DNA of 64,000 nucleotides from assembly GCF_009650095.1 (NCBI RefSeq), contig NZ_CP045915.1, forward strand, positions 2,604,001 through 2,668,000, given 5' to 3'. Positions 1 through 64,000 of this stretch are shown piece after piece. Below the pieces are notes generated by a model. It saw only the letters and a list, made by a program, of their open reading frames with translations, was not told the origin of the DNA and made no database searches. The number at the start of each line of letters is the position of its first letter. The stretch's first letter is position 1. The translations under genes were made by a program, and so were the position numbers. The stretch is from Gracilibacillus salitolerans. GTDB lineage: Bacteria; Bacillota; Bacilli; Bacillales; Amphibacillaceae.

Positions 1-435
1 GCTTTGCTCGGATCGATTGACAGTTGACGAAATGAACTTATAATCAAATGCGAGCACTTCCCTCAAGATATAAATGCATCTCTCAAGCGCTGTTAGTTGA
101 TGTAAGAGAACTATAAAAGCGTAAGAAATAGACTCCTCTTTTAAAAGGTTGGCTAAGGGAGCATTTGCTTCTGGTGTAACAATAGGTTCCGGTAGCCACG
201 GACCTGGGTAAACTTCTCGTTTTTTTATAGAAGATTGAAGATGATTCAAGCTTTTATTTGTCGTCATTTTTGTCAAATAAGCCTTTGGATCATCAATAGT
301 AAACAGATCTACTTTTTCTAACTGTAGGAAAACATCATGTACAATATCCTCTGCATCTTTAATTGAACCTACCATGCGATAAGCAACCGCGAAAAGTAGC
401 GGTTTATACTCATCATATAAATGACTATAATCCAT
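1..435 (-). CDS. RNA polymerase sigma factor, ECF41/SigJ-like (partial, C-terminus beyond window)
   Basis: The reading frame is open from the ATG at 435 down to base 1, giving the first 145 residues. Residues about 8-65 look like sigma region 2 (DAEDIVHDVF at 28-37). The linker motif GPWLPEP at 78-84 is characteristic of the ECF41 (SigJ-type) group. Residues about 100-145 (LTALERCIYILREV) match the start of region 4. ECF41 factors normally carry a C-terminal SnoaL-like domain, which would lie outside the window. No anti-sigma gene is visible. Upstream on the same strand lies a glycosyltransferase gene, separated by about 135 bases. The ribosome binding site is weak (AAAGCTGG). Family assignment is from motifs; the target regulon is unknown. 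Confidence 0.8.
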   Translation of the reverse strand, partial: MDYSHLYDEYKPLLFAVAYRMVGSIKDAEDIVHDVFLQLEKVDLFTIDDPKAYLTKMTTNKSLNHLQSSIKKREVYPGPWLPEPIVTPEANAPLANLLKEESISYAFIVLLHQLTALERCIYILREVLAFDYKFISSTVNRSEQS

Positions 436-570
436 TATTATTACCAGCTTTCTTTTTTTATCAATCATTCAATGGTCGAAGTTGTTTAACTCCATATTAT
501 AACAAAACCGTGATGAAATCGACCAAAAGGTAATTTAATGGACGTGTAGGCGCTTATAACTAAAATAATG

Positions 571-1683
571 TCACAAAATTTGCTTGATAAGTTCAGATAT
601 TCTTTTATCCATTAGTTGATTATGGTAGTTCTCTAAGCTTGCATTCATTATTTCGAGATGTTCTCTACTTTTAAAAAAAGTGAACAGCTGACTCTCGAGA
701 TCCGTCCAGTTATTCAGGTAGTAAACAACTCCTAATTTTTGTAATTGATCCAAGTTGATAACTTCTTGTCCTGGAAGAGCGTGATAGATAAAAGTTGGCT
801 TTCTTTTTCTTAAACATTCACTTATCGTTACCCCTCCTGGTTTAGTTAGAATACCGTCTATCGAATCATAAAGTTCATTCATTTCCTTTCTGCATGTAAT
901 ATATTTTAACGGAATAACGTTTTGATTATTTAGTCTTTTCAATTTTCGGTATAGCAGCTTGTTTTTTCCACAAAGGACATAAAATTTGATGTTACCACTT
1001 GTTTTTATATTGTTTAACAAATCCTCCATCGCACCAACCCCGAGATTTCCACCCGTAACCATAATGGATAGAAAGGAAGAATTATTTTTCAGGACTGGAT
1101 TTCTGTTTGACTTAATCTCATGATGAACAGGAATACCTGTAAACCATATTCGCTGCTCTGGTATTCCTTTTTTTATTAAGAGTTCTTTCATATTTGGAGA
1201 TGATACAAAATGAAAGTCAATATGATCCGTTCCCCAAAAGCGATGTATGAAAAAGTCGGTATAAACATTAATTACCGGAATGTTGGTGATACCCTTTTCC
1301 TTCATCACATTCAACATATAGGATGGTAACGCATGGGTGCAGATCACACAATCTGGTTGTTTCTCTTTTATTAGTTGTTGCATTTGAGCTAAGAAAAGTA
1401 GTTCATATAGCTTGAAATTTTTAGGCTGTTCTAAATTTTTATATACACTTTGTTGATAGATCCAATTATATAAATTAGGAAATAAATGAATCCATTTCAG
1501 ATAAACTCCTGAGACGACAGCTTCCATTTTCCCATAGCTATAGGAAAGGATTTCTGCCTTTTCGCATTGCACTCGTGGTTCATTTAATTCGATTTCATGT
1601 ATTAAAGAATCTGCAACTTGATGGTGACCAGAAGGTATGTTTAAAAATGGGAGAAATAAGATCTTCTTTGAATATAGTGTCAT
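571..1683 (-). CDS. UgtP/MGDG-synthase-like glycosyltransferase (GT28 family)
   Basis: A 370-residue glycosyltransferase related to processive diacylglycerol glucosyltransferases (UgtP) and monogalactosyl-diacylglycerol synthases, which move a sugar from a nucleotide sugar to a membrane lipid. Visible signatures are the N-terminal glycine/histidine loop IPSGHHQVA at about 16-24 and the C-terminal donor-binding KPGG at about 281-284 followed by TISE. It resembles B. subtilis YkoN more than UgtP itself, and the adjacent YkoQ- and YkoP-like genes support this. The start at 1683 was chosen because GAGGTG lies 5 bases upstream; a longer frame upstream has no such site. The gene is divergent from the metallophosphoesterase at 1787. 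The acceptor lipid is an inference. Confidence 0.8.
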   Translation of the reverse strand: MTLYSKKILFLPFLNIPSGHHQVADSLIHEIELNEPRVQCEKAEILSYSYGKMEAVVSGVYLKWIHLFPNLYNWIYQQSVYKNLEQPKNFKLYELLFLAQMQQLIKEKQPDCVICTHALPSYMLNVMKEKGITNIPVINVYTDFFIHRFWGTDHIDFHFVSSPNMKELLIKKGIPEQRIWFTGIPVHHEIKSNRNPVLKNNSSFLSIMVTGGNLGVGAMEDLLNNIKTSGNIKFYVLCGKNKLLYRKLKRLNNQNVIPLKYITCRKEMNELYDSIDGILTKPGGVTISECLRKRKPTFIYHALPGQEVINLDQLQKLGVVYYLNNWTDLESQLFTFFKSREHLEIMNASLENYHNQLMDKRISELIKQIL

Positions 1684-1786
1684 GATGCACCTCATAAATA
1701 TCAGATTGTATTGGAAGTCCACCCATAAATTGCCGTAACAATTAAGGAAAAAAACCTGTATAATTAGGACCAGAGGAGTGATGAAT

Positions 1787-2635
1787 ATGTTCATGCTATT
1801 ATTAATTAGTTTCATTATCCTAGTGGCTATTTTTATTTTCAAAGCATATAAAAACACACAAAATATTATCGTTAGAAAAATTAAAATAGATAACGCCCAA
1901 ACAGAATCAGTTTCAACCTTAAATATATTGCATCTTTCTGATTTGCATCTGGAAAATATCTCGATATCCGCTGAATTGCTTTATGAAAAGCTAAAGGATG
2001 AGGCTATTGATTTAATTGCCCTTACTGGTGATTTTCTTGATCGAAAGCGAACAATCCCAAAGCTAATTCCTTATTTAAAGGTTTTAAATAAATTGAATCC
2101 TAAGTATGGTATTTACACGGTATTAGGTAATCATGATTATGTTTTAAAAGGGGTAGATTTACAAACATTAATAGGTACGCTTAATAAATATAATTGTAAT
2201 GTGCTGCAAAATAGCAATGAAACCATTTATATTGAAAATCAGCCATTAAACATTATTGGTATTGATGATTTCAGTACACACCGTAGTGATTTGTCCAGCT
2301 CTTATCAATCCATCAAAAAAGGGACGAATTTAGTACTGACACATGATCCTAATATCGTGCTTAATATGAAAAAATATGATTTCGATTATTTGTTAGCTGG
2401 TCATTTTCATGGAGGCCAAATTTGTTATCCCAAAGCATACCATCTTGCCAAAATGGGGAAACTTGCCAAAATGAATATTATAAAAGGGCTTCATGCACAA
2501 GATGGGCGTCCTTTCTATATCAGTGAAGGAATGGGTCAAACTGGTGTAAACATCAGAGTTGGAAGCTTACCAGAAATAACACTTCATCAGTTATCCATTG
2601 AAAAGAAAAATGCCAATCTAAATCCAGCTATTTAA
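1787..2635 (+). CDS. Membrane-anchored metallophosphoesterase (YkoQ-like)
   Basis: A 282-residue calcineurin-like phosphoesterase with one N-terminal membrane helix (residues 1-20). All dinuclear metal motifs are present: D52-x-H54, GDFLD 81-85, GNHD 114-117, H186 and GHFHGG 205-210. It resembles B. subtilis YkoQ and the YkuE/LpxH-like branch, whose members hydrolyse phosphate or pyrophosphate bonds, some of them on lipids; the substrate here is unknown. The start at 1787 is set by AGAGGAG eight bases upstream; in-frame GTG (1778) and ATG (1781) overlap or crowd that site. It is divergent from the glycosyltransferase gene and convergent with the YkoP-like gene, with a shared terminator at 2714-2743. 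Confidence 0.85.
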   Translation: MFMLLLISFIILVAIFIFKAYKNTQNIIVRKIKIDNAQTESVSTLNILHLSDLHLENISISAELLYEKLKDEAIDLIALTGDFLDRKRTIPKLIPYLKVLNKLNPKYGIYTVLGNHDYVLKGVDLQTLIGTLNKYNCNVLQNSNETIYIENQPLNIIGIDDFSTHRSDLSSSYQSIKKGTNLVLTHDPNIVLNMKKYDFDYLLAGHFHGGQICYPKAYHLAKMGKLAKMNIIKGLHAQDGRPFYISEGMGQTGVNIRVGSLPEITLHQLSIEKKNANLNPAI

Positions 2636-2713
2636 TTTGAGTCTTACTCTAGGCTCCATAAGTTTATTATTTATTGGATGGCGAAGATAATACATTCCTA
2701 TATTTGGTTGCCC

Positions 2714-2743
2714 AAAAAACTCCTGTCATCACAGGAGTTTTTT
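2714..2743. terminator. Bidirectional intrinsic terminator
   Basis: An 8-bp stem ACTCCTGT/ACAGGAGT (2719-2726 with 2731-2738) with a 4-base loop, flanked by an A-run on one side and a T-run on the other, so it can end transcription from both the metallophosphoesterase gene and the convergent YkoP-like gene. Confidence 0.85.
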
Positions 2744-2785
2744 TATTTTCTATAAAGAATTAGGACTCTTCGCTTTTGTTCTTAG

Positions 2786-3361
2786 CTACTTCATTTGTTG
2801 AAAGTATTTTTGTAACAACCTGTCTTTAGACATGAATAAATAACATGGATGATGTTTTTTAAGATTGTTTGAGGAAAGTGAATTAACCGATAGCCAGTAG
2901 ATCGGGAGTAAAGCAATACATTTAAAGTATTTATAAAAGGGACTACTAATCTCAATAGAGTCAAAACCTAATTTGGAGCTGCCCCGATTCAGCATAGTTA
3001 TACCTATAATCCCTTTTATATCAGTGGCGTTGGAATGGTTGTTCACATATTCAGCAAGTTGTGGTAATGATTTTTCCACACTTTGATGAATGACCATAGC
3101 CTTTCTAACATCACTTTTCATACTTCTGATACTTTTCATTAACTGTGCATTATGAAGATGAATTTTTATTAATAGATCATTTTTTTGGATGACAGTACCA
3201 TCAGATAATATCGATTCTTTTCCCTTATAACGGGTTAAACGAACTCTAAAAATATTTCGATCACTACCTTTTACGCCATCAATATAAACAAGGCGAGTAA
3301 ACATAAAATAAATAGGATCAATTATTAGCCATAGTGTAAGTACATATAGTTTGATATTCAT
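2786..3361 (-). CDS. YkoP-like conserved hypothetical protein
   Basis: A 191-residue protein with one hydrophobic N-terminal segment (residues about 3-20), then a conserved-looking region beginning FTRLVYIDG that resembles B. subtilis YkoP; the function is not known. The central part (residues about 45-110) is polar and mixed alpha/beta in character. The start at 3361 follows AGAGGAAA by about seven bases; an in-frame ATG six codons earlier overlaps that site. It is the last gene of a leftward series (TVP38-like, phosphatase-like, EEP-fold, YkoP-like). In B. subtilis ykoN, ykoP and ykoQ are neighbours, which supports the identity. The assignment is from recalled family resemblance, not a search. 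Confidence 0.6.
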   Translation of the reverse strand: MNIKLYVLTLWLIIDPIYFMFTRLVYIDGVKGSDRNIFRVRLTRYKGKESILSDGTVIQKNDLLIKIHLHNAQLMKSIRSMKSDVRKAMVIHQSVEKSLPQLAEYVNNHSNATDIKGIIGITMLNRGSSKLGFDSIEISSPFYKYFKCIALLPIYWLSVNSLSSNNLKKHHPCYLFMSKDRLLQKYFQQMK

Positions 3362-3468
3362 TATCTTATTTCCTCTCATAAAGTAATACCAATACTATTT
3401 TGTCATGTGTTGAAATGATTATTCTGTAAGATGTTACCTTTTCAGGATATTTTGAGAGGAAAAGACTG

Positions 3469-4185
3469 TTAAATGGATAATGTAGCTACTAAAGGCAAAT
3501 GATCAGAAGCGGTCGGAATTGACTCGTTAACCTGTACATCCAGAATTTTGAAGTCCTCACTAACAAAAATATAATCCAACCTTTTTCGTGGTTTTTTAGA
3601 TGGGTATGTAAGACCCGTTTGATTTTCAACAGAGTCCCATACATCTCTGTACACCTCTACTACTTTTTGCCATCTTTTGGATTGTACATTCATATTCCAA
3701 TCTCCAATAATAACTGCTGGTCTTTTCACTTTATTTATAATGAATTCACTTTGTTTCTTATGAAGACAAGGGTTTAAGCTTAAGTGTGTAACATAAACAT
3801 GCACCAATTTGTCATCGAATGGAATAGCTGCCTCCAGTATAGATCTATCTTCAATAAAATAAAGTCGATTGCTAAAAATATAATTTTTTGATGCATGTAA
3901 AGGGAAACGAGATAAAATGGCGTTCCCATATTGTCGAGTAGAATGATTCGTTTTTGGTTTTAAGGACAGGGAAGGACTGAAAGCGCCATAGTAATTTAAT
4001 TTATTAGTTAAATACTCCATTTGATCTTGAAAATGACTTCGTTTTGAAAAATATCTATCTACTTCATTTAGACCAATTATATCTGCATTACTGTTAGTTA
4101 TAACCTTACAAATTCGATCAAGGTCCACTTCCTTATCTAACCCTTTACCGTGATGAACATTATAAGTCATTACCTTAAAGTGCAT
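3469..4185 (-). CDS. Endonuclease/exonuclease/phosphatase (EEP) superfamily hydrolase
   Basis: A 238-residue single-domain protein of the EEP fold (DNase I, inositol-polyphosphate phosphatase and sphingomyelinase relatives). The catalytic set is complete: N9 in TYNVHHG, E41 in GLNE, D162 and N164 in GDWN, and D228-H229 in SDHLPL. No signal peptide or membrane helix is seen, so it is probably cytoplasmic. A GGAGG site lies ahead of the ATG at 4185. The upstream phosphatase-like gene ends 39 bases away, suggesting one transcript. The substrate cannot be told from the sequence; phosphodiester cleavage in nucleic acids or lipids is possible. Confidence 0.8.
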   Translation of the reverse strand: MHFKVMTYNVHHGKGLDKEVDLDRICKVITNSNADIIGLNEVDRYFSKRSHFQDQMEYLTNKLNYYGAFSPSLSLKPKTNHSTRQYGNAILSRFPLHASKNYIFSNRLYFIEDRSILEAAIPFDDKLVHVYVTHLSLNPCLHKKQSEFIINKVKRPAVIIGDWNMNVQSKRWQKVVEVYRDVWDSVENQTGLTYPSKKPRKRLDYIFVSEDFKILDVQVNESIPTASDHLPLVATLSI

Positions 4186-4224
4186 GAAGTAGTCCTCCGT
4201 TATATTCCTGTCATTTTAAAATTC

Positions 4225-5829
4225 CTACATTCCTTCATTATTTGCATCGTTTACTATTTTCAAAATCCATTCCTTTAGATCGACCATCCGCTTATGTTCT
4301 GGTTTCAATTTAGTTCCGGTAACAATCATTGGAAAATAGGAATCATGCTTATAAAGAGATCCATGACTAGCGCCATTCACATGAGTCGGTGATCCCTCTC
4401 CAACAAATTCAAAGCCAGGTTTTGCGTCTACAATTAAATACCTTCCTGAATGTGAATAAAAAGAACTATATAACCGTGCGAGTCCATCAGGAAAATCTTG
4501 ATACGTCACCTTTAGATCCTTTGTTAAAGAGAGATCTAAGATTTTTTCATTACCTTCTATTTCCCATTTCTGACCATATGAATCAGTGAATATGCCATCA
4601 GGTTTAAATGAAAGAAGACCTTCCTTGTCCCCAGAAATGACGTTTACCACATCATCTTGTTTCCATGCTATAAAATTAATTCGATCCTCGCTTTTTAACT
4701 GTGTGGCAATTTGCTCCTGCTCTAGCTTACTATCTAACAAGTAAATAAATGACATACGTTCATTTAATCCTAGAACGATTTGATCTTGTTCTTGAATCGG
4801 ACCGCTAATTTGATGTATGTTATAGTCTTTTAGCAATTTCCTCAAATCAATTAATGCTTGTTCTTCATCCTTTCCAATGTCACTTTGCCCACTATCCCCC
4901 ATTACAATCCATATATTATCCTGTATTGCCTCTTCCCATGATGGATAACTATTAAGAATTTCTTGCAATTGTTTATCAGACTCTTCAATTCCTTTCATCT
5001 CATTTACTCCATTTTTATGTATTACTTTATCATTATCAGAGAAATAAACGAGAGAATAGGAAGGTAAATGATCTTCCTCGATCAAAAATTTAAGTTCTTT
5101 TGTAGCAAACTCATTATTAAAACCAAATGCTTGCCAAAAATGAGTCTTGTTGTTACTTGGGTCTAATTTTGATAATAAGCCATAAGAAAAATGTCTTGGT
5201 CCATTGATCGAATCCCCCTTTTCTAAAAAGCCGTTCATATTCAAAATTCTAGGTACGCTTATTAATCGTTTTTGGTTTCCCCGAAATACAAGTGTGTTTA
5301 CTGAGGCTGATTTCCCATCTAATTCCTCATGAATGGTTTTTACATCTTTACTTAAGTGATGATGATTTAGTATAAACAAGCTATTGTGAAGAACTTGCTT
5401 CATTCCTATTTTCATTATTTCTTTTCTGGCACTGCCATAACTAATAAACTGTTTATTTTGTTCATCGTACCAGACAAGTGCCGGAACCTTATGATCATTT
5501 GGATATGTTCCAGTTAACAGTGTGCTGTCAATAGTAACCGACATAGTAGGATAACTGCTCACCATATCTGGATAATAGTTGCCATTATGAATTAAAAATT
5601 CTAATGCTGGTGCTTTTCCTTCTTTTATTGTATTTTGTAACGGTTTATCCATGATAGAATCAATAATAATCATAACAACAGGTTTAGATGTATCGTTTGA
5701 AGACTGATTTAATGTATTTGTTTTCACGATTGGCTGGATTAAATATAAATAAACAAGAGAAAGTATTAACAAAATGATGAGAATAATAATAGTTAGTTTT
5801 AACACTTTATTCAATCTCCTTTCCTTCAT
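4225..5829 (-). CDS. Membrane-anchored alkaline-phosphatase-superfamily protein (type I phosphodiesterase/nucleotide pyrophosphatase-like)
   Basis: A 534-residue protein with an N-terminal membrane helix (about 12-33) and an extracytoplasmic domain of the PF01663 type. Visible metal-site elements are D57 in MIIIDS, a candidate nucleophile T95 in SYPTMS, D267-x3-H271 and H489 in SHGS. The usual SDHG motif is replaced by GDSG at 311-314, so one histidine metal ligand appears missing. The start at 5829 is supported by GAGGG nine bases upstream; the longer frame to 5871 has no well-spaced site. It lies between the TVP38-like and EEP genes. Activity and substrate are uncertain. Confidence 0.75.
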   Translation of the reverse strand: MKERRLNKVLKLTIIILIILLILSLVYLYLIQPIVKTNTLNQSSNDTSKPVVMIIIDSIMDKPLQNTIKEGKAPALEFLIHNGNYYPDMVSSYPTMSVTIDSTLLTGTYPNDHKVPALVWYDEQNKQFISYGSARKEIMKIGMKQVLHNSLFILNHHHLSKDVKTIHEELDGKSASVNTLVFRGNQKRLISVPRILNMNGFLEKGDSINGPRHFSYGLLSKLDPSNNKTHFWQAFGFNNEFATKELKFLIEEDHLPSYSLVYFSDNDKVIHKNGVNEMKGIEESDKQLQEILNSYPSWEEAIQDNIWIVMGDSGQSDIGKDEEQALIDLRKLLKDYNIHQISGPIQEQDQIVLGLNERMSFIYLLDSKLEQEQIATQLKSEDRINFIAWKQDDVVNVISGDKEGLLSFKPDGIFTDSYGQKWEIEGNEKILDLSLTKDLKVTYQDFPDGLARLYSSFYSHSGRYLIVDAKPGFEFVGEGSPTHVNGASHGSLYKHDSYFPMIVTGTKLKPEHKRMVDLKEWILKIVNDANNEGM

Positions 5830-5880
5830 ATAAGAAATCCCTCTTCCATCAAAGTAATTAGTCATCTTCATAATTTCGAA

Positions 5881-6495
5881 TTAGCACGTCCTCCACCAAC
5901 GATAAAAAGGAATGATAATGATTAGGAAGCCTAAATAGATACCAATTCCCATCATTAAGTGTTGAATCGATTCGAATAATTGATTTCCTATGAAAGCATA
6001 AACAATCATTCCGGGAATTTGTCCAATTGCAGTTGCTAGAATATAGGTTTTAAACAACATAGTGCTTAAGCCAGAATAAATATTTACTACAGGCGGGGGG
6101 ATAATCGGTATCATTCGACTAAATAATACAGCTATAAAGGCATTATGACTAATAAGTTCATCAAACTTTTTAATCTTATTAAATCTTGTAATAAGTTGCT
6201 GGAATTCCTTTATAAAGACAAAACGAGCAAAAAAGAATAAGATAGCTGAAGCTCCAATTGAACCAAACCAATTAATAGCCGCGCCCATCCAAATTCCGTA
6301 TTTTGCCCCCATTAATGCGCCGAATACAGAAAAAGGAACTACAGGAATAATCCCAAAGAAAACAGCAAGACAAAACATCAGCGGGAGCTGTGATGGTTCA
6401 CTTCTATTTAACCAATTGATTAACGGTTCATGAAAAAAGAAAGCAGTTAACAAAATGATTCCATATGAAATGACAACAATGATCCCTTTCTTCAT
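5881..6495 (-). CDS. TVP38/TMEM64 family (DedA/VTT-type) membrane protein
   Basis: A 204-residue polytopic membrane protein with about five or six hydrophobic segments. Residues about 50-75 carry the glycine-rich signature of the VTT domain (FGALMGAKYG..MGAAINWFGS), and residues about 125-145 the FSRMIPIIPPPVVNIYSGL stretch typical of the family. VTT/DedA proteins act in lipid translocation and membrane homeostasis; that is family knowledge, not shown here. AAGGGAG precedes the ATG at 6495. The gene ends 51 bases before the phosphatase-like gene, so the two are probably cotranscribed. Confidence 0.85.
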   Translation of the reverse strand: MKKGIIVVISYGIILLTAFFFHEPLINWLNRSEPSQLPLMFCLAVFFGIIPVVPFSVFGALMGAKYGIWMGAAINWFGSIGASAILFFFARFVFIKEFQQLITRFNKIKKFDELISHNAFIAVLFSRMIPIIPPPVVNIYSGLSTMLFKTYILATAIGQIPGMIVYAFIGNQLFESIQHLMMGIGIYLGFLIIIIPFYRWWRTC

Positions 6496-6624
6496 GAGTG
6501 AACTCCCTTAAAGCTATATTAGAAATGAAACCTGTTCATGTTAATCAAAAAATTGCAGCATGTTGGCGCATACTATTCTCTCTTCCCTAGAAAAGGTAAC
6601 GCATGAGTACAAATAATACACAAA

Positions 6625-6990
6625 TTACTGATCAGTGAACCATTTCGTCACTTTAGTTCCTACTCCTACAAATGTCTCGATGATGGCTTGTGCACCTGCT
6701 ATCGATAAGATAAAGATAACCGGCCAAGCAATGGTTGGAATAAACATATAAGAAATCGCGATAATAATCGCACTCCAAACCCCTGCACACCAATAACAGT
6801 TAAGGAGATAACCAAATTTCGAAGTTGGAACGTTTTTAATATGCTCGTTTCCTTTGTCATCAATAATTTTTTCCTTCTTCAAAAAAGGTTTTCTGATAAA
6901 TTCCGTAATTTTATCAAAGACAATTAAATGTGTTAAACGATAACTTGCCAAGATGATTATGAAATATGTTAACCAATTTAAGTTATTCAA
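6625..6990 (-). CDS. yjcA: DUF1360 sporulation-associated membrane protein (YjcA-like)
   Basis: A 121-residue protein with two or three membrane segments and the DUF1360 signatures SYRLTHLIVFDKI near the N-terminus and LNCYWCAGVWSA near residues 65-76. B. subtilis YjcA, a mother-cell sporulation protein, has the same length and motifs. The start is a TTG at 6990 preceded by GGGAGGAAAA. Its role is unknown beyond association with sporulation. It stands alone between the TVP38-like gene and the sdhB paralogue. Confidence 0.75.
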   Translation of the reverse strand: MNNLNWLTYFIIILASYRLTHLIVFDKITEFIRKPFLKKEKIIDDKGNEHIKNVPTSKFGYLLNCYWCAGVWSAIIIAISYMFIPTIAWPVIFILSIAGAQAIIETFVGVGTKVTKWFTDQ

Positions 6991-7061
6991 CGTTTTCCTC
7001 CCTGCTGATCCTTTTTGTATTCAGTTAACATAATAAAATTATTGTTACTTAAATCAATATC

Positions 7062-7802
7062 CTAACCGAAGAAATCAAGAAATGACTTGAATGTTGCTTC
7101 GCGATTGATTTTTGCAATGGAGGTAGTTAACGGAACACCTTTCGGACAGACTTGTACACAGTTTTGAGAATTACCACATGATTCTAATCCCCCGTCCCCC
7201 ATAAATCCTTCAAGACGGTCCTGTTTATGCATTGCTCCAGTTGGGTGTATATTTTTTAACTCGATTTGAGCAAAAACAAAAGGTCCTAAAAAATCGGAGT
7301 TATTGTTTACATTTGGGCACGCTTCTAAGCAAACACCACACGTAAAACATTTAGACAACTCATATCCCCATTGACGTGTTGATTCATTCATTCGTGGACC
7401 TGAACCGATATCATATGTACCATCAATTGGAATCCAAGCTTGTACCCTCTTTAAGGCTTGAAACATTCTTTCTCTCTCAATGACTAAATCTCGAATTACT
7501 GGAAAAGTTTCCATTGGCTTTAACCTAATTGGTTGTTCTAATCGATCCACTAAAGTTGAACAAGCTTGTCTTGGTATATCATTTATAATCATCGAACAAG
7601 CACCGCATACTTCTTCCAAACAATTCATGTCCCATTGTACCGGAGCAGTATGTTCACCTTGTTTATTAACCGGATTACTTCTAATCGACATTAAGACGGA
7701 AATAATATTCATATTGGCACGATAGGGAATGAGAAATTCTTCCTCATATGGTTTAGAGTGTGGATCGTCTTGCCTTTGAACAATTACTTGTATATTTCCC
7801 AT
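7062..7802 (-). CDS. sdhB: Succinate dehydrogenase/fumarate reductase iron-sulfur subunit, without sdhC/sdhA partners
   Basis: A 246-residue SdhB that transfers electrons from the flavoprotein to the membrane quinone site. All cluster ligands are intact: C61, C66, C69, C81 ([2Fe-2S]); C152, C155, C158, C162 ([4Fe-4S]); C209, C215, C219 ([3Fe-4S]). It closely resembles Bacillus SdhB (EEVCGACSM, GPRM, CPKGVPLTTSIA). In Bacillus it is the last gene of sdhCAB, but here the flanks are yjcA and, across about 440 noncoding bases, cotD. GGGGAG stands seven bases ahead of the ATG at 7802; another ATG is at 7805. It is either a second copy or a relocated subunit. Confidence 0.9.
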   Translation of the reverse strand: MGNIQVIVQRQDDPHSKPYEEEFLIPYRANMNIISVLMSIRSNPVNKQGEHTAPVQWDMNCLEEVCGACSMIINDIPRQACSTLVDRLEQPIRLKPMETFPVIRDLVIERERMFQALKRVQAWIPIDGTYDIGSGPRMNESTRQWGYELSKCFTCGVCLEACPNVNNNSDFLGPFVFAQIELKNIHPTGAMHKQDRLEGFMGDGGLESCGNSQNCVQVCPKGVPLTTSIAKINREATFKSFLDFFG

Positions 7803-8242
7803 CATATTTCTCCCCATTCATCTTATAGATAATCCAACCATCTCAAATTAAATGAAACAATCTCTAAAGTAGTTTTTTGAGTGCACCTTGTTTCCACGAA
7901 ATCCTCGTCAGATAGTCTAATGTTTAATACACCTAACACAGTGAAACAGTCACCAAATACTTTAATTAAGATTATATAACTCATAATCAGATATTCTATC
8001 TGCCATTAAACTTCCACAACTGATGATATATACCTTCTACTTAGTATGAAACAATAAAATCAGGAATATTCATCAGCATGTGCTAAAATTCTGCTCGTTT
8101 ACTTCATACAATAAAAAACTGCCATGAATTGTTTTCATGACAGTTAGTATAGAGTAAATTTTCAGGTTATTTTCTGCTAGTTTAACTTACACATCCTCCA
8201 TTGTTTATAAGATCAATCAAAGATGGTCTCTACTCTTCTGAA
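7803..8242. other. Noncoding interval between sdhB and cotD
   Basis: About 440 bases, AT-rich, with no supportable gene on either strand. The only clear element is the cotD terminator at 8112-8145. The promoter of the orphan sdhB must lie here, but no convincing -35/-10 pair was picked out. No fragment of sdhC or sdhA was recognised. Confidence 0.6.
8112..8145 (-). terminator. Terminator of cotD
   Basis: Stem AACTGcCATGAA (8118-8129) with TTCATGaCAGTT (8134-8145), one internal mismatch, followed in the leftward direction by six T (the A-run at 8113-8118 on the plus strand). It lies about 100 bases beyond the cotD stop. Confidence 0.75.
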
Positions 8243-8545
8243 TTATCGTGGCATCATGTTTTGTGGATTCCATTGGCCAGGTCCTGGTTGGTTTCCTGGA
8301 TTATTATATGGTCCTTGCATTGGTCCACCATATACATTAACTTGATCAACTGTATTCTGATAAGAGGTTGTGTGTGGATAGTAATGCGTGTTTTTCACTA
8401 AATGATGATTTACACAAGTAGTATGGGAAGGATGAATGTGCTTTACTTCACTTTCACTACAAGTGTGTACTTCATTAGTTTTAGTTGGATATACAACTGT
8501 CGGTGTTGGTGGCATTCCACAACCAAACGGTCTTCGATGTCTCAT
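8243..8545 (-). CDS. cotD: Inner spore coat protein CotD family
   Basis: A 100-residue His/Pro/Tyr-rich protein. The core HIHPSHTTCVNHHLVKNTHY (about 36-55) is the signature of CotD, an inner-coat structural protein made late in the mother cell. B. subtilis CotD is shorter (about 75 residues); here a Gly/Pro/Asn/Met-rich tail (about 72-100) is added. GAGGTGA precedes the ATG at 8545. A SigK-type promoter match is present upstream (8578-8605), fitting the expected control. Monocistronic, with its own terminator. Confidence 0.88.
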   Translation of the reverse strand: MRHRRPFGCGMPPTPTVVYPTKTNEVHTCSESEVKHIHPSHTTCVNHHLVKNTHYYPHTTSYQNTVDQVNVYGGPMQGPYNNPGNQPGPGQWNPQNMMPR

Positions 8546-8577
8546 TTATAGTCACCTCACTAATTATTATTCTATAC

Positions 8578-8605
8578 TAGCGTATGTCACGATAGTGAGG
8601 ATTGT
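8578..8605 (-). promoter_or_regulatory. Candidate SigK promoter of cotD
   Basis: On the minus strand, CATACGCTA (8586-8578) fits the SigK -10 consensus CATAnnnTA, and an AC (8605-8604) fits the minimal -35 with 17 bases between. It lies about 33 bases upstream of the cotD start. Position and gene type both fit late mother-cell expression; this is a consensus match only. Confidence 0.55.
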
Positions 8606-8636
8606 CTAAGGCATCAACCTATGATAACGATGTTTT

Positions 8637-8993
8637 TTATAAATTTTGCATATCATTTTTTAATAAATCGAAAACATACATTACCGATTGATGTAATTCC
8701 ATGTACCTTTTTCTTCTTACATCTACATAGTAACTGTGGAGTAACAATAATTTTATGTTTTCCGCTGTTGATTCAACCTGCTGAGGATGTACGTTAACAT
8801 TCCTGTTCTTCACAAAGTTTAATGCTTCTTCATACCATTGATCTATCGTTTCAAAAACAGGTTCGGTATTTTCCTTTACAAACGCAAAGAACTGCGGATC
8901 CCTTTTGTTTTCTGGACGTTCATGAGTAAGGTAATATTCTTTTAACCTTCCTAATTTTTTTTCTAATTCCTCTATATATGTTAACAGTAACAA
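8637..8993 (-). CDS. yppE: YppE-like protein (DUF1798)
   Basis: A 118-residue, mostly helical, highly charged protein of the DUF1798 family (B. subtilis YppE, 123 residues); the function is unknown. A TTG at 8993 is preferred as start because AAAGGCGG lies nine bases upstream. The frame continues upstream to an ATG at 9032 without a ribosome binding site, and that extension would encode the site itself. In B. subtilis yppE also lies near recU and ponA, which supports the call. It is followed by no obvious partner and preceded by a 55-residue unknown gene. Confidence 0.75.
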   Translation of the reverse strand: MLLLTYIEELEKKLGRLKEYYLTHERPENKRDPQFFAFVKENTEPVFETIDQWYEEALNFVKNRNVNVHPQQVESTAENIKLLLLHSYYVDVRRKRYMELHQSVMYVFDLLKNDMQNL

Positions 8994-9062
8994 ACTATTA
9001 AACCGCCTTTCTATAACTGTAATAGCCATCATTACTGTAACATGAATTTTTTAATAATTCTA

Positions 9063-9230
9063 TTATGCGCCCTCTTTCTTGTATATGTCGTTAAGTGACC
9101 AATACTGATTTTGAGTTTCCTTGTTTGTTTTTAAAACCCATTGTGTTTCGATATGTTCAACAAGTTCCATTAATTCACTTAATTTTTTTTCACACGCCTC
9201 TTTCGTGAAAATATCATGATTGGTACTCAT
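9063..9230 (-). CDS. Small hypothetical protein, 55 residues
   Basis: Begins at an ATG at 9230 with an excellent AGGAGGG seven to eight bases upstream. The product is soluble, charged and probably helical (heptad-like KKLSELMELVEHIETQW at about 14-30), ending KKEGA. It lies 70 bases upstream of yppE on the same strand and is divergent from sspM, in the place where B. subtilis has other small ypp genes. I do not recognise the family; the strong ribosome binding site is the main support. Confidence 0.6.
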   Translation of the reverse strand: MSTNHDIFTKEACEKKLSELMELVEHIETQWVLKTNKETQNQYWSLNDIYKKEGA

Positions 9231-9384
9231 ACATATCCCTCCTAAATTTATTATTGACTGTATTCGATTATGACGTTTGAAATTCCTTGTACTTGACAAA
9301 ACTAGAAATAAGCTGACATTAACTAGCCATAATATGTATGTTTTATACAAAAAGAGTCAAACTATAAGCAAAGGAGGGATTGTG

Positions 9385-9498
9385 ATGCGTGTAAATAAAA
9401 AGAGAAAGATGAATAACGGGCGGGAAAAGCAGCATAACAAAGAGATACCGACGCAAAATGACAAAAAATTAAATGGACCTAATCGTCCATCAACTTAG
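9385..9498 (+). CDS. sspM: Small acid-soluble spore protein SspM
   Basis: A 37-residue, strongly basic, Lys/Asn/Arg-rich peptide ending KKLNGPNRPST. The C-terminal box closely matches the ending of B. subtilis SspM (KKLGGPNRPST, recalled), a minor acid-soluble protein of the spore core. The start is the ATG at 9385, five bases after AGGAGGG. It is followed directly by a terminator at 9502-9537. Expression in the forespore is expected from family knowledge; no promoter is claimed. The gene is too short to be convincing without the C-terminal match. Confidence 0.85.
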   Translation: MRVNKKRKMNNGREKQHNKEIPTQNDKKLNGPNRPST

Positions 9499-9501
9499 TA
9501 C

Positions 9502-9537
9502 AAAAGTCGACATTGCATCTCGTAATGTCGACTTTTT
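9502..9537 (+). terminator. Terminator of sspM
   Basis: A near-perfect stem AGTCGACATT with AATGTCGACT around a 9-base loop, followed by TTTTT. It starts three bases after the sspM stop. Confidence 0.85.
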
Positions 9538-9645
9538 ATGAACAATTTTTTTGATTTATTAATCAGCCCCCATATAAATGTTACGATTTTCGAAATTTTA
9601 AGCTAGGAATTTACTGTTGCATCAGGCTTTCATTATACATTTTCA

Positions 9646-9674
9646 TTGAAGATTTCATTAGCTTAGCGTATGAT
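9646..9674 (+). promoter_or_regulatory. Candidate SigA promoter of recU-ponA
   Basis: TTGAAG (9646-9651), a 17-base spacer and TATGAT (9669-9674), ending 49 bases before the recU start. Consensus match only. Confidence 0.5.
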
Positions 9675-9723
9675 ATATCTATCCATGATATGATGGATGT
9701 GTTGATGATATAGGAGGGAGTTT

Positions 9724-10338
9724 ATGCAATATCCAAATGGGAAAAAATCATCAGCTTTTTCAAAACTTAATCATTCGATTCAAACGGTTTACAGTAACAG
9801 GGGAATGTCACTGGAAGAAGATATTAATGATACCAATCAATATTATTTAACAAATGATATTGCGATTATTCATAAGAAACCAACACCTGTTCAAATTGTT
9901 CATGTAGATTATCCGAAAAGAAGTGCAGCAGTTATTAAAGAAGCATACTTTAAACAAGCATCAACTACGGATTATAATGGACTATATAAAGGAAAGCATA
10001 TTGATTTTGAAGCAAAGGAAACAAAAAACAAACACTCCTTTCCGCTCAATAACATTCACCAACATCAGATAGATCATATGAAACACATAGTAAATCATGG
10101 TGGAATTTGCTTTCTATTAATTCGTTTTAGTGTAAGTCAAGAAACATTCTTATTCCCTGCTGAAGAGCTATTTCCCTATTGGGATCAGCAGTATAATGGT
10201 GGTAGAAAATCTATTCGTTATGAAACTGTGAAAAAGCTAGGTTATATAATACCCATTCGATATCAAGCAAAAGTAGATTACTTGGCTGTTATTGACAAGT
10301 ATTATATGGAGAACGGAGGAACAACTAATGGCAGATAA
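9724..10338 (+). CDS. recU: Holliday junction resolvase RecU
   Basis: A 204-residue nuclease that resolves recombination intermediates and is needed for chromosome segregation in Firmicutes. Typical sequences are NGKKSSAFSK near the N-terminus, MSLEEDIN at about 28-35, the DFEAKETKNK catalytic region at about 95-104 (acidic metal ligands and lysine) and the C-terminal YLAVIDKYY. AGGAGGG lies ahead of the ATG. Its end overlaps the ponA start by 11 bases, the usual recU-ponA operon arrangement. Confidence 0.95.
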   Translation: MQYPNGKKSSAFSKLNHSIQTVYSNRGMSLEEDINDTNQYYLTNDIAIIHKKPTPVQIVHVDYPKRSAAVIKEAYFKQASTTDYNGLYKGKHIDFEAKETKNKHSFPLNNIHQHQIDHMKHIVNHGGICFLLIRFSVSQETFLFPAEELFPYWDQQYNGGRKSIRYETVKKLGYIIPIRYQAKVDYLAVIDKYYMENGGTTNGR

Positions 10339-13093
10339 AAGCCAATCAAGAATGGAAAGAAGAAAACAGTTAAAACAAAAGAATACAAAGAACAAACCAA
10401 TATGGAAAAAAATAATGAAATATGCACTAATCGCCGTTTTAGTAATCGGTTTAGGTATTGGCGCATTATTTACGTATTATATTGCTTCGGCGCCAGACCT
10501 AGATGCTGAGTTATTATCGGATCCAGCATCAACAAACCTTTATGATATTAATGGTGATACATTTGCTAAACTAGGAGCAGAGAAGAGAACAAAAATAGAG
10601 TATGATGACATGCCTTCTGTGTTATTGAATGCGATACTAGCTACAGAAGATGTTCGATTCCACGACCATATCGGAATTGACTTCAGGCGGATTGGTGGAG
10701 CTGTCATTGCGAACTTCCGAGAGGGATTTGGAGCTCAAGGTGCTAGTACGATTACCCAACAAGTTGTGAAGGGCTCATTCCTGACAAATGATAAGAAATT
10801 AAAACGTAAAGTGCAGGAACAATGGCTTGCATTACAACTTGATCGAGTATATTCCAAAGAAGAAATTATGGAAATGTATGTTAACAAAATCTATTATGGT
10901 TCTGGTGCTTATGGTGTAGCAATGGCAGCAGAAATATACTTTGGTAAAACAGACCTTGATGATTTAACTCTCGCGGAAGCAGCAATCTTAGCTGGATTAC
11001 CACAACGACCAACAGCCTATGACCCGTTTGTTAACCCTGATTTAACCAAAGAAAGAATGAATACTGTACTTAACTATATGGTGCAGCATAATAAAATTAG
11101 TGAAGAAGAAGCAGATGAAGCTAGAGAAGTAAATATCGAGGATCTACTAACAGTAAAGAAACCTGAGTTTGTCAAATATGAGGGATTCATACAACAAGTC
11201 CGTAAAGAAGTTCAAGAAAAAACTGGTGCGGATATTTATAAAGATAGCTTAGATGTCTACACCACATTAGATCCAGACGCGCAAGAACATGTCGAGTTTC
11301 TATTAAGCGATGCAGACGATAATCCGATTGACTATAGTGCTGATGAAGAAATGCAGGTTGGTCTAACAGTACTTGATACAAAAACAGGTGCTATCAGAGC
11401 GATTGGTCCAGGTAGAAACCGTGAAAATGATGGTTGGAACTATGCGATAGACGGTAATGGACGTCAAGGCGGGTCTACCATGAAACCAATTATTTCCTAC
11501 GGTCCGGCTATTGAGGAATTAAATTGGTCTACGTATCACCAGATAAATGATGATGAACCATACCCAATTGAAGGTACAGATGCAGTTGTTCGAAATTGGA
11601 ATCGTAATTATCAAGGCTGGATGTCCATACGGTATGCTCTAGAACAATCCTTAAATGTTCCTGCTGTCAAAACATTAGATGAAGTTGGCTATAACAATGC
11701 CAAGGAATTCGCAGAAGGGATTGGAATGGATTTTGAAGATAATTTTACTCTTACTGATGCGATCGGTGGAGCTGGTTCAACTGTCACACCAATTGAAATG
11801 GCTGGAGCATATGCAACTTTCGGAAATGAAGGTATGTACCATGAACCTTTCTCTGTCATCAGAATAGATTATTCGGACAGGAGATCAGAAGAGTTAGAAT
11901 CCAAATCAACTGTTGCGATGTCCGACTATACAGCGTACATGATAACAGATATGTTAAAATCTGTAGTAAGGGAAGGAACAGGTACGAGAGCAAATGTTTC
12001 TGGTTTACAACTTGCTGGTAAAACAGGTACAACCAACCTTACGGATGATGAAGGCGGCGGAAGTCCTGATTCATGGTTTGCAGGATATACTACCAATTAC
12101 ACCGTTTCCGTTTGGACCGGTTATGATAAAGAACGTAAAGCTCTTAACAACACCAAGATAGCTCAAGATTTATTCAGGGAAACGATGAGTTTTATTTCTC
12201 AAGATATGGAGACAGAAGATTTTGTGAAACCAGATTCTGTAGTGGAAGTACAAGTTGAAAAAGGATCAAACCCAGCTAAAAGACCAAGTGAATATACACC
12301 AGATTCTGAAATTGTCACTGAGTTATTTGTAAAAGGAACAGAACCTGATGCAATCTCTGAAAAATTTGATGAACTTGATCCCGTTACTAATCTAAGTGCT
12401 TCCTATGATGAAGAAAGTGAAAGCATTACAGCAGAATGGGATCATAAAGGAGATGATGTAGAATTCAAAGTTTCGGCTGGTACAGATGGATCATTAAATG
12501 ATTTAACAACAACCGAAAATAAAGAAGTAGAAATTTCTAATGTGGATAAAGGAAAAACATACACTATTGAGGTTATTGCTGTAAATGATGATATGGAAAG
12601 TGATCCTAAAACAGTAACAGTTGAAGTTCCGGAAGATGAAGCGGAGGATCTTCCACAGGTCAGCCAGTTAAATCAAACTTTTGATCCAGCAAATCGATCA
12701 GCATTAATAAGCTGGGAATACGATCAGAATGGCCCGATCGAGTTTGAAATCGTTGTTCAAGATGGTGGTCAGACAATTGATCAATTTAACACGAATAAAA
12801 ATTCTGTTAATATAACTCAGCTTGAAGCTAATAAAACGTACACGGTTCATGTTACACCATTTTTAAAAAATAAGGACGTACGAGGACCTTCAGCAAGTAT
12901 TCAAGTCCCAACACAAGGCATTGAAAATGAAGAACAAGAGCCTGATGACAATGAGCAAGATAATGAAGAACAAGAGGAACAACCAAATGAAGACGAGCAA
13001 CAATCTGATGAAGATCAGCAAAATCAAGGTGATCAACAGCCAGGTCAAGGTCAAAACAATCAACAAGAAGAACCTAACGGAGAAGAAGATTAA
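10328..13093 (+). CDS. ponA: Class A penicillin-binding protein 1A/1B
   Basis: A 921-residue bifunctional peptidoglycan synthase. It has a short basic cytoplasmic tail, a membrane helix at about 31-53, the GT51 transglycosylase (catalytic E107 in EDVRFHDH, QGASTITQQ 137-145) and the transpeptidase with S383-TMK, SLN 441-443 and KTGT 565-568. Two fibronectin type III-like repeats follow (about 670-770 and 775-860), then a disordered Glu/Gln/Asn/Asp-rich tail of about 55 residues. The start at 10328 has GGAGGA nine bases upstream and lies inside the recU 3' end, suggesting translational coupling. The longer frame from 10292 lacks a site. Confidence 0.97.
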   Translation: MADKSQSRMERRKQLKQKNTKNKPIWKKIMKYALIAVLVIGLGIGALFTYYIASAPDLDAELLSDPASTNLYDINGDTFAKLGAEKRTKIEYDDMPSVLLNAILATEDVRFHDHIGIDFRRIGGAVIANFREGFGAQGASTITQQVVKGSFLTNDKKLKRKVQEQWLALQLDRVYSKEEIMEMYVNKIYYGSGAYGVAMAAEIYFGKTDLDDLTLAEAAILAGLPQRPTAYDPFVNPDLTKERMNTVLNYMVQHNKISEEEADEAREVNIEDLLTVKKPEFVKYEGFIQQVRKEVQEKTGADIYKDSLDVYTTLDPDAQEHVEFLLSDADDNPIDYSADEEMQVGLTVLDTKTGAIRAIGPGRNRENDGWNYAIDGNGRQGGSTMKPIISYGPAIEELNWSTYHQINDDEPYPIEGTDAVVRNWNRNYQGWMSIRYALEQSLNVPAVKTLDEVGYNNAKEFAEGIGMDFEDNFTLTDAIGGAGSTVTPIEMAGAYATFGNEGMYHEPFSVIRIDYSDRRSEELESKSTVAMSDYTAYMITDMLKSVVREGTGTRANVSGLQLAGKTGTTNLTDDEGGGSPDSWFAGYTTNYTVSVWTGYDKERKALNNTKIAQDLFRETMSFISQDMETEDFVKPDSVVEVQVEKGSNPAKRPSEYTPDSEIVTELFVKGTEPDAISEKFDELDPVTNLSASYDEESESITAEWDHKGDDVEFKVSAGTDGSLNDLTTTENKEVEISNVDKGKTYTIEVIAVNDDMESDPKTVTVEVPEDEAEDLPQVSQLNQTFDPANRSALISWEYDQNGPIEFEIVVQDGGQTIDQFNTNKNSVNITQLEANKTYTVHVTPFLKNKDVRGPSASIQVPTQGIENEEQEPDDNEQDNEEQEEQPNEDEQQSDEDQQNQGDQQPGQGQNNQQEEPNGEED

Positions 13094-13098
13094 AAAAA

Positions 13099-13129
13099 AG
13101 CAGCAAGGTATTTCTTATACCTTGCTGCT
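13099..13129. terminator. Bidirectional terminator shared by ponA and nth
   Basis: A perfect 13-bp stem (13099-13111 with 13117-13129) around the 5-base loop TTCTT, with an A-run before and a T-run after, so it works on both strands. The nth stop codon (13115-13117) begins in the loop, and the last nth codons form one arm. Confidence 0.9.
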
Positions 13130-13771
13130 TTTTCGCATTCTCTTTTTACCTTCACGACAAAGTTCAAGGAGTGGGCAAATTTCACACTGTGGGCTTTTCG
13201 CCTTACAATGGTAACGGCCAAAAAAGATTAACCGGTGATGTGTGTTACTCCACTCTTCTTTAGGAATTTTCCTCATTAGCGTTTTTTCAACTTCTAAAAC
13301 ACTATCCTTCCAGCGACAGATACCTAACCGTTTAGAAACTCTTTCAACGTGTGTATCTACAGCAATTGCTGGTTCTCCAAATGCGACGGAAGCTACCACA
13401 TTTGCCGTTTTACGACCAACTCCAGCGAGATTTTCTAGTGCTTCTTTTGTATTAGGAACAACTCCATCGTACACTTCTATTAAGGTTGTACAAAGTTTCC
13501 TAATATTCTTTGACTTATTGCGATATAGTCCAATCGAACGAATATCATGTTGTAATTCCTCTAAGGGTACATTTAAGTAATCTTCTGGAGTCTTATATTT
13601 TTTAAAAAGGTCTTTTGTCACTTTATTTACTAAAGCATCTGTACATTGTGCTGATAAAACAACAGCTATTAATAATTCAAAAGGGTTATCATGCACTAAT
13701 TCACATTCTGCATCTGGAAACATCTCCTCGATTCTTTCCAGAACAACATTTATTTCTTTTTTGGTTAACAT
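13115..13771 (-). CDS. nth: Endonuclease III (DNA glycosylase/AP lyase)
   Basis: A 218-residue base-excision repair enzyme that removes oxidised pyrimidines and nicks the abasic site. The helix-hairpin-helix LAGVGRKTANVV carries catalytic K121, with D139 in VDTHVER. The [4Fe-4S] cluster ligands C189, C196, C199 and C205 follow the C-x6-C-x2-C-x5-C pattern. GGGGAG precedes the ATG. It follows dnaD by nine bases, so the two are one operon. B. subtilis has ypoC after nth; here the gene ends inside the terminator shared with ponA, so ypoC is absent. Confidence 0.96.
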   Translation of the reverse strand: MLTKKEINVVLERIEEMFPDAECELVHDNPFELLIAVVLSAQCTDALVNKVTKDLFKKYKTPEDYLNVPLEELQHDIRSIGLYRNKSKNIRKLCTTLIEVYDGVVPNTKEALENLAGVGRKTANVVASVAFGEPAIAVDTHVERVSKRLGICRWKDSVLEVEKTLMRKIPKEEWSNTHHRLIFFGRYHCKAKSPQCEICPLLELCREGKKRMRKSSKV

Positions 13772-13780
13772 AGTTCTCCC

Positions 13781-14455
13781 CTATTCCTCTAACCAATTGT
13801 AATATAATGATTTATCATAAGGATGTTCTTTCTTAACTGACGTATTTTGCTGATGCGTGTGAAATGATTTGCTAGATTGTTGAGCCTGCTGGGAAGATTT
13901 GATTCCCTTCTTTTTCCACTCAATTAAGATACGGTCTATATATTTAAAATTAATTTTCCCCATCAATACTGCTTCTCTTAATGCAGTATAAATAAGCGAA
14001 ATATCGTGATTATCTTCATCTAGCCAATTATTGATCATTTCGATTTCGAAAGGTGATAATGGCCTGCCAAATTCACGTTCGAATTTTTGGAAAACTTCTC
14101 CAACCTTATTATCAACCTTTTCCACCTTTTCATCGATGGAATATAATTTTTGCCATAGTGGATCTAATGAGTAAGATTCTTTTATCATGTGGTTATCTTC
14201 CTGATCCTCTTCTATAGACAAAAAATCTTTTTGTATTAGTTGTCGTAATAAGTTAGTACAAATTTCATTTGAGATTGTTAAATGTTCAGCGATTTCTTCC
14301 GGTGTTGGAAAATTGTTACCCTTTCTTTGTGCCGTATAAATTTGCAGAATAATAGCTAATTGCGCCTCATTCAGGCCCAACGATGCGAATTTTTCAATTA
14401 ATAACGCCGGAAAATTTATTTGATCATGTAAAATGTATTGCATGCTTTGTTTCAT
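13781..14455 (-). CDS. dnaD: Primosomal protein DnaD
   Basis: A 224-residue replication-initiation and restart protein. The N-terminal winged-helix domain covers about 15-100 (LNEAQLAIILQIY, PTPEEIAEHL). The C-terminal DnaB/DnaD helical domain at about 125-195 has the FEREFGRPLSPFEIEMINNWLDE signature and ends at the IEWKKKGI segment. The tail 195-224 is Gln/Ser/His-rich and ends YNWLEE. AGGTGGG lies ahead of the ATG. It is first in the dnaD-nth pair and is separated from asnS by the R1 repeat locus A. Confidence 0.95.
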   Translation of the reverse strand: MKQSMQYILHDQINFPALLIEKFASLGLNEAQLAIILQIYTAQRKGNNFPTPEEIAEHLTISNEICTNLLRQLIQKDFLSIEEDQEDNHMIKESYSLDPLWQKLYSIDEKVEKVDNKVGEVFQKFEREFGRPLSPFEIEMINNWLDEDNHDISLIYTALREAVLMGKINFKYIDRILIEWKKKGIKSSQQAQQSSKSFHTHQQNTSVKKEHPYDKSLYYNWLEE

Positions 14456-14540
14456 CGTTTATAACCCACCTTCAACCAATATGATAACACTATATTAGAA
14501 AAAATACCCGTTCCCGAACCGCCCAATTATTTCATAATAG

Positions 14541-15004
14541 ATAAAAACTGAGACACAGTGGAAATTTTTCCATCCTGATTTTTGATAAGTGGTGAGATAC
14601 GCTCCGGCAGAATACTTCGCTTTCCGTGGGCACGGCCTCAGCCTCCTCAAAAAGCCAAGTGCGCTTTTCTGCGGGGTCTTCAGCTCGCGCTGTTCCCCAG
14701 GAGTCTGCGTATTCTGCCTCCGCTGGTTCTAATGTTCTGATTGTTGAAAGAAGAAAATCTTCGGATATATAATCAAGGGACTTCTTCTCACTATTCCAAA
14801 ACACTAGTCAAAGCTGCGGAAAAATACGACACTCCTGGGGAACAGCGCGAGCCGAAGATCCACTTTGCAAAGTGATTTTCTTTGCAAAGTGAGCTGAGGC
14901 CGTGCCCCCGGAAAGGGAGTATTTTTCCGCAGCGATGGTTATGCACTCATCAAGACAAGAATGGAAGAAAGCAAATCCATGTACACGGTACTTCGCAGTT
15001 TATG
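14541..15004. repeat. R1 composite palindromic repeat, locus A
   Basis: Two ~122-base arms in inverted orientation, 14601-14724 (subtype I, outer end GCTCCGGCAGAATAC) and 14813-14933 (subtype II, outer end GCTGCGGAAAAATAC), about 88 bases apart. The right boundary 14959-15003 reads GAATGGAAGAAAGCAAATCC, then about 15 bases, then TTCGCAGTTTATG. The left boundary (from 14541) is a degenerate inverted copy. Arm 2 has subtype II ends but a subtype I-like interior with ACTTTGCAAAGT. It lies between the asnS terminator and the dnaD start. The short open frames inside are not credible genes. Confidence 0.85.
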
Positions 15005-15052
15005 TTTTATGTGCTGATTTTTGTGCTTCATGTTTTCTTTTTAAAATAGATA

Positions 15053-15079
15053 AATCCTTTGCACGTTTGGCAAAGGATT
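15053..15079 (-). terminator. Probable terminator of asnS
   Basis: Stem AATCCTTTGC (15053-15062) with GCAAAGGATT (15070-15079), 12 bases past the asnS stop. The leftward 3' side is T-rich but interrupted, so strength is uncertain. Confidence 0.6.
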
Positions 15080-15090
15080 ATTATCTATAC

Positions 15091-16383
15091 TTATGGATAT
15101 AAACGGTTTAATAATCTTGGAAACGGTATTGTTTCTCTAACGTGCTCCACACCGCTAATCCAAGCAACAGTTCGTTCTAATCCTAAACCGAAACCAGCAT
15201 GCGGCACACTACCGTATTTACGTAAATCAAGGTACCATTGATATGCGTCTCCTGATAGGTTATGCTCTTGATAACGTTGCTCCATTAACGATAGATCATC
15301 AATTCTCGCAGAGCCACCAATGATTTCACCATAACCTTCTGGCGCAATTAAATCAGCACATTGCACAACATCTTCACGCTTTGGATCAGGTTTCATATAG
15401 AAGGCTTTTATATCTTTAGGATAATGCGTAATAAACACTGGTTGATCAAAACTTTCAGCAATTGCAGTTTCATGAGGAGCACCGAAATCCTCTCCCCATT
15501 CAATATCAGTAAATCCCTTTTCCTTTAACGTTTCAATTGCTTTATCATACGTGATACGTGGAAATGGTGCTTTGACTTTTTCTAGAGCATCTAGATTTCG
15601 TTCCAATATTTTAAGCTCTAACGCACAATTTTCCAACACGGTTTCAATAATAAATTGTACATAATTTTCCTGTATTTCTAAGCTTTCTTCATGTGTTACA
15701 AAAGCCATTTCTGGTTCAATCATCCAAAATTCAATTAAGTGTCTTCTTGTTTTTGATTTCTCGGCTCTGAACGTTGGACCAAATGAGAATACACGTCCTA
15801 GTGCCATAGCTGCTGCTTCCATATATAATTGGCCACTTTGAGACAAATAAGCCTCTTCATCAAAATATTGAGTATGGAATAACTCAGTCGTTCCTTCAGC
15901 AGCTGAACCAGTTAAAATTGGTGGATCAACTTTAACAAATCCTTCTTTTTGGAAAAATTGATACGTACCTTGGATAATTTGGTTTCTGATTTTCATAATG
16001 GCATGTTGCTTTTTGGATCGTAACCATAAGTGACGATGATCCATTAAAAATTCCGTCCCGTGTTCTTTCGGTGTAATCGGATAATCTGTTGCTTCATGGA
16101 TGACTTCGATTTCCTTCACCTGCATTTCATAGCCAAACGGAGATCGAGTATCCTCGACAATCGTTCCAGTTACATACAAAGATGACTCCTGTGTGATCGA
16201 CTTCGCTAATTGAAATGTTTCTTCTGAAACTTCTGCTTTTACAACAACGCCTTGGATGAAGCCAGTACCATCACGTAATTGTAAAAAGGCGATTTTACCA
16301 CTGGACCGTTTGTTGGCAAGCCATACACCTATCGAAACCTCTTGATTGAGATAATTTGCTACCTGATTAATCGTTGTTTTCAT
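15091..16383 (-). CDS. asnS: Asparaginyl-tRNA synthetase
   Basis: A 430-residue class IIb aminoacyl-tRNA synthetase. The N-terminal OB-fold anticodon-binding domain covers about 12-100. The catalytic core includes [11 protein letters not shown], the motif 2 region [22 protein letters not shown] at about 205-230 and motif 3 [12 protein letters not shown] near 405-416. The length matches Bacillus AsnS (430). GGAGGAAA precedes the ATG at 16383. It follows aspB by 26 bases, the conserved aspB-asnS order. No T-box leader is seen in the short gap before it. Confidence 0.97.
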
Positions 16384-16409
16384 AATATTTCCTCCACTAT
16401 CGTTCGTAC

Positions 16410-17591
16410 TTATTGATGATTTTCAACAAATCGTTTAATTCGGTTTGCTGCTTCTTCTAGTTGCTCTAATGAAATAGCATAGGAAAGACGAACATTATTT
16501 GGCGCACCGAATCCGGAACCAGGAACTAGTGCTACTTTTTCTTCTTCTAACAAAGCAGTAACCCATTCGTCCACCGTTTCGAATCCATTCATTTCCACTG
16601 CTTTTTTCACATTTGGGAAGAGGTAGAAAGCACCTTTAGGTTTCACGCATTCAATTCCTGGAATAGCGACTAACCATTGATATAATTTTTCTAATCGTTC
16701 ACTAAATGCTTCCCTCATTTCGCTAACTGGTTGTTGTGTACCCTGATAAGCTGCTTCTGCTGCTACCTGTGCAATTGATGTTGGATTTGATGTTGAATGT
16801 GATGCTAAATTCGACATCGCTTTAATAATCTGTTTGTTACCAACTGCATAGCCAATTCTCCATCCAGTCATAGAATGCGACTTTGAAACGCCATTAATGA
16901 TAACAGTCTGTTCTTTTAATGCTGGAGAAAGCTCTGCGACAGAAACATGTTCTGTTGATGTGTACGTTAATTTTTCATAAATTTCATCTGAAACGATTAA
17001 AATATTATGCTTGAGACATACTTCTCCTAAAGCTTCTAATTCTTCTCTTTCATACATAACACCTGTAGGATTACTAGGTGAATTAATAATAACAGCTCTT
17101 GTTTTTTCTGTGATAGCATTTTCTAATTGTTCTGGTGTTAATTTAAATTCATTCTCTTCTTGCGCATCAACAAATACTGGTTTACCCTCTGCTAATTTGA
17201 TCTGTTCAGGATAACTGACCCAGTAAGGAGCTGGAACAATCACTTCGTCTTCTTTATTCAGCAAGACCTGAAATAAAGTGTAGAGCGCATGTTTTGCACC
17301 AATTGTTACAATGATTTGGTCAAGATCATAGTCTAATCCTTGATCTTGTTTCATCTTTGATTGAATAGCCTGCTTTAATTCTACCGTTCCTCCAGCAGGA
17401 GTATATTTAGTAAAACCATCATACATTGCTTGAGACGCTGCTTCTAAAATATGTACAGGTGTATTAAAATCGGGCTCTCCTGCACCTAAACCAATAACAT
17501 CGTGTCCAGCTTGTCTTAACTCTTTAGCTTTTGCTGTAATGGCAAGTGTTGATGATGGGGTTAATGTTTGTACTCTGTTTGCTAATTCCAT
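16410..17591 (-). CDS. aspB: Aspartate aminotransferase
   Basis: A 393-residue class I PLP aminotransferase (Ib subgroup) interconverting aspartate/oxaloacetate and glutamate/2-oxoglutarate. Visible are [12 protein letters not shown] (about 35-46), NSPSNPTG (about 170-177), the SDEIYEKL segment and the Schiff-base lysine in [11 protein letters not shown] near 235. The length and neighbours (ypmB upstream, asnS downstream) match Bacillus AspB. AAAGGTGA is about 11 bases before the ATG. Confidence 0.95.
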
Positions 17592-17611
17592 ACTTTTTAA
17601 TCACCTTTCTA

Positions 17612-18139
17612 TTATTGAAATGATGGGTTTAAAGTTAATCGATAATGTGATTTATCCTCTAATATAACATGTTCATACACCAGTCTATCTGTTGTATCAA
17701 AGTATTTAATCTCGAGAACCGGGAAACCATTATCTATTCCGACATTAGAACCTGAAAATTCACAAGATGTACATCGGTCACGCCATTCTGATAACAGAAC
17801 ATCTTCTGAATAAAAGGATTCTTTATTATACATGTCGTATTCCCATTCCTCCTCCACTTGATACATATATAGTAAAGAGGCTTGATTATCGTTCGTTTCA
17901 CCATCTAACACATAGTATAGCTGATCGCCATGAAAACGTTCAATGCTATGTATCACATCAAGTGAAGTATTTTCCATTGCTAAAGTTCTCACATCATCAA
18001 AGTGCTCTGTTTTACTATTCATAACTTCTTGATAAAGCGTAAAGAAATAGAACAAAGCGCTCAATACGACGATAGTGCTTAAAGAAACTATAATCCATAA
18101 TTTATTACGTCCGATAAATGGTAAAGATTGCTTTTTCAT
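17612..18139 (-). CDS. ypmB: YpmB-like membrane-anchored protein (DUF5590/PepSY-type)
   Basis: A 175-residue protein with one N-terminal membrane helix (about 14-35) and an extracytoplasmic domain rich in short beta strands, resembling B. subtilis YpmB (DUF5590); the function is unknown. GAGGATA lies just upstream of two adjacent ATGs (18142 and 18139), and the second has the better spacing. The start lies about 35 bases inside the end of ypmA, which suggests translational coupling. It is followed by aspB, as in B. subtilis. Confidence 0.8.
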   Translation of the reverse strand: MKKQSLPFIGRNKLWIIVSLSTIVVLSALFYFFTLYQEVMNSKTEHFDDVRTLAMENTSLDVIHSIERFHGDQLYYVLDGETNDNQASLLYMYQVEEEWEYDMYNKESFYSEDVLLSEWRDRCTSCEFSGSNVGIDNGFPVLEIKYFDTTDRLVYEHVILEDKSHYRLTLNPSFQ

Positions 18140-18305
18140 CATTATCCTCACTTAATGTTAATCCAAACATAAGATTATCTTCTTTCAATGTTCGATTTAA
18201 ACTATCTACAATTTTATACAAATCTTCTGTATACGTCAGCTGCACAGTGGACAGTGTAGTGATTTTTGAATGGCTTATTTGAGACACCTCCAACAGATAT
18301 AACAT
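18105..18305 (-). CDS. ypmA: YpmA-like small protein (DUF4264), possible ATA start at 18278
   Basis: A small conserved protein whose C-terminal part (DLYKIVDSLNRTLKEDNLMFGL, ending IFTIYRT) is the YpmA family signature. The open frame reaches an ATG at 18305, but that codon has no ribosome binding site. A perfect GGAGGTG (18291-18285) lies six bases ahead of an ATA codon at 18278, which is exactly where homologues (recalled, about 56 residues) begin. No ATG, GTG or TTG is available there. The true product is therefore probably about 57 residues. The function is unknown. The position between dinG and ypmB is conserved apart from the inserted MBL-fold gene. Confidence 0.75.
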   Translation of the reverse strand: MLYLLEVSQISHSKITTLSTVQLTYTEDLYKIVDSLNRTLKEDNLMFGLTLSEDNDEKAIFTIYRT

Positions 18306-18422
18306 AGAGAAAGTAAAGGTTTCTTTCCCTATGTTTAAAAAGACTCTCCTCTATTTATTTTGATAGACTTTGATCATTTTTTCAACTGAAAACATGGTAG
18401 ATTTTAAAATATATTTGGTTAT

Positions 18423-19235
18423 TTAAGAATGTTTCAAGCTGACTGAGCTATTTTCCGTAAGAATTTCGTAATCATCCTTATTTAAACGTACAAATACGGT
18501 GCCAGACTGTTTCAAAAAGTAAACATCAATCCAAGTGGCATTTAAGCGCTCAATTAATGATTCATTAATTTTATGGGTTTGGCTCGGGAAAATGATGCTC
18601 ATATAAGGATCAATATGTTCAAGAAAATTTTGCGACGGTGAGTGTCCACTACCGAAAGCAGCTACCTTTAATATATCTACATCCACAGTCTGTTGAATTA
18701 ATTTTTGTTCAATTGTCGTTTCTTTGTCATTTAAAAATAAAATGGATTCTTTACCATATCGCATTAAAAACGAAATATCTCCATCTTTGGTTTCATCTAA
18801 AGATCGGATATTTACATCTTCCCAGAGAACAAACTCTTCATTTAGCTTCCAAGTTTCAACGTCGACATCTTCTAAAAATTCAACATTCATGTTGGAAGGA
18901 ATGATTAATCTTTCGACTTGATAATGCTCCAAAAAATATAATAAGTTACCTGTATATTCTTCAGATTGGTTTGTGATCACAATCGTTTCTATTTTGTCAA
19001 CGTGCAATTTACTTAATTGCTGATATAACGTCTTTTGACTGCGTTTTGAAGCTGTATTAACTAATATGTGCTGACCTTGATGATTGGTTAATAAACTTGC
19101 TTCTCCGTGAGGTACATTAAAAAATATAATGTCTATTTCATCGGTATTTAATTCCGGTATATCAGCTATAGCAAATAATGGTGAGCTACTAATCATGATC
19201 GAAAATAATAAGCAACAGAACAGTCGTATTTTCAT
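18423..19235 (-). CDS. Secreted, degenerate ComEC-like metallo-beta-lactamase-fold protein
   Basis: A 270-residue protein with a clear signal peptide (residues 1-25, cleavage probably after FAIA). The mature part resembles the beta-lactamase domain of ComEC/Rec2 proteins: IIFFNVPHGEASLL stands where DVGQGDAILI is usual, and ETIVITNQSEEYTGNL where TH-x-D-DH-GG would be. The metal-binding histidines and aspartates are replaced, so it is probably not a hydrolase. AGAGGTAGG precedes the ATG, inside a possible hairpin (19240-19277). It lies between dinG and ypmA, where B. subtilis has no gene. The role is unknown. Confidence 0.65.
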   Translation of the reverse strand: MKIRLFCCLLFSIMISSSPLFAIADIPELNTDEIDIIFFNVPHGEASLLTNHQGQHILVNTASKRSQKTLYQQLSKLHVDKIETIVITNQSEEYTGNLLYFLEHYQVERLIIPSNMNVEFLEDVDVETWKLNEEFVLWEDVNIRSLDETKDGDISFLMRYGKESILFLNDKETTIEQKLIQQTVDVDILKVAAFGSGHSPSQNFLEHIDPYMSIIFPSQTHKINESLIERLNATWIDVYFLKQSGTVFVRLNKDDYEILTENSSVSLKHS

Positions 19236-19239
19236 TAGG

Positions 19240-19277
19240 AAACCTACCTCTTTTATTTTTGTTATATATGTAGGTTT
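19240..19277 (-). promoter_or_regulatory. Possible ribosome-binding-site hairpin of the MBL-fold gene
   Basis: On the leftward transcript, AAACCTAC (19277-19270) can pair perfectly with GTAGGTTT (19247-19240), which includes most of the Shine-Dalgarno sequence. The loop is 22 AT-rich bases. Eight pairs with a long loop is only moderately stable. Confidence 0.35.
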
Positions 19278-19296
19278 TCACAAATACGGAAGTTTA

Positions 19297-21939
19297 TCAT
19301 AGCCATTTACTTACACGATTTAGCAAGTTTTGCATGTTTTCATAATGAATAGGAATTTCTGGTATGGATTTAATAAATGTCTTACCATAACGTTTTGTCA
19401 TAATTCTTTCATCGAAAACAAATATCATGCCATGATCTGTGTCTTTCCGTATCAACCTGCCAAATCCTTGTTTGAATTGTAAAACCGCTTGTGGTAATGC
19501 TAATTCCATAAACGGATTCATTCCTTGTAATTTAAAATAATCTGCTTTTTTAATATAGACAGGATCTTGTGGTGACTGAAAGGGTAGCTTCACAATAATT
19601 AAACAGGACAAATCATTTCCTGGAATATCAATTCCTTGCCAATAAGCATTCGTTCCTAAAAGGATCGATTTGTCAAAAGCTTGAAATTGTTTAATTAAGC
19701 GATTCCTGCTACCAGTCGAGACACCTTGTCCAATAATTATATAATCCATTAACAAATCTGTTTCTTTTAAAATAAAGTAGCTTTTACGCAACATATCATA
19801 TGAAGTAAACAGTACTAACATTCTGCCTTTCGTTTTTTCCGCTATTGAAATGATCGCTTCGTTAATAGCAAAAATAAAATCGTCATTATTAGGATATTGA
19901 ATGGCAGGCAGATCATTAGGTATCATAAGTTGTACATTATTTTGATAATCAAAATGATGTTCTACCATATACTCTCTAGAATGCTTTGGATCAAGTCCTA
20001 ACCTTTCTTTTATATAATGGAAAGATTGATTCATGGTTAATGTAGCACTGATTAAGATAATCGATTGTTTTTTTCTAAATAAATATTCCTGTAAGGTATC
20101 CTTAACTGAAAATGGCTCATGGTGAATAAATACCGCATTCTCTGCACCTTGCTGATCAATCTCCAACCATGTAACTGCTTCCTGTTTTTCTTCTATCAAA
20201 AGTTGACGAAGCAGTTCTTGTATTCGGAAGATTTGATTCTTTTCATCTGCTGAATCATCTTGGAACAATTGAGCTAACTCTTTTATCACCATGATTGTTC
20301 GATATATGCTATCGACAAGTTCCTCTGGTTTGTCATGATTCCAGACAGTTTTCAAGCGCCCAACATCTGTTACAGCTTTCTGATTTTTATTATGCTCTTT
20401 CACATAATGATACAATTGTCGGAATAATATATCTGTTTCATATTTAACCGTATCTAAATGTTGCTGAAAGGTAATACTTTTGCCATAGCTCTTCTCTAAT
20501 TGTTGATAAAAGTGAGTTAATTCGAAATAGCTTAAAGAATCTCCAAGATAACTCGTTGCCATTTGTTCTAGTTGATGGGCTTCATCAATAATCAACCTTT
20601 GATACTCTGGAAGTATGGATTTTTCTGCTAACATGTCTATTGCTAAAAGTGAATGATTAGTAACAATTATCGAAGCATCAGTTGCTTTATTTAGCATTCT
20701 TTGATAAAAACAATAGTCCTTCCAAATTTCGCTGGCTGTTCCATTATTTACTACAATTTGATAAAAAATAGGGTGTTTTTCAACAGGAAACTGTATTTCA
20801 TCTAAATCCCCTGTCGTTGTCTCTGTTAGCCATACTATAATCATTGCTTTTAATAATGTATCTTGGTAAGACTGATAATTAGAATCGTGAAAAAATTGCT
20901 CGAAATTTTGCAGGCTTAAATAATGTGTTTTCCCTTTAATAATCGCCGTTCGAACGGGTAAATCAAGTTTTGCTAAATCTTGATCGATTAATTGTGACTG
21001 TAAGTTCGTATTTGTTGTACTGATCACTACTTTATTATGATGATTCAATGCTTCATAAACAGCTGGAATTAAATATCCAATAGTTTTCCCAAGACCTGTT
21101 TCTGCTTCGATTAGAGCATGTTCATTCATCCGAAAATGATCATAAATTTTTTCGCTTATGAAGACTTGTGCGTTTCGTTTTTCATACCGGGCATAAACTT
21201 GGGCCAGTCTGCCGTTATCACCATACATTTCATCTAGATATTTAGAAAAGTCTTGGGGAATTCTCGTTTCTACATCTCTTGTTTCTTTTTGTTTCTTCAA
21301 AGAGAAACCTCTAAACTCTTCTATATCTGTACGATTGGTCATATGGTCTAATGATTCACACAGCTTAGCAAAATCCGTTCGTAATGGTCTTGATATGGAT
21401 AATACTTGATTTATGACCTTCTCCGGTAGGTATTGTAATTTGTTTATCAGCATAATTAGCAAATCAGCGGTTACCAAGGCGTCAGATATTGCTCTATGTG
21501 GATTTTCATGACTGATCATTAAATATTCAGCTAATTCATTTAATTTGTAGCTGGGTGCTTTTGGCAAAAATATTCTTGCTAGTTCGACAGTATCGACCAC
21601 ATAAGGTTGGATTTTTGTTTCTCCTACACGTTCAAGTTCTTCATTTAAAAAAGTTAAATCGAAGGGGACGTTGTGTGCAACTAAAATAGCTTTATCCAAT
21701 AAATCTTTAAACTCGGGTACGACATTATCGAATACGGGTTGTGCTTCCACATCTTCATCTGTAATAGATGTTAATTGTGAAATAAAGGATGGAATAGGGC
21801 GTTCTGGATTGATTAATTGATTATATTGTTTTGTTATTTGGTTGTTTTCGATTACTACTAAGGCTATTTCAATAATTCGGTCACCTTTTGATGCTAACTG
21901 TCCAGTAGTTTCCACATCTATTACAACAAATTTTTGCAA
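19297..21939 (-). CDS. dinG: DinG-type protein: DnaQ-like exonuclease plus XPD-like helicase
   Basis: An 880-residue protein. The N-terminal DEDDh exonuclease domain (DVETTG 8-13, HNVPFDLTF near 92, HRAISDA near 153) is joined to a superfamily 2 helicase with Walker A ETGLGKT near 280, DEAH near 455 and ATLTMNQS, plus the C-terminal motif QGFGRLIR near 828. This architecture is the Firmicutes DinG, slightly shorter than the B. subtilis protein. The cysteines for an Fe-S cluster seen in E. coli DinG are not obvious. The start is a TTG at 21939 with GGGGATG upstream. It precedes the MBL-fold gene and follows R1 locus B. Confidence 0.92.
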   Translation of the reverse strand: MQKFVVIDVETTGQLASKGDRIIEIALVVIENNQITKQYNQLINPERPIPSFISQLTSITDEDVEAQPVFDNVVPEFKDLLDKAILVAHNVPFDLTFLNEELERVGETKIQPYVVDTVELARIFLPKAPSYKLNELAEYLMISHENPHRAISDALVTADLLIMLINKLQYLPEKVINQVLSISRPLRTDFAKLCESLDHMTNRTDIEEFRGFSLKKQKETRDVETRIPQDFSKYLDEMYGDNGRLAQVYARYEKRNAQVFISEKIYDHFRMNEHALIEAETGLGKTIGYLIPAVYEALNHHNKVVISTTNTNLQSQLIDQDLAKLDLPVRTAIIKGKTHYLSLQNFEQFFHDSNYQSYQDTLLKAMIIVWLTETTTGDLDEIQFPVEKHPIFYQIVVNNGTASEIWKDYCFYQRMLNKATDASIIVTNHSLLAIDMLAEKSILPEYQRLIIDEAHQLEQMATSYLGDSLSYFELTHFYQQLEKSYGKSITFQQHLDTVKYETDILFRQLYHYVKEHNKNQKAVTDVGRLKTVWNHDKPEELVDSIYRTIMVIKELAQLFQDDSADEKNQIFRIQELLRQLLIEEKQEAVTWLEIDQQGAENAVFIHHEPFSVKDTLQEYLFRKKQSIILISATLTMNQSFHYIKERLGLDPKHSREYMVEHHFDYQNNVQLMIPNDLPAIQYPNNDDFIFAINEAIISIAEKTKGRMLVLFTSYDMLRKSYFILKETDLLMDYIIIGQGVSTGSRNRLIKQFQAFDKSILLGTNAYWQGIDIPGNDLSCLIIVKLPFQSPQDPVYIKKADYFKLQGMNPFMELALPQAVLQFKQGFGRLIRKDTDHGMIFVFDERIMTKRYGKTFIKSIPEIPIHYENMQNLLNRVSKWL

Positions 21940-22049
21940 AGGATCATCCCCGATACTTGATATTACATTTCAATTTATAGTTCGCAACTTCTGACGCATA
22001 AATATATACAATCAAACAAATACGCTCAGTCATCGTTCACAATAGATAA

Positions 22050-22527
22050 CTACTGTGAACCAATGAAGTTTTTTCTTGATGTAGCTTTCTTCCATTCCGT
22101 TTATAGTTGAGTGCTAACTCGACGCTGCGGAAAAAATACTCGCTTTCCGTGGGGAACGCTTCAGCCTCCTCGGAAGCCAAGACCGCTTCCTGCGGGGTCT
22201 TCAGACTGTTCCTTTCCCACAGGAGTCTCGCATTTTTCCCGCAGCTTAGATTTGTGTTCTAATTAAATGACAGGAAATCCAAGGAATATAGTTCCCTAAG
22301 TTCTATTCAACGATAATCAGAACACTAAAATTAGCGTAGGCAGAATGCGGAGACTCCTGTGGGACAGTGAGAGCTGAAGATCCACTTTGCAAAGCGATTT
22401 TCTTTGCAAAGTTAGCTGAAGCCGAGCCCACGGAAAGCGCAGTATTCTGCCGAAGCGGTGACATAACACCCTCTACAGAAAGAATGGAAGAAAGCAAATC
22501 TAAAACGTATAACTTCGCAGTTTATGG
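22050..22527. repeat. R1 composite palindromic repeat, locus B
   Basis: Arms 22124-22245 (subtype II, GCTGCGGAAAAAATACTCGC end) and 22333-22456 (subtype I-like ends, inverted), about 87 bases apart. The right boundary is 22481-22527 (GAATGGAAGAAAGCAAATC ... TTCGCAGTTTATG); the left boundary keeps CTTTCTTCCATTC at about 22085. The order of subtypes is the reverse of loci A and C. The inner arm carries two ACTTTGCAAAG-type boxes as in locus A. It lies between the panD terminator and the dinG start. Confidence 0.85.
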
Positions 22528-22558
22528 ATACTGTTCATCATTAGTTGCAGTTTTTAAA

Positions 22559-22594
22559 AAACAAACTCTTATCTTGGTGGATAAGAGTTTGTTT
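22559..22594 (-). terminator. Terminator of panB-panC-panD
   Basis: A perfect 15-bp stem (22559-22573 with 22580-22594), 6-base loop, followed leftward by a T-run. It lies three bases past the panD stop. Confidence 0.92.
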
Positions 22595-22597
22595 TCA

Positions 22598-22981
22598 TTA
22601 AAGGCTTGATAATGGTGGTTCTTGTTCTAATATTTCTTTAATATTGTTGTGCTCATCCATTACAGCCACTTTTGGTTTAAATTCTACAAGCTCTTCGTCT
22701 GATATGATGCCGTAAGAAACGACTATAATAATATCATCAGGCTGAACAAGGCGAGCAGCTGCACCATTTAAACAAAATACCTTACTGCCTCTTTCACCAG
22801 CAATCACATACGTTTCTAAGCGTGCTCCATTATTGTTGTTTACAATTTGTACTTTTTCATGCGGTAAAATACCTACTTTATCTAAAATATCTTCATCAAT
22901 GGTAATACTGCCTACATAATTTAAATTTGCTTCTGTTACACGTGCGCGATGAATTTTCGATTTCATCATGGTACGTAACAT
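22598..22981 (-). CDS. panD: Aspartate 1-decarboxylase
   Basis: A 127-residue pyruvoyl enzyme making beta-alanine for pantothenate. The self-cleavage site is G24-S25 in NYVGSITID, which gives the pyruvoyl group. Conserved residues around K9 and the NGAAARL segment are present. AGGGGGA precedes the ATG at 22981. It is the last gene of panB-panC-panD with an 11-base gap from panC. Full length for the family. Confidence 0.97.
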
Positions 22982-22992
22982 AATTGTTCCCC

Positions 22993-23865
22993 CTAAACAA
23001 TAGCTTTAGGTACAGTTCCGTTCTCACTAATAATAATATTATCAATTAGCCTTGCTTTCCTAAACTGAACAGCTACTGCAATGATGATTTGTTGATCAAT
23101 AGTTTCCATAAGCTTTAATGACGGAAATGATAACAGATCAACATAATCAATTTGACCATTAGTATATGTCTCTATATATTTTTTTACTTTCTCTATAATC
23201 ATAACAGGATTTTTTTCACCGTCAATAATTAATTGCTGACCTCTACGTAATGCTTTATGTAAGTGAACGGCTTCTACTCTTTCCTGATCTGATAGATATA
23301 CATTTCGACTACTCTTTGCTAAACCATCTGTCTCTCTTACTGTTGGCACAGCAATAAGCTTAGTAGAAAAATTCAAATCATCAATAAGACCTTTTACAAC
23401 AGCAACTTGTTGTGCATCTTTAAGACCAAAGTAAGCAAAATCTGCTTTTGTTATATGAAAAAGTTTTGTTAATACGGTAACAACACCATCGAAATGTCCT
23501 GGTCTACTTTTACCACATAAAACATCTGTACGTTTGTTTACATGAAGTTTAACAGTGGATTCCTGAGGATACATTTCATCGACAGTTGGGATAAATAAAA
23601 TATCAACCCCGTGTTGTTCAGAGACCTTTTGATCACGTTCTTCATCTCTGGGATAACGCTCAAAATCTTCACCAGGTCCAAATTGAAGGGGATTTACAAA
23701 AATACTTGCAATTAATACATCTGCATCCTTTTTGCCCTCATCCATCAGGGTTGTATGACCTTCATGTAAATAGCCCATTGTAGGTATAAAACCTATCGTC
23801 TTATTGTCATTTTTTAATGTGTCCGTAATGGATACCAGTTCGTTAACCGTACGCACTATTTTCAC
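22993..23865 (-). CDS. panC: Pantothenate synthetase (pantoate--beta-alanine ligase)
   Basis: A 290-residue ATP-dependent ligase joining pantoate and beta-alanine. The nucleotide-binding HxGH motif is H34-E-G-H37 in [29 protein letters not shown] and the [10 protein letters not shown] and FGLKDAQQ segments are typical. The start is GTG at 23865 with GGAGGAAT upstream. It is separated from panB by two bases, so the two are coupled. Confidence 0.97.
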
Positions 23866-23867
23866 TT

Positions 23868-24704
23868 CTATTCCTCCAAATTCAGATCATTAGCTAGTTG
23901 TTCATCCATATCAAACGTATGCTTATCATCTGGAAATTCCCCACTTTTTACATCCTGGTGATATTGTGTAATAGCATCCTTTATATCTGATCCTGCCTCA
24001 TGATATACTTTTACGAATGATGGTTTGAAATCTACTCCGTATTGTAGAATATCATGATAGACAAGTACTTGACCATCACAATCTTTTCCGGCACCAATAC
24101 CAATCGTTGGAATCGATACATGTTTACTTATATGTTTGGTTAATCGATCTGGTACACATTCTAATACCACACTGAATGCTCCACTACTTTCTAACTTCTC
24201 TGCATCTATAATTAATTGTTTAGCTGTTTCCTTATCTTTTCCTTGGATTCGATAACCGCCTAACACGTTTACCGATTGTGGTGTCAAACCAATATGACCA
24301 ACCACTGGAACACCTGCTTCTGTCAATTTTCGGATAAGTGTTAATGTATCTTCAGAAGCTCCTTCGACTTTAAGCGCTTGGGCATTTGTCTGTTGCATGA
24401 TTTTTTGTGCATTTTCCATTGCTTTTTCCAATGACAGATGATAAGACATAAAAGGCATATCAACGACTATAAAAGTATTGGGCGCACCTCGTGTAACAGC
24501 TTTTCCATGATGAATCATATCTTCTATGGTGACTTCGATCGTTGAATTATATCCTAAAACTACCATCCCCAGCGAATCACCAACTAAAATCATATCAACT
24601 TCAGCTGCTTCTGCTAATTTAGCAGCTGGGTAATCATATGCTGTAACCATTGAGATTTTTTCACCGTTCTTTTTCATTTTTTGAAATTGAATCGTATTTT
24701 TCAC
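23868..24704 (-). CDS. panB: 3-methyl-2-oxobutanoate hydroxymethyltransferase
   Basis: A 278-residue enzyme of the first pantothenate step, adding a hydroxymethyl group from methylene-tetrahydrofolate to ketoisovalerate. [47 protein letters not shown] and the [15 protein letters not shown] stretch are family signatures. The start is GTG at 24704, about nine bases after GGGG. It follows birA by 12 bases, as in B. subtilis. Confidence 0.97.
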
Positions 24705-24716
24705 CTTTATAACCCC

Positions 24717-25694
24717 TTACCATATAATTTCTGCACTATAAATAACTTTTTCCTCATTCTTGTCATTTAAAACGATCAATGCACCATCATTCGTTATCCC
24801 CTTGACTGTGGCAACATAGTCTTCTTGGCTTGTTTTAACATGAATTTTTTCATTCAATCTATAAGCATGCGCCAACCATTTTTCTTTGATTGGTTCAAAG
24901 CCCGTATCCAGATAAGTTTGATAAGCTATTTCAAAATCTCGTAGAACATTCTGAATGATTGCTTGTCTGTTCCATTCCTGTCCAGATTCCATCCGGAGAG
25001 AAGTAGACTTTCCTTCTAGACTTTCCGGAAAATCTTTAGAAAGTTGATTTACATTAATACCAAAACCGATGATTAAGTATTGAATAGCTTCCAATTCTGC
25101 CTGCATTTCTGTTAAGATTCCAGATATTTTTTTACCATCAATAAATAAATCATTTGGCCATTTTATTTGAATCTTTTGTCCGGTGACACGCTCCAGTGTG
25201 TCTACGAGGGTGACAGCCACAAATAACGTCATTTGTGATGCCTGGTGTGGTGGAATATTAGGTCTGAGGATGAGACTCATCCATATTCCGCCATCATGAT
25301 CAGAAACCCAACGACGGTCCATTCGTCCCCGTCCAGATAGTTGCTTGTTGGTAGTAACTACAATGCCATGTTCTGCACCTTTTCTAGCTAATGTATGTGC
25401 TAAATCCTGCGTAGATGCTACCTCTTGTTTAAACTCAATACGCTTACCTAGCCATTTTGTAGCTAATCCCCATTTAATCGTGCTTTCATTGAGTTTCTCG
25501 GGTTTAGCTATTAGGCGATATCCTTTTTTAGGAACAGATTCAAACTGATAACCATCTTTTTTTAATTCATTGATATGTTTCCATATTGCAGTACGAGAAA
25601 CTTCTAATTTCTCGGACAAAGCTTGTCCAGATATATATCGATCATCCTGTTCTGCCAGTAAGGAAATTAATTCGTGGCGTTTATTAGTTGTCAT
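24717..25694 (-). CDS. birA: Bifunctional biotin--protein ligase / biotin operon repressor
   Basis: A 325-residue protein. The N-terminal winged helix (about 8-65, SGQALSEKLEVSRTAIWKHINELKKDGY) binds DNA. The ligase core has SGRGRMDRRW near 119-128 and KWPNDLFIDGKKISGILTE near 178-196. The C-terminal SH3-like domain begins near 275. It attaches biotin to carboxylases and represses biotin genes. Its start overlaps the cca end by 11 bases. Ribosome binding is weak, consistent with coupling. Confidence 0.95.
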   Translation of the reverse strand: MTTNKRHELISLLAEQDDRYISGQALSEKLEVSRTAIWKHINELKKDGYQFESVPKKGYRLIAKPEKLNESTIKWGLATKWLGKRIEFKQEVASTQDLAHTLARKGAEHGIVVTTNKQLSGRGRMDRRWVSDHDGGIWMSLILRPNIPPHQASQMTLFVAVTLVDTLERVTGQKIQIKWPNDLFIDGKKISGILTEMQAELEAIQYLIIGFGINVNQLSKDFPESLEGKSTSLRMESGQEWNRQAIIQNVLRDFEIAYQTYLDTGFEPIKEKWLAHAYRLNEKIHVKTSQEDYVATVKGITNDGALIVLNDKNEEKVIYSAEIIW

Positions 25695-26868
25695 ATTGTA
25701 ACCACTCTCTTATATCATTTTTATCATTTTTTATTATTTCTGAAACCACTGCTTTCTCTGTTTCGAGAAGCATGTTTTGAATCCAGGATCCTGTCTGTCG
25801 ATCTGGGAAAAAGGAAATAATATCTTTTCCATTAATTGCTAATTCTCTTCTTTTTTTTATAATCAAGCTTTTTTTAATCGCTACGATATCTTCCTTGTTT
25901 ATTGGATCATTTTGAAATAATAAACACAATGTTGAAAAATCCTCTATTAAATCTTCCGGTAAACGATATAGTACCCACTTTAATGGTTCTTTTGTATAGT
26001 CTTGAATCAGTTGAACTAACAGCTTACTATCTTTTTTTATTTGATTGGATAGTTTCCATTTGTTTGTCCAAGAGGATATAGCTATATCAGATACTTTTAG
26101 GTGCATATAAGTAATAAAAGCTGCGAAACTTGGCAACGAACTTGTCAGACTTTTCAGCGCTTGTTGTATATATATATGTTCAGAGATGACTGGTAAATGG
26201 TTAGCTAAATTCACACGAAATAAGTTTTGTTTTGCTTCATTGAAATATGGACCTTTTAACGTTTTTTCCCACTCAATCGCGATTCTTTCCACCGCAATTT
26301 TTTCGAGCCATTTCCTGTTATCGTGAATAGCATGTAAAGCTTCGTTGTCCAATTTGAATCCTAATTGACTCTGAAAACGGATAGCTCGCATCATTCTTAA
26401 TGGATCTTCTAAAAAACGCTCCTGTGCGTTCCCCACTGTACGAATTATTTTATTCTTGATATCTAGTTTGCCCTGGTATGGATCAATCAGTTGTAAGGAT
26501 TGATCCATTGCAATTGCGTTCATGGTAAAATCTCTTCTTGCAAGATCTTCCGCTAAATCCGTAACAAAGTTCACTGCATCTGGTCTTCTAAAGTCACTAT
26601 AACCTGTTTCGGTTCGAAATGTCGTCACTTCAAAGGATGTACCATGATAGCGCACTAAGACTGTACCATGGTCAATTCCAGTCGGTATCACTTTTTTAAA
26701 TATTTCCTGTATTTGCTCAGGATAAGCTGAGGTTGCGATATCTATATCATAGACATCTCGTCTAAGGATGGAATCTCTAACAGCGCCACCAACAATATAA
26801 GCCTGGAAGCCATGATCTCGAATAGCATTCACAACTTGTTGAGCTATCTTAAATTGATCAGACATCAT
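25684..26868 (-). CDS. cca: CCA-adding tRNA nucleotidyltransferase (class II)
   Basis: A 394-residue enzyme that adds or repairs the 3' CCA of tRNA. The N-terminal catalytic region has [10 protein letters not shown] and the paired acidic motif DIDIATS, followed by [12 protein letters not shown] and [19 protein letters not shown] for nucleotide selection. Two adjacent ATGs (26868 and 26865) lie after TAGGTGA; the first is taken. It overlaps the end of bshA by 11 bases. The order bshA-cca-birA is conserved. Confidence 0.95.
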
Positions 26869-27994
26869 CGTACTCACCTAACACTTTAGCATACAAATCT
26901 TCATATTGCTTCTTAATTTTATCAGATGAAAAACATTGTAAAACTCTTTCTTTTGCATTGTCCGAAAACGCATGCCATTTATTCGTATCACTAATTAACT
27001 CTAGTGTTCTGGCAGCAAATGCATTAATATCTCCCAGTTCTTCAATAAATCCTGTTACTCCATCTTCAATAACTTCCGGAATTCCGCCGACATTTGAACC
27101 AATACAAGGAACACCGCAAGCCATTGCTTCTAGTAAAACAAGTCCAAAGCTTTCTTTCTCAGATAATAATAATTTAATATCTGCAATGGAAAGCAAAGAA
27201 GGAATATTTTTCTGTTTACCAAGGAAGTGGACCACTTGATCCAATTGCAATTCTCTTACCAGATCATAAATTCTACCGTACTCTGGACCATCACCAATTA
27301 ACAAAAGTCGGGAAGGAGTTTCTTTATTTACGGCTGCAAAGGTGCGAATCACATCTTCTAATCTCTTTACTTTTCGAAAATTAGAAATATGAATCAAGAC
27401 TTTTTCATCTTTTTGGATTCCGAATTTTTGCTTCAACTCTACTCTATTATGTGCTTGATATTCTTGTTCATTTACAAAATTATACATCACATGGATAGGG
27501 CGCTGTATTTCTAACATTTCTTTGGTTTGATTTACCAGACTATGTGATACAGCAGTAACTGCATCTGATTGTTCGATTCCAAATTGGATCATCTTTTTCA
27601 AACTTAGGTCGATTCCTAGAACGGTAATATCCGTACCATGCAAAGTAGTTACAATTTTTACTGGATGCTTTGCCATTTGTTTCGCTAAAATAGCACAAAT
27701 AGCGTGAGGTACTGCATAATGTGCATGAATGATATCTAATTTTTCTGTATCTATTACTTCCGCTACTTTCGTTGCCAAAGCTAAATCGTAAGGTGGATAT
27801 TGAAAAACAGGATAATGATTTAACTCAACTTCGTGAAAATAAATATTTGGATTAAATGAGTTCAAACGAAATGGAAGACTGGATGTAATAAAATGAATTT
27901 CATGACCTTGTTTTGCGAGCATTTTACCTAATTCGGTTGCAATTATTCCAGATCCACCTACTGATGGATAACATATAATTCCTATTTTTAGCAT
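26858..27994 (-). CDS. bshA: N-acetyl-alpha-D-glucosaminyl L-malate synthase (bacillithiol step 1)
   Basis: A 378-residue GT4 glycosyltransferase joining GlcNAc from UDP-GlcNAc to L-malate. [19 protein letters not shown] at the N-terminus, [19 protein letters not shown] and the C-terminal E-x7-E ([17 protein letters not shown]) are characteristic. The start at 27994 follows AGGTGGG by seven bases. In B. subtilis bshB1 lies between mgsA and bshA; here the gap is about 27 bases, so the deacetylase gene is not at this locus. Confidence 0.95.
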
Positions 27995-28020
27995 GTGGCA
28001 ACCCACCTATTATCTTGGAT

Positions 28021-28416
28021 TTATGACTGTAGATTACGCCATTCAAAAAAACCTGCGTCAAGCGCTCTTATCATTACTTCTGCTCCTCCTAAGTTAGTTA
28101 CTAGAGGAATTTGATAAACGTCGCATAAACGCATCAGTGCACTTATGTCCGGTTCATGAGGTTGAGCTGTTAATGGATCACGGAAAAATATAACGAGGTC
28201 CATTTCATTGGTTGCAATTTTAGCACCTATTTGTTGATCCCCACCTAATGGTCCGGATTCGAAGCGTTCGATTGATAAACCAGTTGCTTCGTTAATTTTT
28301 TTGCCAGTCGTTCCGGTCGCATAAAGAGTATGATTTTTCAAAATGGCTGAATAGGCTAATGTAAAATTAACCATATCTGTCTTCTTTTTATCGTGTGCAA
28401 TTAAAGCTATATTCAT
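28021..28416 (-). CDS. mgsA: Methylglyoxal synthase
   Basis: A 131-residue enzyme converting dihydroxyacetone phosphate to methylglyoxal. [10 protein letters not shown] at the N-terminus, [24 protein letters not shown] and [15 protein letters not shown] are the phosphate-binding and catalytic motifs. The start at 28416 follows GGGGAGAG; an in-frame codon at 28437 precedes that site and is less likely. It is downstream of dapB with a small gap, in the dapB-mgsA order. Confidence 0.95.
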
Positions 28417-28429
28417 CTGGTACTCTCCC

Positions 28430-29230
28430 CTATTCAAGTATATTTTCTAATCCATAAACTAAAATATCCAGCTTCATTACATTATCAATTGCCAATTTAA
28501 CTCCTGTCATAAAGGACTTGCGATGAAACGAATCATGTTTGATGGTTAGGTTCTCTCCAGACGAACCAAATACCACTTCCTGATGTGCAACAAGTCCTGG
28601 TAAACGCATACTATGGATCTTCATACCATCGATATCGGCACCTCTTGCGCCAGAAATGGTTTCTTTTTCATCCGGATGCCCTTGCTTTTTCGTCTCACGT
28701 ACATCCTTAATCAATGAAGCAGTTTTTACTGCAGTTCCAGATGGAGCATCCAGTTTATTATCGTGGTGTTTTTCAATAATCTCGACATCCGGAAAATATT
28801 TAGCTGCCCATTTCGCAAATTGCATCATTAGTACCGCACCTAAAGCAAAATTTGGTGCAATAATAACGCCAACTTCTTTCTCCTCGGCCAAATCAGTCAG
28901 TTCTTGTAATTGATCTTCTGTAAAACCAGTTGTGCCTACTACTGGTCTAATCCCATAGTTTATCGCTGTTTTTGTATGTATATAACCAAATTCAGGTGTC
29001 GTCAAGTCGACTAAAACATCTGCCTCCACAGATTGAAAACATGCTTCGATATCCGTATAAATCACAGCATCGAACTTTGGCAGTTCCTCAAATTCGTTAA
29101 TTTGTTTACCTTCAAATTTATGATCTAAACAAGCGACTAATTCCAGTTCTTCTTGTTGTTCAATCATTCTTAGAGCTTCACTACCCATTTTACCTCTGGG
29201 TCCTGCTACAATTACTTTTACTTTACTCAT
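28430..29230 (-). CDS. dapB: 4-hydroxy-tetrahydrodipicolinate reductase
   Basis: A 266-residue NAD(P)H-dependent enzyme of the lysine/diaminopimelate pathway. The nucleotide-binding loop is [12 protein letters not shown] (about 8-19); the catalytic [15 protein letters not shown] segment (about 152-166) is intact. AGGAGGATAATA precedes the ATG. The start overlaps ypjD by eight bases. Dipicolinate and cell wall synthesis both draw on this pathway. Confidence 0.97.
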
Positions 29231-29573
29231 TATTATCCTCCTGATTCTCTATTCTTGTCCAACGATCTTTGTCTCTTGTTTCGATTTTATTGATTGTTTT
29301 TTCAAATGCTTCACTTAAACTAATATTTTGTGAATTAGCAAAACAAATCATAACAAAAAGAAGATCTCCTAATTCTGCTTCGATCGAATTATTATCTTCA
29401 GAACTCTTTTTTGGCTTTTCGCCATAATGATGGTTGACCTCACGCGCTAACTCGCCAATTTCCTCTGTGAAACGTGCAAGCATACTTAATGGTGAAAAAT
29501 AACCTTCTTCAAATTGCGAAATATATTGATCGACCCTCTTTTGCATAACTTGCATATTTTCTTTATTATACAT
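29223..29573 (-). CDS. ypjD: MazG-like nucleotide pyrophosphohydrolase YpjD
   Basis: A 116-residue all-helical NTP pyrophosphohydrolase. The MazG-type metal motif is visible as [14 protein letters not shown] (about 35-48) with [14 protein letters not shown] (about 65-78), giving the ExxE ... ExxD arrangement. Such enzymes clear noncanonical nucleotides. GGAGGG precedes the ATG. It is first of the ypjD-dapB-mgsA-bshA-cca-birA-panBCD run, just after a terminator. Confidence 0.92.
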
Positions 29574-29601
29574 TTAAGACCCTCCAGAGATAAAGTAAAA
29601 A

Positions 29602-29623
29602 GACAGATGTTTACACATCTGCC
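29602..29623 (-). terminator. Terminator of the YugP-like gene
   Basis: Stem GACAGATGT (29602-29610) with ACATCTGCC (29615-29623), followed leftward by TTTTT. It separates the metallopeptidase gene from ypjD. Confidence 0.8.
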
Positions 29624-29640
29624 TTTCATCATATTTAATC

Positions 29641-30318
29641 TTAATCATCATTTGCAAGTAAAAACATCGAAGCAAAACGAATTAATTCTGCCACTGCTAC
29701 GAGTGCAGCTGCGACATAAGTTAATGCTGCGGCATTTAATACTTTTTTAGTTTGTCGTTCTTCGTTATTACGAATGATTCCGGAAGATACAAGTTGGCCC
29801 ATTGCACGGTTAGAAGCATCAAACTCTACCGGTAATGTTACAAGTTGGAATAGAACCGCAAATGACATGAAAATAACCCCGATTAGTACCAAGTTCATTG
29901 CATTTAGTAGGATACCAGCAATGATAAAAATAAACGACATTTTATCTCCTAATCCTGCTATCGGTACTAATGCATGTCGAAAGCGTAAAAATGCATATGA
30001 CTCAGCATCTTGAATAGCGTGACCTACTTCATGAGCGGCAATTGCTGCAGCTGCTGCAGAATAGCCATGATAGTTATCTCTTGATAAACGAACTACCTTT
30101 TTACGTGGATCATAATGATCAGACAGCATACCTTTCGTCTCTTCTATCGAAACATGGTACAGGCCATTATCATCCAATATTTTTCTAGCAACTTGTGCAC
30201 CTGTTACCATGTTAGAATTCATTACTTGCGAATATTTTTTATAAGTGTTTTTTACTTTTGATTGCGCCCATAATGGGACTAAAATTAATAAAGCGAGATA
30301 AACTAAATATCCAATCAT
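29641..30318 (-). CDS. YugP-like membrane zinc metallopeptidase
   Basis: A 225-residue integral membrane protein with an N-terminal helix (2-19) and three hydrophobic segments in the C-terminal half. The HEVGH zinc motif lies at 96-100 and an upstream SRDNYHGYS segment is typical of the YugP/neutral zinc metallopeptidase family. The start at 30318 has GGAGGA seven bases upstream; ATG six bases earlier is too close. B. subtilis has ypjC at this position; no ypjC is seen here. The substrate is unknown. Confidence 0.85.
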   Translation of the reverse strand: MIGYLVYLALLILVPLWAQSKVKNTYKKYSQVMNSNMVTGAQVARKILDDNGLYHVSIEETKGMLSDHYDPRKKVVRLSRDNYHGYSAAAAAIAAHEVGHAIQDAESYAFLRFRHALVPIAGLGDKMSFIFIIAGILLNAMNLVLIGVIFMSFAVLFQLVTLPVEFDASNRAMGQLVSSGIIRNNEERQTKKVLNAAALTYVAAALVAVAELIRFASMFLLANDD

Positions 30319-30394
30319 CTTCATTCCTCCATTATAAAAACATCTCACTAAGGTCAATTTTAGTCAAAAAACGACAAAGTGTCAATTTAAATGA

Positions 30395-31108
30395 TTACGT
30401 TGATTCTCCTTTGTATTTTGCCCATGCAACGTAAGATAAACTCAGGAAAATAAAGCCGAATACTATAAATATCAACCACTTTGTATATTGGGCATTTGCA
30501 TTATTCAATGTGTCAATATTAAGCTTAGATATTTGTATAAACGTTTCTTCTAATTCGATTTCATCATACGATTGATGATTATTCGTTAATACACTCAATG
30601 ACTGCTGATAATCTTGGTATTGTTCATCATTCAAATGCAGTTTAACAACCGGGGATATAGCTTCCACATAATATATAACTTCTTCCATATCAGATTGACT
30701 CACTTGCTCCTGATCTAATAGTCTATTCATCTTTCTTTCTAATTCATACTTCCAAGTTGTCCATAATGGAGCATTGTCTGATATCATTGCATCCCATAAA
30801 ATAATGGTTTGTTGGGCTGCCAGGGATTTTTCTGAATCTGTTGTCTGCTCATCAAGCAGTATACGGAGACAATTATCAAGGTATTCTCTCATAATCGGCT
30901 CGTATGTACCCTTTTCTTCTGCAACTCTCTGTAAAATGGTCGTTTGATTATTTTCAATGATTTGGACTGCTACTTGATAACGCTGCTCTTGTACAAGCCG
31001 TTCAAAGGTATACATATAATGATCATTACTTTGAGCAGAAAGATCGAATGGATGAAAAGCTTGTATTAATATTAAGATGAAAAAAAATGAAAATATATTA
31101 TTTCGCAC
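30395..31108 (-). CDS. ypjB: Sporulation protein YpjB
   Basis: A 237-residue protein with a signal peptide or N-terminal anchor (about 1-25), a helical extracytoplasmic domain (about 30-205) and a C-terminal membrane helix (about 210-230) followed by a short basic tail. It matches the Spore_YpjB family in layout and neighbourhood (ypjA upstream). GTG at 31108 after AAGGGG is favoured over the ATG at 31126, which precedes the ribosome binding site. The precise role in sporulation is unknown. Confidence 0.75.
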   Translation of the reverse strand: MRNNIFSFFFILILIQAFHPFDLSAQSNDHYMYTFERLVQEQRYQVAVQIIENNQTTILQRVAEEKGTYEPIMREYLDNCLRILLDEQTTDSEKSLAAQQTIILWDAMISDNAPLWTTWKYELERKMNRLLDQEQVSQSDMEEVIYYVEAISPVVKLHLNDEQYQDYQQSLSVLTNNHQSYDEIELEETFIQISKLNIDTLNNANAQYTKWLIFIVFGFIFLSLSYVAWAKYKGEST

Positions 31109-31292
31109 AACTACCCCTTCTTCCATCTTTCTTTTTTAAAATGTATGAAAGATCGGTCGTAGTTATGCATTTGAATCAGTACGAATCAATAGCCTCGCGA
31201 AATCGTGTTTTATTGTTCACTAATATGCAAGAGAAATAATTCTATTCACTCTGAACCGAAGAAAAGCTTATCTAAAAATGATCCGTAAAATG

Positions 31293-31768
31293 CATAAACT
31301 GCGAAGTAACTGTCATGTGGATTTGCTTTCTTCCATTCTGCTCTAGGGAGTACTAGCATACCGCTCCGGCAGAATACTTCGCTTTCCGTGGGCACGGCGT
31401 CAGCCTCCTCAAAAAGCAAAGTGCGCTTTTCTGCGGGGTCTTCAGCTCGTGCTGTCCCCACAGGAGTCTGCGTATTCAGCCTACGCTAAAAGTGATTCTC
31501 TAATTATTGTAAGAATAAAACCTACGGAATTATATTCTTAGGATCTCCTCTCACTTAATCAGTAAGCTACTCTAAGCTGCGGAAAAAAATACGAGACTCC
31601 TGTGGGAAAAGAACAGTCTGAAGACCCCCACAGGAAGCGGTTTTGGCTTCCGAGGAGGCTGAAGCGTTCCCCTCGGAAAGCGAGTATTTTTTCCGCAGCG
31701 GCGAATTAGCACTCAACAATAATCAGAATGGAAGAGAGCAAATCTGAATTTTAATTAGTTCGCAGTTT
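31293..31768. repeat. R1 composite palindromic repeat, locus C
   Basis: The best preserved copy. Left boundary 31293-31340 (CATAAACTGCGAAGTA ... GATTTGCTTTCTTCCATTC) is mirrored by the right boundary 31724-31768 (GAATGGAAGAGAGCAAATC ... GTTCGCAGTTTTTATC). Arms are 31363-31487 (subtype I) and 31576-31699 (subtype II, inverted), 88 bases apart. It lies between ypjB and ypjA. The rest of the 31109-31818 gap shows no gene and no clear terminator for ypjA. Confidence 0.88.
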
Positions 31769-31818
31769 TTATCTACTATTAATCAATGTGGTGATGACGA
31801 CCGGGGTGGGTTTTCATC

Positions 31819-32400
31819 TTATAATTGTCTAATATTTTTCTTTACCGATATCTGATAAACGGTAAAGATGGTTATAATCGATAACCAAAAAGTAAAATAC
31901 CCGATATGTTGATGGTAATCAGTTAAGCTACCATAAACAGGCATCATGCCATACACATAATCGATCAGTTCATTATGTAATAACCATATGGCGGCAATAG
32001 CTAAATGGCCTAATTCAATCTTATAAAGTGGTGCATACAAAAATGCTTGAATCGCCATTGCGCCATGAGAAGCGATTAACATATATCCCTGCCAACTTAA
32101 ATCTCCATTAAAGTATAGTGTTAAAAGGTTCATTACAACAGCCCAGGTCCCATATTTCACAAGTGAAGTAAATGCTAACGCTTCGATAATTGGTACACGC
32201 TTCCCTACTAACAGAAAAAATAAAAACAATGTGAAAAACAGACTGGCTGTTGGACTGTCAGGTACAAAGGCAAGAAACTGAACAGGTGTATTACTCAGTT
32301 GGTTGCCATACCAGAAGTATCCATAAATAGTACCCAGTAGATTCACTATAAATAAAAGAGCAATAAAATATGGGTGGAACAAAAATTTTTGCAGTATCAT
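31819..32400 (-). CDS. ypjA: YpjA membrane protein (DUF1405)
   Basis: A 193-residue polytopic membrane protein with five to six helices, with motifs such as YGYFWYGNQL and FVPDSPTASLFFT at the N-terminal half typical of DUF1405. The function is unknown; it is consistently next to qcrABC in Bacillaceae. GAGGAGAAA precedes the ATG at 32400. It is separated from qcrC by the terminator at 32494-32528, so it probably has its own transcript. Confidence 0.85.
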   Translation of the reverse strand: MILQKFLFHPYFIALLFIVNLLGTIYGYFWYGNQLSNTPVQFLAFVPDSPTASLFFTLFLFFLLVGKRVPIIEALAFTSLVKYGTWAVVMNLLTLYFNGDLSWQGYMLIASHGAMAIQAFLYAPLYKIELGHLAIAAIWLLHNELIDYVYGMMPVYGSLTDYHQHIGYFTFWLSIITIFTVYQISVKKNIRQL

Positions 32401-32493
32401 ATATTTCTCCTCTACTATTCACTATTTTCAGATGTCTAAAATTATGTTTGTCAAAATAATTCTACACATTCAATATTTCTCTGATAACCGTAC

Positions 32494-32528
32494 TAAAAAC
32501 CCTCGCCCATGTTATTACGAGCGAGGGT
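32494..32528 (-). terminator. Terminator of qcrA-qcrB-qcrC
   Basis: Stem ACCCTCGC (32499-32506) with GCGAGGGT (32521-32528), 14-base loop, followed leftward by TTTTT; seven bases past the qcrC stop. Confidence 0.85.
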
Positions 32529-32534
32529 AATGAT

Positions 32535-33329
32535 TTATTCTTCTGCAGCCTCTTCATTTACTGAAACAATAAACTCTGCAAGTTGTTGTAATTCTTCTTC
32601 GTTACCTTGGAATTGATCTGCAGGCATCTGACCAACACCGTTTACTGCAATATCTTTAATTTCATCCACATCAAGCTCAATACCAATTAATCCTGGAGCA
32701 GCTCCTCCACCTGTTAAATCTCCACCGTGGCAATTAATACAACTGTTCTCTTCATACAGTGCATAACCTGGATCGGACTCATCTATTTCGACAGTAGGTT
32801 GATCATCCGGCCACTCCGGTTGGTTATTTTCTGCTTTTTCTTCCCAGTCAACGTGTGCTGCTGCTTCATAAGTTAACCAAAATACAGCAATAAAACTAAG
32901 AATCATTAATCCAGTAGCAATCGGTCTTTTATGCGGGCGACGCTCTTTTCCTTTGTCTAAGAATGGTGCTAAGAAAAGTGCACCAAATGCAAGTCCCGGA
33001 ATAACGATTGCACCTAATACAAAGAATTGTGCACTTGCAAATTTATACTTCAATAATTGATATAAGAATAAGAAATACCAGTCTGGTAATGGTAAATAAC
33101 TAGTATCAGTTGGATCAGCCATTTTCTCTAGTGGTGCAGGGTGTGCAATGGTTAAACATAGGAAACCTACTAAAAATACTGCCCCTACTAACCATTCTTT
33201 TAATAAGTAATTTGGCCAAAATGCTTCTGTTCTACCAGGATATTCCGAATAATCTTTTGGAATAAACTTTTGTTTGTCAGCCGTAACTCGTGAATCGCCG
33301 ACAAACTTCATCCCTTTTCCTCGTTTCAC
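32535..33329 (-). CDS. qcrC: Menaquinol:cytochrome c reductase, cytochrome b/c subunit
   Basis: A 264-residue fusion of the C-terminal cytochrome b half (three membrane helices, about 42-160, with PDWYF at 82-86 at the quinol site) and a cytochrome c domain with heme-binding C197-x-x-C200-H201 and a probable axial Met in GQMPADQF. This arrangement is specific to the Bacillus type of bc complex. The start is GTG at 33329 after AAGGAGGG, giving MKRGKGMKF as in B. subtilis. Last gene of the operon. Confidence 0.97.
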   Translation of the reverse strand: MKRGKGMKFVGDSRVTADKQKFIPKDYSEYPGRTEAFWPNYLLKEWLVGAVFLVGFLCLTIAHPAPLEKMADPTDTSYLPLPDWYFLFLYQLLKYKFASAQFFVLGAIVIPGLAFGALFLAPFLDKGKERRPHKRPIATGLMILSFIAVFWLTYEAAAHVDWEEKAENNQPEWPDDQPTVEIDESDPGYALYEENSCINCHGGDLTGGGAAPGLIGIELDVDEIKDIAVNGVGQMPADQFQGNEEELQQLAEFIVSVNEEAAEE

Positions 33330-33356
33330 TGCTATCCCTCCTTCGTTAGCTCTAGT

Positions 33357-34031
33357 TTATAGCGGACCAGAAATCCCTTGCTTACGGATCATGATAAAGT
33401 GAATAGCCATCAACACGAATAATGCTGCTGGTAAGAAGAACACGTGAATTGCAAAGAATCTAGCTAATGTTTGGGCCCCAACAATAGATGGATCCCCATT
33501 AAGTAATGTTTTAGCCATTTCTCCAATAAAAGGTACACCCTCCGCAATTTCAAGTGTTACTACTGTTGCAAAATATGCTTTATTGTCCCATGGTAATAAG
33601 TAACCAGTTAATCCTAATGCAAGCATAACAAAGAATAGAAGGACACCTACCATCCAGTTAAGCTCACGCGGTTTCTTATAAGCTCCTTGAAAGAAAACAC
33701 GTAACGTATGTAAAAATAGCATCACAATAACTACACTTGCTCCCCAGTGGTGCATACCTCTTACGATTTGTCCATGTGCAACTTCTGTCTGCAAGTAATA
33801 AACAGAGCGCCATGCATTTTCGATATCAGGCACGTAATACATCGTTAAGAACATCCCTGATAAAATTTGAATGACTGTTACAAAGAATGTTAAGCCACCA
33901 AAACAATATACAAACGCAGAAAAATGATGTGCCGGATTAACATGCTCTGGCACTTCGTGATCTGCAATATCTCGCCAGAGTGGCGTTATGTCGACACGAT
34001 CATCAATCCAGTCATAAATCTTCTGTAGCAT
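33357..34031 (-). CDS. qcrB: Menaquinol:cytochrome c reductase, cytochrome b subunit
   Basis: A 224-residue b6-type cytochrome with four membrane helices. Heme ligand histidines are visible in the GQIVRGMHHWGAS region (near 90) and the ARFFAIHVFFLPA region (near 195). It binds two b hemes and a further c-type heme in Bacillus; C43 in YCFGGLTFF may serve the latter. AAGGAGGGG precedes the ATG. It lies four bases after qcrA. Confidence 0.97.
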   Translation of the reverse strand: MLQKIYDWIDDRVDITPLWRDIADHEVPEHVNPAHHFSAFVYCFGGLTFFVTVIQILSGMFLTMYYVPDIENAWRSVYYLQTEVAHGQIVRGMHHWGASVVIVMLFLHTLRVFFQGAYKKPRELNWMVGVLLFFVMLALGLTGYLLPWDNKAYFATVVTLEIAEGVPFIGEMAKTLLNGDPSIVGAQTLARFFAIHVFFLPAALFVLMAIHFIMIRKQGISGPL

Positions 34032-34034
34032 CTA

Positions 34035-34559
34035 TTAAGCCCCTCCTTCCTGAACCGTATTCTCGACAACATTTCCAAGATATAATGTTCCGTCCTTCAC
34101 TTCGAATTCAAATAAGTCTAATGCCGCATTTGGTGGTGTATTCGGGACATTTAAACCGTTTTTGTAATAACGACCATCATGACACGGACAGAAAAATTGA
34201 TCAGGATAATCAGGGTTACCTGACCAGTTCACTGCACAGCCTAAGTGTTTACATGTCGGCGATAATGCAACAATCTCATCATTTTCATCTTTATAAACCC
34301 ATGCACTTTTTGTTACGTTTGATGTGTACCAAGCATCGACTTGTTCAATAGTCCAGTCAAACCGTTGAGGCTCTGTTGTGATCTCTGATACATCAACCAC
34401 GGCATGCATATCACCTCCACCAGTAGCTTGTAAAACTGGATCAATTGCAAAACGTACCATAGGTGCAAGCATACTAGCAGCCATAAATCCGCCAACCCCT
34501 GTTAATGAATAATTTAGAAATTGACGACGGGACACTTGTTGTTTTTTCTCTGACATCAT
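34035..34559 (-). CDS. qcrA: Menaquinol:cytochrome c reductase, Rieske iron-sulfur subunit
   Basis: A 174-residue protein with a twin-arginine-type N-terminus (SRRQFLNYS, 10-18) and one membrane helix (about 20-38). The Rieske [2Fe-2S] ligands are C103/H105 in CKHLGC and C124/H127 in CPCHDG, with C108 and C126 forming the stabilising disulfide. GGGGGG lies just ahead of two ATGs at 34559 and 34556. A strong SigA promoter is at 34627-34655. Confidence 0.97.
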   Translation of the reverse strand: MMSEKKQQVSRRQFLNYSLTGVGGFMAASMLAPMVRFAIDPVLQATGGGDMHAVVDVSEITTEPQRFDWTIEQVDAWYTSNVTKSAWVYKDENDEIVALSPTCKHLGCAVNWSGNPDYPDQFFCPCHDGRYYKNGLNVPNTPPNAALDLFEFEVKDGTLYLGNVVENTVQEGGA

Positions 34560-34626
34560 TTACCCCCCTCTACACATATTCCGACTTCATGGATTATAAA
34601 CTCTTATATATTACTAGGACATTACT

Positions 34627-34655
34627 ATGATAGCGTAAACTTTTGAACTGGTCAA
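34627..34655 (-). promoter_or_regulatory. SigA-type promoter of qcrABC
   Basis: On the minus strand TTGACC (34655-34650), a 17-base spacer and TATCAT (34632-34627), followed by a leader of about 60 bases to the qcrA start. Good consensus match. Confidence 0.65.
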
Positions 34656-34698
34656 TAAAATCTAATTTTTAATATCTTTTTTCTATCAAGAATAACTT

Positions 34699-35157
34699 TC
34701 ACCAATAGGTTCTTATCAACTCACTGATTTGTTGAACTTGTTCGTTCACCCATTTTTTAGATTGATTCGATTGGTAATCTTCAATTGTAGTAGCGGTTAG
34801 CCATATTAAATTATTTTCCAGAAGACGTTCGTATTTTTTCCAGTTGACATCATAAGTAAGTAGAAATATATGTTTAAAATGATTATTGGAAAGCATGCTT
34901 GTCCACTGATTGAGAATGGAACTCTCCTTCTCATAGTTAGTACTGCGTATGTATGTATAAGGCGGACTCAGCATTATTCTACCCGTATAGTTTCTTTCTA
35001 ATTCATCAGATATAATCTGCAAAGAAGTATTTTGATTAGCTAATTTTGTTGCCTCTGATTCTGTTTGTAAATCTAGGGGTATTAGTGGTATACAAAGCGT
35101 ATCAATATATTCTTTTGATTGAAAAAACAATTCCAGATCTTCCTTTTTCCAACGCAT
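34699..35157 (-). CDS. ypiF: YpiF-like protein (DUF2487)
   Basis: A 152-residue soluble protein; MRWKKEDLELFFQSKEYIDT at the start and LSPPYTYI near the middle are typical of DUF2487 (YpiF). The function is unknown. AGGAGGATAA precedes the ATG at 35157. It lies between ypiB and qcrA as in B. subtilis; the 140-base gap before qcrA holds the qcr promoter. Confidence 0.85.
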   Translation of the reverse strand: MRWKKEDLELFFQSKEYIDTLCIPLIPLDLQTESEATKLANQNTSLQIISDELERNYTGRIMLSPPYTYIRSTNYEKESSILNQWTSMLSNNHFKHIFLLTYDVNWKKYERLLENNLIWLTATTIEDYQSNQSKKWVNEQVQQISELIRTYW

Positions 35158-35280
35158 CTATTATCCTCCCTATTATAATTACTAGAACATGAAAAACTTG
35201 GCTTGATGCCAAGTTGACAATAATCCACAAAAAGAAACGGAATATTCCCATTGTTATGGGTCTCCCGTTCATCAATCTAT

Positions 35281-35847
35281 TCACTTCTTAATAATATAGG
35301 ATGCTTCTAGTTTCTTCAATTGATCAGAGTAATGTTCAAACAATTGTTGATTCTTTTGGTCTAACGCCTCATTTATGTTTTGGAGTAATATTTCTTTTTT
35401 ATATTCATATAACGAATATTCTAACCACTCTTCGGCCATTTTTTTATCGCTTTTGGTCAAGAAGTAGTCATCAGGAATAAACGGATTATCCTCCAATACT
35501 TTCATATAAGGGATACACTGTTTGGAATCTTTAAAGTTAAGTTGGATATATATAGGTTCTTTAGCATGTAGCCGGATATCATGAAACGATTTATCTGCAT
35601 CGGTTGTTACGATATGCTTTTTATAAAAACGAAAAGCTATCTCTTTTGAACAATGCGTAGAAATAATCATCGCTCTTGGACAAAAGCGTGCTTCTAAGAC
35701 AAAATGAACATGATCTAACAATTGTTCATGATTCAATAAATAATTAAGAATCCAAACACTTTCTCTTTTTTTTAGTTGATAATTTCCTAAAAACCACTGA
35801 ATAAATGATTTTTTATCCTCAACACGAATTGAAGTTTCCAATTTCAC
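35281..35847 (-). CDS. ypiB: YpiB family protein (UPF0302)
   Basis: A 188-residue soluble protein. WFLGNYQLKKRESVWILNYL (about 18-37) and VLEARFCPRAMIIST are the UPF0302 signatures. The function is unknown, but the gene is conserved next to ypiA and qcrA. The start is GTG at 35847 with GGAGGGG immediately upstream. The C-terminal about 45 residues are predicted helical and charged. It follows ypiA by 11 bases. Confidence 0.9.
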   Translation of the reverse strand: MKLETSIRVEDKKSFIQWFLGNYQLKKRESVWILNYLLNHEQLLDHVHFVLEARFCPRAMIISTHCSKEIAFRFYKKHIVTTDADKSFHDIRLHAKEPIYIQLNFKDSKQCIPYMKVLEDNPFIPDDYFLTKSDKKMAEEWLEYSLYEYKKEILLQNINEALDQKNQQLFEHYSDQLKKLEASYIIKK

Positions 35848-35858
35848 TTCCCCTCCAT

Positions 35859-37130
35859 TTAAAAGAGAGTATCATTATTTTGATCTTTCAACCGTTCGGC
35901 ATATTGTTGAATATCGAAATCTGATGGTTCTAAAACCATATACTCTTCCAATACTTCTAAGGCTATACTGATCCTCCCTTCTTCTACTAGAAAATATCCA
36001 TAATCTTTTAAGAAGTCAGTATCTTGCTTTATCTTATTGTATGCATTCTGGTACGCATTTAATGCCTGTTTAAACTCTTCTTCCTCATTATAAGCTTTGG
36101 CAAGCTCCCAGTAGAAAATACCGTCTAATGGGTCAATATCAACCTCTTCCGTTAATAAGTGAATAATTTCAGAATTATTATTTTGTTTTTTATATGTCTC
36201 CACTAAGAATAAAAGTGCTTCCTGATATTCGTTATCTAGCGCTATTGCTTTTTTCACTAAATCAAATGCTTGTTCACTTTCTCCTGTTTTAAGTGTGATC
36301 CTGCCCGCAGTAAACCACATTTCTTTATTAAACGGATCCATCTCTACCCCTTGATTGGCCGTTTGGTAAGCCTCCTCAATCATGCCTTCTTCTTCATATG
36401 CTTTAGAAAGATACAAATAAACAGAAGGATATTCTAACTCTTCTTCTAATAACTTTTCCCATGCTTGAATCGCTATTTCATATCGTTCGGACTTATAAGC
36501 TAAAAAACCGTACCGAAAGAGCGTTTCAGGATCTCCGGTATTTAATGTTTGATAATGATCGAGGGATGCTTCAAATTCACCATTTAGAGCATATGCTTCT
36601 GCTAATCGACTAGCAATGTTAACCCCAGCAAATTCTTCTGTTGTTTGCCTTAGTTTTTCAAAATATATAATCGATTTATGGTATTCTCCGGAAGAAAACA
36701 ATAATTCACCTAGTGCAAAATCAATTATCGCTTCTTCAGGGGCTATATTTTTCGCTATCAGTAATTTTCTCTCTGCTACTTCAAATAATCCTTGCGCTTG
36801 GTATAAATCGGCAAGCTGTACTAGTGCCTGAAGATAATTTTCATCTCCATCTTCTATTTCATTCAAAAGTTCAATCGCTGTTTCGTCTTTGTTATCGTCA
36901 ATCATTATATCTGCTAATAATAATTTCGCTTCGCTATTATTCGGTTCTGTAACTAGAATATCTTTTAAAAGAACTTCTGCCAAATCATGATTTCCTAATT
37001 CTACAAAAATTTGTGTAATTTCTAGTTTTGTATCTATATCAGCTGAAATTGCCGTTTCATTTAGCAATGATAAGGCTTCTTTAACTTCTCCAGCATGGAT
37101 CATTTCAATTGCTTGTTCAATTGTATTCAA
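35859..37130 (-). CDS. ypiA: Tetratricopeptide repeat protein YpiA
   Basis: A 423-residue, very acidic protein built from about eleven TPR-like helical pairs over its whole length (recurring A-L-Y/F-x-G-x-Y/F-A-I patterns). The B. subtilis homologue YpiA begins at the equivalent of NTIEQAI. That points to the TTG at 37130, which has AAAGG nine bases upstream; an in-frame TTG three codons earlier is too close to that site. It probably acts as a protein-protein scaffold. First gene of ypiA-ypiB-ypiF. Confidence 0.88.
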   Translation of the reverse strand: MNTIEQAIEMIHAGEVKEALSLLNETAISADIDTKLEITQIFVELGNHDLAEVLLKDILVTEPNNSEAKLLLADIMIDDNKDETAIELLNEIEDGDENYLQALVQLADLYQAQGLFEVAERKLLIAKNIAPEEAIIDFALGELLFSSGEYHKSIIYFEKLRQTTEEFAGVNIASRLAEAYALNGEFEASLDHYQTLNTGDPETLFRYGFLAYKSERYEIAIQAWEKLLEEELEYPSVYLYLSKAYEEEGMIEEAYQTANQGVEMDPFNKEMWFTAGRITLKTGESEQAFDLVKKAIALDNEYQEALLFLVETYKKQNNNSEIIHLLTEEVDIDPLDGIFYWELAKAYNEEEEFKQALNAYQNAYNKIKQDTDFLKDYGYFLVEEGRISIALEVLEEYMVLEPSDFDIQQYAERLKDQNNDTLF

Positions 37131-37280
37131 TGACTTCAACCTTTCTTTATAACGTATCCTTCTAACTACTCATCTTATCGGATAACAACCAATCGAGCAA
37201 CTAAGACAATTTATAAGAACAAAAAAATGCAAATAACCATCTCATTTCCATTCTACACTACTCTGGGAAAATAAATTCAA

Positions 37281-37447
37281 ATTAGATAAAAACTACGAAC
37301 TAGTGAATATTTTTAGAGTAAGACTTTCCTCCGTTCCTTCCATAAAGAGTACTGGAATACGTCTGAAGACCTCGCATAGACGCACTTAGCACTCAACCCC
37401 AAAAGAATGGAAGAGAGCAAACCCACTTGACAGTTTCGTAGCTTATA
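37281..37447. repeat. R1 repeat relic, locus D
   Basis: The left end (AGATAAAAACTACGAACTAG, about 37285-37304) and right end (GAATGGAAGAGAGCAAACCC ... TTTCGTAGCTTAT, 37404-37447) match the R1 boundaries in inverted orientation. The arms are reduced to scraps such as GTCTGAAGAC. It lies between the ypiA start and the aroA terminator; the rest of this 379-base gap shows nothing else. Confidence 0.65.
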
Positions 37448-37468
37448 GATTTTGTTTATTACCTAAAA

Positions 37469-37504
37469 AAGATCCATGTTCAGTATTGACTCAACATGGA
37501 TCTT
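37469..37504 (-). terminator. Terminator of the aro/hep operon at aroA
   Basis: A perfect 12-bp stem (37469-37480 with 37493-37504), 12-base loop, followed leftward by TTTTTT; six bases past the aroA stop. Confidence 0.9.
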
Positions 37505-37509
37505 CTTGT

Positions 37510-38802
37510 TTAGTTGGATAGTAAGGAATGTAAATGTTCGAAAAAGGTAGGATAGGAGATCGAGATACATTCATCATCATGTAGTTCTACTTTTTCATCT
37601 GTTAAAAGAGATGCCACTGCGATCATCATCCCAATCCTGTGATCACCATACGATTCTGTTACACCACCATGAAGCTGTGTATTTCCCTCAATAATCATAC
37701 CATCCTTCGTACCAGAAATAGTCGCACCCAATCTTGATAATGTATTAACCACTGATTCAATGCGATCGGTTTCTTTAAAACGCAATTCTTCAGCATCTTT
37801 TATTACGGTTTGACCGGCTGCTTGTGTTGCCAGTAAAGCAATTATTGGAATTTCATCGATAATTCGTGGGATAATATCTCCTTCTATCACTGTAGCCTTT
37901 GGCTGTGAAGCTTGCACCGTGATATCACCGATTGGTTCCCCACCAATCGTTCTTTTTTCAATGACTTGAATGGAAACATTCATCAATTTTAATACATCAA
38001 TGATACCAGTTCGTGTCGGGTTAAGACCAACATTTTCAATGGTGATTTGACTTCCTTCGGTAATGGCTGCAGCGACCAGGAAAAATGCAGCAGATGAAAT
38101 ATCTCCAGGTACTTCGATATCACAGCCAGTTAATTTCTTATTACCTGTTATTTTTACTTTTGTACCTTCCACATCAATATCAGCACCAAACGCTTTTAGC
38201 ATGTTCTCCGTGTGATCTCGCGTTTTTGTCACTTCTTCTACGGTCGTTACCCCATCTGTTAAGAGACCAGCTAACAATACACCTGATTTTACTTGAGCAC
38301 TCTTGACAGGTGGCTTGAAATCAATTGGTGATAAATGACCACCTCTTATAGCAATCGGAAGTAAGCGGCCATTTTCTCGGCCGTCAATTTTTGCACCCAT
38401 TTTGCGTAATGGATTAGCAATACGATCCATCGGTCGCTTCGATAGCGAATCATCACCATACAACGCAAAGTGAAATGGCAAACCTGCTAAAATACCCATT
38501 AATAGCCGAGCGGTTGTTCCAGAGTTCCCCAAGTCAATCGGTTGAACCGGTTCTTTTAGTCCGTTAACTCCAGCAGATTCAATTAGCACAGTATTTTCTT
38601 CACGGTGGATAGAAACTCCCATTGCTTGAAAAGCTCCGATAGTTGATAAACAGTCCTCACCAGCTAAAAAGTTAGTAATCTTGGTTTTTCCTTCAGCTAA
38701 GGAACCAAACATTACCGCTCGATGAGAAATAGATTTATCTCCAGGAACAGTAATGTTACCAGTTAGCGTCTTTCTTTCAAATGCTAATACTTTTTGTGAC
38801 AA
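37510..38802 (-). CDS. aroA: 3-phosphoshikimate 1-carboxyvinyltransferase (EPSP synthase)
   Basis: A 430-residue enzyme of the shikimate pathway (called aroE in B. subtilis). PGDKSISHRAVM near 19-30 and LGNSGTTARLLMGIL near 91-105 are substrate-binding regions; SKRPMDR (about 122), SAQVKSG (about 168), DEIPIIALLA (about 316) and GDHRIGMM (about 389) follow. The RPM and GNSGTT variants are those seen in the Bacillus class. The start is TTG at 38802 after GGAGAGGAA. Last gene of the operon, 13 bases after tyrA. Confidence 0.96.
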   Translation of the reverse strand: MSQKVLAFERKTLTGNITVPGDKSISHRAVMFGSLAEGKTKITNFLAGEDCLSTIGAFQAMGVSIHREENTVLIESAGVNGLKEPVQPIDLGNSGTTARLLMGILAGLPFHFALYGDDSLSKRPMDRIANPLRKMGAKIDGRENGRLLPIAIRGGHLSPIDFKPPVKSAQVKSGVLLAGLLTDGVTTVEEVTKTRDHTENMLKAFGADIDVEGTKVKITGNKKLTGCDIEVPGDISSAAFFLVAAAITEGSQITIENVGLNPTRTGIIDVLKLMNVSIQVIEKRTIGGEPIGDITVQASQPKATVIEGDIIPRIIDEIPIIALLATQAAGQTVIKDAEELRFKETDRIESVVNTLSRLGATISGTKDGMIIEGNTQLHGGVTESYGDHRIGMMIAVASLLTDEKVELHDDECISISYPTFFEHLHSLLSN

Positions 38803-38814
38803 GATATTCCTCTC

Positions 38815-39915
38815 CTATTCTTCAATCACCGTATCATAGTGATTTTTCTTCAAAACAGCTTGACTTAATTTCTGATCATTTTCGTTTTGGAAGCTTAAGC
38901 GTAAAACACCAGTAATGCCTTCTCTGATCTCTAATATTTCAATATTATTAATACTTATATCATGATTAGCTAATAATTCGATCACTTTCAATATAGCACC
39001 TGGTTGGTCAAAAATATCAACGTAAACATCGTAATAGGATGGAATAGCTCCTTGCTTACCACTATCCAATCCATCACGATACTCGCGTGCTTGCTCTAGA
39101 TATTTCTCGATTTGCGTTTTTTCCCCAGTGTCGATCAAATTTTTCAATTGCTTCATTTCTTCTATCCAATCATCCATTAACCTACTCATTTTCGATCGAT
39201 TCTGAAAGAATATATCTCGCCACATTAAAGGGTTACTAGAAGCAATCCTTGTAATATCACGAAATCCTCCTGCAGCGAGTTTATGTATATATGGATGCGT
39301 TTTTTGCCAATTTCTTGCCTGATGGACAAGGGAGGAAGCGATTAAGTGTGGAAAATGGGAAATAACACTTGTCATTTCATCATGTTCATCCGGTTCTAAG
39401 ATTATAAATTTAGATTTAGTTGGTGTTAAAAGTGCTTGTAATCGTTCTAGATCCTCTTCCGTGCTACTATCTGTTGGGGACAGAACGTAGATCGCGTTCT
39501 CAAACAAATGCTTTTTAGCAGCTTGAATTCCTTTCTTATGTGAGCCTGCCATTGGGTGACCACCTATAAAAGCAATGTTCGGTGAATCAAGTTTACTAGC
39601 CACATCCATAATCGGCCCTTTAACAGAGCCTACATCTGTCACAATAATCGACTTTTTAAATGTAAGTTTGTTTAAGATATTGATCAAATCTACTGTCACA
39701 GAAACAGGTGCAGCTAAGATACATATATCGGCTTGAACTACTGCCTCCGTAAAGTCATTATAAACATCGTCTACGATTTTATTCATCTTGGCATATTCAA
39801 GTGTACTGTAATTAGAATCATATCCAATTAATCGTACTTCTTTCGTTTCTCGTATACTTAAAGCAAGCGAGCCTCCTATCAATCCGAGACCCGCTATTAA
39901 AACCGTTTGTTTCAC
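38815..39915 (-). CDS. tyrA: Prephenate dehydrogenase with ACT domain
   Basis: A 366-residue NAD-dependent enzyme converting prephenate to 4-hydroxyphenylpyruvate for tyrosine. The Rossmann loop IAGLGLIGGSLALS is at 6-19; GGHPMAGSHKKG near 118-129 and SHFPHLIASSL hold catalytic histidines. A C-terminal ACT domain (about 295-366) suggests feedback by tyrosine. The start is GTG at 39915 after AAAGGAGAA. It follows hisC by 14 bases. Confidence 0.95.
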   Translation of the reverse strand: MKQTVLIAGLGLIGGSLALSIRETKEVRLIGYDSNYSTLEYAKMNKIVDDVYNDFTEAVVQADICILAAPVSVTVDLINILNKLTFKKSIIVTDVGSVKGPIMDVASKLDSPNIAFIGGHPMAGSHKKGIQAAKKHLFENAIYVLSPTDSSTEEDLERLQALLTPTKSKFIILEPDEHDEMTSVISHFPHLIASSLVHQARNWQKTHPYIHKLAAGGFRDITRIASSNPLMWRDIFFQNRSKMSRLMDDWIEEMKQLKNLIDTGEKTQIEKYLEQAREYRDGLDSGKQGAIPSYYDVYVDIFDQPGAILKVIELLANHDISINNIEILEIREGITGVLRLSFQNENDQKLSQAVLKKNHYDTVIEE

Positions 39916-39929
39916 GATTTATTCTCCTT

Positions 39930-41024
39930 TTATATTGATGCTAAAAATTCTTTCAAATTCGTTACTATCTCATTCATTTGTTCTTTAGAACCGATGGTAA
40001 TTCGTACGCCATTAGGATGCCCTAGTGCTTCGCCAGAACGAACGATGAAACCATTTTTTAATAAATATTCAAACAATGCATCACCTGAAGTCGGCAATTT
40101 CACAAAAAGAAAATTTGCTTCTGAATCATAGTACCTTAAACCCATTTCGTCACAGGCCAGCATAAATGCTTTCTTATTCTCGAGGTTCTCTCGACACGTG
40201 TGTTGTAAGAAGGCTTCATCTTCAAGCGCCACTAGAGCAGATAATTGTGAAATGGACGTCGTATTAAATGGTCCACGCGTGATATTTAAATTAGTAGCAA
40301 TCCCTTCTGATGCCACACCATAACCTACACGTAAATTAGCTAAACCATACGCTTTAGAGAATGTACGTAAAATCACTAAATTTGAATAGTCTTTTAATAG
40401 TCCAATACTATCCGGATTTTGGCTGTCTTCGATGTATTCATAGTACGCTTCGTCTAAAACAACCATAACTTCAGATGAACATGCATCTAAAAAATTAATT
40501 AACTTATCTCGACTAATCAATGAACCAGTGGGGTTGTTAGGTGAACATAGCCATACCACTCTTGTTTGGGCATTGATTTGCTTAAGCATTGCTTCTAAAT
40601 CATGGTAACCGTCGATTAAAGGTACTTCTGCGATTTCTGCACCTTGAATTAATGCGTTATGCTTATATTGAGGGAATGTCGGAGTTGCCATTACAGTATT
40701 TGTTCCTTCTTCTAAATATGTACGACATATGATATCTACGACTTCATCAGATCCACAACCAAAAATTAATTGTTTCTCTCCTACATTTAACTTTCTAGCC
40801 AATGTTTCACGTAAAGCTGTTGCATAACCATCTGGATAAATCTCCAGGTGATCAATCATACGTGGAATAGCATCTTTTACTTTATCAGAATAGCCAAATG
40901 GATTTTCGTTTGATGCTAATTTGACTATCTTAGTTAAACCATATTCTTTTTTTACTTCTTCAATTTGTTTTCCAGGTGTATATGGTGACATGTTCTGAAA
41001 TACTTGTTTTGCTTGCAATGACAT
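39930..41024 (-). CDS. hisC: Histidinol-phosphate / aromatic aminotransferase
   Basis: A 364-residue PLP enzyme. In this aromatic cluster Bacillus HisC serves both histidine and tyrosine/phenylalanine synthesis. LASNENPFGYS, GCGSDEVVDI, SPNNPTGS and the Schiff-base RTFSKAYGLANLRVGY (lysine near 219) are visible. AAAGGAG is only two bases before the ATG at 41024, while a TTG two codons later is spaced eight bases, so the true start may be TTG. No trp genes lie between aroH and hisC, unlike B. subtilis. Confidence 0.95.
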   Translation of the reverse strand: MSLQAKQVFQNMSPYTPGKQIEEVKKEYGLTKIVKLASNENPFGYSDKVKDAIPRMIDHLEIYPDGYATALRETLARKLNVGEKQLIFGCGSDEVVDIICRTYLEEGTNTVMATPTFPQYKHNALIQGAEIAEVPLIDGYHDLEAMLKQINAQTRVVWLCSPNNPTGSLISRDKLINFLDACSSEVMVVLDEAYYEYIEDSQNPDSIGLLKDYSNLVILRTFSKAYGLANLRVGYGVASEGIATNLNITRGPFNTTSISQLSALVALEDEAFLQHTCRENLENKKAFMLACDEMGLRYYDSEANFLFVKLPTSGDALFEYLLKNGFIVRSGEALGHPNGVRITIGSKEQMNEIVTNLKEFLASI

Positions 41025-41042
41025 AACTCCTTTCTATATTAC

Positions 41043-41414
41043 TTACTTATTCTCTTCTATCAAGTCTGGTCTTAGTTTAATTGCATCATTTAAATAAATA
41101 TGTTCAATTTCTTTTTGATTTTTAGATGTATTTACAGTCATCATCACTCTAATGCATTTTGGTAAACTGCCAGGAACATTAATTTCTGGCATACACATTA
41201 CCGGAACGTATTTCCACCCATCAATTAATCGTAGGGCTTTTGCTGGAAAAGTAGCATTCAGGTCAGGTGTTACTGAAATCATCACAGAAGCAATTGTTTC
41301 AGGGTCTATATCGTTCTCGCTGGCCATTGCTTCAATCATTTCTCGTGTTACCTGAATTATTTCATCTGCATCATTGTTCTTTACAGTAGTTGCTCCTCGT
41401 ATCCCTCTGATCAT
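41043..41414 (-). CDS. aroH: Chorismate mutase, AroH type
   Basis: A 123-residue trimeric chorismate mutase making prephenate. RGIRGATTVKNND at the N-terminus (catalytic arginine near position 7), the DLNATFPAKALR segment and PRCIRVMM-like LPKCIRVMMTV (second arginine) identify the family. The ATG overlaps the aroB stop as TAATG, giving strict coupling. Followed by hisC after 18 bases. Confidence 0.95.
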   Translation of the reverse strand: MIRGIRGATTVKNNDADEIIQVTREMIEAMASENDIDPETIASVMISVTPDLNATFPAKALRLIDGWKYVPVMCMPEINVPGSLPKCIRVMMTVNTSKNQKEIEHIYLNDAIKLRPDLIEENK

Positions 41415-42490
41415 TATGAACCCAACTCTCTCATAAAGTTTTCTAGAAGATTGGTGAGTTTTTGGTCGGATATGTTTTCTGTTATTGGCTCACCTATTTC
41501 TCGTAATAATACCATTTGAACAGTTGCATTCTCAGATTTTTTATCTTTTTTCATACGTTCAACAAGTTGTGCAGCAGATTTCGATGGTAAATCTAAAGGA
41601 TAATGATTATCAGATAACCAATTATACAATGCTTCGTATGGTAACTTACTACCTAACATTTGTTCGCTTACTCTGATAGCAAATAACATACCAATTGCAA
41701 CCGCCTCACCATGAGTGATTTTCCCGTAGCCAAGTTCCGATTCAATAGCATGACCTAAAGTATGTCCAAAATTCAGGAATTTCCGAATGTTAGATTCCTT
41801 CTCATCTTGTTCCACAACCTGTGCTTTGACAGCGATCCCTTTCTGTAAATGATCGGTCATCACATTTGAATCTATCGTTTCTGTAAGGTTCACTTTCAGT
41901 ATATCTTCCAAATAAGCGTGGTTACTAATAAAGCCATGCTTGACTACTTCTGCATAACCTGATCGTATTTCTTTATCAGGCAATGAGTGTAACGTATCGA
42001 TATCATAAAGCACTGCTTGCGGTGGATAAAAATTTCCGATTAGATTTTTACCCTCCGGATGATTAATTGCTACTTTCCCACCTACACTGCTATCATGAGC
42101 TAAAATTGTGGTAGGAACTTGAATAAAGTCAATTCCTCTCATGTAGGTAGCAGCAACAAATCCTGCTAAATCTCCAATCATACCTCCACCTAGTGCAATA
42201 ATGAGAGATTTGCGATCTAACGGTTGTTGAATGGCATCCGTCAATAATTGATAATATTGCTCAATACTTTTGGAGGCTTCACCAGATGGGACTATACTAA
42301 CAGATACCTTTGCTTCTTCAGGAAGACTAGCTACAACTTTTTCTGTATATAGCTCATTCACAATGGTATCCGTAATAATCAATATGTTGCGATACTCTTT
42401 AGGTAGATAATCTTTCAAATTTCCCAAAATGCCTTTACCGATAAAAACATCATATTGATTTGTACTAGTTGTTATTGTCTGCTTATGCAT
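41414..42490 (-). CDS. aroB: 3-dehydroquinate synthase
   Basis: A 358-residue NAD-dependent enzyme of the shikimate pathway. IVPSGEASKSIEQ, the nucleotide-binding GGGMIGDLAGFVAATYMRG (about 103-121), PTTILAHDSSVGGKVAINHPEGKN and the zinc-binding histidines in LNFGHTLGHAIE are intact. AAGGTG lies six bases before the ATG at 42490, which overlaps the aroC stop as TAATG. Ends sharing a base with aroH. Confidence 0.97.
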   Translation of the reverse strand: MHKQTITTSTNQYDVFIGKGILGNLKDYLPKEYRNILIITDTIVNELYTEKVVASLPEEAKVSVSIVPSGEASKSIEQYYQLLTDAIQQPLDRKSLIIALGGGMIGDLAGFVAATYMRGIDFIQVPTTILAHDSSVGGKVAINHPEGKNLIGNFYPPQAVLYDIDTLHSLPDKEIRSGYAEVVKHGFISNHAYLEDILKVNLTETIDSNVMTDHLQKGIAVKAQVVEQDEKESNIRKFLNFGHTLGHAIESELGYGKITHGEAVAIGMLFAIRVSEQMLGSKLPYEALYNWLSDNHYPLDLPSKSAAQLVERMKKDKKSENATVQMVLLREIGEPITENISDQKLTNLLENFMRELGS

Positions 42491-43656
42491 TAGAAGCACC
42501 TTATTTCCTCACGGTATTGATTGATTGTTTCTTTTAGTTTAGGAAATTGATCACTTGGGAATTGTTCTAAGATTGCTTTAGCAATTTCAAATGCAACGAC
42601 ATGCTCCATTACTACAGCTGCAGCTGGAACTGCACAAGAATCAGATCTTTCAATACTTGCATTAAAAGGCTCTTTTGTCTCAATATCTACACTTTGAAGT
42701 GGTTTGTATAACGTAGGAATTGGTTTCATGACTCCTTTTACGATAACTGGCATACCAGTCGTCATTCCACCTTCAAAACCACCTAGGCGATTCGTTCTAC
42801 GGTAATAACCACGTTCTTCTGACCATAGGATTTCATCATGCACCTCACTGCCATTTTTACGAGCTGCTTCAAATCCAATTCCAAATTCAACACCCTTAAA
42901 AGCATTAATGCTTTGTACTGCCCCAGCGATTCTACCATCTAATTTTCGATCATAGTGTACATATGAGCCAATTCCTGCTGGGAGACCTTCAATAGCTACT
43001 TCACAAACACCACCAATGGAATCTCCATCTTTCTTCGCTTTGTCGATTGCATCCATCATTTGCTGCCCGGCTATCTCATCTAAACAGCGAACAGGGGAAT
43101 CTTCTGAAATACGCATCTTATCATCTATCGATAATTCTGGTTTTTCTGTTGCATTAATTCCGGCTATTTCTCTTACATATCCAACTATTTTGATATCCAA
43201 TTGTTTTAATAATGTTTTAGCAACTGCACCAGCCGCAACTCGAGCAGTTGTTTCTCTTGCTGATGAACGTTCTAAAATATTACGCATATCTCGATGCCCA
43301 TATTTAAGCGAACCATTTAAGTCAGCATGGCCTGGACGTGGACGAGTCACAACGCGACGAATTTTTTGATCTTCTGGTACAGGGTCTTCTCCCATCACAT
43401 CAATCCAGTGTTTAAAATCATCATTATGTACAACGAGAGCTATTGGAGACCCTAAGGTATAACCATGGCGCACGCCACCTACTACATCTACTAAATCTTT
43501 CTCTATTTGCATTCGTTTTCCTCTGCCGTGTCCTTTCTGGCGGCGCAGGAGCGAATCATTAATGTCATCTGGTGTAATCGGCATTCTCGCTGGTAATCCC
43601 TCAATAATTGTTGTTTGTTGTTTACCATGCGATTCACCCGCTGTTAAATATCGCAT
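42490..43656 (-). CDS. aroC: Chorismate synthase
   Basis: A 388-residue FMN-dependent enzyme (aroF in B. subtilis). [15 protein letters not shown] at the start, [25 protein letters not shown] with [18 protein letters not shown], and [11 protein letters not shown] are the family signatures. The start at 43656 follows GAGGGGGA; the frame upstream has no ribosome binding site. First of the aroC-aroB-aroH coupling chain. Confidence 0.97.
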
Positions 43657-43741
43657 TGTTATCCCCCTCAAATATATTTTTGTATTACTATAACACAGCA
43701 TTCAAAAAATGTGTGTAGAAATTTTCTGATTTTTATGCAAT

Positions 43742-44512
43742 TTATATTTTCCCATAAAAAAAGGTGTCTAAAACTTCCAGTCCGTATTCATCCGGTGAAA
43801 ATATTTGTTCAGTGCTTCCAACAAAAAATACACCATCATTGGATAATGCGTCACTAAATTTATGATAAATCGTATTTTTAGCTTCTTCTGTAAAATAGAT
43901 GAGTACATTTCGACAAACGATCAAATCTACATTTGATGGATATGGGTCTGCAAGTAGATTATGTTCTTTAAAGGTGATAGCTTGTTTCATTTGTTCATTA
44001 ATTTTGTAGGTATCACCTTCTTGGTGAAAATATTTCTTTTTAATATCTTCTGGTACTTCTTGCAATGCTCTGTCATTATATATACCTTGCTTTGCTCTCG
44101 CTAACACATTAGGATCTATATCAGTTGCCAAGATTTCTATGTCTGTTAGATTCCAGAATTGATTGGCAATAATCGCTAATGTGTATGGCTCCTCCCCAGT
44201 AGAACAAGCTGCACTCCAAATCTTTATTTTTCTCTTTGTTTCTTTAAATTTCGGAACAATTTTATCTTCCAACACTCTCCATCTAGCTGGATTGCGAAAA
44301 AATTCAGATACATTGATGGTAACTTTATCTAAAAATTCCTGGAGTAATTGCTGGTCATTACTAATTGCTTTATAGTAGCTGTTAAATGAGTCATAACCCC
44401 GTTTATTTCGTAAAGAAGTTAATCGCCTTTTCATTTGTACTTCTTTGTACAAAGATAAGTCAAGGCCGGTTTTTTTGTATATCTGACCTATAAAAGTTTG
44501 ATAATCCGTCAT
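43742..44512 (-). CDS. cheR: Chemotaxis protein methyltransferase CheR
   Basis: A 256-residue SAM-dependent enzyme that methylates glutamates of chemoreceptors. The N-terminal helical domain (about 1-75) is followed by the methyltransferase fold with SAACSTGEEPYTLA (about 99-112), ATDIDPNVLARA and DLIVCRNVLIYF (about 197-208). GAGGGAGAAG precedes the ATG. As in B. subtilis it lies between ndk and aroC, away from other chemotaxis genes. Confidence 0.96.
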   Translation of the reverse strand: MTDYQTFIGQIYKKTGLDLSLYKEVQMKRRLTSLRNKRGYDSFNSYYKAISNDQQLLQEFLDKVTINVSEFFRNPARWRVLEDKIVPKFKETKRKIKIWSAACSTGEEPYTLAIIANQFWNLTDIEILATDIDPNVLARAKQGIYNDRALQEVPEDIKKKYFHQEGDTYKINEQMKQAITFKEHNLLADPYPSNVDLIVCRNVLIYFTEEAKNTIYHKFSDALSNDGVFFVGSTEQIFSPDEYGLEVLDTFFYGKI

Positions 44513-44547
44513 GTCTCTTCTCCCTCAATCTAGCTGTTCAGGTGGAA

Positions 44548-44994
44548 CTATGATAGCCAGTGATCAACATTTTTTTCATAGCTCTGTATTTCTTCTTTAC
44601 TAAAATACAGATTGATTTCTCTACCCGCACTTTCAGATGAGTCAGAACCATGAATAATATTACGATGAGTAACAATCCCAAAATCTCCTCTGATTGTACC
44701 TGTTTCAGCTTCTTGAGGATTCGTTTTCCCCATCATTTTCCTTGAAGATTCGATTACATTTTCCCCTTGCCATACCATAGCAAATACAGGTCCGGAAGTA
44801 ATAAAAGATACTAAATCATTAAAAAAAGGCTTCCCTTTATGTTCAGCATAATGTTGCTTTGCTAGAGGTTCCGAAATCGTCATAAGCTTTGCTGCAACTA
44901 ATTTGAAACCTTTCCTTTCAAATCTTGCTATAATTTCACCAATTAAATTACGTTGTACAGCATCTGGTTTAATCATTAAAAATGTCTGTTCCAC
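44548..44994 (-). CDS. ndk: Nucleoside diphosphate kinase
   Basis: A 148-residue enzyme equilibrating nucleoside di- and triphosphates. [17 protein letters not shown] at the start and the active-site histidine in NIIHGSDS near 115 are typical. The start is GTG at 44994, six bases after GAGGTGA; an upstream in-frame GTG at 45003 lies within that site. The length matches Bacillus Ndk. It follows hepT by 13 bases. Confidence 0.96.
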
Positions 44995-45007
44995 AGTATT
45001 CACCTCG

Positions 45008-45979
45008 TTATATTTTTCTATTTCCTATGTAATTAGCAATGTTAGCTAAAGCTTCTTTCGCTTGAATATCCGGTAGTAAACTAAGAGAATCATACGCTTT
45101 CTGAAGATATTGGTCACTCACTCCTCTAGCTTTTGCAATTGCGTCGGATTTTGATATTTTTGAAATAATAGGCACCATTAGATTTGGGTTTATATTACCG
45201 GTATCAGCAAAGGCCTCCTCCAACTCATGTCGAATGTGGCGGTTTTCCATGGCATATAAAACAGGTAGTGTTATATTGCCTTGAAGCAGGTCACTGCCAG
45301 CTGGTTTGCCCAATTCTTTCTCAGAAGCGGTAAAATCTAATATATCGTCGATTATTTGATAGGACATTCCCATAAAGTAACCATAACGAAATAAGGCTTT
45401 TTCTGTTTCATTGTCAGTATTTGCTACAATAGCACCCAGTTGACAACTGGATGATATTAATAACGCCGTCTTTCTTTTTATCCTTCTTAAATAGACTCTT
45501 AAATTTTGATCTAGGTTATATTTATCTTTAATTTGCTCAATTTCACCTATCGTTAATTCCATCATCGTCTTAGCTAATATTTGATGGGCTCGTGGCTGAT
45601 CTATCTCAGTAAATTGTTGTAAGGCTTTAGCGAATATATAATCACCTGTGAGCATCGCTACCTGATTGTCCCATTTAGCTTTTACTGTTGGTTTACCACG
45701 CCTTATGTCAGAGTCATCTATGACATCATCATGTACGAGTGAGGCCATATGAATTAATTCTAAAGAACTAGCGACATTTTTGATTCTATTTAGGTTGTAA
45801 TCACCAAATTTGGATGCTAATAATACGAAAACCGGTCGTAGCCTCTTGCCACCAGCCTTTAATAATTGGGTAGAGGCATCGTGCAAAACTGGTTGGTCTG
45901 CATACACGGTTTCTTCCAATGCATCTTCAATTAATGATAAATCTTTTTTTAAAAAAGTATATGTTTTTGCAAGCTTCAT
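45008..45979 (-). CDS. hepT: Heptaprenyl diphosphate synthase component II
   Basis: A 323-residue trans-prenyltransferase that builds the C35 side chain of menaquinone-7 together with HepS. GGKRLRP, the first aspartate-rich motif DDVIDDSD (about 84-91) and the second DDILDFT (about 213-219) are intact, as is [18 protein letters not shown] precedes the ATG. It lies 12 bases after menG in the hepS-menG-hepT operon. Confidence 0.96.
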
Positions 45980-45991
45980 TTGATTTCACCT

Positions 45992-46708
45992 TTATTTCTC
46001 CACTTGTTTTTCACCTAGATGCATGGCCGCTACCCCACCTGTATAGCTTTTATATTGGACATTTACAAGTCCAGCATCTTCAAATAAACTCTTTAATGCT
46101 TCTTTTCCAGGAAAGTCTTTCGCGGACTCGTGCAACCACACATATTCTTGATAACTTTTCGCGAAAAGCTTACCGAATAAAGGCATAATATTTTTGAAAT
46201 AAAAATAGTATAATTTCCGAAAGACCATTCCTGTTGGTTGCGAAGTCTCAAGACATACAACAATGCCGCCTGGTTTCACAACTCGATGCATTTCTTTTAA
46301 TGTTTGTAAATAATCTGGGACATTTCGCAAACCGAATCCAATGGTGACATAATCAAAGTAATTATCTTCAAACGGTAACTCCATTGCATTTCCTTGTATA
46401 AATTGTACATTGTTGAATGAGTTTTCAGCCTGTCTTTCTCTAGCAACAGATAACATATTTTGACTGAAATCTAGGCCAATTACTTCTCCATTCGCTCCTA
46501 CTGCTTCGGATAATGAAAAAGACCAATCTCCCGTACCGCAACATACATCTAACGATTTGGCACCAGGTTGTACTTGCATTCTATTCATTACATCATTTCG
46601 CCATTTTTTATGTTTCTGGAATGAAATAATCGAATTCATAAAATCATAATTATTATAAATCTTTTCAAATACTTGATGTACTTTCTCTTCTTTTGATTCC
46701 TTTGTCAT
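45992..46708 (-). CDS. menG: Demethylmenaquinone methyltransferase
   Basis: A 238-residue class I SAM-dependent methyltransferase (UbiE/MenG) for the last menaquinone step. [20 protein letters not shown] at about 10-29, the SAM loop [11 protein letters not shown] (about 50-60), FGLRNVPD and PGGIVVCLE are family motifs. The start at 46708 follows GAAGGAT and overlaps the hepS stop by four bases. The order hepS-menG-hepT is conserved. Confidence 0.96.
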
Positions 46709-47496
46709 TGTGATAATCCTTCTTCCAAAACCATATTCCATTTTTTCGTTAACGTGCTAAAATTAAATAAATCTAAATCTTTTGGTATTACTACATCTTT
46801 TTTGTTATTAGTCATTATTTGATCCAAATCCCGATTAATTTTGATCAAATGCTGTCGTACTTTTTTCTCCAACTGTTCATTATTTTGTATACTTTGTACA
46901 TTTTCTAATACTAATCGATGGAAAAAAGTACGTTTTCCCTTACGTAACTGTATTAATTCATATTCCAAACGCCTTGCTAATATCCAAGTAGTAACATACG
47001 GTAAATGATCTGATTTATTAACAAAATAAGTTACTTTCTCAATTAGTTTACACTCGATTTCTTTAAATTCGACAAGAAAGTTGTCCAAATCATTAAAATC
47101 AGAATAATAAAAACCGATTTTAGCTTGGGTCATTTCATTAATTCCGTCTGCAAGCAAACGAATAAAAGCTAAGTTATTATGTTTTGCTAATAAATGATAA
47201 TAGATACCTGAATAATAATCTCCTGCCAACACTGTAAGTTGCTGTTTCCTTATATTTTCTTCCTCAAAATTGATGCTGATTTTATCATGTGTATTCAAAG
47301 CGATCTGAACTAACATGGTTGTCTGTACTAATTCTTCATAGTTTTGCTTATCCTGGACTAATTCATGAAGAGTAATCATTTTATGTATTTCTAACTCGGG
47401 TTCATCTAAATGTTTATTCAGGAAACTTTGGTTAATAGTTTGCGTTATTAAATTTGTATAATAATTAATTGTATCTATGTATGTCATCAAATTCAC
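46705..47496 (-). CDS. hepS: Heptaprenyl diphosphate synthase component I
   Basis: A 263-residue all-helical, non-catalytic partner of HepT. Sequence conservation is low in this family; support comes from [17 protein letters not shown] (about 91-107), the length and the position before menG. The gene is next to hbs; mtrA (folE) and mtrB, which lie between hbs and hepS in B. subtilis, are not present in the 160-base gap. Confidence 0.9.
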
Positions 47497-47609
47497 CGCA
47501 ATTCTTCAAAATCCTATTCTATATTAACATAGTATAGCATAAGTTTACATCCTACAGGATAGTTTGCGAAAGGAAAATTTTCAGAGGAGAAATTAGGATA
47601 GGTGATATG

Positions 47610-47638
47610 AAAAAAGGGTGCAAGCTGCACCCTTTTTT
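47610..47638 (-). terminator. Terminator of hbs
   Basis: A perfect 12-bp stem (47610-47621 with 47627-47638) ending in T-rich sequence, 20 bases past the hbs stop. Confidence 0.9.
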
Positions 47639-47657
47639 GCCCATATGTAATACCATA

Positions 47658-47930
47658 TTATTTTACGATATCTTTAAGGGCTTTACCTGGTTTAAAAGCA
47701 GGCACTTTACTTGCTGGAATTTCGATTTCATCCCCAGTTTGTGGATTACGCCCTTTACGTGCTGCACGCTCGCGTACCTCAAAATTACCAAAACCAATTA
47801 ATTGAACTTTTTCACCATCTTTAAGTGAATCCATGATAGATTCAAAAACTGCATCTACAGCTTTTGTTGCATCTTTTTTAGAAAGTTCACTTTTTTCTGC
47901 AACTGCATTAATTAGATCTGTCTTGTTCAT
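47658..47930 (-). CDS. hbs: Histone-like DNA-binding protein HU
   Basis: A 90-residue nucleoid protein. [20 protein letters not shown] begins the helical dimer body, [21 protein letters not shown] (about 46-66) forms the DNA-embracing arm, and the end is [11 protein letters not shown]. The start at 47930 follows GGAGGTGA. A SigA promoter is seen at 48021-48049. Essential in Bacillus. Confidence 0.97.
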
Positions 47931-48020
47931 GATATTCACCTCCTCCCAATAAAAAGCTATAAAATTCTTTCAAAGAAATACTTATAGCTAAATGCCATCC
48001 ATCAAATGATGACAAGGCTT

Positions 48021-48049
48021 ATAATAACTGAGAATGAAAGATAATTCAA
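48021..48049 (-). promoter_or_regulatory. SigA-type promoter of hbs
   Basis: On the minus strand TTGAAT (48049-48044), 17-base spacer, TATTAT (48026-48021), about 90 bases upstream of hbs. The rest of the 47931-48284 gap holds only the spoIVA terminator and AT-rich sequence. Confidence 0.5.
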
Positions 48050-48242
48050 CAATTATTCGCATTTCATAGAGAAAAAATTATTATTTTCTCCAATTACTGC
48101 TAAGTTATCATGAATGTTATCATATGTTATTTAGGGATGCAAGTGTTTTCAAACGTTGATATCATAATATTTTTAGTAATTAGGATATTAGTTTCATTGC
48201 TATTACCTATTATTGCCAAAAAATATGAATATATACAAAATA

Positions 48243-48275
48243 AAAAAGCGTAATGTTAATACATTAACGCTTTTT
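48243..48275 (-). terminator. Terminator of spoIVA
   Basis: Stem AAAAAGCGTAATGT with ACATTAACGCTTTTT (one bulged base), ten bases past the spoIVA stop; T-rich on the leftward side. Confidence 0.8.
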
Positions 48276-48284
48276 CAATCTTTT

Positions 48285-49763
48285 TTATAAAATTATTGCG
48301 ATCAAACCACCTGAACCTTCATTGATAATTCGTTCTAAAGTTTCCTTTAATTTAAATCTAGCGTTTTCAGGCATCAGAGATAGCTTCGCTTGAATCCCTT
48401 CTCTAACGATTGAACTCAAAGATCTTCCAAAAATGTCAGATTGCCAAATGGATAATGGATCCTCCTCAAAATCTTGCATTAAATATCTGACTAATTCTTC
48501 ACTTTGTTTTTCTGTCCCAATAATCGGAGCAAATTCAGATTCTACGTCTACTTTTATCATATGAATAGACGGTGCTACAGCTTTCAACCGAACCCCAAAC
48601 CTTGAACCTTGTCTAATAATTTCAGGCTCTTCTAACGCCATATCAGTCAAAGCCGGAGCTGCTACACCATAACCTGTTTGTTTTACCATTTTTAATGCTT
48701 CAGCAATTTGATCATATTCTTTTTTGGCATTCGTAAACTCTTGCATTAATTGAAGTAAGTGATCTTTACCTCTGATTTCTTCACCAACGATTTCTTTTAA
48801 TACTTGATCATATAACTCATCTGGAGCGTGAAGATCGATATCTGCAATACCTTCTCCCATCTCAATACCTGCTAAAGATGCTTGCTGAATATAATCAAAT
48901 TGATCAAATTGACCTATTACATGGTCAACATCTCTTAATCTTTTTATATCTTTAACAGTCTCTTCAATCGCAATTTGATAATTTTGTCTTAACCAGTGTG
49001 ACTCATCTAAAACTAATACCCAACTTGGTAAGTTAACATTGACTTCGAGTACTGGAAACTCATATAGTACTTCTCTTAATACGTTATTAATATCATGCTC
49101 AGTCATACTTTCTACACTCATGGACAGAACTGGAATATCATATTTTTCTGTAAGGTCTTGCCTTAATAATTCAGTTTCTTGATTATAAGGTTGTACGGAA
49201 TTAATAATCATGATAAATGGTTTTCCAACTTCTTTTAATTCATCTACAATACGTGATTCTGCGTCCTCATAGTCGCCTCTAGGTATTTCTCCTATACTTC
49301 CATCTGTTGTAACTACAATGCCCATTGTAGAATGTTCTTGAATAACTTTTCTTGTTCCAATTTCGGCTGCATCATGAAAAGGTATAGGCTCTTCATACCA
49401 AGGTGTGTGAATCATACGTGGGCCGTTTTCATCTTCAAAACCCTGTGCGCCATTAACTGTATATCCAACACAATCTACTAGTCGAACATTTACATCTAAA
49501 CCTTCTTCTACCGTTAGCGACACTGCCTGATTAGGAACAAATTTTGGTTCAGTTGTCATAATTGTTTTTCCTGCTGCACTTTGTGGTAATTCATCTTGTG
49601 CTCTCAATCGATCACTTTCATTCGTCATGTTTGGTAAGACGGTCTTTTCCATAAATTTTTTAATAAATGTAGACTTACCGGTCCGAACTGCTCCAACGAC
49701 ACCTAAATAAATATCACCATTCGTACGTTTTGAAATATCCTTGAAGATATCTACCCTTTCCAA
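48285..49763 (-). CDS. spoIVA: Stage IV sporulation protein A (coat morphogenesis ATPase)
   Basis: A 492-residue ATPase that polymerises on the forespore surface as the coat basement layer. Walker A GAVRTGKST lies at about 24-32, VDCVGYTV corresponds to Walker B, and the C-terminal SLMPENARFKLKETLERIIN ... IAIIL is nearly invariant in the family. The start is TTG at 49763 after GGGAGGGG, which gives exactly the B. subtilis length; in-frame codons upstream precede the ribosome binding site. Confidence 0.98.
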   Translation of the reverse strand: MERVDIFKDISKRTNGDIYLGVVGAVRTGKSTFIKKFMEKTVLPNMTNESDRLRAQDELPQSAAGKTIMTTEPKFVPNQAVSLTVEEGLDVNVRLVDCVGYTVNGAQGFEDENGPRMIHTPWYEEPIPFHDAAEIGTRKVIQEHSTMGIVVTTDGSIGEIPRGDYEDAESRIVDELKEVGKPFIMIINSVQPYNQETELLRQDLTEKYDIPVLSMSVESMTEHDINNVLREVLYEFPVLEVNVNLPSWVLVLDESHWLRQNYQIAIEETVKDIKRLRDVDHVIGQFDQFDYIQQASLAGIEMGEGIADIDLHAPDELYDQVLKEIVGEEIRGKDHLLQLMQEFTNAKKEYDQIAEALKMVKQTGYGVAAPALTDMALEEPEIIRQGSRFGVRLKAVAPSIHMIKVDVESEFAPIIGTEKQSEELVRYLMQDFEEDPLSIWQSDIFGRSLSSIVREGIQAKLSLMPENARFKLKETLERIINEGSGGLIAIIL

Positions 49764-50256
49764 ATGATCCCCTCCCGATCTATTCGACCTCATCATTCCT
49801 TCGAATCTTTGACAATTCTATTCTATGATGTTGTCCTATTAATTTATGCTAAATATTCGCATAATAAATAAACTTTCCTGATATACCAGTCAGATAGATT
49901 TTCCAGTTCTAACTTCAACATATGATGTAAAGAACTAGTTTATTCACATAAATTAGAAAAGCTTTCATAGAGGAGGATCTTTTTAAGAATGCCATTTTGT
50001 ATCACAACTGTCTAATGACCTTATTAGAAAGCAAATCCCAGCCACAGAGAGCCTTTATTTGAGTTTTTGTAGAAAAGATGACAATTAACTCTCGCTCCTC
50101 CCTACAAAGCCACACGCCTCCCGTACAGCTTATCTGAAACACAACAGATCCATACAAGCATTATTTCGTAGTTTATGAATTTTGTGCGTAATTTTCTTTA
50201 CTGTATTAGAAAAAAACTTACCCAAACTGGATAAGTTTTTACTAGTGGATGCAAAA
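49764..50256. other. Noncoding interval with probable R1 relic (locus E)
   Basis: About 490 bases without a credible gene. Around 50143-50179 the sequence CAGATCCATACAAGCATTAT followed by TTCGTAGTTTATG matches the R1 right boundary of locus A at most positions, and GAAAGCAAATCC occurs near 50027. No arms remain. The yphF terminator lies at 50213-50241. A SigE promoter for spoIVA is expected near the right-hand start but no good pair could be settled. Confidence 0.5.
50213..50241 (-). terminator. Terminator of yphF
   Basis: Stem AAAAACTTA (50213-50221) with TAAGTTTTT (50233-50241); T-run on the leftward side; 16 bases past the yphF stop. Confidence 0.75.
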
Positions 50257-50985
50257 CTACCATCCTTCTTCTATTTCTGGTGCAAATATTGGCTCTTTAT
50301 CTTCTACAGTAAAGGGAATACTGTATGCTGGAACGACAGGATGATCCTCTATTAATATAGGTCTAATATCATCGCCGTTTGTGTAGGAGTGATTTTTTTC
50401 TTGTAAAGCTTGGTAAAGCTCAATTCGATAATCAATTAATAGTTCACCATTCGTACTGATATAAACAGGTAACTTGTTATCAGAATATGGGCTGTTTACA
50501 CTTGGATCTGTATCTAAATTAAGCTCCTCATAGTCTAATTCGTATACACCCTCTTCTATTTTGTCTCCGAATGGTGGATATGTATGTTCATCCCGATATA
50601 TCGTTAACCGTTGTTGTATTGTTCTTATCTCATCTGCTAAACGCAAATCAATTACCTTAACAGTTGGATTTTCTTCCACATCAACTAAAACATATTGGTA
50701 ACTACCACCATTTTCAAAAGCTGTTCCAGGAATAGATTGAATAAGTCCTTGTTGCTTTAACAAACTAAAATCAATAATGTACTTTTGATATAAAGGTGTA
50801 TTGTTTTCTTTCGTTACAATCGGTAGCAAACCATTATTTTGCTCTGCGTATAGATCAATAGCATTTTGTACTAACTGTAGTTGTGAATCATTGGAGATTT
50901 GATTTTGGCTGAGGTTATCTGATGGATACATACAACCTGTCAGCAGAATAAGACTAAAGGCAAATACTATAAATTTATGTAACAT
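50257..50985 (-). CDS. yphF: YphF-like lipoprotein
   Basis: A 242-residue lipoprotein: signal peptide with lipobox LLTGC (cysteine at 18). The mature part has two similar-looking segments beginning VQNAIDLYAEQNNGLLP (about 40) and IQQRLTIYRDEHTYPPF (about 124), suggesting an internal duplication. Position between spoIVA and yphE/gpsA matches B. subtilis yphF, a putative lipoprotein of unknown function. No strong ribosome binding site was noted at the ATG. It ends just before its terminator. Confidence 0.75.
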   Translation of the reverse strand: MLHKFIVFAFSLILLTGCMYPSDNLSQNQISNDSQLQLVQNAIDLYAEQNNGLLPIVTKENNTPLYQKYIIDFSLLKQQGLIQSIPGTAFENGGSYQYVLVDVEENPTVKVIDLRLADEIRTIQQRLTIYRDEHTYPPFGDKIEEGVYELDYEELNLDTDPSVNSPYSDNKLPVYISTNGELLIDYRIELYQALQEKNHSYTNGDDIRPILIEDHPVVPAYSIPFTVEDKEPIFAPEIEEGW

Positions 50986-51007
50986 TATTTTTCATTTTTC
51001 CTCCTTA

Positions 51008-51205
51008 TCAGGATGATGGCCCACCAATAACCACTAAAGTGATTATAATGCCACCTATAATTAAACAGATATAAGCAACAAGTGCTACAATACCTGATAA
51101 CATTCCTTTTAATTTATACCTGCTAAGTACAATTAAAACCATGGATAAAATAAGAGCACCCATGCCTCCAAACGATATCCACATTTTCATTAATGGATCT
51201 GACAA
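51008..51205 (-). CDS. yphE: YphE-like small membrane protein (DUF2768)
   Basis: A 65-residue protein with two membrane helices (about 9-27 and 37-57). The SDPLMKMWISFGGMGALILSM start is typical of DUF2768 (YphE). TTG at 51205 is the likely start by comparison with homologues; AAAGG lies about 11 bases upstream, a loose spacing. An open frame runs further up to 51292 but is not typical of the family. It lies just before yphF. Confidence 0.65.
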   Translation of the reverse strand: MSDPLMKMWISFGGMGALILSMVLIVLSRYKLKGMLSGIVALVAYICLIIGGIIITLVVIGGPSS

Positions 51206-51331
51206 CTGACATTCATCCTTTCTTACGGTTTCTACAAATCTATATACATCGTTACATATTATAACATAAATATTTTTTTTAAAGAAAAGCATGAGATTGT
51301 TTTGTTCTTACAGTATATGTAACAAAAAAAG

Positions 51332-51363
51332 ACCGAAGTAGAAGGGGCAAAATCTACTCCGGT
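51332..51363 (-). terminator. Terminator of spoVIF
   Basis: Stem ACCGaAGTAGA (51332-51342) with TCTACTcCGGT (51353-51363), one mismatch, followed leftward by TTTTTTT. It is about 100 bases past the spoVIF stop. Confidence 0.8.
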
Positions 51364-51463
51364 TGTGACTAAATAAATACCCATCATCACCCTGAAAGTG
51401 AATGCTTGTGCGATTTATTGTATGCGAAGCAATAAGACCTTGCATCCTCATGTGCCTATAATG

Positions 51464-51724
51464 TTAGTTTTTAAATAATTTACTTAATGAATTAATATCT
51501 TTAGGCATTTTATTGTTGGTAATTGCTTTCACAATTTTATCCTCTTTTTGTTTAGACACAGGTTTACCAGAAAGCCTAGCTAATTGTTTTACTAACTTTC
51601 TTACAGTTTTTTCATCCGAAAAATCCGCATTCTGTACAGATTGTGCTACTTTCATAATTTGATCAGGTTGGACATTAGATTGTTTTTGAATCTGATCAAA
51701 CATATTTTGTTTAAAGTCACTCAA
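51464..51724 (-). CDS. spoVIF: Stage VI sporulation protein F family
   Basis: An 86-residue soluble protein. The pattern IMKVAQSVQNADFSDEKTVRKLVKQLA (about 23-49) and EDKIVKAITNNKMPKDI (about 61-77) fits the SpoVIF/YjcC family, needed for late spore coat assembly in B. subtilis. AGGAGG precedes the ATG at 51724. In B. subtilis spoVIF is elsewhere on the chromosome, so its place between yphE and gpsA differs. It has its own terminator. Confidence 0.75.
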   Translation of the reverse strand: MSDFKQNMFDQIQKQSNVQPDQIMKVAQSVQNADFSDEKTVRKLVKQLARLSGKPVSKQKEDKIVKAITNNKMPKDINSLSKLFKN

Positions 51725-51782
51725 ATTAACTCCTCCTAACTACTATAGTCATTCTTATAGTATGCACGGAGGAGTTAAACAG

Positions 51783-52823
51783 TTAATTGGTATACCTATT
51801 TTGAAGTAAGGATGAAATATCATCCACTTCATTTGTCCGGTTTCTGGTCATGAGATCATCGACTACTTCTTTCGGTGATCTTATTTCATAAATCACGTCA
51901 TATATTCCAGTAGTTATCGGCATTTCTATATTCTCTTTTTTTGCTAATTGGGAAACTGCTTCTGTCGTACGAATCCCTTCCACAATCATGCCCATTTTGT
52001 TCAATACATCATTTAACTGGAACCCTTTACCTAACATGTTACCTGCACGCCAATTACGACTATGTGCGCTAGTACAAGTAACGATAAGGTCCCCGACACC
52101 AGATAAACCAATAAACGTTAAAGGATTTGCTCCTTTGATAGTTGCTAATCTGGAAATTTCAGCTAACCCTCTAGTAATAAGTGCTGCCTTCGCATTATCC
52201 CCATAACCTAATCCATCCGAGATTCCCGCACCTAAAGCAATGATATTTTTTAGCGCACCACCTAATTCTACACCAATGATATCTTTACTTGTGTAAACAC
52301 GAAAATATTGATTTATAAATAAATCCTGGGTAAAAGAAGCCAATTCCCCATTTTCAGATGCCGCTGTCAAAGTGGTAGGATGCTTTACACTGACTTCTTC
52401 TGCATGACTTGGACCGGACAGTGCTACAACATCATCATATAAACTTAAGGATAACTCCTCTTTTATCATTTCCGAAATACGATAATGACTGTCAGGTTCA
52501 ATTCCTTTACTCCCGTGAATGATGACTACTTTATGGTGTAGTACTTTATTCAATTTTTGACAAATCTCTCTTATTGCTTTTGTTGGTACGACTAATACAA
52601 TAGCTTCAACTTGTTCAATAGCCTGACTGAGATCATCATAAATTGTTAATGAGTCTGGAAGTGAAATATCAGGTAAATATTTTTGATTTCTTCTCTCCAG
52701 TTCCATCGCTTTTTTTTGATCTGGGTTATGGGTCCAGATCCTTACATCATGATGGTTATCACATAAAACCATTGCAAGTGCTGTACCCCAGCTACCTGCT
52801 CCAAGAACAGCTATTTTTGACAT
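51783..52823 (-). CDS. gpsA: Glycerol-3-phosphate dehydrogenase (NAD(P)+)
   Basis: A 346-residue enzyme making sn-glycerol-3-phosphate for phospholipids. The nucleotide-binding loop IAVLGAGSWGTALA is at 4-17; the catalytic GVELGGALKNIIALGAGISDG segment with lysine is near 185-205. The start at 52823 follows GAGGTGAA. It begins 11 bases after der, the conserved der-gpsA order. Confidence 0.97.
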   Translation of the reverse strand: MSKIAVLGAGSWGTALAMVLCDNHHDVRIWTHNPDQKKAMELERRNQKYLPDISLPDSLTIYDDLSQAIEQVEAIVLVVPTKAIREICQKLNKVLHHKVVIIHGSKGIEPDSHYRISEMIKEELSLSLYDDVVALSGPSHAEEVSVKHPTTLTAASENGELASFTQDLFINQYFRVYTSKDIIGVELGGALKNIIALGAGISDGLGYGDNAKAALITRGLAEISRLATIKGANPLTFIGLSGVGDLIVTCTSAHSRNWRAGNMLGKGFQLNDVLNKMGMIVEGIRTTEAVSQLAKKENIEMPITTGIYDVIYEIRSPKEVVDDLMTRNRTNEVDDISSLLQNRYTN

Positions 52824-52834
52824 CTGATTCACCT

Positions 52835-54145
52835 CTAACTTCGTTTACGAGCATATATTTTTATTGGAGTCCCTTCAAAACCAAAAGCCTCACGGATTTG
52901 ATTTTCAAGGAAACGTTCATAAGAAAAGTGCATTAATTCTGGGTCATTGACGAATACAACAAATGTAGGTGGTTTAACAGCTACTTGCGTTGCATATAGC
53001 ACTTTTAATTTCTTACCATGTTTTGATGGTGCAGGGTTGATTGCCAATGCATCCATAATCACGTCATTCAATATATTCGTTTCGACCCGCTTCGTATGAT
53101 TTTCACTCGCTTGTACGACTTTTGGTAAAAGTGTGTGTATTCTTTTTTTCGTCTTCGCAGATAAGTATACAATCGGTGCGTAGTCTAAGAACTGAAAATG
53201 GGCTCTTACATTGTCCTCAAATTCTTTGATTGCTTGATCATGTTGTTCAATTGTATCCCACTTATTGACTACAATAACAACTGCTTTTCCTGCTTCATGA
53301 GCATAACCTGCTATTTTTTTATCTTGCTCGATAATACCTTCTTCGGCGTCGATTAATGTTAGGACAACATCAGATCGTTCAATTGCTTTTAATGCCCTTA
53401 ATATACTGTATTTTTCGGTAGTTTCATAGATTTTTCCTCTTTTTCTCATACCAGCTGTATCAATAATGATGAAATCACGATTGTCTTTACTGAAATTAGT
53501 ATCAATCGCATCACGTGTTGTTCCAGCAATATCACTAACAATGACACGCTCTTCATTTAAGATTGAATTAACTAAAGAGGATTTTCCTACATTTGGTCGT
53601 CCAATTAGACTAAAATGAATGACATCTTCATCGACTGGCTCATTCTCCCTTTCAGGAAAAAGGTTGACAACACTATCCAACAAATCCCCTAATCCTAATC
53701 CATGGGTACCTGAAATAGGGTGAGGTTCTCCAAATCCTAATGCATAGAATTCGTAAATTTGTTCGCGCATTTCTGGATTATCAACTTTATTTACGGCTAA
53801 TACGATTGGCTTATTCGATTTATATAAAATCTTGGCAACCTCTTCATCAGCCGCTGTAATGCCTTCTCTTCCATTAGCAAGAAATATAATAACGTCTGCT
53901 TCTCTGATTGCAACTTCTGCTTGTGCACGCATTTGTATTAATAACGGTTCATCGCCAATTTCAATCCCGCCAGTATCTATTAAACGAAAAGTGGTATTTA
54001 ACCACTCTGCTTCTGCGTAAATACGATCTCGGGTTACTCCAGGAATATCTTCCACAATAGATATTCTTTCACCAACTAAACGATTGAAAATAGTTGATTT
54101 TCCAACATTTGGCCTTCCAACTATCGCAACTACTGAACTTCTCAT
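52835..54145 (-). CDS. der: Ribosome biogenesis GTPase Der (EngA)
   Basis: A 436-residue essential GTPase with two G domains in tandem: GRPNVGKST at about 10-18 with DTGG, NKVD, and a second GRPNVGKSS near 182-190 with DTAG and NKWD, followed by a KH-like C-terminal domain. The length equals the B. subtilis protein. Involved in 50S assembly. Upstream is a 130-base AT-rich gap, then the YIEGIA cluster. Confidence 0.97.
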
Positions 54146-54276
54146 GAAGGCACATCCTTCCTAAAATTGATTTTCTAATTTGTTCCTCTATCGTTTTACT
54201 TTACTAAATTACCACAACTAAGATAAATAAAACAAGTTAATTCATTTTGTTTACATAATAAAATTATCGTTATCTT

Positions 54277-54462
54277 TTAATGTTTTACAATAATATATAA
54301 TTCATCACTTAGTGCATGACTAATTCCATCTAGTATGGCTTCTAAATTTGCGGCGACTTTGTCCATTTCTTCTTTACTGTCACAGATAAAAATCGAAGCA
54401 CCTGCTGTCACCTTATTAGCATTCGTGGTGATCGTAGCTAAAATGGCTTTTTCTAATACCAT
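54277..54462 (-). CDS. Small capping-type partner of the YIEGIA protein
   Basis: A 61-residue protein: an ILATITTNANKVTAGASIFI core with alternating hydrophobics, then a helical DSKEEMDKVAANLEAILDGI and an ending LYIIVKH. It matches the small gene found right after YIEGIA genes, which is annotated as a capping complex subunit (recalled). AAGGAGTGA precedes the ATG at 54462, and the start lies right at the end of the upstream gene. No membrane helix. The function is inferred only from pairing. Confidence 0.65.
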   Translation of the reverse strand: MVLEKAILATITTNANKVTAGASIFICDSKEEMDKVAANLEAILDGISHALSDELYIIVKH

Positions 54463-54467
54463 TAAAC

Positions 54468-55352
54468 TCACTCCTTACTTTGTGCTTTAGATTCTGAAGG
54501 CATTCGAATGGCATTTTCTAACACTGGTACTGATTGGATTACTTTTACAGCTTTGTTTAAATCCTTATCTTGAGGTAATATAAATACACCGATACGACCG
54601 TCATCTAAATCACGTTTGATGAGTGGAGTCAGCGCAGGAGTACCAGAATCTCTAAAAACACCTAATGAAACGGATATGTCGTGTAGAATAGCCTGCCGTT
54701 GCCCAAGATTAGCAATAGTAGAACGCACATCAAAATTTTTAGGTGTTAACACAAAACCCATTCCATATTTTAAAATTTCCTCTTGTCTTTCCGGTATACC
54801 AATATTCATAATATAAATGTTGTCCACATATAAGCCAGCACCATCAAATGAAACAAGTGCTTGTTTAATATCCACAATTTCTCCAAGTGTTGATCCACTC
54901 ATATATTTCCGAATAATAAAATAGCACAATACAGCGACAATAATAGCTGCGTAAATATTCCATATTAAATATGTCATGGTCCCTAGTAAAGAAGTGAAAA
55001 TTACTAAATAATTTCTACTTTCAAATGCAACCGCTATTCCCTCTATATATGTGTTCCCTCTAGGAACCAATTCATAGCTGTCCATTTCTGCAAGTGTATT
55101 TCTTTCCATGTTTCGAACTTCTCTAAACTGTGATGCAGCAATCGTTAAAAACGTCACGGCTGTATATTCCTTTTCCATGATTGCTGGTACTGCAACTGCA
55201 CCTAGGCTTGCGGCAATAAATCCTAGTGCTAAATGAATAATCTTCCCATGCAAATAGGTTGGATATTGCCGATAGTCGGTTCTTAACATAATAAAACGAG
55301 CAATAGTACCCATTGTAACTCCAAATAAAATAGGGTATGTATATTCATTCAC
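54468..55352 (-). CDS. YIEGIA family membrane protein (YphB-like)
   Basis: A 294-residue protein with four or so membrane helices in the first 160 residues and a soluble C-terminal domain (about 165-285). The name-giving YIEGIA string is at 102-107. In B. subtilis the gene at this position belongs to the spore envelope group (yphB). GTG at 55352 is preferred because AGAGGTGG lies five bases ahead. It overlaps the yphA end by four bases and touches the small capping gene, so the three form one operon. Confidence 0.75.
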   Translation of the reverse strand: MNEYTYPILFGVTMGTIARFIMLRTDYRQYPTYLHGKIIHLALGFIAASLGAVAVPAIMEKEYTAVTFLTIAASQFREVRNMERNTLAEMDSYELVPRGNTYIEGIAVAFESRNYLVIFTSLLGTMTYLIWNIYAAIIVAVLCYFIIRKYMSGSTLGEIVDIKQALVSFDGAGLYVDNIYIMNIGIPERQEEILKYGMGFVLTPKNFDVRSTIANLGQRQAILHDISVSLGVFRDSGTPALTPLIKRDLDDGRIGVFILPQDKDLNKAVKVIQSVPVLENAIRMPSESKAQSKE

Positions 55353-55948
55353 GAATTCCACCTCTTTCTGAATTCCACCATTTTCACAACGTTTTCTATT
55401 TTTATTATTAAATATTCCCAGCTATGCTGGATAGCCATAAGCAGCAGGATCGAAAATAAAATACTGAAAAAATGTGTATCATTAATCGTATATTGCAGGT
55501 AATAGCTTCGACAGATAATACTGTACAAAAATTGACCAAAACTTACTCCTGCAATTAAAATTGTTATTTGTTGATGTAAATTCTTGGATGAAATCTGCAG
55601 CAATAAAAAGCCACTTATAACTGCAATAGTAATAAACGAAAAATCGTTTAAAATAGGGCTTGTAATCCGCCAAATAAAATAAATGGCATACAAGTAACTC
55701 ATTAAAAGGATCGAAAAATACTTTTTAAATGTCAGATTACTTTGGATAGTAGCAAATACACTATACGCTAATAGAAACAGGAAAGACCCATTCATTGGTA
55801 AATCAATTATAATAATTTCGTAAGGTAATAAAATTAAAAACAACAGCAACACAATTGAATAGGTGTTTCGTTTACCTTGTTTCGACATAAAAAAAGTAAC
55901 AAAACACCACAATACCCAACATAAATAGATGGATAAATATTGATACAT
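55349..55948 (-). CDS. yphA: YphA-like polytopic membrane protein
   Basis: A 199-residue protein almost entirely of membrane helices (about six), followed by a short basic C-terminal tail. Length and position before the YIEGIA gene match B. subtilis YphA; the function is unknown. ATG at 55948 is chosen with AAAGGTGA upstream; GTG and ATG codons a few bases earlier overlap that site. Probably cotranscribed with the two genes after it. Confidence 0.75.
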   Translation of the reverse strand: MYQYLSIYLCWVLWCFVTFFMSKQGKRNTYSIVLLLFLILLPYEIIIIDLPMNGSFLFLLAYSVFATIQSNLTFKKYFSILLMSYLYAIYFIWRITSPILNDFSFITIAVISGFLLLQISSKNLHQQITILIAGVSFGQFLYSIICRSYYLQYTINDTHFFSILFSILLLMAIQHSWEYLIIKIENVVKMVEFRKRWNS

Positions 55949-55994
55949 AGACATCACCTTTAACAGTATGTACGGTTTTCTTGCTTTTTAATCT

Positions 55995-56107
55995 TTTTTA
56001 AAGTACATCGCTTAAGAAATGTAACGCTTTCGACACTTTTGCTGATAAAGTGAGCCTTCCATCAGTGGGTTTTTTACGGACGATTAGCACCGTGATAAAA
56101 CAAATGA
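55995..56107. repeat. R2 mosaic repeat, copy a
   Basis: Contains AAAGTACATCGCTTA (about 56000), AAAGTGAGCCTTCC (56047-56060) and GATTAGCACCGTGATAAAAC (56082-56101). The second and third blocks recur at 61.98-62.10 kb and the first, loosely, at 63.95 kb. It lies between yphA and the ypfD terminator. Confidence 0.6.
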
Positions 56108-56185
56108 TTGTCTATATACTCTCGGTATTCCAATTGCTGTATTAGAAAGCAATAGGTTCCTTGTGTTTATTATTAAGAAAAACAA

Positions 56186-56214
56186 AAAACATGCTACAGA
56201 TCGTAGCATGTTTT
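56186..56214 (-). terminator. Terminator of ypfD
   Basis: A perfect 12-bp stem AAAACATGCTAC (56186-56197) with GTAGCATGTTTT (56203-56214), five bases past the ypfD stop. Confidence 0.85.
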
Positions 56215-56219
56215 ATGAA

Positions 56220-57365
56220 TTAATCATCTTTATATTTATTTAATTTATCTCCGATCATATCACCTAATTGAAAGCCTGATTGATCGTCATCACTTTCGTA
56301 CTGTTTAATTTCTTGTTGGTTCTTCTCTTCTTCAATTTCTCTGATACTTAGTGATATCCGCTTATCCTGCTCACTCACATCAAGCACCTTTACATGGACA
56401 GTCTGTCCAACCTCAAGCACTTCACCAGGTGTTCCAATATGCTCTGTAGAAATTTGTGAGATATGAACTAGACCTTCCACACCTGGAAGTACCTCAACAA
56501 AGGCACCAAAGTTAACTAAACGTTTTACCGTACCTTCTACTACATCATGAATCGCGATTTTCTCTTCAATATTGTCCCAAGGTCCAGGTTGTGTTGCTTT
56601 ATGGGATAATGATACTCTTTCATTTTCTTTATCTACTGATAAAACTTTTACTTTAAGTGTATCACCTTCAGAAACGACATCTGAAGCTTTCTCCACATGC
56701 GTATGTGCAAGTTGTGAGATATGTACTAAACCATCTAATCCACCAATATCTACAAATACACCAAAGTCTGTAATGCGTTGAACCGTCCCCTCTATCTCTT
56801 GACCTTCCTCAAGGGAACTGAGTAATTCACTTTTTTTCTTTTGATCTTCTTCTTCAATAACGGCACGATGCGATAAAATGATTCTATTTTGTTCTTTATC
56901 TAATTCTACAATTTTTAATGTTAACGATTTATCTTGATAGTCAGCAAAATCCTCTACATAGTGTGTTTCTACTAATGAGGCAGGAATAAAACCTCTGACA
57001 CCTACGTCTACTACAAGGCCACCTTTTACAACATCACGGACTGTAGCTTCAATAATTTCATTATTTTCAAACTTTTCTTGCAAATCTTCCCAAGCTTTTT
57101 CTGCAATTACAGCTTTCTTAGATAAGACGATTTCTTCGTCTTCTACTTTTTTTACTTGTAATTCTAGTTGGTCACCTTCACTAACTGCATCACTAGCTGT
57201 TTCTATACGAAGTGCAGAAAGCTCGCTAATTGGAACAATCCCTTCTACTTTATATCCGATATCAACAAGTACGTGTTTTTCTTCTACCTTAACCACCTTA
57301 CCTTGTACAATATCGCCTACTGAAAGTTCCTTAATCTCAGAAATTTCTTGATTCATTTCATCCAT
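56220..57365 (-). CDS. ypfD: S1 RNA-binding domain protein, ribosomal protein S1 homologue
   Basis: A 381-residue protein with four S1 domains in tandem (about 10-80, 98-165, 185-255, 270-342), each with the V-x-G-x-V and G-F/L-V-H/P-I-S patterns. A charged tail (about 345-381) follows. B. subtilis YpfD (382 residues) is the short S1 homologue of Firmicutes. AAGGAGGT precedes the ATG at 57365; the longer frame includes that site. Followed by its terminator. Confidence 0.95.
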   Translation of the reverse strand: MDEMNQEISEIKELSVGDIVQGKVVKVEEKHVLVDIGYKVEGIVPISELSALRIETASDAVSEGDQLELQVKKVEDEEIVLSKKAVIAEKAWEDLQEKFENNEIIEATVRDVVKGGLVVDVGVRGFIPASLVETHYVEDFADYQDKSLTLKIVELDKEQNRIILSHRAVIEEEDQKKKSELLSSLEEGQEIEGTVQRITDFGVFVDIGGLDGLVHISQLAHTHVEKASDVVSEGDTLKVKVLSVDKENERVSLSHKATQPGPWDNIEEKIAIHDVVEGTVKRLVNFGAFVEVLPGVEGLVHISQISTEHIGTPGEVLEVGQTVHVKVLDVSEQDKRISLSIREIEEEKNQQEIKQYESDDDQSGFQLGDMIGDKLNKYKDD

Positions 57366-57463
57366 GACAAAGACCTCCTTCGATTTCCAACACAAAAAAC
57401 ATAAATGTGCTTTTTTCTAACTTCTAACATTTAGCGTGATTTGTCAAGTTATATATATAAAAC

Positions 57464-58042
57464 TTAGCGATTTTCTTTAATTTTTTTTATCTCATTCATT
57501 ATCGCATCTGTTACTTCTTGAGCAGAAGCCTTATTTTCTCTTAATGTCTCCATATCGACAGGCTTACCATAGATTACTTTAAGGGGTTCTTTACTTTTAT
57601 AACTGCCAACAATCGCACAGGGGATTACTGTTGCCTTTGATCTTAGTGCAAAGAATCCTGCTCCCGCCAGCCCTCTTTTTAATTCACCACTTTTACTTCT
57701 CGTTCCTTCTGGGAACAACCCTAAAACATTTCCTTCTTTTAGTACTTCTAGCCCTTTTCTAAGCGCGTTACGATCATTCATTCCGCGTTTTAATACAATG
57801 GTATTTACCTTCTTTAATATAAAGCCAAATAATTTATTTTTAAATAATTCTTCTTTAGCGAGAAAATGGATTGGCCGTGGACAAGTAATTCCAACAATAG
57901 GCGGGTCGTAGTTCGAAATATGATTGGAACAAATAATGACAGGACCTTCTGTTGGAATATTTTCTGTACCTACTTCTTTTACTTTATACTTTGGTTTTAA
58001 AACAATTTTCACTACTGTTTTTGCAAATTGATAAAAACTCAT
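57464..58042 (-). CDS. plsC: 1-acyl-sn-glycerol-3-phosphate acyltransferase
   Basis: A 192-residue membrane-associated acyltransferase making phosphatidic acid. The catalytic NHISNYD (NHx4D, about 37-43) and the glycerol-phosphate-binding FPEGTRS (about 115-121) are present. GAGGGG precedes the ATG. It lies four bases after cmk and before ypfD, an arrangement common in Bacillaceae though not in B. subtilis. Confidence 0.94.
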   Translation of the reverse strand: MSFYQFAKTVVKIVLKPKYKVKEVGTENIPTEGPVIICSNHISNYDPPIVGITCPRPIHFLAKEELFKNKLFGFILKKVNTIVLKRGMNDRNALRKGLEVLKEGNVLGLFPEGTRSKSGELKRGLAGAGFFALRSKATVIPCAIVGSYKSKEPLKVIYGKPVDMETLRENKASAQEVTDAIMNEIKKIKENR

Positions 58043-58046
58043 ATTT

Positions 58047-58718
58047 CTAACCCCTCATCTTTGTATTAACTAAAGATAATATTTTTTTTGCAACTTCATC
58101 AACAGATAATGAAGTCGTATCAATTTCTATCGCATCTGCCGCTTTTTTAAGTGGAGACACCTCTCGTTCTGAATCCATTTTATCTCGTTTTTCAATATCG
58201 TGTTTAATTTGTCCCAGATCTGAAGGAAATCCTTTTTGAATGTTTTCTGTATGTCTTCTTTCTGCTCGTTCTTCCACACTGGCCACCAAAAAAACTTTAA
58301 CTTCTGCATCAGGAATGACTTGTGTTCCGATATCTCTTCCATCCATTACAACCGCTCGTTTTTCAGCAAGTTTTTGTTGCCTGTTCACCATTTCCTGTCT
58401 TACTTCCGAAATAGAAGCTATAGCTGAAACATTTTTGGTAACCTCTTCAGTCCTGATGGCATCCGTTACATCTTCATGATTAATAAATACTTGTTGATTG
58501 GCATTAATGTCGATAGTAATGTCATGAAGATGTTTTATAACTAATTCAGAGTTGTTAATATCAATTTGATTGTTTAATACAGAAAAAGTTAACGATCTAT
58601 ACATTGCACCTGTATCGATGTATATGTAACCTAATTTTTTTGCAACTTTTTTTGCTACAGTGCTTTTCCCTGCAGCAGCTGGACCATCAATGGCAATAGC
58701 AATTTCTTTCTCACTCAT
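58047..58718 (-). CDS. cmk: Cytidylate kinase
   Basis: A 223-residue CMP/dCMP kinase. The P-loop is GPAAAGKST (11-19); [11 protein letters not shown] near 35-45 and [22 protein letters not shown] near 125-146 are family motifs, as is the [30 protein letters not shown] lid. GGGGAGGAA precedes the ATG. It is cotranscribed with plsC. Confidence 0.97.
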
Positions 58719-58734
58719 CCATATTCCTCCCCTT

Positions 58735-59382
58735 CTATGAAAGACCTTTTCTGCGCTCTTCTAATTGTTTTGTAAAGCAATATTGTACAATGGACTGCTG
58801 ATCATGTGTATCCATTTCAGTAAATTTTACAGATAAAATATCTTTATCTTCTTTTCTCTCTTGTATTCGTAATGCTTCTCCAATGATATGTAAATATTCA
58901 ACTTTTTTTTCTAAAGGTAATATTAACATAATATCCAGTAACTCGCCTTGTTTTATCCTATCATTTTTATCCACTAGAAGAGCCATCCCTCCACCACTAA
59001 TATCGTGGGTCACAGTAGTAAAAGAATCAAACTGTTGGTCTATACTTTGCACGGAAACATCCAGCAACGCTTCAACTCGCACAAATTCTCGCCGTTGAAT
59101 TTTTTGTAGATTATTTAATTCAACTGAAAGAATAAGTGTAGGTATATTTTTCACTTTAGCTTTACCGATGATCTCACTTGGAAAACTAAATACCGAATTG
59201 TTTTCTATAAAGTGAACATGAAAATGTGTGCCGACAGGAAATATGTTAGAGCGATTTGTTTCTTTATCAATTGGGTAATCAACGTATAACTTATCTTTTT
59301 TTGTTTCGATTACCCTGCATTTAGAGATTGTTCTTTCTTCTTTAATTTGCTCAAGCTGCAAAAATGTGCCGATTTTACTCAA
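58735..59382 (-). CDS. ypfA: PilZ-domain c-di-GMP receptor, flagellar brake YpfA (DgrA)
   Basis: A 215-residue YcgR-like protein. The N-terminal domain (about 1-90) precedes a PilZ domain with the c-di-GMP signature R-x3-R in QRREFVRV (about 98-105) and DISGGG (about 129-134). In B. subtilis YpfA slows motility through MotA when bound to c-di-GMP. The start is TTG at 59382 after AGAGGATG. It is located between ypeB and cmk as in B. subtilis. Confidence 0.9.
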
Positions 59383-59459
59383 TGTTCATCCTCTTTCTCT
59401 GCAATTTTTTATAAATGATAAAATGGAGATTAGTTTCATACTTATTATCGCAAAAAAAA

Positions 59460-59483
59460 GAAAGAAGGAAAAGTCCTTCTTTC
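59460..59483 (-). terminator. Terminator of sleB-ypeB
   Basis: A perfect 10-bp stem GAAAGAAGGA (59460-59469) with TCCTTCTTTC (59474-59483), loop AAAG, followed leftward by a T-run; seven bases past the ypeB stop. Confidence 0.88.
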
Positions 59484-59490
59484 TCACATT

Positions 59491-60828
59491 TTAATATTTC
59501 ATCTCTGCTTGTTTCAGTTTATCTACTCTCACTTCACTTCCATCAGAGGCATCAATGAAAATTTTGTATGTGTCTTGATCCAATGTTCCTAAAAAAACGT
59601 AAGTTAATACTTCTTCACCCATATCATCTTCAGTAATGGCCAAATGATGTTCCTGAATTTTTAAATTAGGATTTACTTTATCGCGTGCTTCTTCTTCTGA
59701 TAGTTCAATTTCTTCAGGTATTTCTCTTTCTTGATAATTCTCTAAGTAATCTTTTGCAACAAAACCAAGCACTTCACCATTATCTAAAGCAACTTTGATT
59801 TGTATCGCATCTGGATAAATCCACACATTCTCATTTTGAGGCACAAATTGAAATACCCCTACATTATCATATTGGTTGCTTTCAACTAAAGCAAGATCTG
59901 TAGTGAAATCCAATTTTGATAAGTACTTTTTAGCATTTTGCATCGCCTCATGTAGACTTTTGTTTGATTCCTTTACTTCTCGATTAATCATTAAAGTTAT
60001 TGGATATCCACCATTTTGGGTTACATCAATATATCCGGTTGTATCATCTTCTTTATATGATCCACTGAATAATGGAACATCAGCCCCTTTACCTGTGGAA
60101 GCAACAGTTAATTCTGTTTCGTCATCAATTCGCAGTAGTGAGCGCATTTTTTTCTTCGCTTCTTCTTCTGAGATCTTTTCATCTCCAAGTATGGAGAAAC
60201 CATCTTTTTTGCTTGATGTCCCCATCATACTTGCATTCAACTTACCTTCTGAATATCCTTCTACCGTTTTTTCTACAGTCTGGAAACCATCTATAATCGT
60301 ATTATCAGCTTGCTCATCGTTATTCACTAATGCTAGTTGTACATCCATCCATCTCAAATTATCATTTAATACCATACTTTGTACTTTACGTAATTCTTGT
60401 TCAATATCTCCTGATGCTTCGTAAAGAGATTCTAAAGCCTCCAATTCATCGTCAGAAAGTGGCTCTTTATCTAAATCTCTTATTGCTGCTCGATAACTAA
60501 AATCACCCATCAATTGTAAAAACTCTTCGGTCTTATTGAATGGCAGTAATGTTAGTGGCAATTGACCGACATCATTATGAGCCATAGATGTTAACCGCCA
60601 TATTTCAGCCAGTTGTGGTGATAATTGATCTCTAGTATTCATCGCTAAAGTAGAACCAATTTTGTCATGTAGCAGATCTAAATTATAGGTTAAATCATGA
60701 AAAGATCGTTGATAACTATTTTCAGCTTGGATGAGAATTGCATTTTTTTCTTGGTGTTCTTGGTATCCCCATACAGAAACACCAATAACAGCAATACTTA
60801 AAATCGTAATAAGCGTCCAACGAAACAT
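59491..60828 (-). CDS. ypeB: Germination protein YpeB
   Basis: A 445-residue spore protein needed for the stability and localisation of SleB. One N-terminal membrane helix (about 4-20) is followed by a long helical domain (to about 200) and three PepSY-like repeats (about 215-440). GGAGGTGA precedes the ATG. It directly follows sleB with 18 bases between; the pair is conserved and forespore-expressed in relatives. Confidence 0.95.
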   Translation of the reverse strand: MFRWTLITILSIAVIGVSVWGYQEHQEKNAILIQAENSYQRSFHDLTYNLDLLHDKIGSTLAMNTRDQLSPQLAEIWRLTSMAHNDVGQLPLTLLPFNKTEEFLQLMGDFSYRAAIRDLDKEPLSDDELEALESLYEASGDIEQELRKVQSMVLNDNLRWMDVQLALVNNDEQADNTIIDGFQTVEKTVEGYSEGKLNASMMGTSSKKDGFSILGDEKISEEEAKKKMRSLLRIDDETELTVASTGKGADVPLFSGSYKEDDTTGYIDVTQNGGYPITLMINREVKESNKSLHEAMQNAKKYLSKLDFTTDLALVESNQYDNVGVFQFVPQNENVWIYPDAIQIKVALDNGEVLGFVAKDYLENYQEREIPEEIELSEEEARDKVNPNLKIQEHHLAITEDDMGEEVLTYVFLGTLDQDTYKIFIDASDGSEVRVDKLKQAEMKY

Positions 60829-60846
60829 TTTTTCACCTCCAAAAAA

Positions 60847-61752
60847 TTACATACAGAATACATGTTTTCCAATTCGTTTAATTTGTGGTCGTGACCAAAT
60901 CCAGCTGGAAGTAGCAGTATCAGGATTAAAATAATATAAAGCTTCTCCAGTTGGATCCCAACCATTAATGGCGTCTAATACAGCTCTCTTTGCTGCTTCA
61001 TTTGGTGTTAACCAAATTTGACCATCACTTACCGCTGTAAAGGCACGGGGTTCAAAAATCACCCCTGATACAGTATTTGGAAATGTAGAGCTTTCCACAC
61101 GATTTAAAATAACAGATGCAACTGCTACTTGACCTTCATACGGTTCACCTCTAGCTTCACCATATACAGCATTTGCCATGATTTGTATATCATTTTGTGA
61201 AAATCCTTGTGGTATATTGACAGCGGTTGGTTCTAAATCTTCCTCTGTTGCTTCTGGTTGATTGTTATCTTGTTGAGCTGCTTGATTTTGATCTTGTTGT
61301 TGATTTTGTTGATTGCTACCCTGTTGACCTGCATCACCATCTTTTTGTTTTGTTGGAGATGGCTCCGTTTGTTTTTCCTTGTCCACTCCACCATAATGGG
61401 TGAACTTCTTTCCTTTTTGAATTTGCTCATGCACATAGGCTTTATCAAATTCACTTGCATTTTCCAGTTTTTTCTTTGCTTCCTGACCTGCTAATCCATC
61501 TATCTCCATACCGAATTCATATTGAAAATTACGTAACGCCCAATATGTCCCCCAACCAAAAACTCCATCAATATCACCATTATAAAAACCTAAATATTGA
61601 AGTCTCGCTTGGAGTTCAATGACGTCATCACCTGTAGCACCATGTTGTATCACTTGATTTGTAAAACCTTGAACCTGATTGTCTCTTCCATCAATGAAGA
61701 AAAAAGAACTAATGGCAAAAATGATAAGACAAATCGTTATCTTTTTTTTCAT
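60847..61752 (-). CDS. sleB: Spore cortex-lytic enzyme SleB
   Basis: A 301-residue secreted lytic enzyme. It has a signal peptide (about 1-24), a peptidoglycan-binding domain (about 30-95, DDVIELQARLQYLGFY), a low-complexity Gln/Asn-rich linker (about 125-170) and the Hydrolase_2 catalytic domain (about 185-301) with VYGEARGEPYEGQVAVA holding the catalytic glutamate. The start at 61752 follows GGAGGTAG. The linker is the most divergent part. It degrades muramic-lactam-containing cortex during germination. Confidence 0.95.
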   Translation of the reverse strand: MKKKITICLIIFAISSFFFIDGRDNQVQGFTNQVIQHGATGDDVIELQARLQYLGFYNGDIDGVFGWGTYWALRNFQYEFGMEIDGLAGQEAKKKLENASEFDKAYVHEQIQKGKKFTHYGGVDKEKQTEPSPTKQKDGDAGQQGSNQQNQQQDQNQAAQQDNNQPEATEEDLEPTAVNIPQGFSQNDIQIMANAVYGEARGEPYEGQVAVASVILNRVESSTFPNTVSGVIFEPRAFTAVSDGQIWLTPNEAAKRAVLDAINGWDPTGEALYYFNPDTATSSWIWSRPQIKRIGKHVFCM

Positions 61753-61908
61753 TAAAGCTACCTCCAAATTAATATCTAAGTGACATTTTGTTATGGATAG
61801 CTTTTAATAAAAATTGAAATTTATTCATTTAAAAATAGATACATTCCGAAAAAACTTATTACTTTTTTGTTTAATGAAAGATTAACCACCTATAAGTGCT
61901 CAAGAAAA

Positions 61909-61936
61909 ATACCCGTTTCCATTAGATAAATAATGA
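61909..61936. terminator. Hairpin, possible terminator downstream of prsW
   Basis: A stem of about 11 pairs, ATACCCGTTTC with GAAACGGGTAT, loop of about 15 bases, preceded by an A-run so that leftward transcripts would end in T. It lies about 180 bases past the prsW stop, with R2 copy b between. Confidence 0.5.
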
Positions 61937-61963
61937 AACGGGTATTGAAGTATAAAAGTATAA

Positions 61964-62098
61964 AATGAGCCACACATTCCACAAAGTGAGCCTTCCCCAC
62001 TGAAAATTAGCGAATCTTATCAGGGTATTAGCTCACCTGCTCCCTCAATTAATTTCCAGGAGTTTTAATTAGCATCGTGATAAAACGCGCGGTAGCTT
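61964..62098. repeat. R2 mosaic repeat, copy b
   Basis: Contains AAAGTGAGCCTTCC (61983-61996), TTAGCGAATCTTATCAGG (62008-62025) and AATTAGCATCGTGATAAAAC (about 62076-62095), with TTAGCTCACCTGCTCCCTC between. It is the longest copy in the window and sits between sleB and prsW, inside a 360-base gap with no gene. Confidence 0.65.
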
Positions 62099-62114
62099 CT
62101 TTTTAATTACTTAT

Positions 62115-62771
62115 TTAAACTTGTTGTTGGCTGATTTCATTAGCCACTTTTACTTTCCTAAGACTAAGTAACCATAGTATAACCATAAACGGGATGAGTC
62201 CGTATATCCATTGTTTTTGAATCGCTTCTATTATAAAATCATAAGTCCCATGTAAAAAAGTAGGTAATAATAAGGCTAATAGTAGAAAAAATACGCCATT
62301 GTTAGCTGAAAATTTTGCTCTTCCCAAATAATAACCCATTATTACTCCGAATAATGCATGAGATGATACTGGAAAAATAGCTCTACTAAAAGCAAATTCT
62401 ATACCATGTGCAAATAAGTAAAGAATATTTTCAACCGTAGCAAAACCCAAACTTATAGAAACACCATATACAATCCCATCATAAACCGTATTAAATTTTG
62501 AATACTTATATGTGGTAAAAATAAAAATGAACCATTTAAAAAACTCCTCAAATAATCCATAGATGAAATATGATTGCAAAAAAGGGGTTTGCGCAATTCC
62601 CTCTTCTTGAAATGCATATTGAATAAACATAATCGGAAACACTAGTAGTGCCCCATATATAAATGTACGGAAAATTGCATTAATCGGCTCTAATTCATAT
62701 TCATCTTTTAAATAAAAAAAAGATAACAATGCAAATGCCGGAGCAATGGATACTGATACGAGAGCAAACAA
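62115..62771 (-). CDS. prsW: Intramembrane protease PrsW
   Basis: A 218-residue membrane protein with about seven helices. The glutamic-protease motif EExxK is E75-E76-x-x-K79 in LFEEFFKW, with conserved histidines in SSHALFGVIMGYYLG and HGTYD. In B. subtilis PrsW cleaves the anti-sigma factor RsiW under antimicrobial and alkaline stress. The start is TTG at 62771, seven bases after AGGTGA. It is divergent from ansA; position after sleB is conserved. Confidence 0.93.
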   Translation of the reverse strand: MFALVSVSIAPAFALLSFFYLKDEYELEPINAIFRTFIYGALLVFPIMFIQYAFQEEGIAQTPFLQSYFIYGLFEEFFKWFIFIFTTYKYSKFNTVYDGIVYGVSISLGFATVENILYLFAHGIEFAFSRAIFPVSSHALFGVIMGYYLGRAKFSANNGVFFLLLALLLPTFLHGTYDFIIEAIQKQWIYGLIPFMVILWLLSLRKVKVANEISQQQV

Positions 62772-62876
62772 CTGATATCACCTACTTTCTATCTCTCGAT
62801 AATTATGGCATAATATCAAAAGAAAATATAAAGATAAAGAAATTAAGGTATATAAATAAAGAAAGTTGGGAACCTA

Positions 62877-63839
62877 TTGAACAAAACGTTAATTATTCAT
62901 ACTGGCGGTACAATATCTATGGAAGAGAATCGAGAGGGAAATGTAGTAGAAACAGAAACACATCCCTTATCAAAAATGGAAGCATTACATTTGTTTCCCA
63001 TAGAAGAAGTGAATTTATTTCATCTGCCATCACCACATATCACACCGAAGCACATGCTTGAATTAGTAGCATTTATCCAGAGAAAAATTAATACGGATAA
63101 CTATAATGGCATAGTTGTAACACACGGTACTGACACGTTAGAAGAAACCTCATATTTTGTTGATCTGTGTGTAAAAACTAGTATCCCTGTTGTGTTTACA
63201 GGTGCGATGAGATCAAGTAATGAAATTGGGACGGATGGATTATATAATCTGATATGTGCCATTCGAGTAGCTTCTAATCCAAAGTCTAGTAATCGTGGTG
63301 TATTAGTTGTCATGAATGATGAAGTTCACACGGCTCAATATGTCACAAAAACTTCTACTAGTAATGTGGCAACCTTTCAAAGTCCGCAATTCGGACCAGT
63401 TGGTATGGTAACGAAACAAGATGTGTATTTTTATCAAAAAACATATCACCATGAAACCATTCCCATTCAAGGTATAACGAAAAACGTACTACTCTTGAAA
63501 GCATATGCCGGGATGTCAAATGACTTATTAAACTATATTCAACCTTCACACATGGACGGACTTATTATTGAAGCGTTAGGTCAAGGTAATGTTCCACCAG
63601 CAATCGTCCCTGCAATAAAAAAATTTATAAAACATGATATAACAGTATTATTTGTATCTCGTTGTTATAAAGGAATTGTACAACCTACCTATCAATATGA
63701 AGGTGGTGGACGTTCATTACTTGAGGATGGTGTCATCTTTGCTAATCATCTAACTGGTCCGAAAGCGCGTTTGAAACTCATGCTGCTATTGGAAAATGGC
63801 GCGTCTCATCACGAATTAATGAAAGCATTTAGAGATTAA
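62877..63839 (+). CDS. ansA: Type I L-asparaginase
   Basis: A 320-residue cytoplasmic-type asparaginase hydrolysing asparagine to aspartate. IIHTGGTISM (about 6-15) carries the nucleophile threonine, VVTHGTDTLEETSYF (about 80-94) the second catalytic set, and FTGAMRSSNEIGTDG follows. The start is probably the TTG at 62877 with a weak upstream GAAAG/TTGGGA. No signal peptide. It has a terminator at 63883-63921 and is not paired with ansB. Confidence 0.94.
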   Translation: MNKTLIIHTGGTISMEENREGNVVETETHPLSKMEALHLFPIEEVNLFHLPSPHITPKHMLELVAFIQRKINTDNYNGIVVTHGTDTLEETSYFVDLCVKTSIPVVFTGAMRSSNEIGTDGLYNLICAIRVASNPKSSNRGVLVVMNDEVHTAQYVTKTSTSNVATFQSPQFGPVGMVTKQDVYFYQKTYHHETIPIQGITKNVLLLKAYAGMSNDLLNYIQPSHMDGLIIEALGQGNVPPAIVPAIKKFIKHDITVLFVSRCYKGIVQPTYQYEGGGRSLLEDGVIFANHLTGPKARLKLMLLLENGASHHELMKAFRD

Positions 63840-63882
63840 TATATTCACTTTTGAGTCTGTGACAAAAGTAGATTATCTATGA

Positions 63883-63921
63883 GAAAATCCGAACGATTCA
63901 TTTGGATCAGATCGGATTTTC
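63883..63921 (+). terminator. Terminator of ansA
   Basis: Stem GAAAATCCGA (63883-63892) with TCGGATTTTC (63912-63921), loop 19 bases, followed by CCTTTATT; about 45 bases past the ansA stop. Confidence 0.75.
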
Positions 63922-63936
63922 CTTTATTATAAAGAC

Positions 63937-64000
63937 CGTCAAAGTACTTCGCTTAGTATCTGCGTCTAGTCGGGATTAGCGAAACTTATCAAGGTGTTAG
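63937..64000. repeat. R2 mosaic repeat, copy c (runs to window edge)
   Basis: Contains AAAGTACTTCGCTTAGTA (63951-63968 region) and GATTAGCGAAACTTATCAAG (63975-63994) followed by GTGTTAG, matching parts of copies a and b. It lies just after the ansA terminator and continues beyond the window. Confidence 0.55.

Follow-up and report, generated by a model that had tools for sequence, protein, structure and literature searches.

What are the composite palindromes that lie between genes in this stretch of the Gracilibacillus salitolerans chromosome, and how did they come to be there? The window, which is the whole 64-kb stretch of DNA analysed here, covers positions 2604001-2668000 of a complete 5,088,110-bp genome. 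It harbors three such palindromes of ~490 bp each, which proved real by direct reading, a repeat search and a profile search. The initial annotation offered a choice between a nonautonomous mobile element and a large structured RNA. This framing is supported by ~100 genomic loci, compensatory change in 23 of 29 arm base pairs and a variable occupancy of sites. Its mobile half is the better supported one, the RNA half being backed indirectly by a G.U over A.C bias and by the likeness of the arms to an annotated sRNA family. We consider it fairly probable that the palindromes belong to a nonautonomous, intergenic, mobile repeat family in the style of REPIN and BOX elements, in which inverted ends (E1 and E2) frame two inverted ~120-bp hairpin arms and a spacer.

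Build of the copies in the window

The elements are built in the order end E1, reversed arm, spacer, forward arm, end E2. The arms are ~120 bp long and inverted, and the spacer measures ~87-89 bp in the window copies, which bears out the two inverted arms of ~122 bases, ~88 apart, that had been described before. Examples from the repeat search are an inverted pair of 114 nt at 92% and a direct pair of 98 nt at 96%. Two arm types can be differentiated, A (GCTGCGGAAAA..) and B (CGCTTCGGCAGAATAC..). E1 and E2 have an inverted GCTTTCTTCCATTCTG-like stretch in common and diverge further out in the column profile; E2 reads ..TTCGYAGTAGATAMAAACTGCGAACTAGTGAAAATT.. and contains an inverted repeat, TTCGYAGT-8 bp-ACTGCGAA. 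The inverted boundary sequences of the initial annotation are present and correspond to E1, but E2 is not identical to E1.

Copy 1 (14534..15011, − strand, E2 left and E1 right; direct reading, repeat search and profile search) carries one arm near E2 at 14600..14724 (−, core forward on the − strand, genome match 2618600-2618724) and one near E1 at 14814..14935 (+, core forward on the + strand, genome match 2618823-2618934). It lies downstream of asnS (15091-16383, −) and is followed by a DnaD-domain protein gene (13781-14455, −). Copy 2 (22038..22534, −, E2 left and E1 right; reading and profile search) consists of an A-type arm at 22124..22247 (−, genome match 2626124-2626245) and a B-type arm at 22335..22458 (+, genome match 2626333-2626457), with panD (22598-22981, −) and a dinG-type gene (19297-21939, −) as neighbors. 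Copy 3 (31287..31777, +, E1 left and E2 right; reading and profile search) has its B-type arm near E1 at 31362..31487 (−, repeat search and arm alignment) and its A-type arm near E2 at 31576..31699 (+, arm search and arm alignment); the adjoining genes are found at 31819-32400 (−) and 30395-31126 (−). Copies 1 and 2 take on the same orientation and copy 3 the opposite one, being one of the copies oriented against the adjoining genes. All three full copies are thus found at the loci first reported, with slightly wider limits.

Close relatives of these copies occur elsewhere in the chromosome. Copy 2 is 96.7% identical over 486 bp to a copy at genome position 2546557, and copy 3 is 95.7% identical over 486 bp to one at 4701461. 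The window additionally holds a short derivative of 175 bp (37281..37455, −; end pattern and profile search) that has both ends and in which no arm was found, between an aroA-type gene (37510-38802, −) and a gene at 35859-37139 (−). A weak solo fragment of E1 at 50141..50184 (−; profile search, 19.6 bits, E about 2e-4) may be due to chance.

Copies across the genome and their position behind genes

Arm and end searches across the genome (366 kb of own sequence) yielded 101 hit clusters, and the few further copies that would have spoken against the initial annotation did not come true. One element is counted twice, as it is split by an IS110-type remnant; 21 clusters consist of one hit each, and two of these score below 25 bits. 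Conversely, the best 40 of 73-144 candidates were scored in each copy search, and some copies were surely missed. About 100 is a fair count. The end motif TTTGCTTTCTTCCATTCTG, with up to three mismatches, has 98 hits in the genome versus four for a reversed control pattern and therefore recurs beyond chance. Both ends with a span of 150-900 bp are present in 65 clusters. The size classes comprise ~490-bp elements, one-arm forms and armless ~180-bp forms, the latter two of which look like deletion derivatives. None of the 101 clusters overlaps an ORF of at least 150 aa by more than 60 nt. The best pair of copies within the genome is 98.7% identical over 477 bp, and in some pairs the match at 90% or above is confined to the first ~340 bp or, where the partner lacks an arm, to the last ~300 bp.

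The typical element carries no transposase, as had been noted from the window. One long 1.6-kb copy (genome 2062872-2064466) was considered as an autonomous element and rejected, because the IS110/IS116-type transposase remnant nested inside one of its arms does not represent a mover that shares the element's ends; insertion sequences that target REP palindromes have been reported (PMC1525189, in the part of the article available). No autonomous transposon with the same ends was seen among the element loci examined. The phage sequences searched contain no match to the element, and the plasmid sequences searched contain one, in a Radiobacillus record.

A simple ORF caller allowed orientation and flanking ORFs to be scored for 91 of the 101 clusters. 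At 77 of these 91 loci the gene on the E1 side points into the element with its 3′ end (14 do not follow this rule), and in tandem gene contexts 60 elements are same-sense versus 10 reversed. An intrinsic terminator reads toward E1 in 36 of 77 flanks, where mononucleotide shuffles lead to an expectation of 0.1; the same detector finds none in the other 41 E1 flanks, and the other three side/strand classes score 13/77, 8/79 and 6/79. Among element-free gene 3′ ends (90 nt behind each, 184 kb) terminators occur in 18 of 159, and a control matched for a gap of at least 90 nt gives 14 of 68 (Fisher p 0.0015 versus 36/77). A stricter terminator detector places the hairpin 24-43 nt from E1 in 29 of 38 cases. 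By eye, a terminator is also present at the short sites 3651987 in G008 and 4494673 in G016, two of the related genomes compared below. Outward terminators at E2 (8/79 versus 1.0 shuffled) and the motifs GGGTT or GGTTTT in 25 of 79 outward E2 flanks (versus 8 of 77 E1 flanks in each direction) are suggestive only of a terminator that belongs to the E2 end. A promoter reading of a TATAAAAT-like stretch outside E1 in the column profile was set aside as too weak.

The orientation is mostly opposite between the two genome halves, so that the bias also follows the direction of replication. The lagging-strand tandem cases split 4 versus 3, and gene and fork effects are hard to part. Convergent contexts hold 10 elements with the fork and seven against it; because of this split, gene or terminator direction explains the orientation better than the fork, which is disfavored as the cause and not fully separated from gene direction.

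The hairpin core of the arms and its reach

The arm itself had been described as an imperfect palindrome, and its hairpin fold is indeed borne out by strong covariation among arms from 26 genomes. In an alignment of 33 arms that was made without structure, 29 consensus pairs were obtained, 23 of which show two-sided compensatory change, the covariation that the earlier reading had left to a covariance model. Pairing cells amount to 94.5% versus 79.2 shuffled, and the covariation of 0.405 exceeds that of both the shuffled (0.154) and the slid (0.057-0.084) controls. Little or no variation is seen in ACTCC, GAAGA and parts of GGAAAGCG, which lie mostly outside the consensus pairs; the conservation thus exceeds base pairing.

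The fold also differs between the strands. G.U cells outnumber A.C cells 54 to 10 in the alignment, 41 to 10 without the most variable pair and 15 to 7 when pair positions are counted, a count that leans toward G.U because G.U but not A.C pairs are allowed by the folding program, and in which cells are not independent events. Among 112 arms of the same genome the counts are 174 versus 40 after removal of duplicates, in an alignment that was fitted to the model and leans toward the structure. The same lean is found in both arm positions of the element (75/21 and 95/14). Such a strand preference suits a folded RNA, or a folded single-stranded DNA of one strand. Copies 2 and 3 were also folded as a whole, with z-scores of −14.4 and −12.4. 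Their minimum-energy fold is one long foldback in which the arms pair with each other and not two separate arms, and it replaces a clover-leaf fold that had been considered.

The core reaches far beyond the genus. A B-arm DNA query matched 39 of 61 genomes, that is 16 of 17 within the genus, 18 of 20 among other members of the family and five of 24 among other members of the order. An arm covariance model, applied to 200 class-level genomes at E ≤ 1e-4, matched 44 of them, spread over 22 of 94 genera. This is a lower bound under strict filters, and the 44 include three genomes (G000, G004 and G030) that supplied arms to the model. Genera with exact-pattern loci among the matches listed are Gracilibacillus, Aquibacillus, Halobacillus, Sediminibacillus, Sporosarcina, Planococcus, Psychrobacillus, Evansella, Lederbergia, Caldibacillus and Pullulanibacillus, together with at least three Staphylococcus species. 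All 24 chosen loci, three Staphylococcus loci among them, contain arms according to the model; they had been picked by the pattern or by the model itself. Two further loci stand apart in their build: in L194 (G011, 1298-1403) one arm of the element is a nearly perfect palindrome around GCTTTTCTGAGGAGGCTGAGG and draws spurious microRNA-family hits, and G110:C95:77708-78182 (L272) holds three tandem arm copies with a period of 189 bp.

A scan of the window with Rfam at gathering cut-offs returned no family. The model of the small RNA tsr24 (RF02577), which was built by others, matches the arms with E 9e-6 at locus L202 and best scores of 38.6 and 45.9 bits against a cut-off of 50 bits. At E ≤ 0.001 it matches 20 of 37 genomes versus none of 14 control genomes, and none of the 37 passes the 50-bit gathering cut-off. 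Paired and unpaired columns are held in common, GAGACUCC..GGGA.CAG..GAAGA..GCU..CCC..GGAAAGCG. The difference is that tsr24 is a small RNA family of S. aureus, whereas the Gracilibacillus arm is a repeated module in composite elements. Sequence and model comparison suggest a kinship between the arms and tsr24, although the cut-off keeps the arms out of that family.

The ends vary by lineage. Loci L199 (G015) and L203 (G010) have an outer sequence around ATAATATGGATTATG in common, and the arms of G004 and Staphylococcus lie near GGGACA-type or other inverted frames, both as judged by eye. The complete 3.0-Mb genome G086 has 15 counted arm matches, nine of which were examined (L457-L465). Seven copies match the reference copy over 276-290 bp at 95.4-99.7%, and L465 matches it in pieces at 90% or above. 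The G086 elements are one-armed and bounded by GAGGCTGGGACA..TGTCCCAGCCTC (or ..AACCTC). They harbor an internal intrinsic terminator, and several start within ~15 nt of stop codons by eye; target duplications were not seen by eye at these copies. As the frames differ by lineage, the arm would seem to be the conserved module, with the ends as the changeable part.

These features also bear on an alternative in which the arms are selected as mRNA 3′ structures or small RNAs of the tsr24 kind, useful to the host, and their repetition is incidental. The strand-specific fold with its G.U bias in both arm positions, the kinship with tsr24 by an independent model and the G086 form with its own terminator close behind stop codons are in its favor, as is the persistence of slots across species described below. 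Yet in each pair the fold is kept at both positions, even though one of the arms runs antisense to the neighboring gene. Such a host-useful module is rather unlikely as the main explanation, also because the presence of the element at the same gene varies between species and at some slots the arms are replaced by a cassette in which no similarity to them is detectable.

Possible turnover of orthologous slots and candidate movers

This variation was followed by comparing 184 kb of own sequence with three related genomes (G008, G014 and G016) that are 85-91% identical among themselves. All four genomes have the sites of copies 1 and 2 filled, with place and orientation unchanged but with different arm types and lengths; the copy 2 site in G016 holds a 196-bp form only. 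At window positions ~2634-2792, elements are present in G008 and G014, a fragment in G016 and none in the own genome. Fourteen further own sites in three relatives gave 42 comparisons, tallied by hand: ends or arms in 23, a dissimilar palindromic cassette in four, a gap of less than 150 bp in nine, a longer gap without hits in five and one not assignable. The filled slots often have an arrangement different from that of the own genome. Orthologous slots are therefore variably filled, which agrees with the presence/absence polymorphism foreseen by the initial annotation, here between species and not strains. At 577099 in G016 (L437, C11:249800-253800), a similar element lies beyond the matched flank, as if the neighborhood had been rearranged, and the slot was not assigned.

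The cleanest short site is 2324751, between the ribulose-phosphate epimerase and thiamin pyrophosphokinase genes, which measures 582-585 bp in the own genome versus 40 and 39 bp in G008 and G014. The extra DNA runs past both E1 and E2 as defined, and a loss in G008 and G014 is possible as G016 holds an element there. The best case for the gain of an element is site 2546557, where no end or arm is present in G008, G014 or G016. The short gap at 4494673 in G016 keeps weak end remnants. Gain and loss are not separated between species, and the exact ends are not pinned.

At four slots (531639, 100087 and 577099 in G008, and 577099 in G014) the arms are replaced by the dissimilar cassette (GCGGACATTTGTTCCG.., also with AATGTCCGC motifs; the 'GCGGACAT' cassette), which in G014 also occupies the slot that corresponds to window copy 3. 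No match to the cassette motif was detected in the own-genome sequence examined. In two of the four it lies between E-like ends with weak scores (531639 in G008, 14.5 bits left and 4.2 right; 100087 in G008, 9.0 left and 10.1 right). Elements of G008, G014 and G016 have a third arm type (CACTCCGGCTGCCCA..TTTTTCGAGC..) in place of A or B arms, and site 2259889 in G014 holds another palindrome-rich filler with repeated GGGATA-type motifs. The two framed cassettes, together with the inverted repeat within E2, would fit ends that are degenerate sites of a site-specific recombinase, with the slots as places of cassette exchange. E1, however, lacks a matching outer half, the putative crossover stretches differ between E1 and E2, and homologous recombination explains the exchange equally well, which makes a recombinase target very improbable. 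Partial identity between copies is also seen in G003, where right-hand stretches of 168-397 bp match the reference copy. Taken together, the slots and the copies that are identical over a part only suggest that new insertions may occur alongside the overwriting of old slots.

Target duplications, for which the initial annotation had proposed a search, do not rise above chance: direct 8-mer repeats flank 10 of 62 elements versus 11.7 shuffled. As no enrichment is present, a classical cut-and-paste transposition is not supported. In their short length, inverted ends, many copies, intergenic position and want of coding capacity the elements resemble MITEs (as these are described in the available part of PMC10969869); the terminal inverted repeats are imperfect, E1 differing from E2, and the coding capacity and copy number agree. 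They differ from MITEs in that neither a target duplication nor, among the element loci examined, an autonomous partner was found.

For paired inverted hairpins the reference system is that of REPIN/BIME elements with RAYT (PMC8049555 and PMC2817692, in the parts available). The window elements share with it two inverted hairpin units, a foldable single strand, an extragenic position, ~100 copies and long vertical persistence. Their arms measure ~120 bp, whereas REPs are short and marked by a GTAG or CGTC tag beside a 20-40 bp palindrome (according to the available part of PMC3733652). They also have the additional inverted ends E1 and E2, a position tied to gene ends and terminators, a preferred orientation and a genome without Y1 transposase. 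Ordinary REPINs moved by a RAYT/IS200-type (Y1 HUH) transposase would account for the strand-specific fold and the place outside genes as well as for the missing target duplication and the vertical persistence, all of which belong to the REPIN pattern of PMC8049555 (part available). Y1_Tnp, however, has no matches in the own complete genome, in the single-contig genome G010, or in G003 and G014, all of which contain arm matches. RAYT was thus rejected as a universal resident mover and is refuted as a resident one here, so that its authorship is highly doubtful; a past RAYT that has since been lost is possible.

The position behind terminators brings a further candidate into view. Group IIC introns are a class that inserts behind terminators, and an RNA-mediated, SINE-like spread by the reverse transcriptase of such an intron, for example, would also fit the RNA-type G.U bias, the missing target duplication and the G086 form with its own terminator; the own genome has one match to RVT_1. 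This reverse transcriptase domain is present in 14 and absent from nine of 23 arm-bearing genomes, including the single-contig genome G010 and the relatives G014 and G016, which led to its rejection as a universal resident mover and leaves such a spread with little likelihood.

BOX elements are modular in build. Pneumococcal BOX, RUP and SPRITE repeats are interspersed, structured and slow-moving, likely affect co-transcribed genes and are almost entirely absent from other streptococci (PMC3049150, available in part). The likeness, drawn from that description only, lies in being interspersed and structured; the hosts are unrelated, and here the core of the arms extends over many Bacilli genera. 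The bcr1 element (named in PMC2267715, available in part), a small intergenic Bacillus repeat with mobile-element traits, is similar by the title description of its paper only and differs in being specific to the B. cereus group by that title. In a mainly open-access literature search no title among the matches listed dealt with this element family. Part of it may already be in print as Bhal-1, Sta-1 to Sta-4 and Efa-1, which are known here by description only (PMC2267715, same part).

The preferred reading thus remains that of a mobile repeat family: the ~100 copies, mostly behind genes, and a hairpin core that recurs in many Bacilli including Staphylococcus make the elements look like mobile genomic passengers. 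A single strand with an arm would fold into the hairpin, which a trans-acting factor would recognize. New copies would insert with E1 foremost a little way behind terminators, where the cost to the host is presumably least. Established copies would persist for long at the same slot as their interiors are rewritten through homologous recombination with other copies, and orthologous slots would consequently keep position and orientation yet differ in arm type or hold another cassette. In read-through transcripts the folded arms would form an additional 3′ structure. A wider proposal, which is tentative and on balance doubtful, is a Bacilli-wide superfamily of strand-specifically folding cores (tsr24-type arms) in lineage-specific frames. 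It would occupy long-lived oriented slots behind terminators, and its palindromic cargo (arm pair, other arm type or 'GCGGACAT' cassette) would be swapped by a dedicated process without a resident RAYT or reverse transcriptase.

Compared to the known kinds of repeats, the class-wide arm and the exchangeable slots are the unusual features. One covarying hairpin core extends from halophilic Bacillaceae to Planococcaceae and Staphylococcus, while the pneumococcal repeats are described as nearly missing from other streptococci (PMC3049150, in the part available). Slots that are fixed in place and orientation with differing interiors offer a natural system for watching repeat turnover. The absence of two obvious mobilizers makes the question of the mover directly testable, for which the near-identical one-armed elements of G086 are a good system. 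If the core is a mobile module, the annotation of the S. aureus sRNA tsr24 needs a second look; if it is host-useful, it would be a conserved 3′-end RNA structure that is undescribed in the literature searched.
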